A program made the position numbers and the translations under genes. 64,000 nt of DNA from a virus. Positions 1-64,000 of the stretch are shown here, piece by piece. The stretch is from the IMG/VR virus record IMGVR_UViG_3300035698_016797, positions 62,001-126,000 of that record; one strand, 5' to 3'. The stretch's first letter is position 1; every line of letters begins with the position of its first letter. Under the pieces are notes generated by a model. It made no database searches, had not been told where the DNA came from, and saw only the letters and a list, made by a program, of their open reading frames with translations.

Positions 1-33
1 CTTAGAAGCAGCCAGAACGAAAGTTCCGCCAAA

Positions 34-429
34 TCAGTCATTATTAGAGTGTTCAATACGATGACAATTAGCACATAGCAAATTACACTTGTCAAGCTCT
101 CCTTTAATTCTCTCAAATGATCGAGTATTGCTTCCAATTGCAAGTTCTTTAACATTTGAGTCTACATGGTGAAAGTCAAATACTTCAAGATGGTTTATGT
201 TATTATATCCACATGATGCACATTTTCCACCTTTGTATAATACGGCCATCCTCTTAATATTACGTCTTCTGACTAAACTGTAAGCTTTGCGACAATCAAT
301 ACACAGCTGATCGTAATATTTCCAAATTTGACCATTCTTACCATGTTGTTGTTGCTTGTAGAATTCTGAAATTTGTTTTGTGCGCTTGCAAGCTTTGCAA
401 GTCTTTTCTAAGGCTTCAATTGCTTTCAT
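34..429 (-). CDS. HNH endonuclease
   Basis: Predicted metal-dependent DNA endonuclease of 131 residues. Two N-terminal zinc-type cysteine pairs (C11/C14 and C43/C46) precede a typical HNH core: C70/C73, the F-D-F-H-H motif at 84-88 whose histidines form the metal site, then C119 and the N-C-H at 121-123 with H127. Free-standing HNH enzymes of this form are common in phages as homing or DNA-processing nucleases. The start is backed by an AGGAGG-like site six bases upstream on the minus strand. It is the only minus-strand gene at this end and reads away from the rightward operon. No intron or split host gene is recognisable beside it, so whether it is a homing enzyme cannot be decided. The family assignment is firm; the biological target is unknown. 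Confidence 0.88.
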   Translation of the reverse strand: MKAIEALEKTCKACKRTKQISEFYKQQQHGKNGQIWKYYDQLCIDCRKAYSLVRRRNIKRMAVLYKGGKCASCGYNNINHLEVFDFHHVDSNVKELAIGSNTRSFERIKGELDKCNLLCANCHRIEHSNND

Positions 430-731
430 GATATCCTCCTATTGCAATATGACTACTCATTACTATATTACAACTAATAAGTGTAATTTGTCACTTGAAA
501 ATTCTAATAATGGCTGATTTGGTGCATCTAAGGAGTGGGACAAGTACCCAGCCAAGTGAGACTCGGCTTGGTCACAGAGCCAGAGATGACTTCTGGGACA
601 AATACAGCTAGTGGAAAAGCACCCCGTAACTGGTAAGGCAAATCCTTCTCTTTGGCGTAATAGCACACCACATTTCCTTTCGTCTGTTCAAGTTAACGAC
701 AATTCTCAAAATAAAAAACGGAGTAACAGTC
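430..731. other. non-coding stretch with GC-richer structured core
   Basis: This is the divergent region between the HNH gene and the rightward operon. The flanks are strongly AT-rich, but roughly 530-646 is visibly richer in G and C. The core contains an imperfect direct repeat (about 536-558 and 594-613, both beginning TGGGACAA) and short inverted repeats (CCAAG with CTTGG; GGCT with AGCC). I could not fold it as a tRNA and see no convincing coding frame: the 67-codon minus-strand frame across it has no clear ribosome site. It may hold promoters for both directions or a structured RNA; this is inference. Confidence 0.4.
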
Positions 732-1058
732 ATGATGGATAGCAAAGAAATTATACTCAGAATGCTCGACGTCATTCTTGCCGAAGCATTGATTGAAAGA
801 GCATCACAAATAAGATTCATCGACATCAGTGATGTCAAATTGTCGGTAGAATTTCTAATTGACGATGAGTGGGAAATTTGTGAAGAGATTCCTATTTATC
901 TAGCGGACTCTATTCTTGAAGGAATCGTTTCCGTGGACAACACAATCAGAAATACCACCTTGCCTTTTGGAGATCAAAAAGAAACTGCCGTTAAAATCAT
1001 AGTCTCTCAACGTGACAATGTTACAACGGTTAAGCTAGAACCATGTCAACCACAATAG
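732..1058 (+). CDS. small protein resembling a secretion-ATPase N-domain
   Basis: First gene of the rightward operon, 108 residues, acidic. A CGGAG site eight bases before the ATG supports the start. Function is not known. Residues about 14-65 (helix with ALIERASQIRF, then LSVEFLIDDEWE and a helix starting at IPIYL) resemble the small N2 domain of type II secretion and type IV pilus ATPases, where the equivalent is A-x-x-x-x-A-S-D-I-H followed by R-F-R-I-D-G. The ATPase domain itself is absent, so any role would be in protein binding rather than energy conversion. The resemblance is by eye and short. Its last 16 bases overlap the next gene. Confidence 0.75.
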   Translation: MMDSKEIILRMLDVILAEALIERASQIRFIDISDVKLSVEFLIDDEWEICEEIPIYLADSILEGIVSVDNTIRNTTLPFGDQKETAVKIIVSQRDNVTTVKLEPCQPQ

Positions 1059-1270
1059 AATGTGAGTTCCCATTCAAATCTTGCGTCCTGATAACAGAAC
1101 TTGGCTTAAGTGGAATAGTAGTAGCCGTCCTTTGGGACAGAGATGGAGTATTATACAAAGTAAGATATTTCCATGAAAAATCTGCAAAGGAAGTCTATTT
1201 CTTCTTTGAGGAATTGACAGCTGTTACCAGCGAGGATGGCACACCGAAAATGATAGGATTTGTGAAGTAA
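1043..1270 (+). CDS. small beta-rich phage protein
   Basis: Unknown 75-residue protein. The sequence is an alternation of hydrophobic strands with the stretch YKVRYFHEKSAKEVYFF followed by EEL, a pattern seen in many very small phage proteins that probably fold as an SH3-like barrel. No catalytic residues or membrane segments are apparent. It overlaps the preceding gene by 16 bases and its stop codon overlaps the next start (TAATG), so translation is probably coupled. The ribosome site before the chosen ATG is weak. Function cannot be assigned. Confidence 0.7.
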   Translation: MSTTIECEFPFKSCVLITELGLSGIVVAVLWDRDGVLYKVRYFHEKSAKEVYFFFEELTAVTSEDGTPKMIGFVK

Positions 1271-1635
1271 TGGCAATCTTTATAATTTTAATAGGAATAC
1301 TAACACTAAGGTTTGTGTACTGCAAAACCAGGATGCCACACTACTCTGAGCCTCCTCCAAGAATTGTCTCAAAAGCTACCTCTTATGGATATGGAAATCA
1401 CACCTTTCATGCTAATTCAACCAAAGAGGCTGAACAAATCATGGCTTCCTTCGATAGGGCTGACAAAAGGGATAAAATAGAAGAAGCTTTGAAAAAATTT
1501 AATTGGTGTCACATTTTGGACGCACGCAGGAAGTGTTCATTATGTGGCATTGATAGATATAGTCCAGAGTGGGAAACAAGATGTCCACAATCAAGCTACG
1601 AAATATGTGTAGAACACTACGGATTGAACCCGTGA
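1270..1635 (+). CDS. membrane-anchored protein with zinc-type cysteines
   Basis: Protein of 121 residues. The first 18 residues are a strongly hydrophobic segment without a signal cleavage site, so it is probably a single-pass, N-terminally anchored inner-membrane protein. The C-terminal half has CSLCG (about residue 90) followed by two further cysteines, which may bind a metal. The start shares one base with the previous stop (TAATG). I do not recognise a family. It lies in an operon of small genes that look like early host-interaction genes, but the specific role is unknown. Confidence 0.7.
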   Translation: MAIFIILIGILTLRFVYCKTRMPHYSEPPPRIVSKATSYGYGNHTFHANSTKEAEQIMASFDRADKRDKIEEALKKFNWCHILDARRKCSLCGIDRYSPEWETRCPQSSYEICVEHYGLNP

Positions 1636-1684
1636 GTTCATTTTAGAGGAACAAATTCAAATAAAAAATTGGACGAGAACAATC

Positions 1685-2350
1685 ATGAGTAAACAAAAAC
1701 ATAGAAGACAAACCGTGTGGGTTGGTGGAGACTTCCACTTTGATCACTGGCCAATCAATTTCCATTGCAACAGAGGATTCGACAACGTTGACGATATGAA
1801 TGATGCTCTCGTTCACAATTGGAACAGCAGAGTAAATAAAGGTGACCTGATGATTGTAGTTGGTGACCTTGCGTGGAAGCGACACAGAAAGTGGTGCAAC
1901 GTCCTGAACGGGAGTAAGATTCTCGTGCGAGGAAACCACGACAAGATGCCATTGCTGTCACTAGAACAATTCTCAGAGGTACACGACACGTTGTGCCGTA
2001 GATACTCTGGAACCTCGTGCTACTTTCATCACTATGCACAAAGAGTGTGGCCAGGAATGTACGGAAGAGTAACAGGCAGTGGTGTTGTCATACCTCCAGC
2101 CGTACACTTATATGCCCACAGCCACGGAACACTGGAAGATTGGACTCATACCCACTCTATTGATGTCGGAGTCGATGTATGGGGCTTAGCACCCATCAGG
2201 CTTGACGCTGTAGTAAGTATGGTACAAGAGAGAACCTTAAACAGTCCAGTGATTGATGATTCTGAAACAAAAAGAGAAGTTATGCGCAAGAAAAGACTTG
2301 TTCTGAGCGAACGCAACCTCAAATTTCTCAAAAGATGGAGAAACCAATAA
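1685..2350 (+). CDS. calcineurin-like metallophosphoesterase
   Basis: Predicted two-metal phosphoesterase, 221 residues. The family motifs are in order: D-F-H at 16-18, G-D at 60-61, G-N-H-D at 83-86, a conserved histidine in the FHHY stretch near 116, and H-S-H near 145-147. The spacing is typical of small single-domain members such as YfcE-type or nucleotide/cyclic nucleotide phosphodiesterases, so substrate cannot be predicted. It is cytoplasmic, with no signal or membrane segment. It follows a 50-base gap, and its stop is one base ahead of the next ATG. A second, unrelated metallophosphoesterase is encoded at 32733-33992. Confidence 0.85.
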   Translation: MSKQKHRRQTVWVGGDFHFDHWPINFHCNRGFDNVDDMNDALVHNWNSRVNKGDLMIVVGDLAWKRHRKWCNVLNGSKILVRGNHDKMPLLSLEQFSEVHDTLCRRYSGTSCYFHHYAQRVWPGMYGRVTGSGVVIPPAVHLYAHSHGTLEDWTHTHSIDVGVDVWGLAPIRLDAVVSMVQERTLNSPVIDDSETKREVMRKKRLVLSERNLKFLKRWRNQ

Positions 2351-2351
2351 G

Positions 2352-2624
2352 ATGTTACAATTTTTAGCAGAACTAATAGGATTACTATCTATGGCACTAT
2401 GTATAGTAGGAACCCTGCTCCGTGGAGTGTGGCTTGCAGAACCTATGGCCAAATTCTATTGTGGCAAAATTACCATGAGAGGAGGAAGGATACACTCCCT
2501 CTCGTCCAAAATGAAGGAACGTTTAACTAAAGACTTTAAGAGGGGTTCTCTTCTAGTGGCGGCAGCATTAACCGCATTCTTCTTTCTTATAGTTCTCCTT
2601 CTTGAGAGGATTCCATCATGGTAG
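2352..2624 (+). CDS. small two-helix membrane protein
   Basis: Unknown protein of 90 residues with two predicted transmembrane segments, residues about 4-25 and 67-85, joined by a basic loop of about 40 residues. This gives a hairpin topology. Two-helix phage proteins can be holins, superinfection exclusion proteins or host-membrane modulators. The location among early-type genes and the absence of a neighbouring lysin make a holin call unsupported. It overlaps the next gene by seven bases. Confidence 0.65.
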   Translation: MLQFLAELIGLLSMALCIVGTLLRGVWLAEPMAKFYCGKITMRGGRIHSLSSKMKERLTKDFKRGSLLVAAALTAFFFLIVLLLERIPSW

Positions 2625-2989
2625 AAGTGTTAAATAGAAAAGATATTCCAGAACCATTCCACTGGCCCTTGTGGTACGTATACATTGGAAGACCATCACC
2701 TCTCGGGAACCCATTTGTTATAGGAAAAGATGGGACGAGAGAGGAAGTCGTTACCAAGTATGCTGAATGGTTGAGTGTAAACCTGGAGAGTGATGAAGCA
2801 ATGACTTTAGAACTCTGTAAGCTACTTGAAACATTCCAAAAACATGGAAAGCTGGGATTGGTATGCTGGTGTGCTCCTGAACTATGCCACGGAGACGTTA
2901 TAAAACGTATACTCTTGAGCGTAGCTAGAGGATTGTCTACACCAGGAGACTATATCACTGAGAGAAACGATGAACACTCCAAACTATAG
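2618..2989 (+). CDS. DUF4326 family protein
   Basis: Protein of 123 residues that matches the DUF4326 pattern: the segment IGRPSPLGNPF at 23-33 and the cysteine-containing CWCAPELCHGDVI at 83-95. Members are frequent in phages and occasionally in bacteria; their biochemical role is not established, though the conserved cysteines and histidine suggest metal binding or catalysis. A GAGAGGA ribosome site seven bases upstream fixes the start, which lies inside the end of the preceding gene. The last 20 bases overlap the next gene. Confidence 0.85.
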   Translation: MVEVLNRKDIPEPFHWPLWYVYIGRPSPLGNPFVIGKDGTREEVVTKYAEWLSVNLESDEAMTLELCKLLETFQKHGKLGLVCWCAPELCHGDVIKRILLSVARGLSTPGDYITERNDEHSKL

Positions 2990-3269
2990 ATCTGGAGACA
3001 AACCTTGTACATATTGTATGTACTGTACCTATTGGAGGCGCTTTATAGAACACTGTCGCTTTGACAGATACAATAACGACAAAAGGAGAACGTGTAACAA
3101 CTTTGCACGAAGAAAACAATTGGACCATCCCGTTGTAAGATTCAGAGTAGTTGCCTTGTTTTTATCTCCTATTGTTGCCACTCTTGCAGTTATAGTTTCC
3201 ATTCCATGCATTTTCTTATACACAACAGTCCGTTGGTCAACATGGGAAATACAACCAGATGAAACATAA
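2970..3269 (+). CDS. cysteine-rich protein with membrane segment
   Basis: Unknown 99-residue protein. The N-terminal third has C-x2-C, then further cysteines in the order C-x(9)-C-x(13)-C followed by N-x-F, a compact metal-binding arrangement. Residues about 62-88 form a hydrophobic transmembrane helix, so the cysteine module would sit on one face of the membrane. The following gene carries a related cysteine pattern, which suggests the two are diverged paralogues. The start lies within the DUF4326 gene and has a GAGAG ribosome site. Confidence 0.65.
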   Translation: MNTPNYRSGDKPCTYCMYCTYWRRFIEHCRFDRYNNDKRRTCNNFARRKQLDHPVVRFRVVALFLSPIVATLAVIVSIPCIFLYTTVRWSTWEIQPDET

Positions 3270-3636
3270 AAACACTGATATTTATGATTACAAAGAAGCT
3301 TCTGTTCCAACCACAGAAAGAAGATGTTTCCAATGTGCAAACATGTTCGGTTTGGATCACGAAGGCAAGCTTGGAGCATACTGTCACCTGGAAAGCAGAT
3401 ATGTATGTGCCGCATTGGGAACGTGTGGTTGCTTTGTAGAAATGCAACCGTTCATTCCATACAATGGGGAGTATGAAAAGACCAGTTACTTCGTTAGACT
3501 CAAGACTGGAGTAGTTTGGGGACCGTGCTGGCCTAACGCTGGTAAGTTCAACCTCCTCAACGGTACTGGTGATGTGATAGAAGAAGAGGATATAGACTCA
3601 ATAAGAAGAACATGTCTCTATCCTAACGAGGTGTAG
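3259..3636 (+). CDS. cysteine-rich small protein
   Basis: Unknown protein of 125 residues. It contains C-x2-C near residue 22 (RRCFQC), then three more cysteines (GAYC, RYVC, GTCGCF), a spacing like that of the preceding gene product, so a small zinc or iron-sulfur fold is plausible. No membrane segment is seen. It overlaps the previous gene by 11 bases and ends two bases before the next start. The ribosome site is weak, consistent with coupled translation. Confidence 0.65.
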   Translation: MKHKNTDIYDYKEASVPTTERRCFQCANMFGLDHEGKLGAYCHLESRYVCAALGTCGCFVEMQPFIPYNGEYEKTSYFVRLKTGVVWGPCWPNAGKFNLLNGTGDVIEEEDIDSIRRTCLYPNEV

Positions 3637-3637
3637 A

Positions 3638-3928
3638 ATGAAACACACCATAATGAACGAAGAGCAGAAAATAAGACTGGAACAGTTAAAGTCTAGGCTT
3701 AAAAGCGTAATTAAACATTTTGACATGGCCGGAAAGGGAGACTTAATACATCGTGTTATAGGTCTCAAGTGTGGATGTTATGGATGGATCAATTGTATTC
3801 ATAGATATGAAACCACGGAACCACAACCATGGTCAAAACGTAAATCAATAGATGAAATTCTTGATGCATTTGAAATAATGCTAGTCAAACTGGAAACCAT
3901 GAAGAAGACGGGGATAATAGTAAAATGA
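3638..3928 (+). CDS. hypothetical protein
   Basis: Unknown 96-residue protein. Charged helices at both ends (residues 8-30 and 68-88) flank a short middle segment with three cysteines and a tryptophan (KCGCYGWINC). The first of two possible ATGs is chosen because GAGGTG lies four bases upstream. Its end overlaps the next start by four bases (ATGA), so the two are translationally coupled. No family is recognised. Confidence 0.65.
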   Translation: MKHTIMNEEQKIRLEQLKSRLKSVIKHFDMAGKGDLIHRVIGLKCGCYGWINCIHRYETTEPQPWSKRKSIDEILDAFEIMLVKLETMKKTGIIVK

Positions 3929-4233
3929 GTAACGAACAAGACAAAACCAAAGAACAAGAAGAACTGCCAAAGGCAGACTATTACCTCTTACTGATTTGTG
4001 TAGATGGTAAGCTGGACTGGTTTCAATCTAATAATCTTGGAAAGATTCAAGAACAAATAGATATGGCACAAGAGTTCGCAGCTCTGGACGAACTTTCACA
4101 CGAAATCAAGACTGCCATACATGCCTGTATGTTTACACAGGTTAATGGATTGCCGTTCCCATTTAGACAGTTCGCACCTAGTCATACAGCTCTTGATCTT
4201 GACAACAAGCCTCCAGAAGATGAATGTGTGTGA
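3925..4233 (+). CDS. hypothetical protein
   Basis: Unknown 102-residue acidic protein. It begins with a highly charged, probably disordered stretch (residues 1-15), followed by a mixed alpha/beta region without cysteines or membrane helices. The ATG overlaps the previous stop. There is nothing in the sequence that indicates a function; it is kept as a gene because it continues the tight, same-strand overlap pattern of the operon. Confidence 0.6.
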   Translation: MSNEQDKTKEQEELPKADYYLLLICVDGKLDWFQSNNLGKIQEQIDMAQEFAALDELSHEIKTAIHACMFTQVNGLPFPFRQFAPSHTALDLDNKPPEDECV

Positions 4234-4234
4234 C

Positions 4235-4459
4235 ATGGAAAAAGATAGAAGGTATAGAATCGTCTCTGACTATGGTTTTGGAGACAAGTGTTGGATAGAA
4301 AGAGATCTTACTGAAGAAGAGGCATTAAAAGCCATCAATGATCAAGGCGGATATGACTTCGAAACCCTTGAAGCAGCTCTTGACTACGACTATGGGATCT
4401 ACTCCGTAGAAGATGATAACCTAAACGACGAAGAAGATTGGGACTGGATGGACTCATGA
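4235..4459 (+). CDS. small acidic protein
   Basis: Unknown 74-residue protein, very acidic at its C-terminus (many Asp/Glu in the last 20 residues). The frame is open further upstream, but the start chosen is the ATG just after the previous gene's stop; an in-frame ATG at 4220 is an alternative and neither has a strong ribosome site. The fold appears to be a short strand-helix unit with the motif DLTEEEALKAI. The stop overlaps the next ATG (ATGA). Acidic small phage proteins are sometimes DNA mimics, but nothing specific supports that here. Confidence 0.55.
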   Translation: MEKDRRYRIVSDYGFGDKCWIERDLTEEEALKAINDQGGYDFETLEAALDYDYGIYSVEDDNLNDEEDWDWMDS

Positions 4460-4773
4460 AATCAAACGAAACAATGATAATGCAAAAAGGTATGGCAATA
4501 ATAACGGTAGTGTTTGTCCAAATATTAGTTATGGCTTCAGATATAGTTCTGATTGCCGCAGGATGTTGTCTGGGATACATCTCTGGATATGCAACTCCCG
4601 ACTTTAAAACCTACTTCACAATCTTTGGACTCGTTACCGCCATAGCTCTCATGTGGATTCCAACCAGAGACAGCGGGGGATTATTTTATTCATGGAAGCC
4701 TAGTAACATTCGTTTATTCTACAAATCCATGCTATCAATACTAAATGAAGAGGTGGAAAATGAGAATGAATAG
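4456..4773 (+). CDS. small membrane protein
   Basis: Unknown 105-residue protein with two or three hydrophobic segments (about residues 7-25, 28-44 and 50-68), so it is an integral membrane protein. The start used is the ATG overlapping the previous stop (ATGA) rather than the ATG at 4438, because of the coupling pattern in this operon. The C-terminal 30 residues are soluble. No family is recognised, and there is no adjacent lysis gene that would point to holin function. Confidence 0.6.
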   Translation: MKSNETMIMQKGMAIITVVFVQILVMASDIVLIAAGCCLGYISGYATPDFKTYFTIFGLVTAIALMWIPTRDSGGLFYSWKPSNIRLFYKSMLSILNEEVENENE

Positions 4774-5068
4774 GGAAGAATTGAAAGAGTGGCTCGGAAG
4801 AGCTACCCTGAAGCACTCTCATAAGAAACAGGGAAGAGGATACAATATCATAGACACACGAATCTATGAAGTAGATGGAGAACTATTCTCTCTCCAGTTT
4901 TGTAACGGACACACTTCTCCTGTATTTACGGTAGGGCGTGGTTACATTCACGGGACATACGAACCGACGCCGGTAACTGAGACAGTGACTCAACAAATGT
5001 TTACTGTTACAGAGTTCACAGACGAAGGTGGTAATGAAGTGAGCAGACATGAATTGGAAAATTCCTAA
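4760..5068 (+). CDS. hypothetical protein
   Basis: Unknown 102-residue protein. The start at 4760 is preferred over 4745 because AAGAGG lies six bases upstream. The sequence has a basic helical N-terminus (REELKEWLGRATLKHSHKK) followed by beta strands and a second strand-rich half ending in a charged tail. No cysteines or membrane helices. It overlaps the preceding gene by 14 bases and shares one base with the next start (TAATG). Confidence 0.6.
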   Translation: MRMNREELKEWLGRATLKHSHKKQGRGYNIIDTRIYEVDGELFSLQFCNGHTSPVFTVGRGYIHGTYEPTPVTETVTQQMFTVTEFTDEGGNEVSRHELENS

Positions 5069-5382
5069 TGAAATCAGAAAACCGTGGGAATGAAATATTT
5101 TTCAGCATACTCAAGCAAGAATGGCTGTACGTTGATAACAACAGTAGTGTAGGAGACAATTGTAAAACACGAGCATGTGGACGTTGTGGCAAACATCGAA
5201 CGCCAGAAGGACATGATGCATGTCTTGGTACATTGCCCGGTGTTAAGAATGCTTGTTGTGGATATGGCGTAGAAGATGATGCATACGTGCAATTCTTAGA
5301 CGGCAGTACTGTTACAGGAGAGTTGGCTCGTGCTATACACACACAGATGAAGACCAAAAGAGATATGAATACATGTGCTTAG
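5068..5382 (+). CDS. cysteine-rich phage protein
   Basis: Last gene of the rightward operon, 104 residues. The centre carries a dense cysteine and histidine motif: C-G-R-C-G-K-H at about 37-43, then HDACLGTLPG and NACCGYG, ending in a strand around AYVQFLDG. This short pattern recurs in unrelated phage genomes as an uncharacterised protein and probably binds zinc. The start is coupled to the previous stop (TAATG). A hairpin and T-run begin inside its last codons and follow it. Confidence 0.7.
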   Translation: MKSENRGNEIFFSILKQEWLYVDNNSSVGDNCKTRACGRCGKHRTPEGHDACLGTLPGVKNACCGYGVEDDAYVQFLDGSTVTGELARAIHTQMKTKRDMNTCA

Positions 5383-5408
5383 GCGCGTGTGTTTATATCT
5401 TTTTTTTT
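5371..5408 (+). terminator. rho-independent terminator of rightward operon
   Basis: An eight-pair stem (5371-5378 with 5385-5392, three of the pairs G-U) with a six-base loop is followed within eight bases by a run of nine T. It overlaps the 3' end of the last gene of the operon. Position and orientation fit termination of rightward transcription; the stem is of moderate strength. Confidence 0.5.
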
Positions 5409-5476
5409 ATTTGTCTATATCCATTATCGCGTTAAATATATACACCGCGTGCTAGTTTTCCCCAAGAATCTTTCCC

Positions 5477-5506
5477 AAAAAGAAGGGGCCACTTAAATGT
5501 GACCCC
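5477..5506 (-). terminator. rho-independent terminator of leftward genes
   Basis: The arms at 5485-5492 and 5499-5506 form a GGGG/CCCC-based stem with one mismatch and a six-base loop. On the minus strand the stem is followed directly by TTCTTTTT (5484-5477). It lies just past the stop of the Rad52-like gene, the last gene of the leftward block, so it probably ends that transcript. Confidence 0.6.
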
Positions 5507-5537
5507 TCCATAGACAACGAATAACATGAAAACTCTA

Positions 5538-6269
5538 CTACATCTTAGTCCTCCAGAATAGATGCTCACCGTTGATAATCCTCTGAGCATCAGAAAATGG
5601 TACTTCAGACCATTTCTCCACCTCTAGGAATTTGATCAAGTCTTTTTGAGTTCTTCCTTTAGACTTAAGGGTGTTTTTTATTGTGTTGACCTGTGCCAAT
5701 GTCGCAACCTTCTGTACGTTGGCAGCAAGTCTGTCCTTTTCCTCCTGTGTTAGTTCCACAGGCTCATCTACAAACGTAGTCTCAGGAGAATCGTCACTGT
5801 CGTAGAGATCCAGTGCGACGCCAAAAAGTGTGGCGCACTTCTTCATAGCGTCTGTGGATGCCTTCTTCAGATCATCTCCAAGTGAGATTATGTTGCTCGT
5901 AGACCTTTTCCTCATGATCTGAGAACCTCCCCACTGCTCCTTGATAATTTCTACCTCATGAGTCGTGGATATGGTTCTCGTTGTGACTACATCGCCTACC
6001 TTTTCCTCTATAACCTGGACCGAAGTCTCAGGAACCTTGATCGTCAGCTGTCCGAGAACAGCAATATGATCAGCGGTGTAGTCAATTTCCCGGTCCTTCA
6101 CGACATACGTCCATTCGTGACCGAAAACTTCATTAAGACGGCGAATCACATTACTTCCTGCAACGTAACTCACCTTCCTTGCATACTCTCCACTGCCTCC
6201 AACATCTCTGTGTTTGATTAGAGGTTCTGGAAACGGAGCATTCAATGCTTTCATCAATGTACTATTCAT
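5538..6269 (-). CDS. Rad52/Rad22-like single-strand annealing protein
   Basis: Predicted recombination mediator of 243 residues that anneals complementary single strands. The N-terminal 140 residues fit the Rad52/Rad22 family: YARKVSYVAG then a helix ending in FGHEWTYVV (about 30-57), a beta hairpin region, and the signature GDDLKKASTDAMKKCATLFGV (about 130-150) before LYDSD. The C-terminal part is helical and variable, as in phage Rad52-like proteins. The ATG has GGAG nine bases upstream and overlaps the previous gene by eight bases. The phage also encodes RecA and a RuvC-like resolvase, so this would serve annealing-type recombination or loading of recombinase. Confidence 0.85.
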   Translation of the reverse strand: MNSTLMKALNAPFPEPLIKHRDVGGSGEYARKVSYVAGSNVIRRLNEVFGHEWTYVVKDREIDYTADHIAVLGQLTIKVPETSVQVIEEKVGDVVTTRTISTTHEVEIIKEQWGGSQIMRKRSTSNIISLGDDLKKASTDAMKKCATLFGVALDLYDSDDSPETTFVDEPVELTQEEKDRLAANVQKVATLAQVNTIKNTLKSKGRTQKDLIKFLEVEKWSEVPFSDAQRIINGEHLFWRTKM

Positions 6270-6996
6270 TCGTTCTAACTCCTATTACTATTTGACTCCG
6301 CTCTTTGGCGGATTCTATCTTACTCATAATATAGTTGTACATTTCAAAATTCCAAGTCGTTTCGCACATTTTATTTTCCAACCAGTAAGTTAAAGGAGAT
6401 GAGGGCAGTCGGATAGTGGGATAGTAGGAATAAAATCGCACTTCAGAAAACTTGTTCCTGACAGATGCCACTATGTTCTCCGCAAAGAGGGACGGATACA
6501 CTTTCCCGATTGAGTATCCATAGGTCTCCTCAGGAAGGGTCACGTACAAATGGGCCTGCTGTTTTACAACTTCAGGTATAGGATACAAGTCATTCCCGTG
6601 CAACCAATCCACTATCACGACTGCCCCCAAAAGCTTTTTGATCTCAGGGTCTTCCCACTCTATCTTCTCCAAATGATTAACAATGGATTCTCTATCAGCC
6701 AAAGCGTTGGAGAAAAGATAAAAGACAGATGCTCTTCTGCGGGATTTTATAGGGGTCAATAGTCCCGCAGTATGGTGTGTTATCTCTTCCTTTATGACTT
6801 CGTCCTCAGCCAACCAGGAATATACTGTGTCTACATCTTCTGCAAACGATTCGATACGAGAGTTACAACGAATACAACGCTTGGTTAAAAAATACAAAGA
6901 CTCCTTGTCAGGGAGAAGAGGGTATCTCACACCCTCATACTCCTTGAAAGGAATCTCGTAATGAGCCTTGCATTTTGGACATCTAACTGTCGTCAT
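6262..6996 (-). CDS. hypothetical protein with N-terminal zinc ribbon
   Basis: Unknown 244-residue protein. The N-terminus has two cysteine pairs (C-P-K-C near residue 6 and C-I-R-C near residue 41), with the spacing of a zinc ribbon. The remaining 190 residues are a mixed alpha/beta region rich in aromatic residues, with no motif that I recognise. AAGGAG five bases upstream fixes the start. It lies between a small HTH protein and the annealing protein, overlapping both, which suggests a nucleic-acid related role; this is context only. Confidence 0.7.
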   Translation of the reverse strand: MTTVRCPKCKAHYEIPFKEYEGVRYPLLPDKESLYFLTKRCIRCNSRIESFAEDVDTVYSWLAEDEVIKEEITHHTAGLLTPIKSRRRASVFYLFSNALADRESIVNHLEKIEWEDPEIKKLLGAVVIVDWLHGNDLYPIPEVVKQQAHLYVTLPEETYGYSIGKVYPSLFAENIVASVRNKFSEVRFYSYYPTIRLPSSPLTYWLENKMCETTWNFEMYNYIMSKIESAKERSQIVIGVRTNE

Positions 6997-7234
6997 CGCA
7001 ACTCCTTCTCATACTCACAATCTTCTTTCTGCCTTTAGACTTTCCTTCCTCTTCAAGTTCTTCAAGACGTGCGAGCTGAGCACGAGTCAATGTAATTTCA
7101 CGAAGCCATCCAGAAAGACTTCCTCGCGATATTTTGATACCCATCGCACGCATCTTCTGAATAATCTCCGAATAGCTATTACCCTTCCTTCGAAGAGCTA
7201 TGGCAATACGTTTTGACTCGTCTTTCCTGTTCAT
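6983..7234 (-). CDS. small helix-turn-helix protein
   Basis: Protein of 83 residues with a resolvase-like helix-turn-helix: IALRRKGNSYSEIIQKM followed by ISRGSLSGWLREI. The form (short helix, G-x-S-x-x-E-I, then S-x-G-S-L-S-x-W) is like that of small phage DNA-binding or terminase-small-subunit-like proteins. The C-terminal 30 residues are charged and likely a helix. The start at 7234 has GGTGGA close upstream and directly follows the previous stop; the frame is open to 7270 but no ribosome site precedes that codon. A regulator of the leftward block is plausible but unproven. Confidence 0.7.
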   Translation of the reverse strand: MNRKDESKRIAIALRRKGNSYSEIIQKMRAMGIKISRGSLSGWLREITLTRAQLARLEELEEEGKSKGRKKIVSMRRSCDDDS

Positions 7235-7235
7235 A

Positions 7236-7685
7236 TTATCCACCATGTCCTGTTGGAGGTTTTCGCCCATCAGGACTGTCTTCTATCTCAACGGCACATT
7301 GAGCATCAATGGCTTCAATATCGTTAAGATCAATGGTTGGATTTGCATTCTGTTGCTGTTGAGGCTTCCCCTCTTCAGCACTACCTTCCTCTTGCTCTTT
7401 TGCAGACGTATTATATTGAACCTGTACCTCTTTGAGAGCATCCTGCAATTCCTGCAACGTAACAATGTTACGACGCAAAAGTACAGTACTAAGCGCGGCG
7501 AGTTGCAGATGTGTCTGGGTCAGCATGTAATGGGTCTGACTAATGAACTGGTCAACGTTGGCCTTCCAGAACTCTTCTCCAAACTTCTGCTCTCCACCTG
7601 CGATACGCTCTTCTGCACTCCTCTCTCTGTCTTCAACCTCAATGGTTTCAATTGGCTGAGCCGATTGTGTGTCATTACTTTCCAT
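7236..7685 (-). CDS. hypothetical acidic coiled-coil protein
   Basis: Unknown 149-residue protein. It has an acidic, disordered N-terminus (residues 1-30), a helical centre (about 35-90, ending in IVTLQELQDALKEVQ) and a low-complexity acidic and glutamine-rich C-terminus. The composition suits a protein-interaction role. AGGAAAG precedes the ATG, and the start lies one base past the previous stop. No family recognised. Confidence 0.6.
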   Translation of the reverse strand: MESNDTQSAQPIETIEVEDRERSAEERIAGGEQKFGEEFWKANVDQFISQTHYMLTQTHLQLAALSTVLLRRNIVTLQELQDALKEVQVQYNTSAKEQEEGSAEEGKPQQQQNANPTIDLNDIEAIDAQCAVEIEDSPDGRKPPTGHGG

Positions 7686-7686
7686 G

Positions 7687-8133
7687 TTACTTTCCTTTTT
7701 GTCCAGGCATCCTAACCTTTTGGTTTACATTTATCTGACTTGTTTCTGTTTGACCCTTTTTGTGTAGTCCAAGCGGATCAGGCTTGTCCGATACGACATC
7801 TACAACAGGTTTCCCTGTCTTTTCGTCCATACGTGCACCGCGAATACCTGCGGCAGCTGCAACGCCTTCCAGACCTGAACGATCTCCATGGTCAACGAAG
7901 TTAACCTTTACAGGTCGTCCATCAACATCTACCAATGTCTGATGTGGATGTAAACTATTGAGAACATCACCAATTCCAGACTTTACAATGGCAGAAGGCT
8001 TAGTCCAAAGACGCCTTGTCTTACCTCCACATTCCGGGCACGCAAAATCATTACGTCCCTTAATGTCATCCATCTTCAAGAATGCACCGCTTACTTTGCC
8101 GCAATCTTTACATTTGAAATCATACAATGGCAT
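7687..8133 (-). CDS. FmdB-like zinc ribbon protein
   Basis: Protein of 148 residues whose first 50 match the FmdB/CxxC_CXXC_SSSS zinc-ribbon family: MPLYDFKC at 1-8, C8/C11 and C32/C35 as metal ligands, and the conserved tail P-E-C-G-G-K-T-R-R. The family is named after a regulator of formamidase genes but is of uncertain function; phage versions are common. The remaining 100 residues contain conserved glycines and charged segments, with no domain recognised. AGGAG seven bases upstream supports the start. It immediately follows the polymerase catalytic gene. Confidence 0.8.
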   Translation of the reverse strand: MPLYDFKCKDCGKVSGAFLKMDDIKGRNDFACPECGGKTRRLWTKPSAIVKSGIGDVLNSLHPHQTLVDVDGRPVKVNFVDHGDRSGLEGVAAAAGIRGARMDEKTGKPVVDVVSDKPDPLGLHKKGQTETSQINVNQKVRMPGQKGK

Positions 8134-8143
8134 TTCTTTTCTC

Positions 8144-10504
8144 CTATATTGTGCTCAACAGTTGCAGATCATTTACTATGAACGACGACCCGCGTCCTAT
8201 TGAACCGTACAGCAGGTAAACCTTACCGATCTCAATCTGTTCTTTCAACGTCGGGTATTTTGATGGAAATATTATTGCATCCATGTCTCTTTGATCTTTC
8301 GATATGGAAAGGAATGCCATTTCCTGACCTTGGGTCTTACCTTTCTTTACTATATGCTCTCTAAAGTCATTTACAATGCCCGCGAGACATAAATCTTCAC
8401 TTTTTCTATTGAACCCCAGACCATCAACTACATCTGCAATATCAGTAGTGGTCTCACTGCGAATGATTTTCTCGAACGGCGTCATAGGAGAGGCGGTAAG
8501 ATATGCATCCGTCATAGTCTTCTCGTCGTCAAGCATCTCTTCGAAAGTCTGATGCTCTTCACTCTCTATCTCATCCAGGTCACACTGTGTAACCTCTTCT
8601 CTCGTGAGTTCTTTACGTAGCTTTGTGCCTTCAGCCTTACGCTTCTGCTGTTTCTTCATCTTGTCTACGATGGGTCTGAGGTAATGATGCTTGGCAATCA
8701 ACACCTCTCTGTCACTGCCGAAGCAATCCAGGGCACCGGCACGAATCATTGAGTCAACAGCTTGACTGTTCAACGTGTTGAAGTCAGTTTCTATGAGGAA
8801 CTCAGCCATGTTGGTATACTTACCTCTGGCCTTGACAACTTCACGAGCCGCGTACGGACTGACGTTCTTAATGAATGCCAAACCGAACTCAATCTTCTCG
8901 CCATCACGAATCTCGAAGAACGCTTCACTCGTCATGATGGAAGGTCTTATCACATCAATCCCGAAGAACCTTGCCTCTTCCACATACATGCCGACCTTAG
9001 AAACCTGTGAACCACCATACTCTCCGTTGAGAAGTTCACACAGGAACTCGATTTTGTAATGAGCTTTCAGATAAGCGGCCTGGAAAGTGATCTTACCATA
9101 AGAAGCGGCATGACTTTTGTTAAAGCTGTACCTCTGTCCCTTCTCAATGTATCCAAACACCATCTCCGCATCTTCTCTTGTTCTTCCCTTACGTTCCATT
9201 GCACGCTCGATGAACGGTTCTTTGATCTCTGCCATCTTCGATGCAATCTTCTTACCGATAGCTTTCCTCAAGTTGTCCGCCTCTGCGAGTGTGAACCCTG
9301 CAAAGTCCTGAGCCGCTCTCATTGCCTGCTCCTGATACACCATGATGCCATAGGTTTCCTTAAGCGCACCCTCAAGAGACTCGTGCATATATTCGACCGG
9401 TTCATCACCTCTTCTTCTGGCAATGAAGGTCTGGGTGGTGCCTGCATCCATGGTTCCGGGACGAATGATTGCATTCATCACAACCACATCCATGAAGTCT
9501 TCCATGCCCATGGTCCTGCAAAAGTCCTGCACATACTTACGCTCAAGCTGAAAGATGCCTGTGGTATGTCCATCGGCAAACAGCTTTAGAGTGAGAGGAT
9601 CGTTGAGATTGATCTTCTCTATATCTATCTTGGGTTTACCATCGAAAGCAAGGTCTCTGTTGATCCTCTGCACTGCCTTATCAATTACAGTCAAGGTGTT
9701 CAAGCCGAGGAAATCCATCTTGAGGAACCCTGTGTCCTCAATGTCATACATGTCCCATTGGGTTATGTATACGTCTTCCTTCTTTGTTCCAGCTTTGAAG
9801 AACAGAGGCATGTATTCAACCACATCCTTTGGTGTAATCAGAACTCCAGCCGGATGTTTGCCCGGTTGACGAACCTTTCCAGAGAGGAAGCCTGCCATCT
9901 GAAAGAGTTCAGGATACAAGGCTTGCTGTTTCTGAAGGAATTCAGAGCCTTCCACCGCATCTTCAAGTGTCCTACAGGACGCAGGGATAGCCTTAGAGAT
10001 GGTGTCACCAACCTGAACGTAGTTGTCTATCTGTTGTGCCCTTGAGACGTCTCTGATGGACGCTTTCGGCCCCATGGAGCCAAATGTGATGATGTGTGCG
10101 ACTCTATCAGCACCGTAGCGGTCGCGAACGTATTCGATAACGCGTTTTCTTTGCTCTTTACAGAAATCCATATCTAAATCTGGCATAGATATACGCTCTG
10201 GATTGAGGAACCTCTCGAACAGTAGGCCGAAGTAGATTGGATCAAGTGTCGTAATGTCCAGTGCATAGCACAAAATACAGCCAGCACCACTACCACGACC
10301 AGGACCAACTGGGATACCTCTCTGCTTAGCCCACGAAATGATGTCTTCAACGATCAAAAAGTAATCACAGAAGTTCATCGACTCTACAACCCCAAGCTCA
10401 TATTCTTTACGCTTTAAGTACTCTTCTGTTGTAGGGATGCCCTTGGCAATCCATCCCTCTTCAACCCTGAATCTTAGATAGTCAAAATTTAGATTGTTAG
10501 ACAT
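8144..10504 (-). CDS. dnaE: DNA polymerase III alpha, catalytic part
   Basis: C-terminal, catalytic half of a bacterial-type family C replicative polymerase, 786 residues. It begins at the thumb/palm junction, then shows VGPGRGSGAG (palm), the two catalytic aspartates in P-D-L-D-M-D-F, and the third in L-K-M-D-F-L-G-L, so the metal-binding triad is intact. Fingers, helix-hairpin-helix and a C-terminal OB-type domain (about 700-786) follow. A TGGAG site eight bases upstream selects the ATG at 10504 over a GTG four codons earlier. The PHP half is encoded separately at 10699-12351, with a 75-residue gene between. Both together match a full DnaE, so the enzyme is probably reconstituted from two chains. 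Confidence 0.93.
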   Translation of the reverse strand: MSNNLNFDYLRFRVEEGWIAKGIPTTEEYLKRKEYELGVVESMNFCDYFLIVEDIISWAKQRGIPVGPGRGSGAGCILCYALDITTLDPIYFGLLFERFLNPERISMPDLDMDFCKEQRKRVIEYVRDRYGADRVAHIITFGSMGPKASIRDVSRAQQIDNYVQVGDTISKAIPASCRTLEDAVEGSEFLQKQQALYPELFQMAGFLSGKVRQPGKHPAGVLITPKDVVEYMPLFFKAGTKKEDVYITQWDMYDIEDTGFLKMDFLGLNTLTVIDKAVQRINRDLAFDGKPKIDIEKINLNDPLTLKLFADGHTTGIFQLERKYVQDFCRTMGMEDFMDVVVMNAIIRPGTMDAGTTQTFIARRRGDEPVEYMHESLEGALKETYGIMVYQEQAMRAAQDFAGFTLAEADNLRKAIGKKIASKMAEIKEPFIERAMERKGRTREDAEMVFGYIEKGQRYSFNKSHAASYGKITFQAAYLKAHYKIEFLCELLNGEYGGSQVSKVGMYVEEARFFGIDVIRPSIMTSEAFFEIRDGEKIEFGLAFIKNVSPYAAREVVKARGKYTNMAEFLIETDFNTLNSQAVDSMIRAGALDCFGSDREVLIAKHHYLRPIVDKMKKQQKRKAEGTKLRKELTREEVTQCDLDEIESEEHQTFEEMLDDEKTMTDAYLTASPMTPFEKIIRSETTTDIADVVDGLGFNRKSEDLCLAGIVNDFREHIVKKGKTQGQEMAFLSISKDQRDMDAIIFPSKYPTLKEQIEIGKVYLLYGSIGRGSSFIVNDLQLLSTI

Positions 10505-10724
10505 TGCCAACTCCACATATAGAAAATTCTCTAGTTAATCTGTAACACACCTCTATCATCAGTGCTTTATTCTGAGACGGAACATCATCCCACGGCACAG
10601 AAGATTCGTCTCTTGTTGAATAACCAAACGATGGGGCAAGAGACTCGTACAAATAGTGAAAGCGTTCAGCCAAATATTCCGGGTAAACGTTTCCAGCCTT
10701 ATTTTTGAATCTTTTTTTGGTCAT
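10497..10724 (-). CDS. small protein between polymerase halves
   Basis: Unknown 75-residue protein encoded between the two parts of the polymerase, overlapping the catalytic gene by eight bases and the PHP gene by 26. It is helical, with the pattern LAERFHYLYESLAPSFGY then VPWDDVPSQNKALM and a C-terminal helix. Similar short sequences with W-x-x-(V/L)-P-x-x-x-(K/R) occur in many uncharacterised phage proteins. It is not an intein or intron endonuclease by any motif I can see. It might bridge the two polymerase chains or be an unrelated insertion. Confidence 0.65.
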   Translation of the reverse strand: MTKKRFKNKAGNVYPEYLAERFHYLYESLAPSFGYSTRDESSVPWDDVPSQNKALMIEVCYRLTREFSICGVGNV

Positions 10725-12351
10725 TTTTCCACCCTATAAATTTGTCATAGTCAGAGGATTGTGTTATGTCAAAACTGGGAAACTTGTACCCTTGAAAGTC
10801 GAGTGCAAAGTCAACCCTATCTGTTATCTCTAATGTAGCGTCTGCCATTTCAGCGGTCAAGCTACCTGTTATCATTTGACCTCTATTCTTAAAGAAGAAG
10901 TCACTTGATGAGAACTCAAGCCCACCACTGTTGCCAGTAGCAACCTTCAGCAAAGTGTTTTGAATAGCGTGGTCTTCTTGCTTTAAGTAGTGACAGTCAT
11001 TAGTCATCACACTCTTAACGCCTTCGTCTTCTGCCATGTTAAGTATCTCTGGGACTAAGTCGTCGTACAAGGGCCAATCAATATGCATTACTTCGTTGTA
11101 AAACCTGTCTCCAAACATTCCTTTCAACATCTGCATGTTAGCTCTGGCCTTATCAATATCACGAGCTTCTTCTGAAAAGTGATATGAAACTGGACTTTTG
11201 TAGCAACCAGACAGTACAATCACACCTTCAGAATGATCCGCAAGCATCTTCTTGTCAATCCTGGGACGATAGTAGAACCCATCTCTCCCGGCAATAGAAC
11301 AGAGCTTCACCAAATTCTGCCAACCCTTCTCTGTCTGAGCAAGCAATACAAGGTGGTAATTACCACGGTTCTCCCGACTTGATGCGTCATCAACGTAGTA
11401 AGCCTCGAACCCATGTATTGGCTTCACTCCTACATCCTTACATGCCTGCTGTTGTTTATAGCATCCAAACATATATCCGTGGTCAGTCAACGCAAATGCT
11501 GGCTGTCCTATGTCGTGAACGTGTTGAGCAATAGCCTCTGGTGACGGAACCCCGTCAAGAAACGAGTATTGTGAGTGAACATGAAGATGAACAAACTCTC
11601 CGTTATCTTCTGGCTTTTCAGGACTATCCTCTTCTATCCACACATGTTTTACCTCGCCCCCATCATCTACGACCTTAAAAGCTTCTGGGTCTGGTCTGGA
11701 AAGTTCTTGTGCCACTACCTTGGCGGCTTCTACTAGCGAAACCTCAGCCTGTTTGTCTTCTTCTTCGAGCTTTTTAGAAAACTCATCAAATGAAACGTGA
11801 TCATAGTCTTCTATTACAATCGGTCGCGTTGCAACATCGTCTTCGAACATTGAGGATGGAACGTATACTGTTTCTGTATCTGTGGATTTATTAAATTCAT
11901 AAACGAGTTCCGTTTTTTTGATTAACTCAACAAAGTTATTAGGAAGATGTGTTGAATGCTTACTCTGAGAATACTTAGCTCCCAACGTGCGAGCCACAGT
12001 TCTTCCGAACTGTTCGGCAGAAACCAATTGTATTACAGAGTTCTTGGGATTAAAAAACACAAACGTCTTCGGCATTAAACCTTCTACGGCAATCCGATCG
12101 GCCAAATAAAAAAAGTATCCCTTCTTACCACCCCTCTTAAGTACAACGGGAATCCTTCTGTGTTCATCCTCGTCTCCAAGATTATAATCTACGATAACCT
12201 CAAAGTGAATACTTTTACCAACCGAAATAAGTCTGTTACCTATCAATCCCATACGGCCAGTAGGTTTGAACGATCCAATATCTGAACCGAAAACGAGGGG
12301 AAGAGTGTGTGACACATACGCATCAATTGTATTTAGATTGAGATCTGCCAT
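10699..12351 (-). CDS. dnaE: DNA polymerase III alpha, PHP part with extension
   Basis: N-terminal half of the split polymerase, 550 residues. A PHP domain occupies about 252-550, with its metal ligands: H-L-H-V-H-S at the start, T-D-H-G, G-F-E-A-Y, and N-D-C-H-Y near the end. PHP domains in bacterial alpha subunits act as proofreading 3'-5' exonuclease or stabilise the polymerase; intact ligands suggest activity. The first 250 residues are unusual, since PHP normally starts at the N-terminus of DnaE; this part has strand-rich segments and a helical acidic linker with no recognised family. AAGGAGT seven bases before the ATG selects 12351. The gene ends just where palm sequence would begin. 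Confidence 0.88.
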   Translation of the reverse strand: MADLNLNTIDAYVSHTLPLVFGSDIGSFKPTGRMGLIGNRLISVGKSIHFEVIVDYNLGDEDEHRRIPVVLKRGGKKGYFFYLADRIAVEGLMPKTFVFFNPKNSVIQLVSAEQFGRTVARTLGAKYSQSKHSTHLPNNFVELIKKTELVYEFNKSTDTETVYVPSSMFEDDVATRPIVIEDYDHVSFDEFSKKLEEEDKQAEVSLVEAAKVVAQELSRPDPEAFKVVDDGGEVKHVWIEEDSPEKPEDNGEFVHLHVHSQYSFLDGVPSPEAIAQHVHDIGQPAFALTDHGYMFGCYKQQQACKDVGVKPIHGFEAYYVDDASSRENRGNYHLVLLAQTEKGWQNLVKLCSIAGRDGFYYRPRIDKKMLADHSEGVIVLSGCYKSPVSYHFSEEARDIDKARANMQMLKGMFGDRFYNEVMHIDWPLYDDLVPEILNMAEDEGVKSVMTNDCHYLKQEDHAIQNTLLKVATGNSGGLEFSSSDFFFKNRGQMITGSLTAEMADATLEITDRVDFALDFQGYKFPSFDITQSSDYDKFIGWKNDQKKIQK

Positions 12352-12377
12352 GCTTAGTACTCCTTTTGTATGCAAGT

Positions 12378-12406
12378 AATGTACGTCGTGTGTTCAAGTA
12401 TATCAA
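12378..12406 (-). promoter_or_regulatory. candidate sigma70-type promoter
   Basis: On the minus strand TTGATA (12401-12406) and TACATT (12378-12383) are separated by 17 bases, upstream of the polymerase gene and its AAGGAGT site. The intergenic region also holds a 14-base sequence (12386-12399) repeated in the intergenic region at 32003-32016. This is a match by eye only. Confidence 0.35.
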
Positions 12407-12428
12407 GTCAGTGTGAAAAAAAAATGCA

Positions 12429-12956
12429 CTACGCAGAGACAGAGGTGGCTTCCCATATAGAAAAAATACGCAAAGCTTCTGGTTTGGTTGGTTGCGGAAG
12501 CAGAAAAGTTTCAAACCCGTAGTTTCCAAACGTATCCTTGTATACCCCTGAGAGTTGTTGCTCTAATATTGGGACGTCAGTTCTGTGTCCACGTATACCT
12601 TCTGGGGCTTCCATGATAACGAACTTACGAGCAACCCTCGTTAGTTGAGGAATGGTAGAATCAAAATCTGACTCTGGGATATGCTCTGGTCCATCTTCCC
12701 ATATGATTACGTCATATGATTTTTGACCACACAACTCCTCTATGTTCCTAACGTCACCCTCTACAACATCTATCTCCAAATGTCTAAGGTCTTGTGCATT
12801 CTTAGGATCAAGCTCCAGCACCGTAGGTTTCCACCTTGCCATTGCAAACAAGTCTAGGAATTCAGTCCACTTAGAAGGAACTGCTCCGATATATAACAGT
12901 GTATCAGAATCAAAAACTTCAGGATAATCTTCTTGTAGTTTATCTAAACATGTCAT
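12429..12956 (-). CDS. class I methyltransferase-like protein
   Basis: Predicted SAM-dependent methyltransferase of 175 residues, last gene of the glycan island in the direction of transcription. A Rossmann-type arrangement is visible: LLYIGAVPSKW (about 28-38, a degenerate glycine motif), VLELDPKN for ribose binding, VVEGDVRNI, then YDVIIWEDGPEH as strand four. The usual G-x-G-x-G is not intact, so activity is uncertain. The ATG overlaps the previous stop (TAATG) and has AAGGAA nine bases upstream; a TTG at 12983 has no ribosome site. Substrate is probably a sugar or small molecule, inferred from the neighbours. Confidence 0.7.
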   Translation of the reverse strand: MTCLDKLQEDYPEVFDSDTLLYIGAVPSKWTEFLDLFAMARWKPTVLELDPKNAQDLRHLEIDVVEGDVRNIEELCGQKSYDVIIWEDGPEHIPESDFDSTIPQLTRVARKFVIMEAPEGIRGHRTDVPILEQQLSGVYKDTFGNYGFETFLLPQPTKPEALRIFSIWEATSVSA

Positions 12957-13531
12957 TACTTTGTATTCCTTATCATGAGCCAACCATTTTCACAAGTCTC
13001 TTCTGGTCTTGTCTTGTTGTTAAAAAATACGTATGGTTTGTTAAGACGATGAGCCTCCTCAATATATCTTTTTGGAGAGTCATAATATCCAAGGTCGTGT
13101 ACAAAAATCAAACCATCAGGTTTAGTTATCCTAAAGATCTCATCTGTCCACTCTCCAGAATGGTGGTGGTCTGCGTCTGAAACGACGACGTCGTACGCAT
13201 TCTCTATTGCAGCATAAACGAATTCTTTCTCGGTAACAGGAGCAATAACTCTTGCTCCAAGAAGGGAGACCTCGTCAATAATCTTAGACATTGCAGGATT
13301 ATTATCATGAAAGTTATCAACAGTAGTAAGAGTTCCACTCACGTTATACTTTAGTGCATACAAAATACACTTTGTAAGATACCCATTCCCAATGCCTAAC
13401 TCTAAAACACTCTCTGGTTTTGCAGACAGGATGGTTCCAAAAAGGAAGACACTGTGACACAGGTCAACAGAAACTTCGTTGTCAGAATCAAATGTCGTTA
13501 TGTATTTCATGTACTCAGTTATATTATTCAT
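12956..13531 (-). CDS. class I SAM-dependent methyltransferase
   Basis: Protein of 191 residues with clear class I methyltransferase motifs: VLELGIGNGYLT (motif I, about 40-51), TTVDNF for the acidic residue after strand two, YDVVVSDADHHH (about 117-128) as the catalytic/metal region, and GLIFVHDLG. The D-A-D-H-H-H stretch is like the family 24/O-methyltransferase type in which the acid groups bind metal. GGAGAGG precedes the ATG, which overlaps the glycosyltransferase gene by eight bases. Methylation of a sugar hydroxyl is a reasonable guess. Confidence 0.82.
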   Translation of the reverse strand: MNNITEYMKYITTFDSDNEVSVDLCHSVFLFGTILSAKPESVLELGIGNGYLTKCILYALKYNVSGTLTTVDNFHDNNPAMSKIIDEVSLLGARVIAPVTEKEFVYAAIENAYDVVVSDADHHHSGEWTDEIFRITKPDGLIFVHDLGYYDSPKRYIEEAHRLNKPYVFFNNKTRPEETCENGWLMIRNTK

Positions 13532-14228
13532 GTAACCTCTCCAAATGTTTAGCGTCAGAAATTATCTGTGCTACTCTATTTCTATGTCCACTATTAAACA
13601 GTCCCGCTCCGGCGTAGTGGATTATGTAAGAATCAAACCTGTCTGCACAACCATTCCACTCTTCTGAAAACATGGTCATGTGATTCCATTTAAAGTCTAA
13701 TTCGTGTACGGTAAAACCCTTACTGTGTATTTGATACCCAAAATGAATATCGTCGTAACCAAAATCCATCCAGTAAGTCCCATCAATTGGCGTAAATATA
13801 TCACGATGACACTTGGATGTCAAGAAAACACCGCTGTTTATATACCCTTGTTTCCATCCAACGTCAGTATATCTGCGCTGAACCTTGTGAATTACATCTC
13901 TACGATGAGAAGCTCTTGATCCAACATCCTCAAAGATGGAACCTATAGTATCTTCTGGAACCTCTTTGAAAATATCTGGACATGCAGGACTGACCAATAG
14001 ATCACAATCTAGTGATAGAATTCTATCATAGTCATCATACAGTTTGTACAGGTCCATTATTCTGTAGTGTGCCCGTGGAGGTCTCTCATTAGTCCACACA
14101 GGAGGAGGGCTATCAAGACAACACAAGTCTGCACCACACTTGTAAGCATAAGCCTTCAGGGTAGGCATGGTGACGGAAGACATCTCTTCTATATTAGAAT
14201 CACAACGAGTGGCTATTAAAAGTTTCAC
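13524..14228 (-). CDS. GT8-like glycosyltransferase
   Basis: Predicted GT-A fold transferase, 234 residues. Key elements are the nucleotide-sugar region at the N-terminus, the D-C-D motif at 74-76 that binds metal and donor, NSGVFLTS (about 131-138), and a late histidine-containing HYAGAG. This set is typical of family 8 (glycogenin/galactosyltransferase type). The start is a GTG that overlaps the previous stop (GTGA), with AAAGG upstream. No membrane segment. The donor is a hexose nucleotide by family analogy; the acceptor is unknown. Confidence 0.8.
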   Translation of the reverse strand: MKLLIATRCDSNIEEMSSVTMPTLKAYAYKCGADLCCLDSPPPVWTNERPPRAHYRIMDLYKLYDDYDRILSLDCDLLVSPACPDIFKEVPEDTIGSIFEDVGSRASHRRDVIHKVQRRYTDVGWKQGYINSGVFLTSKCHRDIFTPIDGTYWMDFGYDDIHFGYQIHSKGFTVHELDFKWNHMTMFSEEWNGCADRFDSYIIHYAGAGLFNSGHRNRVAQIISDAKHLERLHE

Positions 14229-15460
14229 TTTGTTTGCCTTTCACAAAGCAACTCGTCAAACTTGTCAGTCAATCGTTTCTGAGTTGCCTTCAATTGTTCG
14301 TTAGTAAAATGCTCTGTACTCCAAAAGTCATTTGAATACTCGTCGGTGTTTGCCCAGTCAGTGTCAGAAAGACTACTATTATATAACTTACATCCTGGAT
14401 AGGGACATAAGATTGTAAATCCAACAACGTCTGGATCAATTCGTTCAACAAAGGCTTCTGTCATGTCTACATCTTCCTGTGTCTCATTTGGCATACCAAG
14501 AAGAAAGAAGGCTCTACGTTTAACACCCTCCTCTTTTGCCCATTCAAATACCTGGGCTATCTTGTCTGTGGACACACCCTTTCCTATATCTTTCAATATC
14601 TTATCGCTACCACTTTCACATCCTATGTTTACCTGATTACAATTAGCCTTTCTTAGCCATTCAAACATTTCTTTGGTTGCAAAATTAGCATGAATCATAG
14701 CCTCCCACTCAGTATCTATGCCCATATTAATCTTGTATTTACAAAGGTCTATTACATACTGTGCGGAAGAATCAAATGTTGCATCGACAAACTTGAAGTA
14801 TGTTAAATCATACTTTTCAATAGCGATTCTGATTTCATTACACAAATCGTGGATTCCGACCCTTCTAATGGGATTTGATTTAGAGTTGTATCTACCAGAC
14901 ATCTTGCACTCTGAACAAAATGCACACTGTATTGGACACCCTCTATTAGCCTGAAAGCTTGCGGTGCGTTGACCATTCATTGACTCACACAAAGAAATAG
15001 TTCTATCATTTTGAATTAAATCTCTATCTGGAGCATACAGGTCTTCCATAGGAAGCTTGCTTCCATACATTACCTTGCTGCGATTTCCATATAATATATG
15101 CAGAAACGCATCCTCTCCCTCTCCTATTACAATCTGGTCAACCCCATCCTGTAAACACTTCTTTCCCATGGCAGTTGTGTGCCAACCTCCAAATACGCAG
15201 TGAACCTTAGGATTGATAGCCTTTATCCTTAGAGACATTGCAACTGCGCGATCAAACGTAGGAGAAGTTGTACTGAACCCTACTATGTCAGACTTTGCCG
15301 CTTCTTGCACTATATAGTCTGCATCATCGAACGTCTCTTGAAAGAAGTTCATTGTAAAAGGCTTGCTATAGTAACTCATCTTGCAATATGAGGCTATGTA
15401 TCCTATGCCGAGAGCTTCCCAAACATTATGATAATATGGTTGTATAAATGTTACTTTCAT
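14225..15460 (-). CDS. B12-binding-type radical SAM enzyme
   Basis: Protein of 411 residues with two domains. Residues 1-130 resemble the cobalamin-binding fold of class B radical SAM proteins, including VHCVFGGWHTT (87-97) and IGEGEDAF, although the D-x-H-x-x-G signature for lower-axial histidine is not visible. Residues about 165-390 are the radical SAM barrel, with C175, C179 and C182 in the canonical C-x3-C-x2-C motif for the 4Fe-4S cluster. Such enzymes methylate or rearrange unreactive carbons. The start overlaps the aminotransferase stop (ATGA), so they are co-translated; modification of the same sugar or nucleotide is likely but inferred. Confidence 0.88.
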   Translation of the reverse strand: MKVTFIQPYYHNVWEALGIGYIASYCKMSYYSKPFTMNFFQETFDDADYIVQEAAKSDIVGFSTTSPTFDRAVAMSLRIKAINPKVHCVFGGWHTTAMGKKCLQDGVDQIVIGEGEDAFLHILYGNRSKVMYGSKLPMEDLYAPDRDLIQNDRTISLCESMNGQRTASFQANRGCPIQCAFCSECKMSGRYNSKSNPIRRVGIHDLCNEIRIAIEKYDLTYFKFVDATFDSSAQYVIDLCKYKINMGIDTEWEAMIHANFATKEMFEWLRKANCNQVNIGCESGSDKILKDIGKGVSTDKIAQVFEWAKEEGVKRRAFFLLGMPNETQEDVDMTEAFVERIDPDVVGFTILCPYPGCKLYNSSLSDTDWANTDEYSNDFWSTEHFTNEQLKATQKRLTDKFDELLCERQTK

Positions 15461-16479
15461 CTGACGTATCCAGACCTTTCCATGTACCCCTTGCCAGGAG
15501 TATCTTTGACGGAGTGTGCAGCTCTGTTTATTAACTCAATCACCTTGTCTTGATCTTCAACAATATTCTTCCTTATTGGCAATGCTACGATTCTTGAGAA
15601 AACATAGTCTGTATTTGGAAGACCCCATACAATTGGATCATAGTATACTTTAACCTCTACTCCATTAGATTCAAGGGTATTTACGATAGAATCTCTTACA
15701 GCTGGAGACTTAAGCATGATAGCAAACACGCTGTTGTTTCTTGCAATAGGAGCATGTTGTATCTTAAACGGGAATGTGAATCCATTCATATACTTGTCCA
15801 CTACCTGTTGAGTTTCCTCTCTGTACCTGTCGTAGTTTTTCATTGATTTGAGTGCAACCAGTGCATTAATCTCTCCCATCCTGCCAGACAGCCTTCTCAA
15901 CTCAACGGCAGTTTCTGCTATAGAATCATGGTTTGTTAATATCATTCCACCTTCCATTGCCGTTACCAATTTAGTAAATGAGAATGAAACAACCTCTGCC
16001 AACCCTCTGTGTCCAAGATTTGGGAGATCAAAACCATGTGCGGCATCGTAGATGACTGGTACATCAGTAATCTCATGACATTCACTGCCAAATGTATCTA
16101 CAGCTATAGCCGCGTCTATTCCTCTTGTTTTAATATCGTCAACAATAGGCTCCATCAGCCAGGTGTCCTTATTTATATCACAAAAAACAGGAACGTTATC
16201 CTGGGTGGATTCAATAGCATATATTGTGCTAGGCCATGTAAACGAGGGTACAGCTATTCTCTTTCCCTTCCATCCAGCAGAGTTGATTGCAATAGTTAGT
16301 CCGGTAGTTGCACTTGAACATGCGATAGCATGTTTGACACCATACATAAGACAAAACGTTGATTCCAACTCTTCCATCCTCTCCCCTATGCTAACCCATC
16401 CACTCTCTATGATGGCACGAATCTTGTCATAATCTTCGTCTACTAAGTCAATGTGAGGGACGCTGTATTGATGTTCCAT
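15457..16479 (-). CDS. DegT/DnrJ/EryC1-family aminotransferase
   Basis: PLP-dependent sugar aminotransferase family member, 340 residues. The cofactor site is clear: SSATTGL (55-61) for the phosphate, Y-D-A-A-H-G-F with D145 for the pyridine nitrogen, and S-F-S-F-T-K with K170 as the Schiff-base lysine. Family members convert keto-sugar nucleotides into amino-sugar nucleotides. It is somewhat shorter than the usual 360-390 residues, mainly at the C-terminus. GGAG eight bases upstream supports the start. Its neighbours (radical SAM, glycosyltransferases, methyltransferases) suggest that a modified amino sugar is made and transferred. Confidence 0.9.
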   Translation of the reverse strand: MEHQYSVPHIDLVDEDYDKIRAIIESGWVSIGERMEELESTFCLMYGVKHAIACSSATTGLTIAINSAGWKGKRIAVPSFTWPSTIYAIESTQDNVPVFCDINKDTWLMEPIVDDIKTRGIDAAIAVDTFGSECHEITDVPVIYDAAHGFDLPNLGHRGLAEVVSFSFTKLVTAMEGGMILTNHDSIAETAVELRRLSGRMGEINALVALKSMKNYDRYREETQQVVDKYMNGFTFPFKIQHAPIARNNSVFAIMLKSPAVRDSIVNTLESNGVEVKVYYDPIVWGLPNTDYVFSRIVALPIRKNIVEDQDKVIELINRAAHSVKDTPGKGYMERSGYVR

Positions 16480-16481
16480 AT

Positions 16482-17771
16482 CTATTTCTCCAATTTTATG
16501 AGCGGCCTGCCAGTATCAGACTTGCCTATAATTTCCCAGCTGCTAAACCTTCCAACGTCTGCAATAAATTCTGCCAGTCCATCAAACCCAACAACGTCAA
16601 GCTTTGAAAAAATTGTTGGAGAAGTTTCTACAAAAAACATCTTATTAACCTTACTCCCCAACACTCTCAACGTTTCTTCTACTTCATCTTTACTTCTGGT
16701 GTCTGAAATTTGAACAGAACCTGGAGGAGGAGAGCTAACGAGCCAGTGTAACATACTCAGGGCAGAAACTACATCATAAGACTCCATTGATTTAACATAT
16801 TCCATATTAAAATTTGAAGCATCAAAACTAACAGGCACTTCATGAATTTCTGCCAATGTGTTTGCAAAATTGATCATAGGGACAGATGCATCCATTCCTG
16901 TGGTGTCCATTCCCCACTCCCTATTAAAGTAGAATGGAAACCATCCAACATTACATCCAATGTCAAGATAGGTTGCACCGTTCAAATCAAACTTCATGTG
17001 TTGAAGCATGAGATTTGCTCTGTCTGAACATTTTCTACTAGTTGAAACAAGTTTACCAAAGTCTGGATCATTTTTCTCAGTCTCTGTTCTTAATGTATTT
17101 TGTAGTGGATCAAAAAAGATGGGCTGATGTACGTTCTCTAGGGATTGATACTCTTCGGTTATCATTTTTGCTATTGATTCATCCATTATTTTTCTCCAGT
17201 TATAACCTCTTTGATTGCAGATTTCCATCATTGTGTGTGAAAATCCAGTGTACCATTTGAGATCGTGCTCTGTAAAACTTTTACAATTGAAAAATCCATT
17301 GTTTACAACGGCCATCTTTTCTCCAATAAACGGAAGCCATCCATCAACTCTGTCATCGTTGAAGTCTATTATCTTTGGGTGTCCATTCGTATCTATCATG
17401 CAATGTTTTGACAATGCTGGCCAAAGAACACCGTTCACATACAACTCTCTAACTGTACAGAGATATGTGTAAACTACATGTTTCAATTGATCAAGGGATA
17501 TTTTTTCTGGCAATGGATCGAGCTTTTCAATTACCAAAAACGGATGGCCCTGGATATCTGAACCGTAAGCAATCAAACCTACGACACCGTCAAGTTGAAG
17601 CTCTAAAACCTCCTTCTCTTGGGGAAAGCGCAATCCTTCATTCATTACTTGAACCTTAACAAGGACGTCTTCTCCATCGAGAACTGCCTCAAACATTCTA
17701 CTTGAACCTGAACCCTGTCGTATAAACGGGCGAAGATTAACCAAGTCTGAATATTTTACTTCGTAACTCAT
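16482..17771 (-). CDS. kinase-fold/methyltransferase fusion
   Basis: Bidomain protein of 429 residues. Residues 1-240 look like a protein-kinase-like fold: GSGSSRMFEAVL, the ATP lysine in V-L-V-K (K39), a hinge-like FLVIEKL, and a metal-binding I-I-D-F-N at 134-138. The catalytic loop that should read H-R-D-L-x-x-x-N instead reads W-P-A-L-S-K-H-C (117-124), so the base aspartate and the asparagine are missing and the domain may be a pseudokinase. Residues about 260-429 are a class I methyltransferase with YLDIGCNVGWF and YDVVSALSMLHWL. Kinase plus methyltransferase pairing recalls WbdD, the O-antigen chain terminator, but in reversed order. Start supported by GGAG. Confidence 0.75.
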   Translation of the reverse strand: MSYEVKYSDLVNLRPFIRQGSGSSRMFEAVLDGEDVLVKVQVMNEGLRFPQEKEVLELQLDGVVGLIAYGSDIQGHPFLVIEKLDPLPEKISLDQLKHVVYTYLCTVRELYVNGVLWPALSKHCMIDTNGHPKIIDFNDDRVDGWLPFIGEKMAVVNNGFFNCKSFTEHDLKWYTGFSHTMMEICNQRGYNWRKIMDESIAKMITEEYQSLENVHQPIFFDPLQNTLRTETEKNDPDFGKLVSTSRKCSDRANLMLQHMKFDLNGATYLDIGCNVGWFPFYFNREWGMDTTGMDASVPMINFANTLAEIHEVPVSFDASNFNMEYVKSMESYDVVSALSMLHWLVSSPPPGSVQISDTRSKDEVEETLRVLGSKVNKMFFVETSPTIFSKLDVVGFDGLAEFIADVGRFSSWEIIGKSDTGRPLIKLEK

Positions 17772-17773
17772 TC

Positions 17774-18667
17774 TTACGCTCCAAGCATTGTTGTCTCAAC
17801 AATAACCTTTGCCCAATTCTGCCTGTTAAACTTCTGAACAGTATCATACCCATGTGCCCTGATGATGTTTCTTTCTCTCTCATTACACAGGTAATAATCA
17901 ACCTTAGAAGACAACTCTTTAGGACTATCAAACACTTCAAAGTCTTTCCCAGGGGTAAAATCTCTCTCCATATTTGCCCACGGTTGAGTCAACAGAAAAC
18001 CCTTGCTTGCCAAAATTTTGTAAGTTCTATCTGACGTACCAGCATTGTGAAGTACAAAGTTAAGATTGATTATGCTTTTTGCAACTGCAATGGAATGGTC
18101 AATCCCATAGGCGTTATCAATCACACGGAACGGAACCTGTGCAAGATAGGATCTTCTTTGAGAGTCCCTTACGTTTCCAATGAAAGAAACGTCGTGCTCA
18201 TAACCCACATTTGAAAGCCAAAGGTTCGAATCTTCATCATACCCTTCTTGCAAAAAAGACACCTTGCTCGAAATGTGTTGTGCTCTCTGGTATGGTTCTT
18301 CCAATGCAAAGAAGGAGTGGTCTGCAAGAGCAATCTTGGTGATAAGACCACTGTCATAGTTATCCATTGGGTCCATGTACCACAATACAACCTTGGAAAA
18401 CTCTTTACACTTCTCAAAGGTTGCTGAATTTATATGTGCAACATGACTCTTGTCATGATGAGTGCACTTGCTGAACAGAACAATGTCTGGTTTGTACAAT
18501 CTACACTGTTCAATAAGATCCAAGTCTCTTGTATTATTCCCAAACTTAGCTCCTACTGCTCGATAGTCGTACTCAATAACATCATGGCCAAGCCTTCTAA
18601 ATGCAGAAACTTGAGAAACATTTGTGGATTGAGAAGAAAATACTCCAACGAACATTATGTTAGCCAT
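17774..18667 (-). CDS. CgeB-like glycosyltransferase
   Basis: GT-B type transferase of 297 residues resembling the CgeB/glycosyltransferase-1-like family: an N-terminal Rossmann half (MFVGVFSSQS, with KPDIVLFSK at about 60-68), VLWYMDPMDNYDS, FIGNVRDSQRR at the domain junction, and a C-terminal donor-binding region with GTSDRTYKILASKGFLL followed by D-F-x-P-G-K-D-F. CgeB itself is linked to Bacillus spore-coat polysaccharide. The ATG has AAAGG seven bases upstream and overlaps the preceding gene by eight bases. Confidence 0.8.
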   Translation of the reverse strand: MANIMFVGVFSSQSTNVSQVSAFRRLGHDVIEYDYRAVGAKFGNNTRDLDLIEQCRLYKPDIVLFSKCTHHDKSHVAHINSATFEKCKEFSKVVLWYMDPMDNYDSGLITKIALADHSFFALEEPYQRAQHISSKVSFLQEGYDEDSNLWLSNVGYEHDVSFIGNVRDSQRRSYLAQVPFRVIDNAYGIDHSIAVAKSIINLNFVLHNAGTSDRTYKILASKGFLLTQPWANMERDFTPGKDFEVFDSPKELSSKVDYYLCNERERNIIRAHGYDTVQKFNRQNWAKVIVETTMLGA

Positions 18668-19571
18668 ATCCAGCCCTTTCTAGGAATTCATTTAGACCTA
18701 TCCATTCAACAGTACAATCAAAAACATAAAGCGGATCAATTACTCTACAATCCCATTGACACACCTCTCTATTGTACAGCCAAAACTTGGATGGTTTAGT
18801 ATGTTGACATGGGCTACAATCTAACTCTTTATAGACTACATTACAACTCTTATGGAACCTTTTGTCATAATTCTTTTTTCTATCAGTGAACGTAAACAAA
18901 ACAACTTGATGAATTCCAAGCAGACTTGCCAAATGGTAAGTGCCAGTGTCTGTAGACACAAACATCTTGCAACCCTTTAAGAGTGCTATTGTATTGGTTA
19001 ATGACATTTCGGTAAGGTCTATTGTACCTTTAACATATTCATCTTTAGAACCTATGCTTGCTACTGACAGGCCAGCCTTGTCAAAACATGAGGCAAGCTC
19101 TTCAAAATATGGATAACTTTTTGCCTCCCACATGTCTCCTGAAGCTTTGTTGTATCCGTTATGAATTACAATTTTAGCATCAGTCCTGGGATCTATATCA
19201 TCAAACAGACCTGGCAATACAAAGTCATCTTCTGAAATCTCGTCTGTTACTATCTGCATGTTGAATGACACCTCAGAAAAGTCTCCTCTTTTAACATCAC
19301 GATTAAGAAGTGTCAATCCATTGATTTGTTTTTCCGCAGCGTCACAACAGTAAGACCTATAGTACCCATCATATTCAGCCGGGTCAATACTGTGGACAAC
19401 AGTAGCAATGCGCTTAAACAAAAAGTTGGTATAATCATAACGCGTCCTAATTACATTCATGACACACACTTCTTTGTCTGGGTTGAGTTTTTTTAACAGT
19501 GCAACTCCAGGCATTGCCTCTACCTGATTCCCAACCCCTTCTCCAACCAAATATAATAGTTTACGAGCCAT
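18660..19571 (-). CDS. GT9 (heptosyltransferase-like) glycosyltransferase
   Basis: Protein of 303 residues with the family 9 layout: N-terminal GEGVGNQVEAMPGVALLKKL, a linker, then KIVIHNGYNKASGDMWEAKSY as the start of the second half, and the signature VSTDTGTYHLASLLGIHQVVLF (about 204-225) corresponding to the S-x-D-S-G-x-x-H-x-A-x-A-L-x-x-P of heptosyltransferases. Cysteines near the C-terminus (CSPC, VCQWDC) are additional. GT9 enzymes build LPS cores and related glycans. AAGGAT supports the start, which overlaps the preceding gene by 11 bases. Confidence 0.83.
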   Translation of the reverse strand: MARKLLYLVGEGVGNQVEAMPGVALLKKLNPDKEVCVMNVIRTRYDYTNFLFKRIATVVHSIDPAEYDGYYRSYCCDAAEKQINGLTLLNRDVKRGDFSEVSFNMQIVTDEISEDDFVLPGLFDDIDPRTDAKIVIHNGYNKASGDMWEAKSYPYFEELASCFDKAGLSVASIGSKDEYVKGTIDLTEMSLTNTIALLKGCKMFVSTDTGTYHLASLLGIHQVVLFTFTDRKKNYDKRFHKSCNVVYKELDCSPCQHTKPSKFWLYNREVCQWDCRVIDPLYVFDCTVEWIGLNEFLERAGYG

Positions 19572-20487
19572 TGCGTAAATCCTTATCGTCTAACGACCCT
19601 TGAATTTGATCCTTGATTTTGTCTAGGTCTGGATCATTAAACTTTTCACGAACTTCGTCCTCTGGAAAGTCTGTAAGTACCATCTTATCAAACTGTGCAT
19701 TTTTAAACGTTGCGGGTGTTGAATGCAGCCCACGTTCACCTATATAGATTGCCCTGTTAACAGTGGTAAACAAGCGCGTCATACCAGCCATTACACAAGC
19801 CCACTCTTTGGCTCTATCCTGAGAGGTTGTACCCTCTGGAAGATTCCAAGTATCCTTGTACCATTTACGAATGGCATTGTGATCTCTTTTTTGATAGTTG
19901 AACTGTTGGATCATCTCATAATATTCCTGATAGACGTCCCAAATTCTTTCCCACTTATCCTTCCACATTGCAAAACCATACCAATGAGGTCTGCCAATAC
20001 GAACACTATCTAGTGCTCCAATCTTGTCATCCTCTTCAATAAACCATCCTCCCGCAACGCTTGATTGAACAGTTGCTATTTGTGGATGATCCTTAAATTG
20101 TCTCAACAAAATTTTGGTAAGGTAAATCCAATTCTTTGACACTACAACATCGTCTTCTACAACCGCACACGCATCATAACCTCCGTGCAAAAGAATATCA
20201 TTATGAGCCTTACATTGGTTCATAGCTATCCCATAATTCCCATCACGAATCATATCATTTTTGTTTGGGAGAGTACATTCTCTCCACAAGTTAATACAAA
20301 GATCTATGGACTCTTGATTTCCAGAAACGGAACCATCAACAACGTTCTTAGAACCATCTTGTACAAAGAAAAAATCGACATCTTCAAGGTCTGTCTGTCC
20401 CTCAAGAGATTTTAACACCTGCCTTAGATATTTTGGCCTGTCGAATGATATGATTGCAACAGCAAGTCTTGTGTTAAGAATGTTCAT
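19561..20487 (-). CDS. GT-A glycosyltransferase (GT2/GT13-like)
   Basis: Predicted inverting GT-A transferase, 308 residues. The N-terminus reads AVAIISFDRPKYLRQVLKSL, typical of GT2-like enzymes; the metal/donor motif is E-D-D at 111-113 within CAVVEDDVVVSKNW, a form also seen in N-acetylglucosaminyltransferase I-like proteins. A conserved GFAMWKDKW region follows. The ATG at 20487 has AGAGGTG seven bases upstream and directly follows the previous stop. The C-terminal 40 residues are charged and helical. Donor and acceptor are unknown. Confidence 0.8.
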   Translation of the reverse strand: MNILNTRLAVAIISFDRPKYLRQVLKSLEGQTDLEDVDFFFVQDGSKNVVDGSVSGNQESIDLCINLWRECTLPNKNDMIRDGNYGIAMNQCKAHNDILLHGGYDACAVVEDDVVVSKNWIYLTKILLRQFKDHPQIATVQSSVAGGWFIEEDDKIGALDSVRIGRPHWYGFAMWKDKWERIWDVYQEYYEMIQQFNYQKRDHNAIRKWYKDTWNLPEGTTSQDRAKEWACVMAGMTRLFTTVNRAIYIGERGLHSTPATFKNAQFDKMVLTDFPEDEVREKFNDPDLDKIKDQIQGSLDDKDLRNGS

Positions 20488-20488
20488 A

Positions 20489-21649
20489 CTACACACCTCT
20501 TACTTCCTTTATTACGTCTGCCATTTTCCGACAGGCGTGTGTCCACGTCCACTTGTTACACATATCCTGTCTGGCATTCCTGCCAATACGACAACCGTTC
20601 TGAGGATCGCTATACAACCCTCTCATTGTAGCGACAAGATGATCCTCATCAACCTCTGCCCATTTGTGTCCAACATAAGCCTTGTTGTGAGGCATGTCTT
20701 CATGGTTGATTCCTTTTAATTCATAATCAATAAGAAGACTGTTTTCGTCAGTCATGTACTCTGTATTACCGCTCCAGTTTACACCTATGGTTGGCAGTCC
20801 AGAAGACATAGCTTCAGAATGCGTAAGAGACCATCCTTCTCCACGGCTTGGAAGCACATAAGCGTCCAGTGCGGTATAGAACGATGACATATCTTCTTCT
20901 TTTAGCATGTCTGTGAACAAAATTATTGGAGGAAGGTCTGCGCCTTGTCCAAACGAAGCTTTGATTTCTGCAATTTCATTCTTAACCTTGCTCACGCTCT
21001 CATTGATTGGATGCTGATAATATACTTTGAGAACTAGAACTACATCCTTCTTTCCTTGAAACGCACTATAGTATGCCTTAATAAGGGCACGAGGATTCTT
21101 ACGTTCTGTCCATTCAAAATTAGAACCAAACGCATACCTTCCTGCAATTGCCTCAACAGCCTCTTCAAGGGGCAAAACATCTGGATTGTATCTGTCAACA
21201 TCCACTCCGTGAGGAACAACATAGATTGGCCTATCAATACCAGACTCTTGGAAGGTTCTCTTGTTAAACTGAGAATACGTTACAACTGCATTCATTGCCC
21301 TCATTGGAAGAACCCACAAAATAGGCAAACGATCAGTCTCAAACGTTGTAACACCAATAAAGTTGTCCACATTGCGCTGAATCATATAGTTTTCTGGAGT
21401 AAGATTGTACGCAACAGTAATATCTTTTTGGTCAATAGGAATGGGGTTGTGCGCCATACCTTCAAGCCTTGAAATAACTCTACGCAAATCGAGCTTTTCT
21501 CCATGCCAAAAACTCTTGTTCATCAGCTTAATGTTGAACTCATTTAGATCGTCAAGTCCAAGGACGTAGTTTCTGGTGGCCTCTCCATACCCGCTTGGGT
21601 CTGTTGCCGCACCCATCCAAATTAGAAATGGTTTCTTTTCTTCTGACAT
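20489..21649 (-). CDS. GT4-like glycosyltransferase
   Basis: GT-B retaining-type transferase of 386 residues. Features are an N-terminal segment WMGAATDPSGYGEATRNYV, the acceptor half, VVPHGVDVDRYNP at the domain hinge, and the donor-binding E-x7-E signature in the stretch GEGWSLTHSEAMSSGLPTIG. GGAGG six bases upstream of the ATG at 21649 fixes the start; the reading frame is open for a further 33 codons but these overlap the neighbour. The stop/start overlap (TAATG) suggests coupling with the next glycosyltransferase. Confidence 0.86.
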   Translation of the reverse strand: MSEEKKPFLIWMGAATDPSGYGEATRNYVLGLDDLNEFNIKLMNKSFWHGEKLDLRRVISRLEGMAHNPIPIDQKDITVAYNLTPENYMIQRNVDNFIGVTTFETDRLPILWVLPMRAMNAVVTYSQFNKRTFQESGIDRPIYVVPHGVDVDRYNPDVLPLEEAVEAIAGRYAFGSNFEWTERKNPRALIKAYYSAFQGKKDVVLVLKVYYQHPINESVSKVKNEIAEIKASFGQGADLPPIILFTDMLKEEDMSSFYTALDAYVLPSRGEGWSLTHSEAMSSGLPTIGVNWSGNTEYMTDENSLLIDYELKGINHEDMPHNKAYVGHKWAEVDEDHLVATMRGLYSDPQNGCRIGRNARQDMCNKWTWTHACRKMADVIKEVRGV

Positions 21650-23073
21650 TAGAGTTCCTCCGTTCCATAAGAACTTGGACCAGATACATCCTCGGATATT
21701 CCTGTTTTGGGAGTGTAGTCCAGTGTTAGATTGATTAGATCCTGCCATTCTGAGTTAACTCTCTCCCAAGAATAACCCTTTGCTCTCGCCCTTGAGAGGC
21801 CAGACAGGACTTCACGATACTCATCTCCTACAATCACAGACTCTTTTGGCCAACCATAGTTTTCATTGATATATTTTCCCCACTTGGTCCAAAATACATC
21901 GCTGTCGTTATAATATAACCTGTCAAGACGCATACAGTAGTCAAAAAGATCAACAACCGCACGCTCAATATTGGTTAATGGTTCAGTCATAAACTCAGAA
22001 ACCTTAATCAGCTCTCCAGCACCCTTTACAAAATCTACATGTGCAGAATAGTCCGTGACAACTACCGGAGTTCCACAAGCCATAGCTTCTAGGATTGGAA
22101 GACCCCATCCTTCTCCAGAGGTTGGCAGTGTAAACACGTCAAACGACGCCATAATCTCTGCCAGTCTATGAATTTCAACACCATGCCCAACCTGTAATCC
22201 TCTTGGGTATGCAATCTTACCTGATAATCCGAAACGTTGAATCAATTCATAAATATTCCATCCACAATCGTTGAGTGCCATGTGCATGTAAAAACGAACA
22301 TCTTCTTTTGGTTCTCCATTAACTACATTTACACTCTCACATGCTTGACATTGTTTTGAAATCTCAAACCTAAGCTCTCCACAGTCAGAGCATACTGTAT
22401 ACCCATTAAGGAATAGACGTGCCGTCTTAAACAACCTTGGAAGATACTTCCTTGGCTGATTACGAGCTACACACCCTACAATGAACTTGTTTTCACCTCC
22501 AAATTGCTTCTTCATTTCCTTTCTTGCATCTTCCTCTATGGGTTTGAAGATATCCAGGTCAACTGCATGATTAATGGTTGTTAAGTTTGTTAATCCTGGG
22601 TTTCGTTGTGTAACAACTTTCTTGCCAAAATCACCATACAAAACCGTTACGTCTGCTTTTGCAAAAGTATCAGTCCACTTCTTAGGAATTGGCATTCCAT
22701 CAATAGGAACATACAAGATGAGCTTATACTTGAATTCATTCCTAGCTGGACCAATAGCTGTGTGCTCTACCATCCAAGAATCTCCAACACAAAGAACCAA
22801 GTCAGGCTTGTATTTCTCTACCACCTTGGGGAAGGTGTGAGCTGCATATTTGTCCATCTCCATCCTCATTCTGTCAGTCTGGTCGGTGGTAAAGATTTCG
22901 TACGGAACAATCTCCTCCGTCTCCTTGTGAAACCATCCTATTGTCTTGACTTCATACTCTCCAGTGTTGTACAAATGAAGAGCTACATTCTTGATAATTC
23001 TGGCAAACCCAGTGTGAATACAGCTACTATCTCCAACGAGTAATATTCTTGGTTTTCTTTTCCATTGTTTCAT
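21649..23073 (-). CDS. GT4-like glycosyltransferase with zinc ribbon insert
   Basis: GT-B retaining-type transferase of 474 residues, first gene of the glycan island to be transcribed. The N-terminal motif is LLVGDSSCIHTGFARI, the hinge reads INHAVDLDIFKP, and the donor signature is GEGWGLPILEAMACGTPVVV. Unusual for the family, a treble-clef or ribbon-like element with C-S-D-C and C-Q-A-C lies at about 225-245, inside the start of the donor half; it probably binds zinc. AGGAAA precedes the ATG. The C-terminal 90 residues form a helical tail. It is related to but clearly diverged from the next gene. Confidence 0.86.
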   Translation of the reverse strand: MKQWKRKPRILLVGDSSCIHTGFARIIKNVALHLYNTGEYEVKTIGWFHKETEEIVPYEIFTTDQTDRMRMEMDKYAAHTFPKVVEKYKPDLVLCVGDSWMVEHTAIGPARNEFKYKLILYVPIDGMPIPKKWTDTFAKADVTVLYGDFGKKVVTQRNPGLTNLTTINHAVDLDIFKPIEEDARKEMKKQFGGENKFIVGCVARNQPRKYLPRLFKTARLFLNGYTVCSDCGELRFEISKQCQACESVNVVNGEPKEDVRFYMHMALNDCGWNIYELIQRFGLSGKIAYPRGLQVGHGVEIHRLAEIMASFDVFTLPTSGEGWGLPILEAMACGTPVVVTDYSAHVDFVKGAGELIKVSEFMTEPLTNIERAVVDLFDYCMRLDRLYYNDSDVFWTKWGKYINENYGWPKESVIVGDEYREVLSGLSRARAKGYSWERVNSEWQDLINLTLDYTPKTGISEDVSGPSSYGTEEL

Positions 23074-23083
23074 TGTATGTTTC

Positions 23084-24193
23084 CTACTTTATTGTTAGAT
23101 ATGGAGTGCCTTCTTCTCTAATAGCACTGCTTTCCAGAATGTCTAATGCGTGTTTGTCACCTTTAAATGCATTTCTTACAGCACCACTGCTAACATTAAT
23201 CAGGTGTTCTGAAACACCTCTCTCGTCAGCAAGCTTCTGTACAAGGTTTGCATCATACTTAATAGATTTTTTTGAAGATAAATGAGCGGTCTTTCCTCCA
23301 GCCTTAATGGATTTGATACCACGATCCTTTAGAATTCCTGCAACCCAATCATCAATTCTCTTTTTCTCTCTCTTTAGAGACGTTAAAGCATATGAGATTT
23401 TTAACGAAGCTTCTATGATTGCCTCAAGAGATACGGACCCGTCTTCATTTTCAAATGAGTAAAATTCTTCTCCATTTTGAACCCTCTGAAACTCTGGACA
23501 CTCTTTGCGAAACGGACAGTTCCAACAAAAAGTATTCAGTGTTGCACTAGGAGTGTCGTTACGCAAAATCTGTTCAACTAAAAACTCAAGGTAAACCCTA
23601 TACTCCTGGACCCTGTTGTATGGAACTTCAATACTCTTCCTCAATCCAGTACGTATGTAATAATAAGAGAATACAATTCTCTCTATCTCTGGAAACTTGC
23701 CAGACTCATACACCCACAACGGATACATATTGGTCTGATGACTGGCACGCATCTCTCCAATTGTAGGAACAAATCTTCCGCTCTTATAGTCGATGACCTC
23801 CATTGTGGTTGCATCTTTGAGTCTTAACATGTCTATCTTTCCCAAAATGGTTATACCAGAATCAAACGTGTGCTCCATTTCAACCTCTGTGTCTATAACA
23901 AGAGCATCATCTCTTGGAAATGAAGAAATAGTATCAACAACCATCCTCATTGCCTCTTCAAATTCATCAAAGTCTGCACAATTTTCCTCTCTTTTTGCCA
24001 TGTCAAAAGACTCTTCTACATCAAAATCAAACGGAGGGCGATAGTAAAGCTCAAGCACTTTGTGTGCAAAATTTCCTGCATCCATAGCTACACTTCCAGG
24101 CTGTCTAATTCCGTCTTCGTATTTTACTTTGTACCTCAAGGCACACTGTTCGTATAGAGAAGCCCTTGATGGGCTAATTTTTTCACATTTCAT
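23084..24193 (-). CDS. PD-(D/E)XK nuclease with Fe-S cysteines
   Basis: RecB/AddB/Cas4-type exonuclease candidate, 369 residues. The nuclease core is visible: H44 in NFAHKVLELYY, D121 in GKIDML, and D135-x-K137 in the stretch EVIDYKSG. Four cysteines (C17 in YEQCALR and three in FCWNCPFRKEC near 222-231) match the 4Fe-4S cluster that locks Cas4 and AddB nucleases. The C-terminal 120 residues are helical. In a phage replication block this is probably a DNA end-processing exonuclease for recombination, not a CRISPR protein; no CRISPR array is present. AAGGC precedes the start. Confidence 0.87.
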   Translation of the reverse strand: MKCEKISPSRASLYEQCALRYKVKYEDGIRQPGSVAMDAGNFAHKVLELYYRPPFDFDVEESFDMAKREENCADFDEFEEAMRMVVDTISSFPRDDALVIDTEVEMEHTFDSGITILGKIDMLRLKDATTMEVIDYKSGRFVPTIGEMRASHQTNMYPLWVYESGKFPEIERIVFSYYYIRTGLRKSIEVPYNRVQEYRVYLEFLVEQILRNDTPSATLNTFCWNCPFRKECPEFQRVQNGEEFYSFENEDGSVSLEAIIEASLKISYALTSLKREKKRIDDWVAGILKDRGIKSIKAGGKTAHLSSKKSIKYDANLVQKLADERGVSEHLINVSSGAVRNAFKGDKHALDILESSAIREEGTPYLTIK

Positions 24194-24195
24194 AG

Positions 24196-24852
24196 TTAAT
24201 GCCTTTTATAAAATTTAAGCATAGCATCTTCAAGTAGGGAAGCATATCCCTCATCAGCTAAGCTTTGTAAACCCTTGTCTGTGATTCCAGCTTTTTTTCT
24301 GATACTCTTTGGGATCAGAGCTTCTCTCTGTGGATTTGAAAGTGAAGATGCACTCTTCTCTCCGTTTACAATCGCAATAATAGTTTGCATTGTCTCGGTC
24401 AAGATATATGAATCCGCTTCATTGTCATCCTTAAAAGCTATTCCACACTGTTGATATACCATACTGAGGTACAACTTCTTATCCTTCTTATTTACGGCAC
24501 CATTGCCAAAAAAGAACTTCTTATGATTTGCAGGAGGGATAACATACAACGGCAAAGATCTTCGATGAAAAAGCAGGTCAAGACAGCCAACCAGTTCACC
24601 ATTTTCGCACATCGAAGAACTTCTTCCTTTTGAGTTGTATGAATACCCCTCCCTAACTCCTACAATACCTTTCATGTCTTCAGCGGTTAAGCAGCTGTCA
24701 AACAGTTGTTCAAAAGCTTTGACAATCCAATCAACCCTACCTATACCTCGCATCTTTTTCGTTTCGAGGACAAGAACCTCGTAAGAAAATTCACCCTTGC
24801 GAATGCAGACACCAGTTGCTGTCAATGATTGATCTATGCCAACTATAATCAT
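24196..24852 (-). CDS. RuvC-like Holliday junction resolvase
   Basis: Predicted junction-cleaving endonuclease with an RNase H fold, 218 residues. The first acidic residue is D7 in GIDQSLTATG, the second E68 in the strand GVREGY, and the closing pair lies in D-N-E-A-D-S-Y (about 141-147), the usual order for RuvC. The size is near the 170-200 of bacterial RuvC plus a short C-terminal extension. It would resolve branched replication and recombination intermediates before packaging. Its ATG shares a base with the previous stop (TAATG) and has GGAG upstream. Confidence 0.86.
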   Translation of the reverse strand: MIIVGIDQSLTATGVCIRKGEFSYEVLVLETKKMRGIGRVDWIVKAFEQLFDSCLTAEDMKGIVGVREGYSYNSKGRSSSMCENGELVGCLDLLFHRRSLPLYVIPPANHKKFFFGNGAVNKKDKKLYLSMVYQQCGIAFKDDNEADSYILTETMQTIIAIVNGEKSASSLSNPQREALIPKSIRKKAGITDKGLQSLADEGYASLLEDAMLKFYKRH

Positions 24853-25535
24853 TATGCATTAGCTCCTACTTGACTAACGGAGCCATCTTCCTCTACCTTT
24901 GTTACTCCACTTCCGTACATATCTATCACTCCAGTGTCTCCAGTAGTCACCATTGTTTCATAGTATGTAGAGATGCCACGCGAAGAAACATCTTTCATTG
25001 ACTTTGTACCTTTGCGTGTAGCTGTAAAGCTAAGCATGTTTCCAACAGCAATCCCAAGATTTTTTTGAACCTTTGTTAGATCCTGGTTTGCACCAACATA
25101 TGCAAAGGTCCAACGGCCAGTAGCCTGTTTTGCCTTGATAAGTTCAGATAGTTGTTCACTATTGAACCTTTTAGAAGCATTTTCCATTCCATCACTGACT
25201 ATCACAACCAGCACTGACACTCCTTCGTCATTGATGTCAGGAATATTTGCTGACATTCTTGTGATAGTTTCTCCAACCGCATCGTACATGGCGGTGGTTG
25301 TATCTGGAATATATGTTCCCTTATCAAGAGGCTTAACGGTCTTTGGATCAACATTAAAATGCACAACGTTAACCTTCTCACTAAACATTGTCATAACAAG
25401 CCTAGTATCAAGATTCAACGATGCAACCTTGGCCTTTTGCAAGTGCTCATTGAAGCCACTAAGTGCCTCTTCGAGAATACTCGCCATTGAACCACTACTA
25501 TCAAGAACTAATGCTGTATAATTTTTCTTAGCCAT
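24852..25535 (-). CDS. von Willebrand factor A domain protein
   Basis: Protein of 227 residues consisting mainly of one VWA domain. The metal-ion-dependent adhesion site is intact: D12-x-S-x-S in LDSSGSM, a threonine in DTTTAMYD (about 80), and an aspartate in IVSDGMENAS (about 118). The form is close to small cytoplasmic TerY-like proteins. VWA domains bind partner proteins through Mg; the partner here is unknown. It lies between SSB and the resolvase, with AAGGAG before the ATG, so it is co-expressed with replication genes. The last 40 residues are outside the domain. Confidence 0.85.
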   Translation of the reverse strand: MAKKNYTALVLDSSGSMASILEEALSGFNEHLQKAKVASLNLDTRLVMTMFSEKVNVVHFNVDPKTVKPLDKGTYIPDTTTAMYDAVGETITRMSANIPDINDEGVSVLVVIVSDGMENASKRFNSEQLSELIKAKQATGRWTFAYVGANQDLTKVQKNLGIAVGNMLSFTATRKGTKSMKDVSSRGISTYYETMVTTGDTGVIDMYGSGVTKVEEDGSVSQVGANA

Positions 25536-25546
25536 TACTCATCTCC

Positions 25547-26005
25547 TTAAAACGGGATGTCATCTGCAAGGTCATCTTCATCGCTCTCTGGAGCAGGCTT
25601 AGCGGGTGCCTTTGCCTCTTCTTTTTCTGGAGGAACATCCATATTAGGATCTGCCTCTCCAAGAATCTTGTAGTCTATTACAAAGAACTCGTGTTCATAC
25701 CTACGATTGCCATCCTTGTCTTCCCACGAACGCGTACGATAAGACGACACTATTCCGATAGGAACATTCGGAGTAAGCTCTTCGGCCATCCTTTCTGCAA
25801 TTTCTCCCCATGCAATTATAGGGACATAAGTACTTCTAAACTTCTTCTCTCCAGAAGTCTGTTCGAGCCAGCTCTCTGTAATCTTTAAATTAACCTTGGT
25901 TAAAATGTTACCACTATCAAAAGTCTTCGTTTCAACTCCCGTTTCATACCTTTTGCTAGGACAAACGGTGCCTTCAAATCTACAAATGTTCTTTTCATCA
26001 GCCAT
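25547..26005 (-). CDS. ssb: single-stranded DNA-binding protein
   Basis: SSB of 152 residues. Residues 1-110 form an OB fold with typical strands (RFEGTV, KVNLKITE, YVPIIAWGEIAERM, GIVSSYRTRSWEDKDG, YEHEFFVIDYKIL). A proline/glutamate-rich linker leads to an acidic tip D-D-L-A-D-D-I-P-F, the same as bacterial SSBs, which binds many repair and replication proteins. It protects single strands during replication and could recruit the phage primase and nucleases. AAGGAG lies upstream of the ATG. Confidence 0.92.
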   Translation of the reverse strand: MADEKNICRFEGTVCPSKRYETGVETKTFDSGNILTKVNLKITESWLEQTSGEKKFRSTYVPIIAWGEIAERMAEELTPNVPIGIVSSYRTRSWEDKDGNRRYEHEFFVIDYKILGEADPNMDVPPEKEEAKAPAKPAPESDEDDLADDIPF

Positions 26006-26046
26006 TTTTTAGTCTCCTTATGTATTCCAGGCTTTGTATCTATACT

Positions 26047-27111
26047 TTACTCGCTTGTGATCATATTGCAAGTGATTTTGTTAGAAAAAGACATTAAATT
26101 TTGCAACGTACCACGATCCAAATCTCCCAAATCCTTATCTTCCGGCGGAAGATATTGATACACTGTACAAAAATTCACAATCTGTTTTACATTATTGTGA
26201 GATGCCATAATTCCTTCAGAGTCTCCGTCTAGTGCCATCAAAACACTATGAGAGTGTTCAAGCAACAGTCTTCGCTGTTCAAGCGTGATTACCTTTCCCA
26301 TTAATGCCACAACATTATAGACTCCCATCATCCAACACTTCCACACGTCGGAAAAACCTTCTGCCACAACAACAAACCCTTGTTCTTCTATGTAGGGCAA
26401 AGCGTTGGAAAGATTATATAAGTTATCTCTTTTTTGACTTCCGCTCAATATTTTATACTTGTCTCCAACATAGTATGGATCAAGCACCCTTCCAGACACG
26501 CCAACAATTTCTCTGTCTACATTTCTAAACGGAACAGTTACCCTATCCTCTTTCCATTCGCTCCTATATCTTGGACAAAACCCAACCTGATATGAGGACA
26601 ATACGTCCTTAGAAAAACCTCTTTCAAGGAAGTAGGCGCACTTTCTCCTAGTACACTCTTCTATAAAAGCCTCATTAATATCAGGACACACGTAGTCTCC
26701 TATTCTTTTTCTGTCCCTTAGCATTTCTTTTCGAAATGCCGCAACATCTTCCATGTCTCTATTCCTAGAGACGTAGACCTCTTCGTAGTCATCAAGGCTC
26801 ACCCCTACAAAAGAGGCAACCCAGGCTATCGACTTTGGAAATGACACATCATACAGCTTCATTACCAGAGAGTATACATCTCCGGCATCACTGCACTTAG
26901 TTCTACACATCCATCTCAGAGGTCTTTGTCCTGTCACATCATAGTCTATAGAGAAAGCTGTTGTATTATCTCCTTTATGAATAGGACATGTTCCTCTAAT
27001 CTGGCCATATCTATCCTTTGCAATCATCAATCCAACCTTATCTGCAAGTTTGTATGCGTCTACACGCTTCGCAAGGTCATCAAGCTGGTCTTTTGTTAGT
27101 CTAGTGCTCAT
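26047..27111 (-). CDS. dnaG: DNA primase
   Basis: DnaG-type primase, 354 residues. A zinc-binding domain is present near the N-terminus (C42-x2-H45 and C69-x3-C73). The catalytic core follows, with the basic RCPRYRSEW-like region and the Toprim residues: E in VVVAEGFSDVW (about 225) and the D-G-D pair in LMALDGDSEGI (about 275). It is shorter than bacterial DnaG because the helicase-binding C-terminal domain is missing or very short. The ATG at 27111 has GGAG seven bases upstream and follows the helicase stop by four bases, so the two are co-translated. Confidence 0.9.
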   Translation of the reverse strand: MSTRLTKDQLDDLAKRVDAYKLADKVGLMIAKDRYGQIRGTCPIHKGDNTTAFSIDYDVTGQRPLRWMCRTKCSDAGDVYSLVMKLYDVSFPKSIAWVASFVGVSLDDYEEVYVSRNRDMEDVAAFRKEMLRDRKRIGDYVCPDINEAFIEECTRRKCAYFLERGFSKDVLSSYQVGFCPRYRSEWKEDRVTVPFRNVDREIVGVSGRVLDPYYVGDKYKILSGSQKRDNLYNLSNALPYIEEQGFVVVAEGFSDVWKCWMMGVYNVVALMGKVITLEQRRLLLEHSHSVLMALDGDSEGIMASHNNVKQIVNFCTVYQYLPPEDKDLGDLDRGTLQNLMSFSNKITCNMITSE

Positions 27112-27115
27112 TTTA

Positions 27116-28702
27116 TCACTCCAATGACCCTTTTTCTGACTGCGCAATAACATTAGTGCTAGTGTCTTCTACTCCATATTTTCTTTCCCTTTTACTGTCT
27201 GCACCGTTTGCGCTCCTAACTTCCTTTAGAATGTCTTCTGGGACATTGCATTCTTGATAGGATATTTTTGGACCACTATACATTAGGGGTATTCCCTCAA
27301 AACATGTTGGACCCTGTCTTTGATCTACAACATGTAACATCTGATTAAAGTAAAATTCTGGATCATAACGGTTAACAACAGCAAGTTCTGATTCCGTAAG
27401 CTTCCTAAGCCAAATCAAACATGTGCAAAAACGAAGTAGTCTGTCTGAGTCTGCGAGAAACTTGTCAGCATATTCGGCAGACGTACCATCAACATCCTTT
27501 CCTTTGCCAGACCTGTTAGCCTGTGCCCCTGCAACCACAGGAACATCAAGTTCACGGGCTATGTTTTTAATTGCAGTAGCTATGTATCCAAGTTCTTGGT
27601 ATTCTTTGACATTATTTCCAAACCCACCACCATCTACAACCTTGAGCCAATCATAAACAATGAGACAAGGTTTAGTTTTCATCTCTCCGTTAATCTCTTC
27701 CTCTCCAACGTGCTGAGTCTTAAACTGGCGACACCTACTGATTAACTCCTCTTTCGATAAGCCTTTAACTGCGGAATAAAAGAACGGTGCATTATTAAAC
27801 AGACTAACAACGTCATTAACTTTCTTGGTTTTATCGACGTCGTCTGCAAACTTTCCGTCAAGAATATCCCACTCCTCTACGTCTGCCCACCTTGCAATTG
27901 CCCTTGACAACTGCTCCTCTTCTGACATTTCTGTATCCAAATAAAGAACTGGTATGTTTTGATGACAAGCTACATCTATAGCCATGTTGAGAAAGAATGC
28001 AGACTTCCCTGTCTTCGGACGTGCAAAAACAATGATCAACTGCTTCCTTCTAACTCTGTTTAATACCTCCATCAACTGAGGAAAAAGTCCAACATCAATA
28101 CCTGCACTGTTTGTTCCTCGCGCAAGAATACATCCCTCAACAAACTTTTCAGCCATCTCTCCCAGCTTAACAATATCCTGGTTCCCTCTGTCTGAGGAGA
28201 TGTTTAGAATCATTTTTTCTACGTCTGCTAAAAACTCTCTCCTTGGTACGCGAGATGCGTCGAGAGCTTCTCTCTGAATTTCGCGAGCCTTACGATATGT
28301 GTGTACCCTATCACTTCTTTGTCTTAGGGTTTCGACATACTGATCAAACGATTCTGTTTTTGCAGGAGACTTCTCTATCAACTCAAGATGCTCCATATCT
28401 CCAACCTTCTTTAGGAATGCATCTCCTCTTCCAAGTTCCTTTGCCGCCGACAACATAGACATCGAGTCGTAGAAGGCGTCTTTTCCATCTCTGAGTTGTC
28501 TGTTGTGTAAGTATACCATCGTTTGATAAATGGTTCTGTTGTACAGATTAAAGATATCTTCGGGCTTAATAGACAGTCTCGCCTGTGCCATAAGTACAGG
28601 ATCTTTCATAATTGCCGACAAGAGTGCCCTTTCTGCTCCGGTATCATACATTGATGATTCTTCATCGAAGAATTGTTCTTCTTGTATTATCGTTTTAGCC
28701 AT
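27116..28702 (-). CDS. dnaB: replicative DnaB-like helicase
   Basis: Hexameric replicative helicase, 528 residues. Residues about 20-170 correspond to the DnaB N-terminal domain (AERALLSAIMKDP, then IYQTMVYLHN). The RecA-like motor begins near 205 with Walker A A-R-P-K-T-G-K-S (227-234), the VLYLDTEMSEEEQ segment, LIVYDWLKVV as Walker B, and QANRSGKG downstream. It would unwind DNA ahead of the phage polymerase III and recruit the adjacent primase. AAGGTAA precedes the ATG. Confidence 0.92.
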   Translation of the reverse strand: MAKTIIQEEQFFDEESSMYDTGAERALLSAIMKDPVLMAQARLSIKPEDIFNLYNRTIYQTMVYLHNRQLRDGKDAFYDSMSMLSAAKELGRGDAFLKKVGDMEHLELIEKSPAKTESFDQYVETLRQRSDRVHTYRKAREIQREALDASRVPRREFLADVEKMILNISSDRGNQDIVKLGEMAEKFVEGCILARGTNSAGIDVGLFPQLMEVLNRVRRKQLIIVFARPKTGKSAFFLNMAIDVACHQNIPVLYLDTEMSEEEQLSRAIARWADVEEWDILDGKFADDVDKTKKVNDVVSLFNNAPFFYSAVKGLSKEELISRCRQFKTQHVGEEEINGEMKTKPCLIVYDWLKVVDGGGFGNNVKEYQELGYIATAIKNIARELDVPVVAGAQANRSGKGKDVDGTSAEYADKFLADSDRLLRFCTCLIWLRKLTESELAVVNRYDPEFYFNQMLHVVDQRQGPTCFEGIPLMYSGPKISYQECNVPEDILKEVRSANGADSKRERKYGVEDTSTNVIAQSEKGSLE

Positions 28703-28713
28703 GTGTTGTTACC

Positions 28714-29346
28714 TTATTTGTTATCGTTTGTATGCTTTGGTGCCAAACTTCCATACTGTACTTCATGTTGACGCATTTGCAAAGTCTTTTTAAGACTGTT
28801 ATCTAATTGTTCTAACACGCTAGCCATCCCATCACACTTAGCACGAAATACCTGAAATGCGTTATGTCGCATCTCTCTTTCTCTCAACTTGGGATATGTA
28901 GCCACAGCCTCAGCTTCTCTTTCTCCAACTGTTTTACCACTACATCTAGTAGAATACAGCTTTAACATTCTCTTAAACTCCACCTTTGACATATCACACA
29001 TCACTCCCCAGTGATTCTCCTTTCCCTTTACAAATACGATATGAGCAGCCAAACACATTTCGTATTCGTGTAGTTTAATCAGTGGGCAATCAAATAGATA
29101 TGCTTGATTCCACCTCATATAATGAATAATTTCTTCGAGAGCATTTCCCTCTTCATAGGAGTCTGGACTTTCCAGAGCAGCTGTTCCAAGTTTCTTAGTT
29201 GCAACATTTGCCAACCTCTTTACTCTGAGCCTGTGTTCCTCTCCGGCAACAGCATGTCTCAAAAGTTCCTCGATCTCTATCTCTTCATGTGCCTCCACAT
29301 CAGATTCTGGAGTCTCAGCTTCGATGTTTTTGATTTTTTCTACCAT
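28714..29346 (-). CDS. hypothetical helical protein
   Basis: Unknown protein of 210 residues. It has an acidic N-terminal helix (residues 1-30, rich in Glu), a central helical region, and a C-terminal helix. No motifs or membrane segments are recognised. The start at 29346 is preferred because GGAGG lies nine bases upstream, and it follows the nuclease stop by one base; the frame is open further upstream. Position between the helicase and a small nuclease suggests a replication accessory role, such as helicase loader, but there is no Walker motif to support an ATPase loader. Confidence 0.65.
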   Translation of the reverse strand: MVEKIKNIEAETPESDVEAHEEIEIEELLRHAVAGEEHRLRVKRLANVATKKLGTAALESPDSYEEGNALEEIIHYMRWNQAYLFDCPLIKLHEYEMCLAAHIVFVKGKENHWGVMCDMSKVEFKRMLKLYSTRCSGKTVGEREAEAVATYPKLREREMRHNAFQVFRAKCDGMASVLEQLDNSLKKTLQMRQHEVQYGSLAPKHTNDNK

Positions 29347-29347
29347 T

Positions 29348-29668
29348 TTAGATAGCCTCCATAATTCGCTTGTAAACCAATTTTTCTGTAATCTCTTCGT
29401 TGTAGGCAAAGGTTATCAGCCTCGCGTGGTTTTCTTTACACCACTCTCTCTTCATAACATCATAGCCTTGTTGTTTTTGAAAGGCAAGTATGTCTTGGTG
29501 AAAATGTCCAACGCGCTCAAAGTGCTGAATTCCATGACACTCAATGGCTATATCCAGTTGCGGAAGAAAAAAGTCTAAGAAAAATGAGTGCTTATTGTTG
29601 AAGTCGTCTACTACTTCAATTTTATGCTCCTGCCACACCTTCTGTAGGGGTAGAATCTTTTTCAGCAT
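29348..29668 (-). CDS. Vsr-like small endonuclease
   Basis: Small nuclease-like protein of about 106 residues. It has the Vsr/restriction-endonuclease-like pattern: strand F-F-L-D-F-F-L-P then LDIAIECHGIQHFE, in which D and E are the predicted metal ligands, followed by a helix, then Q-x-x-x-D and K-x-E-W-C and a closing strand ARLITFAYNE. It would cut or nick DNA. The start is uncertain: the frame is open to 29731 inside recA, and 29668 is chosen so that only one helix precedes the core. It overlaps the end of recA by about 47 bases in another frame. Confidence 0.65.
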   Translation of the reverse strand: MLKKILPLQKVWQEHKIEVVDDFNNKHSFFLDFFLPQLDIAIECHGIQHFERVGHFHQDILAFQKQQGYDVMKREWCKENHARLITFAYNEEITEKLVYKRIMEAI

Positions 29669-30821
29669 TATCAGTAGGATTTTCTGCATCCTGGATGCAT
29701 TCTTTGTCAGTAATGTTCTGTGCTTCGCCATATTCTCTACCTTTGCGTTTCATTATATAATGTTCTATGACCTGTGTGCGCAAATTATCAAATAAATCCA
29801 TCTCTTCCATAAAGAGATTCTTTAGCTGTCTTAATCCCTGAACCTTATGATCTCCGATAGTAATCCAACTACTATCCTTTTGTACAAGGCTGTACTCTGT
29901 GGCGAGTTTCATACAGTCTGCTACGGAATCAATTCCAAGACCATACTCGATGTTAAACTCTGCTGTTCTAAATGGGTTGTCAATCTTGCTTTTGGCAACC
30001 TTACCTTTAACAGTATGTCCAGTAACATCCCCTGTTGGAGTTTTAATTGACCCCGTTCTACGCAAGTCAAGACGCACAGAAAGTGCATGTTTCAAAGCCC
30101 TGCCTCCTGGAGTAGTCTCTGGACTTCCAAACGTAACTCCAATTTTCTCTCGAATCTGATTGGTCACAACACATGCGGTGTTTGATCTCTCTAGCTGTAG
30201 GGGCAGCTTGTTTACCATATCAGTAACAAGCCTTGCCAGTGTGGCAACATGTCTATCTCCAATTTCTCCCTTCATCACAGCCTCTGGAATCAATGCCGCA
30301 ATAGAGTCTAATATCAGAAGACCTATCTCTCCGGTGCTAATGAGATTTAAAACTGCCTTAACAGCATTCTCTCCTGTATCAGGCCGAACAACCAACAGGT
30401 CATTAGTTGAAACCCCTTGTGCACTTGCATACTTAAAGTCGTACGCATGTTCGGCGTCAATAAATGCACACTTCAAACCCTGCATCTGTGCAGATGCTAT
30501 AAGGTGACTACATAATGTAGTTTTACCACAACTCTCAGGACCGAACACTTCAGTAAGACGTCCACGAGGAACTCCCATTGAATATGTTCCATCGGCTCTT
30601 TTTGAAACAGGACCGATAGCGAAGTCCAAAGCTAAAGAACCTGTTGAGATCTGGTCGTAAACTCCCATGGCTCCATCTTCTATACCTATTTGATAGGTTG
30701 TATCAGAATCTTTACAGATAGTATTGAGAGTATTTGTAATAAGTGGAGAAAAAGTTTTCTGCTTAAGCTTTAACTCTTTACCTACGTCTTCAACTGTGGC
30801 AACTTTCTTTCGTCTACCCAT
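29622..30821 (-). CDS. recA: RecA recombinase
   Basis: RecA-family strand exchange ATPase, 399 residues. Walker A is G-P-E-S-C-G-K-T (94-101; bacterial RecA usually has Ser at the fifth position), followed by CAFIDAEHAYD, the LLILDSIAALIP Walker B region, the L2-type stretch with NQIREKIGVTFG, and GGRALKH. The C-terminal 60 residues are longer and acidic relative to Escherichia coli RecA. AGGAG precedes the ATG. It would catalyse strand invasion for repair and recombination-dependent replication. Its C-terminal coding region overlaps the nuclease gene in a different frame. Confidence 0.94.
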   Translation of the reverse strand: MGRRKKVATVEDVGKELKLKQKTFSPLITNTLNTICKDSDTTYQIGIEDGAMGVYDQISTGSLALDFAIGPVSKRADGTYSMGVPRGRLTEVFGPESCGKTTLCSHLIASAQMQGLKCAFIDAEHAYDFKYASAQGVSTNDLLVVRPDTGENAVKAVLNLISTGEIGLLILDSIAALIPEAVMKGEIGDRHVATLARLVTDMVNKLPLQLERSNTACVVTNQIREKIGVTFGSPETTPGGRALKHALSVRLDLRRTGSIKTPTGDVTGHTVKGKVAKSKIDNPFRTAEFNIEYGLGIDSVADCMKLATEYSLVQKDSSWITIGDHKVQGLRQLKNLFMEEMDLFDNLRTQVIEHYIMKRKGREYGEAQNITDKECIQDAENPTDNAEKDSTPTEGVAGA

Positions 30822-30849
30822 AATTTATCTCCTATATAATATTTGATAC

Positions 30850-30877
30850 AATGTACTACTACTGTATAAAAATTCAA
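30850..30877 (-). promoter_or_regulatory. recA: candidate recA promoter
   Basis: On the minus strand TTGAAT (30872-30877) and TACATT (30850-30855) are separated by 16 bases, placing a start site about 20 bases ahead of the recA start. The region is AT-rich and overlaps the end of the upstream gene. It shares the ACTTGAA core with two other intergenic regions (12386-12399 and 32003-32016). Confidence 0.35.
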
Positions 30878-30878
30878 G

Positions 30879-31946
30879 TTAGTTATTTTTATTTCTTACT
30901 TTTTTCCTATACTCTTCTGTTCTTTTGGACATCAATTCGTGAGCCTTCTTTGCTGTGTCAGAATTACGCAAGTTGTGCAGCCTTTCCTGCTCTGTAATAT
31001 CTTCAAAGATTTGCTCTACTATGTCCATTATCCATTGTGTACCTATGACGGCCATACTAGGCTTGATAGGTCTGTTAATCTTCTCCGAAATCTTGTCAGT
31101 ATGAAGGAATATTGTTTTTAGTAGCCTATAGAGGATTTTGTTCCCATACTTTTTCATATACCGACCCATCAATTTACAATCTTTACCCCATACAGGAAAA
31201 CTGAGGACACTTGTTGTGTCTTGACTGTGTGCAATACCACAGAAATAGAATATCACAAAATCTCTACTGGTCCAGTCTGAGATGTTCTTTTCAAGAGTCT
31301 CTTCTAGTAACATGTATTCTCGATACACAGGGTAAGACTTAAGAGCTTCGTCTGGATCAACCTTAACTCTCTTATCCTTTCCATTAGAAGAAGATTTTTT
31401 AGATTCTAAAGGAGAAGCGACAACGCTCGCTTCCTTCTCTTCAATATGAGTCTCTTCAATATGAGTCTCTTTAAGGGAGGTTAACCCCTGTTTACTTCCC
31501 GAGGTTAACACGGGTTTACTTCCCGAGGTTAATATGGGTTTACTTCCCGAAGTTAACACGGGTTTACTTCCTGATTCCAACTCTTCGTCTGCAAGAGCAG
31601 ATGCGTCTATATTATCCAGTTCAGAATCTCCTTCGTGGAAGAGAGGATGGTCTAAAAAGAAGTATACACAAGACCTGTTATTTCTTCTGTCAACACCTTT
31701 TGGTTTTGTAACTTCTACTAGTGCCACGTTTTCTAGCTCTACTAAATATTTGAGAATAGTAGGTTTTGAAACTCCTAGTGCTTCTGCAAGAGTATTTTGT
31801 TTGGGGAAACAAAATCCATCTCTTCCTGCATATTGGGCGAGTCTACCATATGTAATCTTAGCACCGGCAGATATGATTTTGCTTTCAACAAGACAGTTCG
31901 GAATAAAGATTCCAACAAACTTCCTGTGTGGATTTATCCTATTCAT
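30879..31946 (-). CDS. HTH replication-initiator-like protein
   Basis: Protein of 355 residues. Residues about 20-105 are a winged helix-turn-helix of the HTH_36/replication-initiator type: AKITYGRLAQYAGRDGFCFP, then LAEALGVSKPTILKYLVELE and a wing ending in SCVYFFLDHP. Residues 125-170 are low complexity: four copies of the eight-residue unit S-G-S-K-P-x-L-T and two of E-T-H-I-E. The C-terminal 180 residues are helical and unassigned. Similar N-terminal domains occur in phage and plasmid replication initiators. It is the first gene of the leftward replication block, with AAGGAG before the ATG. The repeats in its DNA may be its own binding sites. Confidence 0.75.
   Translation of the reverse strand: MNRINPHRKFVGIFIPNCLVESKIISAGAKITYGRLAQYAGRDGFCFPKQNTLAEALGVSKPTILKYLVELENVALVEVTKPKGVDRRNNRSCVYFFLDHPLFHEGDSELDNIDASALADEELESGSKPVLTSGSKPILTSGSKPVLTSGSKQGLTSLKETHIEETHIEEKEASVVASPLESKKSSSNGKDKRVKVDPDEALKSYPVYREYMLLEETLEKNISDWTSRDFVIFYFCGIAHSQDTTSVLSFPVWGKDCKLMGRYMKKYGNKILYRLLKTIFLHTDKISEKINRPIKPSMAVIGTQWIMDIVEQIFEDITEQERLHNLRNSDTAKKAHELMSKRTEEYRKKVRNKNN
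31438..31467. repeat. two 15-bp direct repeats
   Basis: Two contiguous exact copies of a 15-base unit beginning TCTTCAATATGAG (31438-31452 and 31453-31467). They encode the repeated pentapeptide E-T-H-I-E in the initiator-like protein and lie just beside the four larger repeats. Confidence 0.85.
31477..31572. repeat. four 24-bp tandem repeats, possible origin iterons
   Basis: Four contiguous copies of a 24-base unit, GAGGTTAACACGGGTTTACT followed by TCCC, at 31477-31500, 31501-31524, 31525-31548 and 31549-31572, differing from each other at one to four positions. Each contains a GTTAAC-type palindrome or a close variant. They are in frame inside the initiator-like gene. Repeats of this size inside an initiator gene resemble the lambda origin, which lies within gene O. 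Iteron function is inference. Confidence 0.75.
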
Positions 31947-31986
31947 TTTTTTTTATCTCCTTATGAATACAGGTTGAGTTGGTGGC

Positions 31987-32014
31987 AAGATATCATATTT
32001 TATCGTGTGTTCAA
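31987..32014 (-). promoter_or_regulatory. candidate promoter of replication block
   Basis: On the minus strand TTGAAC (32009-32014) and TATCTT (31987-31992) are separated by 16 bases, about 40 bases ahead of the initiator-like gene. The -35 element sits in a 14-base sequence (32003-32016) found again upstream of the polymerase gene. The same divergent region must also drive the rightward genes, but no clear promoter for those is seen; a small hairpin (ATGCC-AAA-GGCAT) lies at about 32050-32062. Confidence 0.4.
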
Positions 32015-32086
32015 GTGATGCGATCATGTTTTAAGTGAAAAAATCCCCATGCCAAAGGCATAATATATAACATGGAGGACTCAATA

Positions 32087-32707
32087 ATGAACAATGCTAT
32101 TGTAAAAAACCTGTTTTATGTCTATCTTCTGTCTTTTACCTTGGGATTTTCTGGATGCATCAGCTCACCATTTGCACAACGTAGAATCACAAAAACTGAA
32201 CTTTCTAGCTCAAGAGAAGCTGCTGCCGTAAAAGAACGGTCAGCGTCGGTCGTTCATCATTCCCAAACTATACAGTCAACCTCAAAAAAAACAAGAAAAG
32301 ACTTGAAAATTGATGAAAGTATAGGTAAAGTAGCTCCAGAAACCTATGAAAGAACTGCCAGTAGATTACAATTCATAGAGGGGGAAGCAAAACAAATCGA
32401 AAATAAAGGTCTTGACAACATTAAGTCAAGCAGGCATATTATCTCCATAAATGACGGACAAGTGCAGTTAACATGGTGGGGCAAGCTGATTATAGTAGGA
32501 ATAGTCTCCTTTTTTGTACTTGGATTATTGTCTTGGTTAACCCTAACCCTAAAACAATGGGGGCTACTCAAAGGTATAAGGATGGCTACAGAAGGTACGG
32601 CTGAACTTGTTGGAAAAAAATGGTTAATAGATGACCGAACAGAAAATTCCCATATGTCTCCGTACATGTTTGAGAAGGCAGTGGATAGACAACAGAAAAA
32701 AGCTTAA
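32087..32707 (+). CDS. lipoprotein/membrane protein, spanin-like layout
   Basis: Unknown 206-residue protein. The N-terminus is a signal-type hydrophobic stretch ending in LGFSGC (about residues 19-24), a plausible though imperfect lipobox with Phe at -3. A hydrophilic helical region follows, then a transmembrane helix near 130-150 (KLIIVGIVSFFVLGLLSWL) and a soluble tail of about 50 residues. A lipoprotein with a second, C-terminal membrane helix is the layout of unimolecular spanins, which disrupt the outer membrane at lysis; but the long tail and lack of lysis neighbours make this tentative. GGAGG eight bases upstream fixes the ATG at 32087. Confidence 0.65.
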   Translation: MNNAIVKNLFYVYLLSFTLGFSGCISSPFAQRRITKTELSSSREAAAVKERSASVVHHSQTIQSTSKKTRKDLKIDESIGKVAPETYERTASRLQFIEGEAKQIENKGLDNIKSSRHIISINDGQVQLTWWGKLIIVGIVSFFVLGLLSWLTLTLKQWGLLKGIRMATEGTAELVGKKWLIDDRTENSHMSPYMFEKAVDRQQKKA

Positions 32708-32732
32708 TAATGTAAACAGAGGAGTGTTCAAT

Positions 32733-33992
32733 ATGCAAACTGATGAAAAAAGGTTTGAAGACTACATCGAAGAGGTTGAATTCCTTATGAGACCGGTCGA
32801 AGAAGGAGGCAAGGGTTTGGGACGTATCCTCTTAGCTCGCGAACTGGGTATACATCCAAGCAGAGCACAGAGATGGATGATTAAGGTTGCAAGTCTACAA
32901 AACGGTAGCGACACAGAAGTTATGCTGGAAGTCGTACAGCTTGCACAAAGTAAACAAAAACTACAAGATAAAAATCGCATTCAAGGTAAGGTTTTTAGGG
33001 AAAGTGCAAGAATAGGAAACTCTATAGAGGCTTATACTAAACAGTTGATTGATGTGATTACCGCAAATCAGATTCATACAACCACAGAATTCCAGAGTGA
33101 AAACTCTTCGGCAGTAGGGATTGTTCATGTGTCTGATGCTCATTTTAATGAACTTGTGGATATGTGTAGCAATAAATACAACTTTAGAGTTGCGTCGGCA
33201 CGTTTTAAGAAACTTGCAACAAAGGTTCTTCAGTGTGCTGAAGCGTTTGGGATTACAAACCTTCTGTTGGCAATGACTGGTGATATGATGAATTCAGACC
33301 GAAGGCTTGATGAACTCCTGTCCATGACTACCAACAGAACTAATGCAACGTTTCTTGCTGTAGATATTCTTCAACAGTTTATCGTTCACCTAAACTCTAA
33401 GTGTAATGTTACAGTTGCCTATGTTACAGGTAACGAGTCACGTATACAAAAAGATATAGGGTGGAGCAAAATGGTTGCTACGGACAATTACGACACAACC
33501 ATTTTTAACATCCTCAAGTATTATTTCAACAACTCAGATGGAATTGACTTTATAGACGGAGATCCAAGGGAACTCGTAGTGAATGTTGCTGGCAAAAATA
33601 TCCTCATGATACATGGCCATGGCAATGTAATAAAGGGTGATGTTGAAAAAAGCGTTGAACAAATTAAGGGAAGATATGCTTCTCATGGCACTAATATCGA
33701 CTATGTTATCTTTGGACATAAACACTCTGCGTGTATAGGAGACGTGTTTGCAAGAGCAGGTTCGGTTGTAGGAGGAAATGCCTATAGCGAAATGGGTCTT
33801 AACCTTAGCAGCAGGGCGAGTCAAAATCTCTACGTTGTTAATGAGGACGGATCTCTTGATGGGATGAAAATTGACCTTCAAACGTATGACGAAAACGATC
33901 GTTATGACATAGAAGAAAGTCTTGAATCATATAACCCCAAAAGCGAAAACAAGATTGTTGATCACAACACAGTCTTTCAAGTAGTAGTATAG
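32733..33992 (+). CDS. HTH-fused metallophosphoesterase
   Basis: Protein of 419 residues. Residues about 18-50 (GRILLARELGIHPSRAQRWM) are a helix-turn-helix, then a helical linker, then a calcineurin-like phosphoesterase domain with all motifs: S-D-A-H near 132-135, T-G-D-M, G-N-E-S (an E in place of the usual H-D), I-H-G-H-G-N and F-G-H-K-H. The combination suggests a DNA-linked nuclease of Mre11/SbcD type or a phosphatase acting at specific DNA. The G-N-H-D to G-N-E-S change removes the usual catalytic histidine. GAGGAG eight bases upstream of 32733 selects the start. Middle gene of the rightward island. Confidence 0.8.
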   Translation: MQTDEKRFEDYIEEVEFLMRPVEEGGKGLGRILLARELGIHPSRAQRWMIKVASLQNGSDTEVMLEVVQLAQSKQKLQDKNRIQGKVFRESARIGNSIEAYTKQLIDVITANQIHTTTEFQSENSSAVGIVHVSDAHFNELVDMCSNKYNFRVASARFKKLATKVLQCAEAFGITNLLLAMTGDMMNSDRRLDELLSMTTNRTNATFLAVDILQQFIVHLNSKCNVTVAYVTGNESRIQKDIGWSKMVATDNYDTTIFNILKYYFNNSDGIDFIDGDPRELVVNVAGKNILMIHGHGNVIKGDVEKSVEQIKGRYASHGTNIDYVIFGHKHSACIGDVFARAGSVVGGNAYSEMGLNLSSRASQNLYVVNEDGSLDGMKIDLQTYDENDRYDIEESLESYNPKSENKIVDHNTVFQVVV

Positions 33993-34001
33993 GAAGTTAA
34001 C

Positions 34002-34277
34002 ATGGCATTTTATCAAACAGGCGAAAGTGCTGGAGGCATTAAGGTAAACCCTAAACATCTGCAAGGATTGATGGGAAATTTAAAAGAATTCTTTGGATGT
34101 TTTAGAATTTATGGAGTGACTCCAAACGGAGATTACGTATTCTTGAATGAAGAAAAATCCAACATGGAAACAGGTGCCTTGAATGATTTAGCAGGTACAG
34201 TTCTACAAAATTTGTTTACCAGGGTTGGATGTGAAGAAGGAGAAGGAGAAGACGAAGAAGAGGAAATGTCAAGCTAA
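34002..34277 (+). CDS. hypothetical protein with acidic tail
   Basis: Unknown 91-residue protein. The N-terminal 70 residues are mixed alpha/beta with two glycine-rich turns; the last 18 residues are nearly all Glu and Asp with Gly. The stop codon overlaps the stop of the convergent protease gene by four bases, so no terminator can separate them. Starts nine bases after the phosphoesterase, with AGGAAG upstream. No family recognised. Confidence 0.65.
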   Translation: MAFYQTGESAGGIKVNPKHLQGLMGNLKEFFGCFRIYGVTPNGDYVFLNEEKSNMETGALNDLAGTVLQNLFTRVGCEEGEGEDEEEEMSS

Positions 34278-34984
34278 GCTCTCTGTTTGAGTATCTTATA
34301 AATTGTGTTTTTAACACTTGATCTATTGACAGGCTGTAACTGGTTTAGGAAGTCCTTTCTGGTTACAGACCTGTCATAGCTTTTTGCCAGAGCGGCAATT
34401 CCAGACACAAATGCAGCAGAAACACTGTGACCACTCATTTCTTTTTCATTCCCAAACGGCCATGCAGAAGTGAGAGTGTGTGGTGCCACTAGGTTGTAAT
34501 ATATATCGGTTTGCTCAAACGATGCAACTGCTATCACGAATGGATATATGGATGGATATGTTCCATTAGAAGACGCACTAACAACTATGGTCCCGTTATG
34601 ATCCAATCTCTCTAGCATTTCTTTAATCTCTGGATCTTCAATAGTGTAGGCTAAGCTTAAGTTTATAACGTCTGGTTGTAATTTTAACGCCCACTCTATT
34701 CCATTACGTAACCATTCAACCCTTCCGCTACTAGTCTGAGAAACGTGTGCAATATTAAGAGTACACTCCTGTGCCAACTGACATATGGTTCCAGCAACGT
34801 GAGTACAGTGACTCTCTGCATAAAACTCTCTTCCAGGAACAAACCTCTTAACGATTCCAACGTTTTGTCTTATCATGGGATGTGCGGTATCTATTGCGGA
34901 GTCACATATTAGAACAGAAGAGTCTCTCCCTTTGGAATCTATCCATTCTATTGGAACCGACTTTAAACTATACTCCTGGTGCAT
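34274..34984 (-). CDS. subtilisin-like (S8) serine protease
   Basis: Compact serine protease of 236 residues. The catalytic triad and oxyanion residue can be placed: D28 in L-I-C-D-S-A-I-D, H59 in S-H-C-T-H-V-A-G, N140 in S-A-S-S-N-G, and S187 in M-S-G-H-S-V-S-A. The motifs differ from the usual G-H-G-T-H and G-T-S-M-A but keep the key residues. There is no signal peptide or propeptide, so it should act inside the cell or within the virion. It is the last gene transcribed in the tail module, overlapping the preceding gene by 17 bases. A role in processing tail or capsid proteins is plausible but inferred. GAAGGA precedes the chosen ATG. Confidence 0.85.
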   Translation of the reverse strand: MHQEYSLKSVPIEWIDSKGRDSSVLICDSAIDTAHPMIRQNVGIVKRFVPGREFYAESHCTHVAGTICQLAQECTLNIAHVSQTSSGRVEWLRNGIEWALKLQPDVINLSLAYTIEDPEIKEMLERLDHNGTIVVSASSNGTYPSIYPFVIAVASFEQTDIYYNLVAPHTLTSAWPFGNEKEMSGHSVSAAFVSGIAALAKSYDRSVTRKDFLNQLQPVNRSSVKNTIYKILKQRA

Positions 34985-36284
34985 TTTGATCTGATCCTTC
35001 AAAATTATCCTCCACCACAAATTGAGCATCAGTAACCCACACCTCATGTCTTCCTCCAAAGTTATCCTCAAGGATTACTAGAGCCTTTCCTAACACTTCT
35101 GCCCCTAGACACTGTTCTACCCAATTGCCGTCCTCAGACAAGCCTGCTGCAATATTAAAGCTTACTGGTTGTCCATGTAGTCCTGTTGGTAGATCCCATT
35201 CATCAGTAGTGGAATAACAATTTGCAGATGCTGGGTCATTAAGGTATGGAATGTCTCCTCCTCCGCCAGACATTTCAGAATCGTCATAAAACTCTCCGCT
35301 TGGATCTACAGTGTTATATCTAAGCTCTCCACTAGGATTTTTGGTTAGAAATTCGTGATAATAATTTCCAGGAGAACCAACATTTCCATCATCATCACTG
35401 AATGGTGATTGAATTACGCTACTATAAAGATCTCTGTATGGAATTTGTACATTGACTTCAAACCCATCTCCAAAATCTTCATCATCTACGTCTCTGTCTT
35501 CGTGATATTGCCATCTTTCCCAGTCCGAATGTATCACAGTTTGATATTCAATTGTTGGATAGATGTAATATTTATCTGCATATCCATATCTTCTTGCGAT
35601 GTTGTCTTCAACTGGACCATCACTTGATTCATAATGATAATCCTCTCTTCCCGCTGCATACTTACGTGGTATTGTCCATTCACAATTGGGAGGAAACGCA
35701 TCAGGAGACCAGTTCCAAGTACTGACTCCGCTTGGGTCATTAGCAGCCCTTAAGGCGTGATCTCTTATCATCTCAATATCATCTTGCCAATATTCTATTG
35801 GAAGGGTTCTCCCAAGATTTACCCAATAGAAGAAGTTGTCCTTTGTTTCTCTGTACGGTCCATGTGTGTGCATTTCTCTACTTGCATCATATTTTATCCC
35901 AGTTTTTCCAATAACACTGATTTGATCGTCATTATTTTCTGAACTATCCCACGGCTGTATATATATACGTCTCCAAAATTCACGGATGTAGAAAAACCAT
36001 TTTGGTGTTCCTATAATTTTCATGTTGTCAGGAATATTTGAATCAAATTCTTTGACTCTTTCAGACCATGTGTCTTCAAGTTTGAACCTGTAGTTTTGGA
36101 CACCCTTGTACGCCTGTCCACCACTTGAACTAGTAGGATCATGTCCAAGCATAAAGAAATGAACATGTCCTCTGTGTTTATAGGGATTACTTTGCCATCC
36201 AGAAGAGTATGTATACGTTCTAAAAATCCACTGATCGTGAAAAATATAATACAGCGGGAAAAACCTTAATCCTTGTCCTATCAT
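34968..36284 (-). CDS. putative virion tail protein
   Basis: Unknown 438-residue protein, rich in aromatic and acidic residues, with no membrane segments. The N-terminus is strand-rich with many Trp and Tyr. It carries several P-S-G tripeptides (as D-P-S-G and N-P-S-G) like the other tail proteins. AGGAG six bases upstream supports the start. Its place at the distal end of the tail gene run, with the same composition, suggests a tail-tip or fibre component, possibly a receptor-binding or carbohydrate-binding unit. No family is recognised. Confidence 0.65.
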   Translation of the reverse strand: MIGQGLRFFPLYYIFHDQWIFRTYTYSSGWQSNPYKHRGHVHFFMLGHDPTSSSGGQAYKGVQNYRFKLEDTWSERVKEFDSNIPDNMKIIGTPKWFFYIREFWRRIYIQPWDSSENNDDQISVIGKTGIKYDASREMHTHGPYRETKDNFFYWVNLGRTLPIEYWQDDIEMIRDHALRAANDPSGVSTWNWSPDAFPPNCEWTIPRKYAAGREDYHYESSDGPVEDNIARRYGYADKYYIYPTIEYQTVIHSDWERWQYHEDRDVDDEDFGDGFEVNVQIPYRDLYSSVIQSPFSDDDGNVGSPGNYYHEFLTKNPSGELRYNTVDPSGEFYDDSEMSGGGGDIPYLNDPASANCYSTTDEWDLPTGLHGQPVSFNIAAGLSEDGNWVEQCLGAEVLGKALVILEDNFGGRHEVWVTDAQFVVEDNFEGSDQNAPGV

Positions 36285-36293
36285 AATAATCTC

Positions 36294-36701
36294 CTATGTT
36301 GTTGGTGGAGGGATTGGTGCTGGCAAATTTGTAGATACGTATAAGTGCGATACATAGTTTGGTTTTAGCAGGTGATCAACGTTCCTCATTAATCCAATGA
36401 GGTGAAACTCTTTAATGTGGTCAGGCTCATTACTCGGGGCACCAAGATATGAGGATATTCCTTCGTATCTTGGTTCTACGACCTTGCTGAAATTCCAGAA
36501 TGGATGTGGTTGTATCCACATTGTCATTGCAGAACTAGATGCATTTCCATCTGCAAGGAGTGGTGGGCTTGGACTTCCGGCATCAACATCTATAGCTACT
36601 ACCTTGTGAAATCTCACAAACTGCATATCTTCTCCACTAATGCTTGCATATGGAGATACTCCCATAATCCTTCCGGTATATGTAATGTCTCCTTGTGCCA
36701 T
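36294..36701 (-). CDS. small putative tail protein
   Basis: Unknown 135-residue protein, beta-rich, with a proline-rich C-terminus (PAPIPPPTT). GAGGAG seven bases upstream selects the ATG at 36701; the frame is open seven codons further. It sits between two larger tail proteins in the same transcription unit, and its size suits a small structural adaptor or chaperone. No motif indicates function. Confidence 0.6.
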   Translation of the reverse strand: MAQGDITYTGRIMGVSPYASISGEDMQFVRFHKVVAIDVDAGSPSPPLLADGNASSSAMTMWIQPHPFWNFSKVVEPRYEGISSYLGAPSNEPDHIKEFHLIGLMRNVDHLLKPNYVSHLYVSTNLPAPIPPPTT

Positions 36702-36702
36702 T

Positions 36703-39700
36703 TTACAGCTCCTCGTATCCATCTCCGAACTTTAAGTACTTTATTTCCTCGTGATACAAAAAGTTTGATGGACTCATCTCTCCATCGTAAGTTTCTGATT
36801 CACTAGGTGTCATCCACGACCCTCTTACAAATATATTCTTAGAGGTATCATCGTTGCGAAACTCTATCATAATTTGTACGTCTGCTTCTGCCGATACATT
36901 TTGAAGTTCACTTGGAACATATGTAAGTGGAAGTTCTATTGATTTTGCATTCCCAAATTTGCTTGATTCCACATTGTTTATGTCTCCAGAGGGATTCCAC
37001 CAAGAAGAATTGCGATCCCACACGTTTACCCACGTCCTATCCTCAAGTGTTGCTGTTTTCACCAGAACATTTCCACTATTACTATCATTGTAGTACATTC
37101 TTTTTACATATGTACCATAATACAAATCCTCAACTACGCATGGATTCATAGTATTTGCAGTATCTATTTCAACCTGTTCATCTGTCCAGATTTCTCCATC
37201 TATGGACGTTTGACTGTAGATTTTACTACCACCAGCAACATATCTTGTATAGTACATTTGATAACCACTTGGGGTCATTATAGCATATGGAGTGTTTAAT
37301 ACGTCAGAAGATTCTATGACGGGACTTCCTCCATTCTCTGCTGTGAAATATGTCCCATCCTCAGAGGTGGAATAGAAAATTCCGCTTGGACTAGTAGAGT
37401 TACAATACCACATGTGATATGAACTTCCATCATATACTACAGAAGGACTGTACACTCCGTTTCCAATGTTTGTCTCAAGTATGTCAGACCAAGCATCTCC
37501 ATCTAATGATTGTGTGTATGCAATACGGTTTTGAGATCCATTGTATACGGTAAGCCACATTTTGAAAATACCACCGGAATACATCACAAAAGGTGTATAT
37601 GCAGAGGCATATCCAGTTTCGCTTTCCAGTGTTGTTACTGCATCTTTTGGAAACGCCTGTTCATATTCCCCAAAATTCTCAGGAGTTTTTCCTCTTGCGT
37701 GTAGTATAACGTTTTCATTAAAAGTATTAGGTTTTGAATACCACATGTAATATTGGTGTTCTTCTGTGATTGCAACAACAGGACGCGATCTATCTATTCC
37801 ATATGGAACCCAAATGGTTGGGTTTTCTATCTCGTGATCACTGTGGGTAACAGGTCTATCTGTTGGGAATGTCACACTTTCAGATGTTGCCCAAACTGGA
37901 GTCTTATCATTGAGAGAGTACCATATGTTATAAAGAGAAGCCTCTTGTAACGACTCGTCTGCATACATGGTGTAATCAATATCTATTTCAGACAATGATG
38001 GGTAGACATCAATGGAGGTAATTAATGGCCTAGGCTCTTCTAGTGGAGCAATACTCCATGTGTTATAAGCCCTGGTTCTCCATTGATAGGTGGTATTGAA
38101 CTCTGCAACTCCAGAAGGTAATGTATCTGTCATTGTAGGGTATGTGTTGTTGATAAAAAAGTCCTCTCTATCCCCTGGCATATCATCCTTGTCAAGGATA
38201 TACGTACACATAACTGACTCTTGAGCCTGTATTGTTGTTTCTGTAGATCCCAAAAAACTCTCGTCGTTATTTGCTGTAAACCCTTCATCCCATGGCTGTC
38301 CTTCTCCGTCTCCAAAGCCTTCCCACTGTTTGTCAAAGTCTTGCATAGACAAATCAACTTCTCCGTCTGGAGGATTCATGCTTTCCCTATTTGGTCCGCC
38401 AACAATTCTGTCACCATCGCTGGTAAATAAATAATCTCTCAATGGCAACCCACTCTGGGAACTGAACGCAGAGGTAAAATCTAATTGAAATTGATGATAA
38501 ACTTCATATCTTTCATCGTACGAGACTTGATAGTCATCGTTGGCGTCAAAAGCATCGTCTCCATAAGGCATACTTTCCACCCTAAATCTAAATATTCCAT
38601 TGGCAGTAAGGTTCCCTATGTATCCATTGTTATAGTATCCCTGATCAATAAGGTCTTTTCTTATATCCTTTTCTGCCTCATCTCTTACATTCCTCCAATA
38701 AGGAATTTCAACATTGCGCATTCCATCTATTAGTTCACGCTTCTCTGCAACAACTTCATCCCTACTAACTCCTGGAACTATTTCCTTTTCCCACCATGCG
38801 GTTATTCCTACAAAATCATCTGGAACACCGCTTGCATTTGGAGGATCATAGAAATTATAGATACCGGAAGGAGATGGTTTAATCATCATTTCATCAATTT
38901 CTTTTTCAAGTCTGTCGATCTCTCCAGAAAGGTGAAGAGGTGGGTCCATTTTTTCAAGAGAGTCTGTTTCTTCATCATAAACATATTCTTGTATGTGTCC
39001 GGTCATCCTTCTCAGTTCCAGTTCCGCCTTGTTAAGCACTGGATTATGACGCTTGTTCCAGTTAAAAATTGGAGCAGTCAAACCATTCAAAAGTTTAGAT
39101 GGACACACCTCCATGCGAATACGATATTTATCTCCCGGCGTCAAATCTTCTGTTGCAATAAGCCAATTCACAGTGTGCTCGTTTGACCCTTCAACAGAGG
39201 ACAGGCTGTATCTTTCCCCGGTAACATTCCCATCGTTAATTTGTGTAAACGTTTCTCCATCGGTCGAATACCATAAATTTGTGACATGATAGTCGTCTCC
39301 TTGAGAATCATCAAGCCTAAAATTGATAACCAGAGTCTTGCTCCATGGCTCATAAGATGTGGAAGTTATGTTTGCAGGGTTTGACGCATGTCTATCCACA
39401 AAAAACTTGTTACTATATACCCACGTAGAGAATGTTCGAGAAACGCTATCGTATTGACGTATGCGCAGTCGGTAGTCATATCCCTCTTCTAACAGTTGTT
39501 TGTTTATGATGTCCCAGTATGCGTGCCAACGATTTGGTTGCACTAATTTAGCGTCTGCCTCTGATACATATTCAGAATCTTCAGAATTTACATCGTAATA
39601 ATCAGTGTGTTCTGTGTCGCTCAGATATTTTGACACCTGCAAGTGAATCATTGATGTATCACTGACCGTTGCCTGCCAATGTAGTGTATTATAGGCATCC

Positions 39701-41958
39701 CACCCAGACTGTAGGTAAATTATTCTCAAAGGCTCAAGAGGATTGATGGTAACAAAGTTCCCATACAGAGCAAAGTTTCCTTTTTCCCATCTAAACAGCG
39801 GTGTTGGTCTTTTAAGGTGCCCACTACTTTCTGCTGGAGAATATCCTACAACATAATCTTCTTTACCTTCAAACATGGTTCCAACAACAGGAATATAGTC
39901 TCTTGATCTTATGAAGTTGGCATGAATATTTGAGTTTACAATAAAATCATGTGCAGGAGGGTTATAATCAGAGGTTGATTTCTTAGCCATGTTGACTTCT
40001 GCATTCAAAAAAGGATATACACCGCTGGACAATGCTTTTGGAGCATCCAACTGAAAAGTTGTTCTTTGAAAATTCTCATATTCCGGTAATGGCTTTGGGA
40101 AAATCGTGTCAGCCTTTACTGGACTTCCAAAGATAAATTGATATCCACGCTCAAATCTTGGAGTGTGTGCTCTAAATCCAGCGTAGAAGTTGTTTGTTAA
40201 TGGGTAAATCCAATCTTCAATTGGCTTATAATCAGACGTTGCATATGTGTATATTTGGTAAGGGTCAGTTCTTTCACTAGAAAAACGACTGCCACTACAG
40301 GCAACGCATGGAGTTCTTTCGTACAATCCAGATGCAACCTGAACCAAACCAGAGACTTCCCATCCTTGTCCATCACATGTGGTGCAGTGTTTTCTGTCTG
40401 CTAATGCTTTGAATCTGAACCTAAGATGCCCAAATCTTGTTCCAGCTTTTGCAAAATCAACATCCGTAGCCTCGATGTGCCATCCATCAGGGCCATAATA
40501 GTCAATTCTTTTGGCCATAGGAGGATCTTCTGCATCAAAATCTTGAAACGTTAATTCTCCTGGAGAATGACTCCACCAGTCTCCGGCGTCCCATCCTACA
40601 GGGATTCCCCACTCGTCAAACTCTTGAGTTAAAGGACTGATGATTGCGTCTGCATTGTTATTAGGGGACATTTCCAAACCATATGTATATGTAAGGTGGA
40701 TAGGAGATGAGGAGTGACCATAAGATGGTCCCCTATCTATGGCTCCATCTTTATCTCTCAATGCACTGGTGAGAAGCCCTTCGCTGTAATGTTTCCACCC
40801 TATAATCTCGTTTATATCAACCTTATATACTCCAGAATAATCTGTAGCAAAAGGTCTAAGTTCACAGCCTACTGGCATCTGTTCCTCTGATAGAGGTGAC
40901 TCTACATATTTGGCAACCAATCCATAAATTGGAAACTCTATATCAAAAGATCCAATTCCTCCAGAAGATCCTCCAATCGTAGAGTTGTCCATCGAGAATG
41001 GTCCATAAAAGACTTCAAGGCCGGGTCCAATAGAGTCGTACGGAGTAAAATGTATAGAATAATCATCAGACTCAACAAGCTGTTCGTCTCTACCACTTCT
41101 CCAAACTATGGTCCTTTGTTCTCCCTGTATAACCCTCAACAAGGGGTTAAGAAGGCTCATTTTTGTACTTGTTGAACCGGTATTTCCACCAGTATAATTT
41201 GCGTGAATATATACATCTTCACCATCAAGGTCTGTAACCGTAAATGTTATGTAGACATCTCCATACACATTACCTGTGACATATACTTCGTCAATAGTTA
41301 TTGATGGCGGAAAGTTTTGGTAATTAACAAAACCATTTACACGAGTCCAATTTCCATAATCATAACCATCATATGCTCTCACCTTCCAAAAGTATGAGAT
41401 CCCAGAATTAACAAAGACGTTTGTTTTTGTGTTTGGACTTGAATAATTTTGTGGAATTTCAAGATCGTATACTTCATCAAAGGGATCTACGAATGTTGGA
41501 TCAGTTGAAACCAAAACTTCATAGATAATAGACTGACCACTGTTTGGATCTGCTGCATTTTTCCATTGAAGATATGCAGTGTCTGCGTTGTGAAGCTCTT
41601 CCGCAATGGGATCATAAACAAAATATTGAATACCAGATGAATATTCAAAAGTTTCCCACCAACTACCGTTTTCTGAAATTGCAATCTCAACAGACAATAA
41701 ACCCTGGAAATTAGTTCCCATTGGAACACCAAGTGGGTATTGAAAGAATTCGTCAGAAGAAACTTTCGTTCCAGACTGATACAATCCAGTTTGCCCAGTC
41801 TCTTCGCTTGTGATACGGATAGAGAAACGCGCTTGCGTAACATCTTCCGGTACAGTCCACGAAATGATTGGGGTTGAGCTAGAAGTAGCCGTTGGACAAG
41901 CTTTTGAAAGCTCCAATGAAGGACCAACGGCAATGTTAAGATCTAATACCTGTGCCAT
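36703..41958 (-). CDS. giant tail fibre-like protein with beta-propeller
   Basis: Protein of 1751 residues, probably an extended tail-tip or fibre component. The N-terminal half is made of repeated Ig/fibronectin-type beta modules, including W-x-V-x-A-Y-D and Y-x-L-R-I-R type strands. At about 522-555 there is a pair of cysteine motifs (C-T-T-C-D-G-Q-G and C-V-A-C-S-G) like half of a DnaJ zinc domain. At about 1390-1646 five successive repeats with an M-W-Y/M-Y-Y core suggest a five-bladed propeller of the kind found in GH43/GH32 sugar-binding enzymes. It may bind or cleave host surface glycans. GAGGA precedes the ATG. Confidence 0.75.
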   Translation of the reverse strand: MAQVLDLNIAVGPSLELSKACPTATSSSTPIISWTVPEDVTQARFSIRITSEETGQTGLYQSGTKVSSDEFFQYPLGVPMGTNFQGLLSVEIAISENGSWWETFEYSSGIQYFVYDPIAEELHNADTAYLQWKNAADPNSGQSIIYEVLVSTDPTFVDPFDEVYDLEIPQNYSSPNTKTNVFVNSGISYFWKVRAYDGYDYGNWTRVNGFVNYQNFPPSITIDEVYVTGNVYGDVYITFTVTDLDGEDVYIHANYTGGNTGSTSTKMSLLNPLLRVIQGEQRTIVWRSGRDEQLVESDDYSIHFTPYDSIGPGLEVFYGPFSMDNSTIGGSSGGIGSFDIEFPIYGLVAKYVESPLSEEQMPVGCELRPFATDYSGVYKVDINEIIGWKHYSEGLLTSALRDKDGAIDRGPSYGHSSSPIHLTYTYGLEMSPNNNADAIISPLTQEFDEWGIPVGWDAGDWWSHSPGELTFQDFDAEDPPMAKRIDYYGPDGWHIEATDVDFAKAGTRFGHLRFRFKALADRKHCTTCDGQGWEVSGLVQVASGLYERTPCVACSGSRFSSERTDPYQIYTYATSDYKPIEDWIYPLTNNFYAGFRAHTPRFERGYQFIFGSPVKADTIFPKPLPEYENFQRTTFQLDAPKALSSGVYPFLNAEVNMAKKSTSDYNPPAHDFIVNSNIHANFIRSRDYIPVVGTMFEGKEDYVVGYSPAESSGHLKRPTPLFRWEKGNFALYGNFVTINPLEPLRIIYLQSGWDAYNTLHWQATVSDTSMIHLQVSKYLSDTEHTDYYDVNSEDSEYVSEADAKLVQPNRWHAYWDIINKQLLEEGYDYRLRIRQYDSVSRTFSTWVYSNKFFVDRHASNPANITSTSYEPWSKTLVINFRLDDSQGDDYHVTNLWYSTDGETFTQINDGNVTGERYSLSSVEGSNEHTVNWLIATEDLTPGDKYRIRMEVCPSKLLNGLTAPIFNWNKRHNPVLNKAELELRRMTGHIQEYVYDEETDSLEKMDPPLHLSGEIDRLEKEIDEMMIKPSPSGIYNFYDPPNASGVPDDFVGITAWWEKEIVPGVSRDEVVAEKRELIDGMRNVEIPYWRNVRDEAEKDIRKDLIDQGYYNNGYIGNLTANGIFRFRVESMPYGDDAFDANDDYQVSYDERYEVYHQFQLDFTSAFSSQSGLPLRDYLFTSDGDRIVGGPNRESMNPPDGEVDLSMQDFDKQWEGFGDGEGQPWDEGFTANNDESFLGSTETTIQAQESVMCTYILDKDDMPGDREDFFINNTYPTMTDTLPSGVAEFNTTYQWRTRAYNTWSIAPLEEPRPLITSIDVYPSLSEIDIDYTMYADESLQEASLYNIWYSLNDKTPVWATSESVTFPTDRPVTHSDHEIENPTIWVPYGIDRSRPVVAITEEHQYYMWYSKPNTFNENVILHARGKTPENFGEYEQAFPKDAVTTLESETGYASAYTPFVMYSGGIFKMWLTVYNGSQNRIAYTQSLDGDAWSDILETNIGNGVYSPSVVYDGSSYHMWYCNSTSPSGIFYSTSEDGTYFTAENGGSPVIESSDVLNTPYAIMTPSGYQMYYTRYVAGGSKIYSQTSIDGEIWTDEQVEIDTANTMNPCVVEDLYYGTYVKRMYYNDSNSGNVLVKTATLEDRTWVNVWDRNSSWWNPSGDINNVESSKFGNAKSIELPLTYVPSELQNVSAEADVQIMIEFRNDDTSKNIFVRGSWMTPSESETYDGEMSPSNFLYHEEIKYLKFGDGYEEL

Positions 41959-41969
41959 TTTGGTTCCTC

Positions 41970-44753
41970 TTACGTGTCAATGTTGTAGTATTTGCCTTCA
42001 ATCTCTGCTGAGAAAACTTTGCGACCCACGGTTGTTGCAGGATAACTGCTGCCTCCAGTTCCTCCAATAACCCATACAACACGACCATAAAAAACCGTCC
42101 TAGCACTAACGTCAAATCCAAATGATGCATTTTTCCAGGTGGACAAGATTGTTCTTGCTGCCGTCTTGGTGCAAAACGAATCAAACGTGTAACTTTCCTT
42201 TACTTCCATGGCTGATTTGTCATATGTTTCAGTAGCGGTTCCAACCTGAATATCCCATGGCCTATTAACATCTAATACTTGGTCTATTGTTCCATCGTTG
42301 TCGTTGTCATACCCTCTAGCTAAAAACTTAAGCTTACCATCTTCAAGAATTGCATCTCCCTCATTAACAAGTTTTACATCAATCCATGTATAGTCTGGAA
42401 AGAGAGGAGTGTCATCTGCTACAATGGTACTGTCTCTGAAAATCAAAGTACCAAAACCATCGTTTGTTAACCTTTTGTAGGTGTGATGGTAATAGTCGAG
42501 AGATAGACGTCCAGAAGGAACAAACGCATATTCGTCTCCATGGGCCGTTGTTCCGTTTGAAAATTCCACTAAACCTCTGTCTTTATCAAGAGTATAGTTG
42601 GCCGCAACCTTTCCAGAAGGAGAAGCTGACGTTGGATACCCATGCACATATGTTGCAACCTTGTTTACTACAGCACCTGATGGGGTTACATACATAGCTG
42701 GGTCAAGATAATCAACAAGATCATCAGTAGATGCGGTAAACAGTCTAGTATAATCCTGAGCAACCCTATCTGCCTCGTTTACGTAATGAGTATAGTCTGA
42801 AGTTACCACACCACTTGGATCTTGCAAAAATGTTACTTGCCCAGCGTCTAAATCTACGTCTATTTCTGTGTCATAGTAGTCGTAAATCATTCTTAAGGCT
42901 CCGCTATAGGACTGTCCGGTTGGGTATTTGTGTAGCCACACCTCTCCAACTGTTTCGTCAACGTGGTAATTGGAAAAAGTTCTTTCGTGCTTTTCTCCAG
43001 CCTTAAATTTGAAGCCAGACGCAGCTGTAGAGGCATCGGAATAAAGAATTAAACAAATTCTTGAAATCCCACGAATTGTAGGAATTTCAAACCCTCCATT
43101 TACGTCTGCGTTGACAGAGTATCCTGTTGAAAGCTCTATTACTTGGTTGCCTTTTCCACTATATGCATACAGCTCTGTTAACTTGGAAGAGTCTAGTAGT
43201 GTATATGTAGTCTCTCCTCTGGCTCCAAGAACTGCTTGTGTTGCACCGGCAGCAGTCGCATCATATAAGGCTACATGGTCTCCTGTGTATGGAGACATAT
43301 TATTGTAAGGAGGACCATAGCTGTTAGGATCAAGATAGAAGTGTTCAAACTCTAAGTCTACGTCTCCGTATCCAGTATTGTCTATTATCCAATACCTAAA
43401 GTTCCCAATGTATGAACTTTCAAGATTAGAATAATCCTTTGTTGCATCATCGGTCCAATCTACAGTGGTAGCTCGTCCTTCAGAGTCATAAACCACAGCA
43501 CCACTAGAGATCTGAACAGCATCATAGCTGGTAGTACTCGCTCCATTCATTGCAATACACAAAGATTCATCAAGATCTCCGTCTTGATCAACAGGATAAG
43601 AGTGAGTGGTTGGATAAAAAATGTCATCCCATCTGCGGGTGAACGTTCCAGCTAAAGATTGGGTTTCACTAACAACACTTGTACTTCCTTGTTGTGTTAC
43701 CTCAATTATTACGTGGTCATATTCCGAGCTTGGTTCTCTTAATAGACGGTTGTCGCATTCAAAAACACGAGTGTTACATCTAATAGTTTTTGTCGCAACC
43801 GTAGTGTTGGTCGCAGCATCTCTAAATGTAACACTGATATCAGAGTCCGCATCATAGTCATAATCTGTGCCTGTTAACGTTACAGTGGCACTTGTTTTGT
43901 ATGTTATCCAAGATCTTACGTCTGATTGGTCATCAATATCCCCATCAATATAAATTTCAAGATCAAGATAGTCTTCAGCATAGATGTCAAGAATAACAGT
44001 CCTGTCTGGAGAAAAAGACCCATCTGTGGCTATATCTATGCCCGTGTAGACAGTTTCATCAGAAACTGTGCCGTTGATTTTAAGATAAGTATTTGCTGGA
44101 GCAGTTGTATGCATCAAAATGGTATCACTAGCCGTAGTACTCGTGTTATAGTATGCATCTCTCAACTTTACATATACACTCTTAGATTCTTCGGTCAGGG
44201 TTGTGAGTGTGATCCCAGCCGTTCCAGATGGAGCGGTGTAAGCTTGCCAACTTGCACCTGAAAACGCGCTTGTTTCTGCTGTTTTATAATATGTGGCATT
44301 TCCACTTGCTGTTACGGCAAACGATAACGATTGAACGTTTGTATATGGATCAAGTGAAAACGATACTCCAGAAGGGTCTGCCGTATAAATATTGAACGGA
44401 TCTGTTGTGTAATATCCACTGCTTGCAACACCACTGGCATCTGTAAGCATAAGTCTGAACAACATTTCTTCAGAAGAATATCCGTCAAGGTCTGTTTTTA
44501 CGTCCCATCTTAACAGTGTACTTCTTCCTGGACTAGACACGTATGAGGGCATAGCCAGTCCCGTTGTAGAGCTGTCTAGGGTTCCATCGTACCAAACTCC
44601 AGAAGCACTACTAAATGCATACTGAAAACCACTTGCTGACACATCACATGCCAACTGTAGATCGTGCTGGAGTTTGAACGATACTTCTGCAACAGGACTT
44701 TCAAGATATGTTGTCATTAATCCTGCAATGTCGTTAATAACTGGTACTGCCAT
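41970..44753 (-). CDS. large beta-rich tail protein
   Basis: Protein of 927 residues with an all-beta, Ser/Thr/Asp-rich sequence, without cysteines of note or membrane segments. Several segments resemble Ig-like modules (for example FSLDPYTNVQSLSFAVTASG, then SVYVKLRDAY). It has many A-S-G, P-S-G and S-S-G tripeptides spaced along its length. AAGGAG eight bases upstream supports the start. The composition and position point to a tail-tip or fibre subunit. No specific family is recognised. Confidence 0.7.
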   Translation of the reverse strand: MAVPVINDIAGLMTTYLESPVAEVSFKLQHDLQLACDVSASGFQYAFSSASGVWYDGTLDSSTTGLAMPSYVSSPGRSTLLRWDVKTDLDGYSSEEMLFRLMLTDASGVASSGYYTTDPFNIYTADPSGVSFSLDPYTNVQSLSFAVTASGNATYYKTAETSAFSGASWQAYTAPSGTAGITLTTLTEESKSVYVKLRDAYYNTSTTASDTILMHTTAPANTYLKINGTVSDETVYTGIDIATDGSFSPDRTVILDIYAEDYLDLEIYIDGDIDDQSDVRSWITYKTSATVTLTGTDYDYDADSDISVTFRDAATNTTVATKTIRCNTRVFECDNRLLREPSSEYDHVIIEVTQQGSTSVVSETQSLAGTFTRRWDDIFYPTTHSYPVDQDGDLDESLCIAMNGASTTSYDAVQISSGAVVYDSEGRATTVDWTDDATKDYSNLESSYIGNFRYWIIDNTGYGDVDLEFEHFYLDPNSYGPPYNNMSPYTGDHVALYDATAAGATQAVLGARGETTYTLLDSSKLTELYAYSGKGNQVIELSTGYSVNADVNGGFEIPTIRGISRICLILYSDASTAASGFKFKAGEKHERTFSNYHVDETVGEVWLHKYPTGQSYSGALRMIYDYYDTEIDVDLDAGQVTFLQDPSGVVTSDYTHYVNEADRVAQDYTRLFTASTDDLVDYLDPAMYVTPSGAVVNKVATYVHGYPTSASPSGKVAANYTLDKDRGLVEFSNGTTAHGDEYAFVPSGRLSLDYYHHTYKRLTNDGFGTLIFRDSTIVADDTPLFPDYTWIDVKLVNEGDAILEDGKLKFLARGYDNDNDGTIDQVLDVNRPWDIQVGTATETYDKSAMEVKESYTFDSFCTKTAARTILSTWKNASFGFDVSARTVFYGRVVWVIGGTGGSSYPATTVGRKVFSAEIEGKYYNIDT

Positions 44754-44771
44754 AGCCTTATCTCCTTATCC

Positions 44772-45878
44772 TTATGCGCTCAATTTTACAGATAGCGCAT
44801 CATATGGTGTGATTGTTACAATTTGAGGCTTGAGTACTCCGTCAACGTAGAAATTGCGAGGAGTGTAGGAGTCGTCACGATTTATCCATTTTGAGTACAA
44901 TGAACCTGGAAAAACCTTGTCTCCAATTGCCTGATAAACATATCCTCCACTAGCTGCGCTAACTTGTGTTAAGGTTTGACCTGTAACGTTGCGAACATTA
45001 ACCAGCGGAGAGTACGCTGCATAAACAGGATATGTGGTACTGTTAAATTCTGAAGGAAAAGTTATCAAACCTCTTCTAAAATCTATTTGATACTCTGAAT
45101 CTTCTACAAATTGAGGAACAGCCCCCTGAATAATTGGGTTTCCACTAAGATCTTCAGAGTCATCTCCTGGGTAATCATAAGTTCCCTTAAAGACATCTGG
45201 ATTTAAGTATAGATGTCCAAAAATCCAGTTTTCTCTCTCTCCAATAAAATACTTAGTTGTTTCTGCCTCATATGTGTAGTCTGCGGAAACTCCCGAAGCC
45301 GGACTGCTTAGAGTGAGCATTCCAGACGCAGGAGTTGTAGTATATGTACTTTGGTCCATCACTTCATCGGAAGAATCATAGATGATTACACTAAACATCA
45401 TATTTCCACCATCGTACCAATCGTCTTGATATCCCGCGTATGTTGTGGTTGATTCCGTTCCCTGTCTCCAGTATCTCATATAGGCACCAGATGGGTATGC
45501 AGAGCTGAAAATTGCACCACTTGGAGTTAGAGAGTATCCCGACGCAGCTATTTGTACGCCACTAGCACTAAAAATTGCAGGTACAAAAGAAGTTCCGCTT
45601 GGACTTGTCAATATATCAGTATGCCCACTTGTAACGGTTTGTTCAGCTGTACTGTTTGGTATGAGAACGCTCTCTTGCACTCCAGAAGCATAGTTGATTG
45701 GAATTAAATCTTCTGAAGCTATCCACTTTACCCCTGTTAGTTGAGGCCAGTCTTCAGGAACCAAAGGTTTGTCTTCAACTCCTATTAATTCGTCATTTGT
45801 TGATTGTTGTATATCATTATCTCCAGCCTCAGAATAGCCAGTAGGCAATTGATATACTTTAATTTTTGGTGTAGCCAT
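44772..45878 (-). CDS. beta-rich tail protein with ASG/PSG repeats
   Basis: Protein of 368 residues, beta-rich and Ser/Thr-rich. At least nine A-S-G or P-S-G tripeptides occur, mostly in the first 200 residues (for example YASGV, SPSGT, SASGV, TPSGA), the densest example in the window. AAGGAG supports the start. It is presumably structural, located between two much larger tail genes. The repeats are encoded by different serine codons, so they are maintained at protein level. Confidence 0.68.
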   Translation of the reverse strand: MATPKIKVYQLPTGYSEAGDNDIQQSTNDELIGVEDKPLVPEDWPQLTGVKWIASEDLIPINYASGVQESVLIPNSTAEQTVTSGHTDILTSPSGTSFVPAIFSASGVQIAASGYSLTPSGAIFSSAYPSGAYMRYWRQGTESTTTYAGYQDDWYDGGNMMFSVIIYDSSDEVMDQSTYTTTPASGMLTLSSPASGVSADYTYEAETTKYFIGERENWIFGHLYLNPDVFKGTYDYPGDDSEDLSGNPIIQGAVPQFVEDSEYQIDFRRGLITFPSEFNSTTYPVYAAYSPLVNVRNVTGQTLTQVSAASGGYVYQAIGDKVFPGSLYSKWINRDDSYTPRNFYVDGVLKPQIVTITPYDALSVKLSA

Positions 45879-45889
45879 AACCTTTCTCC

Positions 45890-48800
45890 TTAAACGTTGG
45901 GTTCTATACTACTATCTCTTTCTTTCAAATAAACTACAACAGTAGGAACCCCAAAGCATATTCCTTGTCTGCCTGACGCAATCGCGCCAACCTCAACACC
46001 GACTGAAAATCCTGTATATTTTAGTCCTCCAGTACGGTCCCATTTCACAATATGCTCTCCATCGGCCCAATATTCGTGTTTAGTTTTTGCCGCTGCGTAC
46101 ACAGTAAAGTTCCCAGAAATAATTGATTGAGGCAATCCGTAGAATGTCACCTCTCCACTCACCATTCCTGTTATATATGATCCAGAAGGACTAGTTTGGT
46201 ATGTTCCTCCGAAATATTGATTTGTTATTGCTTCCTCTGTCCATCCCCCAGCAGGAAGTTCATTACCTTTTATATGTGACATTCCAAAATCTCCATACAA
46301 AGGATCATTGTTGGTAACTGTCCAATTCAGGTTGTATTTATTGTTGCTATTTGTAGGAAGCTTTACGGACTGACCCATGGATGGAAGTTGACCGAACGAT
46401 GTCGGGATTCCATCTGGAGTTGAAGTTCCAGCAGGCTCATATCCTGCAATAAAATTGACAGAATCCTTTTCAAGTTGATAAGATGGACCACCTCCAACAG
46501 CGGTAACATCTATATTGATTGGCATTCCTACTCCAGTAAAATATTCGACCTGTACAAAACCAGGAATGGTCATAACTTTAAAATCATTTGGATCAAGGTC
46601 GTTGTTTAAGTCCCATATGTTTCCCCCTGCGGTTCCATCTGGGTTCTTAAAATATCTTGGTAACACTATTTCGTTCTTTGCTGGATCAAAAAAGTAACGA
46701 CCACCAGTAACGGCAAAATATGTCAAGTTTGTATTTGGATCTACTTCGGAGGCTGTGTTCCAATAAAAGTCTGATGATGTTCTTGAAGAAGACTCGGTCA
46801 TCGGAAGGTGTACCGTATCGTAGACTCCAGCATTAACAGATAAAATCCTAGACGGAAAGTCTGGCATGGCAAAGGCGTCCATTCCTATAACATATGGAGT
46901 GGAAAACACAGAGGCAGAATCTGTAACCTTCATATAGCTTGGCTTTGACTCGTATCCATACACTTCAAGTTTTGCACAAGATGAAAGATAAAAGTATTTC
47001 CACACCCTCCACTCTACATAGCCGGAAGTGTCAGTCGGACCACCAGCTAGGTCAAATGTTGTTTCAGTGTTAGCTACAACCGTATCGGTAAACGCCGGAG
47101 ACGTAAAATTGCCAGATGCCGTGGTCATTTCAAACGTTGCACTTGTCCAATCATCATCCTCTACTTCGTACCCAGAAGGCATTTCATATTGTCCACTTGT
47201 AGACACCAAAGAACCTACAGGTAACCCAGAGCTTCCAACCATATACCTCTTAAATCTTCGAGGTTTTGGACGATATCTTACATATCGTGCACGAGGAGAT
47301 ACGAAGTGATATCCGCTAATAGCAGCGCCCGCACTCGTTGAATCTCCACCATTAACCCAATATCCCTTGAAGAATGTTGGCAATTCTGAACCAGTTTCTG
47401 CCACTTTTACTCCAGAAGTATCATACTTTGTCCAGGTCCACTCGTTGCCACTTTCAGACCAGCTTGTACTCACTATGGTTTTCCACCTAGACTCTTCATC
47501 TCCAAGCACATCTATGTCAAAACCATGCTTATAATCATCAAGAATTGAAGGTGTGGGATTTACAGAAATAGCTTTTATAAATACATCATCATCAAATGGC
47601 TCTTCATAGGTAACTGTTTCAATTCCATCACCACCTTCATAGATTGCCCCAGTGGCAGGCAAGGTTGTCAAATCCGACCCACAAACAGAGCATATTGTGG
47701 AAGTTATAGATGGTGCCGTGGCAGACTTTCCAGCTCCCTGTACATATTGTGAAAATTCAGAGACTGTCATGTTGCGATGTCCAACATAACATTCTGAAGC
47801 TCCACACACAGCATTTGCACAGTTCCACTTTCCAGGATGACGACGCCAATCGCGTCTTATATTCTCTATTGGAAGAGGGATTAGATCAATTTGAAAATTT
47901 GGAACTTCAGAAGTTTGTTTTAGTACATACCAATATCCACTCGCAGATGGAGTCCCAGAATTTTCAGCAGTGTCTGTGGCTGTAATAATTTGCTTTGGAT
48001 GATAGGTATAATAGTCTGAATTTTCAGGGTCTCCAGAGGCTGATGGAGGAGTATACCAATCACTTACAGCCGAAATACGACCAGATGCAGCCGTACTGAG
48101 ATTATATTCATCTCCATAAACCAATGTTGGAAGATTGTTGTCAGCAGCAAGTTTTGGGTGATGCCACGGATCGTTTAACCATGCACCATGGGTAGAGTTC
48201 CAATATCTATAGTTGATAGCTCCACTAGGGTCGCTGTCTCCATCAAAAAATGCTGGATTTGTTCTGTCAGAACGATTTTGATTATGTAGTTCATCATAGG
48301 ATATCCCAGCAGAAGTTGTAAATGCTCTAGGTATTCTTTTGTCATACCTTTCTTTTACCACATCTGTGATGTCAAGGACTCTTGTTGCCCATCCTCCATT
48401 GTTGTTACCAGAACCTCCAGAAGAGTAGGAAGAAGGACTAGTGGAAGATGTGCTTGATGTTTTTAGCTTAAACCCATCACCACTCTGAACAATAACCTCT
48501 CCTCCTTCAGCCCAGGATGTGTCCGACACCTTTTCTTCTACCACTGGGCCAGTTCTTTGATACCACATTTTTCCATTCATACCACTCAAGTCTTGAAAGT
48601 TTGTAATTGGTTGTACCCAATTGTTAAGGTATAGAGAAAGTAATCTTTGACTAAACATGGTAAAATCATATCCAACACCATCAACATCAAGATCTCCACA
48701 CTTAAATGTTAGCTTCATCTTGTCTCTGTCAATCTTGTCGCTGAATTCCTGAAATGTAAAATCTTTCCACAGCTGATCTTCAGTATACTTTTGTACCATA

Positions 48801-51800
48801 TCTTGACCTAGACCATCCCATTCAAGGGCAGATGCCCACTCTTGAGTTGGCCCATTAAATCCAAAAGATGAATCGTGGTGATGAGCAATTGTTCCCATGA
48901 TGTCATCAAACATACTGGAACGAGCAGATGTGTATGGGTGATATCCCTCACTTCCTCCTGCTCCATCTGCGTATTCGCTATCATATCCATCAATCCACTT
49001 TGGTTTTGTCTTTGAATCTTTTGTCAAATCAAAAGTTCCATGTAACCATATGTCCTCATGGTCAGTCATGAACGGATGATAATGTCTATTTCTTTTTCCC
49101 CCAGACCAAACTACTCCTATAGGAGGCTTGCTTGGTTCTGTTGCTGGAGATATTATTGCGTAAGCCTTTACAACTTCCTTGTCCAGTGGAAGATATCCAT
49201 GTAAAAAGAAAAATGCGTTAGATTCTATTTTGTCTCCAGTGTATCCCCAAGCTCCACCGTGGTCTTCTTGAAAAGAATCATCAAAGTGGGCATCTGAAGC
49301 ACCTCCTCCACGAGAAATTCCTCCAATATACTGATTAATACGCCACCAACATGTTCCAGTAGGAACGTACTCTCTAATCATGATAGGAGGAAAGCCACCG
49401 TCCCAATATTGTTGATATTGATCACACCCAAGACTGTTTGCCGCAATAATCTGAACCGGTAAAGATCCAGGCTTCATATGATAGTCACGATCAACAGATG
49501 GATTATATCTATTTTTGTGTCCTTGTTGTTTTGAAGGAAAGTAATCTCCATGTGCATGTTTTCCAACGTAATAACCATACATGGGTTCAACTTTATTGCG
49601 CAAATTTTTCAACTGATCAATTGTAACCATGTCGAGACCAGGGATACTAGTCCCATATGGGGCTATAACATCGTCTGAATATGTACCACCATCCAGCCTC
49701 TCATTAGAGTATCCTGTCATTCCACTTGAGTTTTCGTCAGGCCCACGATCCAACATATCAGAAGATTGAACACCCTCGTCGCGAGAGTAAATTTGTGTAG
49801 TGTCTGCAATGGTTTCATTTTTGTCCGCAATATCCTCGTCTGTTGGAATAAACCCAGGAAATGAATATCCCTCAAACCTTCCGCTTGGTTCCGGCAAACC
49901 TTCCTTCAGTAAATTTCCACTTGGATCTGCATATTTGAACACGGAATATTCTGACTCAGAGTTTGCAGAGTTTGTAGGACCGAGAGAATACCCTCCACCA
50001 CCACTGTTTAATGCCCCAAGCTTCCCAACCACCTGTCTTACGGTAGAACTGTTTACTATGGTTGGATTTTTCCAATACATACCATCCTTGTTAATAGTCT
50101 GTCCTGGCAATCCCCAAATTGTGACATTTCCTCTAGCTTTGACGTTTGGAAAGTGAGACCAATTCCCACCAGAACCAAGCTCTTCTCCGCACGATTTACA
50201 TGTTGGAAAATTTTCAGACTCCCAATCTGTAACTATTTGTGTTATATTTACATACCCAGATGCATCCATAAGTCCAGATGGATTTGGATTCCCACCCATA
50301 TCATATCCTACATCATCCCAGGAGCAGCTTCCACATCTTAAAAAACTTCTTTCTGTTGGAAGCTGTCCGGTAGGAGGATTTCTTGGGGCGATACTTCTTC
50401 CGGTATCTCCGTCTTCAAGGTTTGAGAAGAGTGCCAAATCTGCACGACTATCACTAGAGTAGATATATGCACTACGTATTGTTGCACCTTTAGAATGAGT
50501 TGGAGAAATAATGCTATTCCCAACTATACCATAAATTGGAGTGGCATCATTGTATTCGTCAGGTTTGTTTGACATTCTTGGACCTTCCGGTACTGTTGGG
50601 AACACTCCAGAAGCAAATTGTTCCAAGTTTCCCAAAGCCCTTCCGTCGTCAATAAATTCTCCAGACTTATCAATCCAATATCCCATGTAAAAGCCTTTGT
50701 CTGATTTGGAGTGCTTTTCCTCTCCCCCTTTGTTGCCTCTGGTAAAGTCTTCAATACCACCACCTTCTGCCTTTACGGCCAAAACCTCTTCTCCCATCTT
50801 TGAGCGATCTTTATATTCTGGATGTCTTCCTCCAAAGAATTCACGATCATTTGTAACCTGACATATAAATTCTGAGGGAGATTTGTAGTCATCATAAAGT
50901 TTGACCAACCAAGGAACTCCACTTGGATAACATGATGGAGAATTCACGGTTCCGTCATTGGCCATGTATATAGCACCACTTCCGCTGTCATATTGTTCAA
51001 TGTGGGCAAAGAGGTTTGCATCATAATGTCCACTTGCAGACCATTTTGACCTGTCATAGTAAAAATAGACGTGTAAATTGCTAGATGGTACATCTGGAAT
51101 AGTTTTTACATAGCAGTTAAGGGCACCGCTTGGCGCTACAGCCGCAAAGATACCGCTAGGACTTGTCCCGGACACCGTTGCGGTCATAGTGTCACCTACT
51201 ATCCTATACTCCTCTAAGGCACTGCTACAGGCTTCTAGTCCACCTTGTCTGAATGGGGTAAGAACATTATCATAAAGAAGCTTGTAGTTGAAGTCATATT
51301 CTTTTGCTCTGCGAGGAATTTCTGAATATGGACAGTTGTGTGTATAGTACCTACAATACTCTTCTCCTCCAACTCCTGAGAAGGTTCCTTCTTTTAACCC
51401 TCCTATCATACGAATTCCATATGCTGGGTTACATTTTTCTGGCTTGTAACATGGCATCACATTTCTATTGAAGCGTGCAGAACTCATCAAGTTTCTGTCT
51501 CCAAAGAATTGACTATCAACTCCACCAAAATTTTCAGTATCCTTGGTATCAAATGAAAATCTTCCAGTGCCTCTTTTGATTTGCTTGTAGTCGTCGTACA
51601 GAAGATTTCTTCCTTCATCGTTATATATCTCTCTGCCCATTGCTGGAATTTTTCTATAGGTATATTCGACTCTCCAGCGCATGTCTGTATCTCCCATCTG
51701 TCTTGGGAGTGTTGTTGGATTGTTTAAGGCATAAAGAGATCCGAGTCCCATTCCACCCCACATTAAACTTCCACCACCTAGAGGAGTCATTGATCCAGAA

Positions 51801-53110
51801 AATATAGCCTTAGAGTTTGTTAAATTACGACCACCTCCTGCTGCATCATAGTTGTCAATAGTTGTCCACATTGACGCGAACTCATCTGGAGTCTGTGCCT
51901 CTGCCTCATACAGTGCTATTTCTTGTGCTCCTGCGGCATGATAGTGAGGACATGTTCCACTATACCCAGAGTCCTGCATACAGTATGTTGGGTTTACGAC
52001 ATTTTCAGGTTCATTAGATCCAAGTTCAGAAGCCAACGTGCACCCTATGGTTCCGGCAGCACTCCCTCTAAAAAACGAACATCCTTTATGAACAATTTCG
52101 GAGTCTGAGAAGTTTGTTCCTATTATTTTTAGTCTTAACTTTCCAGGAGACCCCTTGTATGTAGGGGTTGGTTGTCTTATTGCTGTTCCAACAGTTGATG
52201 CTGAATACTGTTCAAAACGCGTTCCAGAAGCAGATGCCATTGTGAGTGCACTAATTCTACTGATTAAGATATAGTTCAAACCTTTTGACCAAGCTGCCCC
52301 ATGGGTATAGTCAATGATTCCATCAATGGTGGCATAGATCGGAGACCCAACTGTGGCTATGTATGTGGGAATAACTTGTGTGCTGTAAATGTTGGCTGGT
52401 TCGAAATATTCTTTTGGAGCCATCATATTTACAGTGTCGGTTGGAATGTTAGCGTGCTCCCCACCCTTGGTAGACTCAGCCTCTACGCGATTTCTATAGA
52501 GTCTTACTCCTTTATTGCGTCCTGGATATTTAAACTGAAAACGCTTTTTATAGGCGCTTGTGCGAGTGAACGTACTGAATCCACTGGCTGATGCCCTGTT
52601 GTCTTTCCAGTCATTAGCTTCTAAAAACTCTTGTGTAAAAATGTCACCAGTTTCTATGTTCTGATAATTCCACAGAGTTTCGTTCCAAGAGTGCGTTGTT
52701 CCACCAATTTTTTTCAGATCGAACTTTCCAGATGGTTGGATTACAGTTAGGCTTGATGGATGAAATAATTCTGGCTCTACCGTTTGATCATCACTTTCTC
52801 TGGTTCCCTTATAGGTGTATGTTGTAAACAGCCATGGAGAATCAACCTCTGGAAACGCATACAGGTGTGCATTTTTATCAGAGACTGCTGCAAAGCGAAC
52901 GTCTGGTTGAAACTTGTCCATCCAGTTTGTCCACTTTTGATATCCAGAGGGGCTTGCGCCGTCTCTAGTCATGTTGATGTACTTTCCACCATAAAAGTTT
53001 TCTCTGGCCTGACCATATTGACCACGAACCATATAAGACCTATCCGCAGGCGGAAGATCAAATTGAAAACCCGTACGATCTGGGTAATTGCTAAAAAAAT
53101 CGTTTGGCAT
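45890..53110 (-). CDS. giant tail protein (about 2400 residues)
   Basis: One of the largest genes here, 2406 residues, very rich in Gly, Tyr, Asp and Trp. Two separate cysteine clusters look like zinc sites: C-G-S-C with C-K-S-C-G near 923-970, and C-G-A-S-E-C with C-S-V-C-G near 1765-1806. Numerous A-S-G/P-S-G/T-S-G tripeptides are present. The N-terminus (MPNDFFSNYPDRTGFQFDLPP) follows an AGGA site and is preferred to an upstream ATG. It is presumably a tail-tip, baseplate or host-recognition protein; the large number of glycine-aromatic segments suggests loops and extended strands. No enzymatic domain was recognised. Confidence 0.7.
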   Translation of the reverse strand: MPNDFFSNYPDRTGFQFDLPPADRSYMVRGQYGQARENFYGGKYINMTRDGASPSGYQKWTNWMDKFQPDVRFAAVSDKNAHLYAFPEVDSPWLFTTYTYKGTRESDDQTVEPELFHPSSLTVIQPSGKFDLKKIGGTTHSWNETLWNYQNIETGDIFTQEFLEANDWKDNRASASGFSTFTRTSAYKKRFQFKYPGRNKGVRLYRNRVEAESTKGGEHANIPTDTVNMMAPKEYFEPANIYSTQVIPTYIATVGSPIYATIDGIIDYTHGAAWSKGLNYILISRISALTMASASGTRFEQYSASTVGTAIRQPTPTYKGSPGKLRLKIIGTNFSDSEIVHKGCSFFRGSAAGTIGCTLASELGSNEPENVVNPTYCMQDSGYSGTCPHYHAAGAQEIALYEAEAQTPDEFASMWTTIDNYDAAGGGRNLTNSKAIFSGSMTPLGGGSLMWGGMGLGSLYALNNPTTLPRQMGDTDMRWRVEYTYRKIPAMGREIYNDEGRNLLYDDYKQIKRGTGRFSFDTKDTENFGGVDSQFFGDRNLMSSARFNRNVMPCYKPEKCNPAYGIRMIGGLKEGTFSGVGGEEYCRYYTHNCPYSEIPRRAKEYDFNYKLLYDNVLTPFRQGGLEACSSALEEYRIVGDTMTATVSGTSPSGIFAAVAPSGALNCYVKTIPDVPSSNLHVYFYYDRSKWSASGHYDANLFAHIEQYDSGSGAIYMANDGTVNSPSCYPSGVPWLVKLYDDYKSPSEFICQVTNDREFFGGRHPEYKDRSKMGEEVLAVKAEGGGIEDFTRGNKGGEEKHSKSDKGFYMGYWIDKSGEFIDDGRALGNLEQFASGVFPTVPEGPRMSNKPDEYNDATPIYGIVGNSIISPTHSKGATIRSAYIYSSDSRADLALFSNLEDGDTGRSIAPRNPPTGQLPTERSFLRCGSCSWDDVGYDMGGNPNPSGLMDASGYVNITQIVTDWESENFPTCKSCGEELGSGGNWSHFPNVKARGNVTIWGLPGQTINKDGMYWKNPTIVNSSTVRQVVGKLGALNSGGGGYSLGPTNSANSESEYSVFKYADPSGNLLKEGLPEPSGRFEGYSFPGFIPTDEDIADKNETIADTTQIYSRDEGVQSSDMLDRGPDENSSGMTGYSNERLDGGTYSDDVIAPYGTSIPGLDMVTIDQLKNLRNKVEPMYGYYVGKHAHGDYFPSKQQGHKNRYNPSVDRDYHMKPGSLPVQIIAANSLGCDQYQQYWDGGFPPIMIREYVPTGTCWWRINQYIGGISRGGGASDAHFDDSFQEDHGGAWGYTGDKIESNAFFFLHGYLPLDKEVVKAYAIISPATEPSKPPIGVVWSGGKRNRHYHPFMTDHEDIWLHGTFDLTKDSKTKPKWIDGYDSEYADGAGGSEGYHPYTSARSSMFDDIMGTIAHHHDSSFGFNGPTQEWASALEWDGLGQDMVQKYTEDQLWKDFTFQEFSDKIDRDKMKLTFKCGDLDVDGVGYDFTMFSQRLLSLYLNNWVQPITNFQDLSGMNGKMWYQRTGPVVEEKVSDTSWAEGGEVIVQSGDGFKLKTSSTSSTSPSSYSSGGSGNNNGGWATRVLDITDVVKERYDKRIPRAFTTSAGISYDELHNQNRSDRTNPAFFDGDSDPSGAINYRYWNSTHGAWLNDPWHHPKLAADNNLPTLVYGDEYNLSTAASGRISAVSDWYTPPSASGDPENSDYYTYHPKQIITATDTAENSGTPSASGYWYVLKQTSEVPNFQIDLIPLPIENIRRDWRRHPGKWNCANAVCGASECYVGHRNMTVSEFSQYVQGAGKSATAPSITSTICSVCGSDLTTLPATGAIYEGGDGIETVTYEEPFDDDVFIKAISVNPTPSILDDYKHGFDIDVLGDEESRWKTIVSTSWSESGNEWTWTKYDTSGVKVAETGSELPTFFKGYWVNGGDSTSAGAAISGYHFVSPRARYVRYRPKPRRFKRYMVGSSGLPVGSLVSTSGQYEMPSGYEVEDDDWTSATFEMTTASGNFTSPAFTDTVVANTETTFDLAGGPTDTSGYVEWRVWKYFYLSSCAKLEVYGYESKPSYMKVTDSASVFSTPYVIGMDAFAMPDFPSRILSVNAGVYDTVHLPMTESSSRTSSDFYWNTASEVDPNTNLTYFAVTGGRYFFDPAKNEIVLPRYFKNPDGTAGGNIWDLNNDLDPNDFKVMTIPGFVQVEYFTGVGMPINIDVTAVGGGPSYQLEKDSVNFIAGYEPAGTSTPDGIPTSFGQLPSMGQSVKLPTNSNNKYNLNWTVTNNDPLYGDFGMSHIKGNELPAGGWTEEAITNQYFGGTYQTSPSGSYITGMVSGEVTFYGLPQSIISGNFTVYAAAKTKHEYWADGEHIVKWDRTGGLKYTGFSVGVEVGAIASGRQGICFGVPTVVVYLKERDSSIEPNV

Positions 53111-53121
53111 TGCCTTTATTC

Positions 53122-53532
53122 CTATGCTTCCCAAGGTTGCTGTGGTACTGCTGTACCAGGATGATATACTGCAAATGCAAACCCTCCGTGTGCATTATCT
53201 CTGTGATCGTGCAATCCCATTGCACCAGGAATAACTCCTCCATCATAATCACTTGTATGTCTATGTATATTGTATCCTTCCGTAGCAACCTCTGGTGCCT
53301 TAATCCTTAACCCTGCTTCGTGAACTCTCGCCTGATACTGATTATAATACAAAACTGCCTGCACATCGTTCCATGCAATTGGAGTTTGAGACCCATCATG
53401 AAAGTGAATTGCGGCAGAATCCCACCAAAAACGATCTTCAGCTTCTTGATCTGTCATCATATTCATAATCTGCCTCATCTTTGTGAGTTTAGCAGCAAGC
53501 TGAGATGGTGTATATTTTACGCTTCTAGCCAT
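53122..53532 (-). CDS. small putative tail protein
   Basis: Unknown 136-residue protein. The N-terminal half is helical (TPSQLAAKLTKMRQIMNMMTDQEAEDRFWWDSA), and the C-terminal half is histidine-rich (IHRHTSDYDGG and LHDHRDNAHGG), with a spacing that might bind a metal as in some tail-tip proteins. AAGGAG lies before the ATG. The gene fits between the hub-like protein and the giant protein, so a small tail-tip adaptor is plausible. Confidence 0.6.
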   Translation of the reverse strand: MARSVKYTPSQLAAKLTKMRQIMNMMTDQEAEDRFWWDSAAIHFHDGSQTPIAWNDVQAVLYYNQYQARVHEAGLRIKAPEVATEGYNIHRHTSDYDGGVIPGAMGLHDHRDNAHGGFAFAVYHPGTAVPQQPWEA

Positions 53533-53543
53533 GGGTATTCTCC

Positions 53544-56500
53544 TTATCCAATGATGGATGCTCCGTCGCCTCGCTTATTCATGTCTGGATCGTTATAGAT
53601 ATTACCCTGCAAACTTGTAGAATATGCAGTTTTATGAGTTCCAAATACCCATTGGTTCAACAATGTGTGAATATAGCGTTCGCTATCCTTGTCACTTTCC
53701 TTCTTTTGTCCAAGACGAAATTCTTCTGTACTCAACTCAAGAGTTGTAGTAAATGGTCCAGAAAAATTGTGAACCATCCTAACAATTGAAGAGTATACTC
53801 CACTTGCCAATGCGATATACCCAAGCCCATTACCAAGGTCATAGTTTGATCCTCTAACGGTAATGTTTCCAGTAACCTGAATGTCGTTCCTTTTTTCCAG
53901 TTCACGAACGGCATGTTTGATTAGGCGATATCTGTCGTCTCGCTGAACCCATTGAATCTTCTTTGGAAATGCATCTGCCTTACCAATATCAGTAGTGTCT
54001 AGTCCTGACCCCTCCTGCTCTCTATATTTTAGCTGTTCAATTGTTTGTATTGCCCCAAGAGAATAATAGTATCCATTTGCCTGATATTCTGCCAATAATC
54101 CAGATGGATCTGCCCATTTATAAGTATCACGCTCTGGTATGGGTAAATTTCTACTGTCCCAAGGGTGTATTTGCCACTTATATTCATTCATTATGCCACT
54201 TTTTATTACAGGTCTAGTCGAAACATTAAATTCGGTTCCGGTTGCATACTTCTTATATACCTCAAAAACTGGTCTTCCGTCCCAAATACTTGATTGTGCC
54301 TTGTATGTGATTCCTTCAACTACAATTTCTTTTGGATTGGTTCCTAGCCTTTGGCCAGAATCATATCCAGAAAGGTTAACTGGAAATCTGTCGTAGTATT
54401 TTTTTCTGTGGAAATAGCATGTTATCCAAGCTCTTGGAGGTCTCCAGTACGACAGGGTTCCACTGTCAGAAGATGTATCATAAACAGTTGAGAATCCCCT
54501 GTCATTATGTTTACATATGTGACTAATTTTTTCATTACTAATTTTGAGATCCTGAGTTTTTATAACCTTCATAGCCTTGCTACATACAATCGCCTGACGA
54601 TGGCTAAATACAACATCTCCTTTGACGTGGTCAATAGAAGCCTGTACCCCTGGCTGTACAGAAGAGCTGGTTAAATATCTAATCTTTAAGTTGTCTGGGA
54701 AAATTCTCTTTTGGTCATCCGTTCCTCCACCGGTACTGCTCAATTCTCCAGCTAATGGATGCGGAATTACTCCAACAGCCTTCCATGTACTGCCGGAATC
54801 CGATTCGCTTGCAGCTTGGCTAACTTCTATCTGGACTTGTGCAGGATATGAATATGTTAACTCTCTAACCATTTCTTCCCACGTTCTATTTCCTATGCTC
54901 TTTGCTGACGCTCCTTCTATCTTTACTTTAGACGGAGGTAAGTCAATCAGATTAGAAAGAATATTTCGAATCTTAAAACGTGGCTCTTGTCCAACTCCTC
55001 TACATGCAGGGCACATATTTATCCAAGGAACTGGATGTGTTGATGGTTCATATTCTTTGGCCGTAGTGTTCCATTCAAAGACATAATCAAATGGTGAAAG
55101 TTGTGAAACGCCGGAAGCTGCCGTTCCATCACTATCACGAGATTGTCCGAACCATTCGTCTTCTTTTCCTGCCCATCCAGAAGCAGATGCTACAGCACCA
55201 GTTCCTCCACAATGAGAACATGCTCCAGGCCATGGCATCCAAGCCTCATATCTCAATCCTAAAATACTAGCATATTTTTTTTCTCTGGAATTCGCAAGAA
55301 ACGGATCATATGGAAAGATGTCGTCCAGCTTTGTGTATCCCTGTTTTTCAGATTCTCCTTTGTATGAATCTGTTGCTGTTGCTATCAGCTCTGCCATCCC
55401 TCCCCACTCTGTAGTGCTTGGATATGTCATTGTGTGTTTAATATTGACGGTTGCAGCATCGTAACCACTCGTAACGTCCCATCCTGGATACAGAGGGCAA
55501 CCAACAATACAATATCTTCCACTAGCATTCGCCAATGCATATGTAGGCATGGAGTATCTGTACCCATCCCAATTGTAGTTGTTTAAATAGTAAACACTAC
55601 TGGCTGTTGGAGTCATTGTCATATCTTTATGGTCTGGATGTATGTATGAGTGTCCACTATACCATTCAATCGGAGATCCAAACAGGCGGAATACGGTTGC
55701 AAGCTCGCTTGTTTTTTTGACAGAGTTGTCCTTAATTACATTGACTGACCCTGAATGTTCACCAGTAGTATCTAAGACCAAATCGTAAATGTAATCTTTG
55801 TTAGGATTGGCAGAGTCCGCCGTGGCATAGTGTAAAGGTCTCAAATCTCCTTGATTAGAATTTGATAGTGAAACTTTTGTGATTACCAAACCGTCCATTC
55901 CTGGATCATACACAATTTTGTATGTTCCGGCAGAAGATATTGTCTGATAAATAGCTTCGGCTACAGAGGTGTTTTCAAACCTTAGCATTTTTGGAACAAA
56001 GCTTGCCAAATCTGAGGTGTTAGAAAAGTCAATAGAGGAATATGTAAACCAAGTAAGAGGAGTATATTCGGCATCAAATTCGAAGATTTGCTTTGCTGCA
56101 CTGGCAAAAATATCCTCAATAATTTCTGCAACTGTCATGTTTTCCTCTTTTACGACCAAGTTCTTTTCGTCCCAGTTCATTTCTCTTGGATCATCATAAG
56201 ATTCGTTATAAATTTTAGTTACAGTTTCATCGTTAAGTCTTGATTTCATGCATTTACATGTAACTGTGTACTGAGAACCCTTCCCACCTTTTTGATGTGC
56301 AACATTAGATACAATCCCCTGAAAGATTATGCTCATGTCAACATCTCCCCATGAGCTTGCGACGCCTCCGGCACTTGTGGCTTTTGCAACAACTTCTTGC
56401 CCAATACTTGGAACAGTAAGACTTCCTTTGGCTTCATACGTAGTAGTATTACTGTCTGTAATGGTAAATGTCATAGTTCCTGGGACTGCATCTGATGTGA

Positions 56501-56645
56501 CCGTTATAGAACTAACGTTACAGTCTAATTCTTCTCCTCCAGCTGGGGAAGCTCCAAGAACAAGAGTTCCAGAGACAAAGCTTTGAACTCTAATCAAGTA
56601 TGGTGTTAGCGGTGATTGTACTTCCGTATTTGCATCAACTGTCAT
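53544..56645 (-). CDS. putative baseplate hub/tail protein with zinc motifs
   Basis: Protein of 1033 residues. The N-terminal 350 residues resemble hub-type tail proteins (gpD/gp27-like) by layout: a beta barrel (residues 10-120), then a helix-containing region with TVAEIIEDIFASAAKQ and MLRFENTSVAEAIYQTIS, often seen where a hub is assembled; this match is by pattern only. Two cysteine motifs, C-S-H-C-G-G-T-G near 473 and C-P-A-C-R-G-V-G near 545, are DnaJ-like and probably form a structural zinc site. The C-terminus again contains beta strands. GAGGA precedes the start. It follows the tail proteins adjacent to the tape measure, as hubs normally do. Confidence 0.65.
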   Translation of the reverse strand: MTVDANTEVQSPLTPYLIRVQSFVSGTLVLGASPAGGEELDCNVSSITVTSDAVPGTMTFTITDSNTTTYEAKGSLTVPSIGQEVVAKATSAGGVASSWGDVDMSIIFQGIVSNVAHQKGGKGSQYTVTCKCMKSRLNDETVTKIYNESYDDPREMNWDEKNLVVKEENMTVAEIIEDIFASAAKQIFEFDAEYTPLTWFTYSSIDFSNTSDLASFVPKMLRFENTSVAEAIYQTISSAGTYKIVYDPGMDGLVITKVSLSNSNQGDLRPLHYATADSANPNKDYIYDLVLDTTGEHSGSVNVIKDNSVKKTSELATVFRLFGSPIEWYSGHSYIHPDHKDMTMTPTASSVYYLNNYNWDGYRYSMPTYALANASGRYCIVGCPLYPGWDVTSGYDAATVNIKHTMTYPSTTEWGGMAELIATATDSYKGESEKQGYTKLDDIFPYDPFLANSREKKYASILGLRYEAWMPWPGACSHCGGTGAVASASGWAGKEDEWFGQSRDSDGTAASGVSQLSPFDYVFEWNTTAKEYEPSTHPVPWINMCPACRGVGQEPRFKIRNILSNLIDLPPSKVKIEGASAKSIGNRTWEEMVRELTYSYPAQVQIEVSQAASESDSGSTWKAVGVIPHPLAGELSSTGGGTDDQKRIFPDNLKIRYLTSSSVQPGVQASIDHVKGDVVFSHRQAIVCSKAMKVIKTQDLKISNEKISHICKHNDRGFSTVYDTSSDSGTLSYWRPPRAWITCYFHRKKYYDRFPVNLSGYDSGQRLGTNPKEIVVEGITYKAQSSIWDGRPVFEVYKKYATGTEFNVSTRPVIKSGIMNEYKWQIHPWDSRNLPIPERDTYKWADPSGLLAEYQANGYYYSLGAIQTIEQLKYREQEGSGLDTTDIGKADAFPKKIQWVQRDDRYRLIKHAVRELEKRNDIQVTGNITVRGSNYDLGNGLGYIALASGVYSSIVRMVHNFSGPFTTTLELSTEEFRLGQKKESDKDSERYIHTLLNQWVFGTHKTAYSTSLQGNIYNDPDMNKRGDGASIIG

Positions 56646-56657
56646 AACCTTTTCCTC

Positions 56658-57557
56658 TTAATATTGGGCAGTAAACGATACTGCCGTTCCTTTTCCGTTT
56701 CTTCCGGGAGACACACCTACGCTCGATCCATCAATGAACAGGTCTAAAAATAATTCATCCCCAGAATCTAAACTATCTACAACTTTTATATCAACCTTTC
56801 CGTCCGTAAATCCATTGGATATATCCACCAATGCTGCGTTGCCCAAGCTCCCAGAGGGAGGAGATACACAACCCGCTCCTGGCCCAGCCGTTCCCTGTAC
56901 GGCGAAACTTCTTCTGTTCCACCCTGAAAAGTAAAGCTCAGAACCATTTGCAAACGTATATGTTTGTTCTGCTATCCTTGGTATCTCTGCTGTGATTGTA
57001 ACAACTCCTCCATCAAGAATGTAGTCATTTGCATTGCTGCTGATTTTAACCTTTTTAGATGGTACTTCTGCTTCTATTAAAGTTGCACTATACTTAATAA
57101 GATTAGGCCAAAGAGTCTCTTCTATTGTAAGAGATTGAGGTCTCGCATAAACTCTTCCGCCGCCATTATTCAATAAACCACTTGGAAGAGGAACACACCT
57201 GTTGTCCTCAAGGGTTCCCCAACTTGACATTGCAGTGGGAGCTACACCTTCTGATGCTGTTGAAAGGGCACTATATAGGGCTTCATATGCAGATTTTAAA
57301 GAGTTGTATTTAGATTCATCTGTTCCAGTTCCTCCTGATGGAAGAATCTCAGCGTTGATTGTAAACGTTCCATTGATAGTATAGACAGCCTTAGATCTTC
57401 CAACATTGGCTTCGTTATAAACAAACCCAACCTGCATACTTGCAAGATAATATCCCCACAATGGATCATAAACCTCGCTTCTCACATCTGGAGTAACAGG
57501 AGGCGTTGGGTTTATGTCCAGAGATCGTATGTGTCCATAATGTATTGGTAAAGACAT
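56658..57557 (-). CDS. tail protein
   Basis: Protein of 299 residues, beta-rich, with a central helix (SLKSAYEALYSALS). The sequence has an N-terminal strand pair YTINGTFTINAE, a middle region with YARPQSLTIEETLWPNLIKYSATLIEAE, and a C-terminal beta domain that could be Ig-like. The strand order resembles the neighbouring 249-residue protein, suggesting common origin. Its position two genes after the tape measure fits a distal tail or tail-tip ring component. AAGGAT lies upstream of the ATG. Confidence 0.65.
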   Translation of the reverse strand: MSLPIHYGHIRSLDINPTPPVTPDVRSEVYDPLWGYYLASMQVGFVYNEANVGRSKAVYTINGTFTINAEILPSGGTGTDESKYNSLKSAYEALYSALSTASEGVAPTAMSSWGTLEDNRCVPLPSGLLNNGGGRVYARPQSLTIEETLWPNLIKYSATLIEAEVPSKKVKISSNANDYILDGGVVTITAEIPRIAEQTYTFANGSELYFSGWNRRSFAVQGTAGPGAGCVSPPSGSLGNAALVDISNGFTDGKVDIKVVDSLDSGDELFLDLFIDGSSVGVSPGRNGKGTAVSFTAQY

Positions 57558-57566
57558 GTTTTATCC

Positions 57567-58316
57567 TTATAGTATCTGTGGAGGTGCAATCATTTCCGCT
57601 GTCATGTGTGCAATTTTATTTTCAACATCCCATCTCACAGAACCTTTGGTTATCATACACTCGTGAATATCAGTTTCTGTAGGCTCCAAGGCTTCTGGTA
57701 TTGCCTCTGAAAGGTCAAACGTTAAAGGATACCCAGAAGGAGATGTGGCGCTATCAGAAGAAAGTCTTTGTTCCAACGTTGAAACCAATCCACTAGGATA
57801 AGCATCATTACTATTGACCACATAGTCTCCTGTAACAGTAACCTTAAGCATGTCGTGTCCCAGTTGTTGCCTTTGCCATCCGTCTACGGAGAATGCCGCG
57901 TCTTGTGCCCTTCTGATTTTAGATGGAGTTATAGAAATCTTTGGGTTCCACAGGGTGTATCCCCACCATCCTATTGATGCAGCTGTACTTCCCGAGTTGT
58001 CGTTGTCAAATTCGAGAGTTACTTTTCCCCAATCTCTCCACACACCTCCGTCATAAGAGATTCCCTTCAGGATCATATTGTTTAAAACTGCGTGTGGAAG
58101 AGTTAGGGTTCCGACTCCAACGTTTGATCCCTTCATCGCATCAAGATCTGCGGCGGTCATTTCTGACGTTTGTAGGGTTCCTGTTACAGAAATTGACATA
58201 GTATTTCTGGCGGAGCCAGAGCCTTCCCATGCAAACTTGTGCTGTATGTAATACATGATACGAGACAACGTGCACGTACCACTATCATTTGTAAAGGACA
58301 TGTTGCTAAGTGCCAT
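57567..58316 (-). CDS. distal tail-like protein
   Basis: Protein of 249 residues transcribed directly after the tape measure. It is a beta-barrel-type sequence: MSISVTGTLQTSEMT, TLTLPHAVLNNMILKGISYD, WGKVTLEFDND and a C-terminal MITKGSVRWDVENKIAHMTAEM. In siphoviruses this position usually codes for the distal tail protein or an early tail-tip ring, which is the basis for the call; no diagnostic motif was seen. AAGGAA precedes the ATG. Confidence 0.6.
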   Translation of the reverse strand: MALSNMSFTNDSGTCTLSRIMYYIQHKFAWEGSGSARNTMSISVTGTLQTSEMTAADLDAMKGSNVGVGTLTLPHAVLNNMILKGISYDGGVWRDWGKVTLEFDNDNSGSTAASIGWWGYTLWNPKISITPSKIRRAQDAAFSVDGWQRQQLGHDMLKVTVTGDYVVNSNDAYPSGLVSTLEQRLSSDSATSPSGYPLTFDLSEAIPEALEPTETDIHECMITKGSVRWDVENKIAHMTAEMIAPPQIL

Positions 58317-58326
58317 AACCTGTTCC

Positions 58327-61300
58327 TTATCCTATAGACTGATCTTGTACAATCTGACCAGTCTGCAACTGATCCCTGGTGTCCTGAGCCTGAATGATCA
58401 ACGCTCTTAGTTCCGTTAGCATCTCAGTGACGCTGTCATCAATAGAAACCTCAACGTTTCCTTCGTGTTCAACATGAGCACTACTTATATTACCCTCAGA
58501 ACCGCTTATTGTTTTCATATTTTCTACGGCAAGCTTAAATTCTTCTGCAACTTGCCTGAATTGATTTACTACTGGAGCAAATTGAGCATCATTTGCGCGA
58601 GCAAAATCACTAGTACTGACATTTCTACCAGAACCATTTGCAAACCCTGGGACACCCATCTTTTCAAAGGTGTCTACGTCTCCAGCAGACAAAACTCTTT
58701 CTTGCCCATGAAGTAGTGCCAGTTGTGCCATATTTCTACTACCAGGAAGTCTTCCGCGACTACCATTTTTGAATTGTCTGCCACCAGCCATTTTTTTAGC
58801 TTCATCAACAGTTAATTCTCCACTTCTAAACTTGGCTAAAACTCCAAGTCCTTCATTGCTTGGTCTGCCATGTAGAACATTTGGTTTTTTAGGTACTTTT
58901 GCATATGGGTCTGATTTTATTCCCGGATCACCAATTTTAGACTTTTTAATTACTATATGATAACCTCTATCTCTTAAATCTTGAATATATTTAGCCTGAT
59001 CTTTCCAAGACATGGCATCAAGCATTGCCTTTTCGACATGAACCTTGCGTTTAGGACGTATAACTTTAGCTTTTGACCCACTCATAACTTGAGGGTTGGC
59101 TATGTTTATTTCTCTCTGCTTTGGCCTTGTAGAGATCGCCATTAAAGATTTGCTACTAGAGGTAGTTTTTGAAGTTTCAAGTTCTGACTTTTCTTGCTTC
59201 AACAATTCTAGCTGTTTCTGCTTTTGAAGCTCTTCTTTTAGCCAAACATCTCCCTGCTTTCTATTTTTAGGGTCGCCATAACGTGCACGACTCTGCATGG
59301 TTTGAACAAATTCACCAGTGGCAATATTATACTCTCTTCCCTCTCCATCAGTCTTCAGAAGAATACTTCTATTTAACGCTTTAATTCTTTGTTCAAGAGA
59401 GGAAATTTTCTCTCCCCTATTAAGGTCTGAATAGCGAGATTTTTCATACGACAGAAAGCTATTTCCCCCTTTGTGAAAGTCTTCAAGGGTTGCATCTGGA
59501 TATGTTTTTTGGAAAGACTCCAACGTTCTAAGAGCACCAGACTTTTTCAGAGAGTCTTTCATCTCTTTAAGCTCTTTGATGCGGTTTTCAGATTGTCTGG
59601 CTTGTTTTGTAGGTCTGCCTCCTGGGCCAACCTCTTGCGATCTGTTTTGATGGAACGCAGATGCTTCTTTGAGCCATTTTGCGACTTGAGTGGGAGCTTC
59701 ATTGTAGAGTTGATTGTTGTAGAACTTGGTAAATCCTGGATCGGCCTTCATAGCCTTGAAAAGTTCTTCATTCTTGAATTCCAAGTCGCTCATTAGTTTG
59801 ACGGCACGAGTAGGCTCACGCCTTTTGACATGTTCTGCAATTTTATCTTTGATAGCCTGAACGTGATGACGCCAGTCTCCATAGACTCTTTTATTTCTGT
59901 CGTCGTCTCCTTCTAAATTTCCAACTGTTGTTGCCCTTTTGAGAGATAGGGGTTCAAGCTCTTTAAGTTTTTCTACAAACCTTTTCTTCTCATCAGGAAG
60001 AGGCATACTTCCAGTAACAAGACGACTCATCCAACTTTCGTACATTGCAAAACGATCACCATCTGTATACTTTTCCGTATCCATAAGTTTGGAAATAAGA
60101 GAGCCTGCTGTTCCTTTTCTGGAAATCTTAGAAAGATGTTGTCCAACATTGGGCCAGTCAAATTGTGGATATATATCAGTGGCGGCAAATGCACTCTTAT
60201 AGTTCGTAGGAATGGCGTTATTCCCCAATTGATTAGAGAGAAACTTGCTCATTCCAGAGTCATATCTTGTTTTTCTATTACCGGCTCCAAGCTTTCGTAA
60301 CTCCTCTAAAAATTCAAAGACGTTTCCAGCGTTGGCGCTTGTGTCTGTTCCACGTTTTGTAAGGGTTGAGCTTGTAAGATTAGCCTTCATAAGTTGGCCA
60401 AGACGATGTCCATAATTAGCCCTCATGGAATCTTTTGAATCTCCACGAGCTAAGCCTTCCCCAATACCAAAGTCAACACCGGCAGATCCAAAGATCGTCA
60501 TACCGCCCCTGTTGAGAAATGAGCTGTTTCCGTCTTCGGCAGTAGCGGCAATCATTCTGTCGGCAGTTGAAATAGTTCCAACGGAATCTTCCTTGTCACT
60601 CTTAAATAGATTTCCAACACCACGCCCACTTTCTTTTAAAGTTTTTAGAGCTAGGGGAAGACCAAGATTGGCTACCGTGGTTCCAACACCTCTCATCAAC
60701 TGTCCTGTTCCATGGGTTGCACCACGGGCGCTTAGAAGACTTGCGTTTCCACCTTTGTCTCCACCAGCAAGAGCTTCCATTCCAACTCCACCAACGTTAA
60801 TAAGAGATCCAATTGCAGATGTTGTAAACGCTGTGGTTGCAGCAGCAGATCCAAGAGCCTTGCCTGCAAGTTTTCCGGCAGATCCAAGAACCTTTCCAGC
60901 TCCACGTCCTACGTTACCAGCATGTCTGCCCATTGTTGGCATTGCAGCCTTCCCATTAACGAGGGCGTTTCCTATTTGACCCTTGGCAGCTGTTAATGCC
61001 TTTCCAATTCCTCCACGAGCAGATCCAAGAGCATCACCGATTCCTTTCGCCATAGGGCCGACCTTGCCGGTTGAAGCTCTTAGGGTAGAGCCTGCAAGTT
61101 CGGTAGCCTTTTTGAAAGAGCCAGGATTAAGTTTGTTGAGAATGGAAGAGTCTAGTCCAAACATTCCAGATTCCCAAGCAGTAGATCTAAGTTTTCCAAA
61201 AGTGGATTTGTCGTCATCCATCCATGCTGCACCAATATTACTAGCATGGTTGACAGCGGACATTCCTATTCCAGCCGTCCCAAGTCCTACACTGGAATTT

Positions 61301-64000
61301 TTGCCAATAACCTTTTTAAGACCACTAATTCCCATTGCTCCAGTAGAACCAATTCCACTTAGATTCCCAACCATTTGTGCGTATAGATTATTTTTGTCAA
61401 AACTTTCACCTTCTCTAAGGTTTTTTAAGTCCATTGCTGTACTAATGTTTTCATGAAGTTCGTATGCGTGTTTTCCAGCCTCAAATGCTCCTCCAACAGC
61501 AACTACTCCTCCAAGCCCAAACTTATTAGCACCAATAGATTCGGCCATTCCTTCTGACAATTTGAACTTTTCTCTCCAGCCCACTCCAAACGGTATTTTG
61601 CTTCCAGTTTCAAATCCTGGAACACCAAGTCTTTCATAAGAGTCAACTTCGTTTGCTGAAAGAACTCTTTCCTGTCCATGTAATACAGACAGTAATGGTT
61701 GAGATCTTCCCAGTGGAATTCTTCCGTTAGTAGATTTGTAAGATCTTCCTGTCCCTCTTGCTTCATGAGGAAGTCCCATGTTTCCAACGTTTTGCCCCGT
61801 GATAACATCTCTTACAGTTCCCCTGTCTCCCATTGATGCACGAAGCATCATTGACATCATTTTGACAAGTTCTACCATTCCGCTTTTTTCATCATTTCCC
61901 GCACCGGCTATCTGTTTTTTGGTAAGCGCATCCCATTGACGAAAGGAGTCTGGACTCATTCCTCCAGAGCCTCCTATACCAGCCGCAAGCTTTTGACCCA
62001 GAGCTTCAATTTCTGAAATCTCTACAGGTGCAGCTTTTGCTCTCGCTGCAACCAACATTGTAGTTGCTGCTGCAAAGATGATTTCAGCGGCATTCATTTG
62101 TAGCTTACTTGCCTCTGCAAGAGCAATGCTTTCCTCATTTCTTGCCATTTTGTCTACGAGAGCACCTATCAGAGTACTTGTCTTGGCAAGTTGCTTTAGT
62201 CCTGGATCTGAAAAGATTCCCTCAAGAGATTTTCCAGAAGACTTAAGTGCTTGAATGTAACCATATGCTGCCTTTTCTTGACCGGACGCCATTGCGAAAT
62301 TCTTTCGCATTGCAGGATCACTTTCTCTATTAACATTCTTAATTGCCTTTCCAGCCTGTGCTATTGCACCTCTCATGGTTGCAGTGACAGCTTCTGGCAG
62401 ACGTCCTTCAAATTGATTCATCACCTGAGCTGCAACAACCGCGATTTCTTTCATTTCACCAGTCACAGTCTTAGTCATATTTACTTGTGCCTGAAAAACT
62501 CCTGAACCAAGCATTTTTGCTGCACTGTATTCTGCACGAGAACGCTTCTGTAGCTGTACCTGTTTAGCCATTGCACTAAGCATTTTCAATTGAGCATTAG
62601 CTTTTTGCTCTGCGAGCTTGGCAAGTTCTGCTTCAAACTTTGCTCCCATTTGAGAAAGTTTGTTTACTTCAGCCTGTGCGGCTGAGATGTTTTCGTGAAG
62701 TTGATATCTGTCTCTTAAAGCCTTTAGGTCTCCCTCTTGCTTTCTAATACTTGCAAGTTGATTGGCAACTGTACTGATTGTGATGTTCAGCGCCCTCATA
62801 TTTGAGATTTCGCTAGAGGCAACACCCTTGATTATCTTTTGATAACTGTTTAGGTATTGGGTAAATTCCTTATAGTTTTTGAAGAAGTTATCAAGCTCAA
62901 CTCTTGATGCAATGATGCTGTCCTTATATCTTTCTTGGGCATCTGCACTCTGTACAAGAACCTGTCTCATATTAGAGAATTCTTTGATGGATTTATTCAA
63001 CGCATTAAGCTGAGTTCTTGCAGCCTTAATCTTCTGTTCAAGATTTCCCATCTCATCTTTTGCACCATCAGACTTGTTGGCCATATTTCTATATTCTGTA
63101 ATAGACTTTGTAAGACCTTGAATTTCTTCTTTCAGTTCTTGGGCATTTCTTTTCCTTCTCTGGATTTGTCTCAACAGAGATGTTGCAACGGCATCCATGG
63201 GTGCCTGAAGAGCATTGAGTTGCTGACGAGTATTACTGAACAGAGAGTTTACTTCAGAATTTATGCGACGAGCAGCATCTGTTGTTAACTGGAAATCTTT
63301 AACAAGAGCTTTTCCAACTTGGATACGAGAAAGCTTCCCAGCTTGACCATGAACCTTCTTAAGCCCTTCACTGGCCTTTACAGAGAGATCAGTTACTTCT
63401 TTAATGCTCGATCTAAGCTGTGTGTACGCCTGCTTCTCAAGTATTGATTGTGCAAGCAGTAATGCCTCTGTTAATTTGTTGCTACCAAGCCTTGCTCTTT
63501 CCTGTGCGTCTGATACGTCATTAAATTCGGCAACCAATTTCTCCGTAGAGTAGTCGAGGTTTGCCATTTGGAAAATCTGATTCATCCAGTCTGCATACGA
63601 CTGGAATGTTTTTAGTGCGCCATCTGCACCCTCTCCCATGTCATAAAATCCCTTTGCTGTTTGTTTCGCGCTTTGAGATACTGCGCGAGCATACAGAGTG
63701 GGAAGTTCAAGGATCAATTGACGTTGCTTTTCGTTCATTGCCATACTGGCCATTCCAGCAGAGAACATGTCCGAAATGCTTCCTTCTGGTTTCTGTGCCA
63801 TTTTTCCCATCATGGCAATTGTACTACCAAGGCTTTCAACGTTTAGTTTTGCATTTTCAATATTATTGATTGCAGTCTGAAACTCTGGACCAATAGCACC
63901 AATCAATTTTGGCAGACTTTCCATACTTTTTGATGTTAACTGAATCTGACGACGCAACTCTGGAAGCGTGTCTGTTTGAAAAAGTGTGAACTGTTGAAGT
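58327..64000 (-). CDS. tape-measure protein (5' end beyond window)
   Basis: Very long helical protein, at least 1890 residues; the frame stays open to the right edge with no convincing start (a TTG at 63957 lacks a ribosome site), so the N-terminus is missing. The first 600 visible residues are coiled coil with many Gln, Lys and Glu (for example VSDAQERARLGSNKLTEALL). A glycine/alanine-rich hydrophobic region (about 950-1100) contains the membrane-inserting type of segment often seen in tape measures. A motif beginning H-G-Q-E-R-V-L-S-A occurs twice, about 1000 residues apart. The protein sets tail length and probably helps DNA enter the cell. Confidence 0.9.
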   Translation of the reverse strand, partial: LQQFTLFQTDTLPELRRQIQLTSKSMESLPKLIGAIGPEFQTAINNIENAKLNVESLGSTIAMMGKMAQKPEGSISDMFSAGMASMAMNEKQRQLILELPTLYARAVSQSAKQTAKGFYDMGEGADGALKTFQSYADWMNQIFQMANLDYSTEKLVAEFNDVSDAQERARLGSNKLTEALLLAQSILEKQAYTQLRSSIKEVTDLSVKASEGLKKVHGQAGKLSRIQVGKALVKDFQLTTDAARRINSEVNSLFSNTRQQLNALQAPMDAVATSLLRQIQRRKRNAQELKEEIQGLTKSITEYRNMANKSDGAKDEMGNLEQKIKAARTQLNALNKSIKEFSNMRQVLVQSADAQERYKDSIIASRVELDNFFKNYKEFTQYLNSYQKIIKGVASSEISNMRALNITISTVANQLASIRKQEGDLKALRDRYQLHENISAAQAEVNKLSQMGAKFEAELAKLAEQKANAQLKMLSAMAKQVQLQKRSRAEYSAAKMLGSGVFQAQVNMTKTVTGEMKEIAVVAAQVMNQFEGRLPEAVTATMRGAIAQAGKAIKNVNRESDPAMRKNFAMASGQEKAAYGYIQALKSSGKSLEGIFSDPGLKQLAKTSTLIGALVDKMARNEESIALAEASKLQMNAAEIIFAAATTMLVAARAKAAPVEISEIEALGQKLAAGIGGSGGMSPDSFRQWDALTKKQIAGAGNDEKSGMVELVKMMSMMLRASMGDRGTVRDVITGQNVGNMGLPHEARGTGRSYKSTNGRIPLGRSQPLLSVLHGQERVLSANEVDSYERLGVPGFETGSKIPFGVGWREKFKLSEGMAESIGANKFGLGGVVAVGGAFEAGKHAYELHENISTAMDLKNLREGESFDKNNLYAQMVGNLSGIGSTGAMGISGLKKVIGKNSSVGLGTAGIGMSAVNHASNIGAAWMDDDKSTFGKLRSTAWESGMFGLDSSILNKLNPGSFKKATELAGSTLRASTGKVGPMAKGIGDALGSARGGIGKALTAAKGQIGNALVNGKAAMPTMGRHAGNVGRGAGKVLGSAGKLAGKALGSAAATTAFTTSAIGSLINVGGVGMEALAGGDKGGNASLLSARGATHGTGQLMRGVGTTVANLGLPLALKTLKESGRGVGNLFKSDKEDSVGTISTADRMIAATAEDGNSSFLNRGGMTIFGSAGVDFGIGEGLARGDSKDSMRANYGHRLGQLMKANLTSSTLTKRGTDTSANAGNVFEFLEELRKLGAGNRKTRYDSGMSKFLSNQLGNNAIPTNYKSAFAATDIYPQFDWPNVGQHLSKISRKGTAGSLISKLMDTEKYTDGDRFAMYESWMSRLVTGSMPLPDEKKRFVEKLKELEPLSLKRATTVGNLEGDDDRNKRVYGDWRHHVQAIKDKIAEHVKRREPTRAVKLMSDLEFKNEELFKAMKADPGFTKFYNNQLYNEAPTQVAKWLKEASAFHQNRSQEVGPGGRPTKQARQSENRIKELKEMKDSLKKSGALRTLESFQKTYPDATLEDFHKGGNSFLSYEKSRYSDLNRGEKISSLEQRIKALNRSILLKTDGEGREYNIATGEFVQTMQSRARYGDPKNRKQGDVWLKEELQKQKQLELLKQEKSELETSKTTSSSKSLMAISTRPKQREINIANPQVMSGSKAKVIRPKRKVHVEKAMLDAMSWKDQAKYIQDLRDRGYHIVIKKSKIGDPGIKSDPYAKVPKKPNVLHGRPSNEGLGVLAKFRSGELTVDEAKKMAGGRQFKNGSRGRLPGSRNMAQLALLHGQERVLSAGDVDTFEKMGVPGFANGSGRNVSTSDFARANDAQFAPVVNQFRQVAEEFKLAVENMKTISGSEGNISSAHVEHEGNVEVSIDDSVTEMLTELRALIIQAQDTRDQLQTGQIVQDQSIG

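Follow-up and report, generated by a model that had tools for sequence, protein, structure and literature searches.

A tandem repeat array inside an HTH_36 initiator gene is a predicted part of the replication origin of a 181-kb phage

The window analyzed here is a stretch of 64,000 nucleotides that corresponds to positions 62001-126000 of a virus record of 181,030 bp in total. The terminal 127 bases of the record are identical at both ends, which gives a circular map of 180,903 bp. On the minus strand of the window we found the gene of a winged-helix replication initiator, with its ATG at 31946 and the sequence AAGGAG just before it, followed by recA, helicase, primase and SSB genes that together form the replication module of the phage. 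The features of this locus are the following:

30879-31946, minus strand: winged-helix replication initiator, 355 aa (sequence and ORF list; HTH_36 and PHROG 270 matches)
31635-31946, minus strand: N-terminal winged-helix DNA-binding domain, aa 1-104 (homologous across the relatives L020-L022; structure model)
31477-31572, minus strand: complete array of putative iterons, 4 x 24 bp (TRF score 148; permutation test)
31552-31567, minus strand: putative iteron 1, GTAAAC CCGT GTTAAC, a 6-4-6 imperfect inverted repeat
31528-31543, minus strand: putative iteron 2, GTAAAC CCAT ATTAAC, with 4/6 arm pairs
31504-31519, minus strand: putative iteron 3, GTAAAC CCGT GTTAAC
31480-31495, minus strand: putative iteron 4, GTAAAC AGGG GTTAAC, which differs from the other units in its spacer
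31436-31471, minus strand: 15-bp direct repeats, 2.4 exact copies of TCTCTTCAATATGAG (TRF)
30882-31358, minus strand: C-terminal domain of the initiator, about aa 197-355 (by position only)
29622-30821, minus strand: RecA/UvsX-like recombinase (Pfam RecA, E 3.6e-78)
27116-28702, minus strand: DnaB-like replicative helicase (DnaB_C, E 6.1e-28; PHROG 19, E 2.3e-54)
26047-27153, minus strand: DnaG-like primase (PHROG 47, E 1.1e-37)
25547-26005, minus strand: single-strand binding protein (Pfam SSB, E 1.3e-12)

Between the initiator and helicase genes lie recA, a homing-endonuclease-like ORF and an ORF of 231 aa. The homing-endonuclease-like ORF (29348-29731, minus strand) overlaps the 3' end of the recA ORF, whose frame may be altered there, and the 231-aa ORF (28714-29409, minus strand), which has no convincing family match, directly precedes the helicase gene and is, judging by its location alone, a candidate loader. 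Further downstream of the block there is a gene for a DNA polymerase III alpha-like protein, split over two minus-strand ORFs (8144-10513 and 10699-12372) with a 75-aa ORF between them; one carries the PHP-like part (PHROG 405 positions 36-336) and the other the catalytic part (337-1053). Elsewhere in the genome, among nucleotide-metabolism genes at 46972-48249, a reverse-transcriptase-like gene matches PHROG 2825 'polymerase' (E 3.7e-65) and PHROG 1423 'Reverse transcriptase' (E 2.4e-13).

Residues 25-72 of the initiator match HTH_36 (PF13730) with an E-value of 4.2e-9, above the cut-off, and the protein also matches PHROG 270, 'replication initiation protein' (E 1.3e-13). Using an alignment with three relatives, residues 1-104 were modelled as a winged helix with a pLDDT of 85.5 and a pTM of 0.80. 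The best PDB folds for the modelled domain were 5kbj, 4pql, 4pt7 and 4pta (E from 1.1e-4), which we take to be staphylococcal RepA_N proteins. Among the titles of the matched entries are 'Structure of Rep-DNA complex', 'Structure of initiator' and 'Structure of MDR initiator', and the fold comparison to these Rep/initiator entries gave a TM of about 0.6 and an rmsd of about 9; MarR-type structures were also found among the fold matches. A single-sequence prediction of the full-length protein was useless (pLDDT 38.5). Regarding other families, Pfam Phage_rep_O (PF04492) gave no match to the initiator, RepA_N was absent from its Pfam matches at E up to 0.1, and Pfam and PHROG searches returned no convincing family for the C-terminal part. 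The C-terminal domain is presumed to contact the helicase, a loader or the primase.

The array occupies nucleotides 373-470 of the initiator gene, in which the codons of the DNA-binding domain end near nucleotide 312. The first-pass annotation had described four contiguous near-identical 24-bp units, each with a GTTAAC-type palindrome or a close variant, lying in frame in a winged-helix gene next to two further 15-bp repeats and followed by a helicase and a primase. All of this was borne out: TRF detected the four units with 88% matches; counted from 31477, units 1, 2 and 4 carry GTTAAC and unit 3 carries GTTAAT; 24 bp correspond to 8 codons of the minus-strand gene; the 15-bp repeats are present beside the array; and the DnaB-like helicase and the primase, as well as RecA and SSB, are encoded on the same strand. 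In the coding direction the unit reads TCR GGA AGT AAA CCC GTG TTA ACY, with variable CCC and GTG codons, so that the units encode SGSKPVLT, SGSKPILT, SGSKPVLT and SGSKQGLT, that is, SGSK(P/Q)(V/I/G)LT.

Each unit contains a 16-bp imperfect inverted repeat with 6-bp arms and a 4-bp spacer, in which 5/6 arm pairs are formed in three units and 4/6 in the remaining one. The core GTTAACNNNNGTTTAC is absent elsewhere in the 181-kb record, and five matches to a 21-base pattern, with up to 3 mismatches, were reached in 0 of 100 shuffles of the window. The self-similarity of the array was 51.5, compared to at most 32.5 in 400 synonymous-codon permutations, and the codons of the residues common to the units showed an identity of 0.944 versus 0.661 under independent recoding (0/20000). 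Most differences between the units are nonsynonymous and most lie in the 4-bp spacer, and the wobble bases of the arms are kept. A 6-4-6 dyad with at least 5/6 pairs arises in 25% of random recodings of SGSKPVLT, which makes the inverted repeat weak evidence in the window alone, and we therefore dropped the dyad symmetry of the window units as proof of a DNA site. Outside the window, at genome 42483-42570, there is another strong tandem array (18 bp x 4.9); it lies in a gene that matches a JAB domain weakly, and it encodes a TGKAPA linker. We set it aside as a rival origin since it reads as a linker, and its presence indicates that a tandem array alone is not diagnostic.

Searches for relatives with the whole initiator, RecA, helicase and polymerase as queries against viral contigs found none, and neither tblastn of the initiator against phages at E 1e-3 nor megablast of the region against phages gave a match. 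Searching the iteron as a DNA pattern returned no relative with the window's own iteron, and no genome with a 70-95% identical initiator turned up in the collections covered. Using a 56-residue winged-helix query, we obtained the three nearest relatives, L020 and L021 among viral contigs and L022 among bacterial genomes, with winged-helix identities to the window of 50%, 45% and 57%, respectively. L020, a virus contig of 126 kb, is the nearest viral relative; it has a DnaC/DnaI-like loader near the position matching the 231-aa ORF of the window, and its DnaB-like helicase ORF (L020:7850-10426) encodes 858 aa with an apparent intein in the ATPase domain, judging from the translation.

All three relatives carry 16-bp inverted repeats directly after the winged-helix codons, with sequences other than those of the window. 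In L020, CGGACA-N4-TGNCCG occurs three times, 23 bp apart and in three reading frames, so the copies encode PPDTYDR, PRTHMTG and PPGQMCPP; its self-similarity was 37.5, versus at most 19.5 in 400 synonymous permutations (0/400). L022 has two copies of GTGNCN-N4-TGTCAC, 23 bp apart and in two frames (0/400), and L021 presents four sites, 21, 24 and 23 bp apart, with a change of frame at the last one (2/400). Since 23 is not a multiple of 3, repeat copies in the relatives are read in different frames, and selection on the peptide cannot keep such repeats. Comparing DNA with protein conservation across the relatives, the inverted-repeat layout is kept, the sequence and spacing of the repeats change, and the encoded peptides are unrelated.

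The layout extends to a wider family. L022 is 45% identical over 67 residues (E 2e-9) to the 'DNA replication protein O' of the mEp lambdoid phages, and in mEp044 we found GTGAC-N5-GTCAC at spacings of 22 and 23 bp, out of frame. Arrays of 22-24 bp in mixed frames occupy the same position in D_HF5_3, in Leuconostoc LLC-1 and in a faecal phage, and in-frame arrays of 24 and 45 bp were found in phages c5 and Efs 1-1-1. The parallel with lambda drawn in the first-pass annotation holds in layout, as the four annotated iterons of gene O are 20, 24 and 23 bp apart, fall in three frames and gave 0/400 in the permutation test. The 23 initiator genes, counting those of the window and lambda O, form a convenience sample of weak matches, and seven of them had no convincing in-gene array: those of Jenst, LIBA6276, AR1074-1, Dulem virus 31, Listeria LP041 and FADO, and a Geobacillus plasmid gene. 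Site patterns across the family were drawn after inspection, and the self-similarity permutation test was automatic. In the Bacillus phages PJN02 (L009:4816-5026) and FADO (L016:2316-2522), the inverted repeats are AT-rich, of the type TATTAAATTTTTTAACA and mostly spaced by 22-34 bp, and they are found immediately downstream of the HTH initiator gene, possibly as a relocated origin.

The short direct repeats that follow the iterons are new here and are the least expected part of the locus. Within the 15-bp repeats of the window, AGAGACTCA occurs at 31462-31470 and 31447-31455 and is the counterpart of AGAGANTCA repeats in L020 and L022. Read in this way, AGAGANTCA directly follows the array three times in L020 (13 and 14 bp apart), twice in L022 (13 bp) and twice in the window (15 bp), with its copies in two frames in both L020 and L022. 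Neither the window's genome nor the L020 record has another place where two copies of AGAGANTCA lie within 20 bp. Synonymous recoding matched the self-similarity of this second module in 0/2000 cases for L020, 1/2000 for the window and 20/2000 for L022; no such excess was seen in L021 (377/2000) or lambda (483/2000). Repeats are also present at this position in D_HF5_3 (1/2000), PhiR40 (12/2000), B1578 (15/2000), and c5 and LLC-1 (20/2000 each).

We also looked at base composition. With raw third-position GC skew, the origin and terminus that fitted best were at 96-97 kb and 0-1 kb of the genome, almost opposite each other; the array is near 93.5 kb on this map. When only fourfold sites were used, the break shifted to 112-120 kb and was not significant, since 24 of 85 rotations did equally well, and the synonymous skew conditioned on amino acids favored 120-152 kb. 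As the break near the array was lost under these controls, we treated the first result as an effect of amino-acid composition and gave skew no weight either way. The skew switch that the first-pass annotation had suggested looking for does not appear robustly at the array, and the L020 contig has no skew switch at its initiator either. In lambda, an AT-rich tract belongs to the origin (PMC7466680). No AT-rich tract adjoins the array in the window, where AT is 0.57 in the next 60 bp versus 0.62 for the gene and reaches 0.70 only at gene nucleotides 531-580.

In order to contextualize these results, we compared the locus with known systems. Lambda O with its origin and the window locus have in common four inverted-repeat iterons within the coding sequence of the initiator, immediately behind its DNA-binding domain, a spacing in the range of 20-24 bp, and replication genes downstream. 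They differ in that lambda O matches Phage_rep_O (5.7e-36) and the window initiator does not, in the iteron sequence, in the AT-rich tract, which the window lacks directly beside the array, and in the P-type loader, as none was identified in the window phage. Unlike lambda, the window phage has a 181-kb genome with its own DnaB, primase, SSB, RecA and DNA polymerase. The HTH_36 domain is shared with mEp044/mEp021 O, the initiators of Lactobacillus c5 and Leuconostoc LLC-1, and pPR9 Rep. The phage members of this group have inverted-repeat iterons with the same placement, directly after the domain and 22-24 (or 45) bp apart, whereas their iteron and peptide sequences differ from those of the window. 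Most phages with HTH_36 initiators have small genomes and depend on the replication machinery of the host. Finally, the RepA_N protein pSK41 Rep has four boxes inside rep, just as the window has four repeats inside its initiator gene, although there is no Pfam RepA_N sequence match and the fold TM-score is only about 0.6.

Several readings of the array have to be weighed. One alternative, also named in the first-pass annotation, is a low-complexity SGSKPxLT linker expanded by slippage; on this reading the DNA itself would have no role. The window units share one frame and hardly differ, their identity is something that recent slippage by itself could account for, and the same genome holds an undoubted linker array, that of TGKAPA. 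Taken alone, the window sequence cannot settle the choice between a linker and a DNA site. The relatives weigh against the linker: they keep repeats at the same place in the gene with 22- or 23-bp spacing, in other frames and with other peptides. A linker would be expected to conserve the peptide and leave the DNA free to vary, and the opposite was found. The frame-changing repeats thus favor iterons, the mostly nonsynonymous, spacer-centered differences between window units point the same way, and we consider the linker improbable.

A slightly better, though still small, chance goes to a regulatory reading, in which the repeats would be sites for self-repression or copy-number control by the initiator, with replication starting elsewhere. 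Sites within the gene itself would permit feedback, many winged-helix proteins with this fold act as repressors, as reflected in the MarR-type fold matches, the repeats of FADO and PJN02 lie downstream of the gene instead, and GC skew does not mark the array. Against this, sites about 375 bp into the coding region are unusual for self-repression, the layout matches that of the lambda origin, where such sites act as origin, and a second repeat module adjoins the array. It is least likely of all that the array is an origin bound by a host protein or another phage protein: it accompanies the winged-helix initiator gene across relatives, its sequence changes with divergent initiators in the way a protein and its binding site would be expected to change, and both lambda O and pSK41 Rep recognize sites within their own genes.

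We therefore regard the array, with good confidence, as the predicted initiator-binding part of the phage replication origin, embedded in the initiator gene. An origin of this kind is known from lambda O and pSK41 Rep; in the present case the initiator is of the HTH_36 type, and the phage, unusually large at 181 kb, encodes its own replisome. In lambda, the iterons within gene O are inverted repeats to which O binds as a dimer (PMC7466680). The Rep protein of pSK41 recognizes four boxes located within rep, the encoded middle of the protein being a dispensable linker, and pPR9 Rep, of the HTH_36 type, supports autonomous replication (PMC5703833). By analogy, each inverted repeat would be occupied by a dimer of the winged-helix domain, and several such dimers together would fold the DNA around themselves to give an O-some-like complex. 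Strand opening would follow next to the array, perhaps within or close to the AGAGANTCA repeats, and the C-terminal domain would then recruit the DnaB-type helicase, primase and SSB that the phage encodes. In the protein, the residues specified by the repeats would serve as a tolerant linker, as has been reported for pSK41 Rep.

Direct repeats are present in the unwinding elements of oriC and RK2 and, in general terms, of lambda (PMC10797057). From these known elements, it is a fair guess, and only a guess, that the second module may help to open the duplex. Extending this to HTH_36 initiators of large and small phages, we tentatively propose a two-part in-gene origin, in which inverted-repeat iterons about 22-24 bp apart are immediately followed by a second family of direct repeats of 12-15 bp, with the sequence AGAGANTCA in the group of the window and AATAATACA or AACCAGTCA elsewhere; either the initiator or the helicase, once loaded, would use these direct repeats to open or hold the duplex. 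We think this generalization possible, with the odds against it. If it were true, the second module would replace the plain AT-rich tract of lambda in the window's group.

A text search of a literature library found no paper on iterons at replication origins of jumbo phages. The array predicts the replication start site of an uncultured 181-kb phage with its own replisome, and in-gene inverted repeats whose spacing is independent of the reading frame offer an in silico test for such origins. The second module, in turn, is a concrete candidate opening site for origins without an AT-rich tract.
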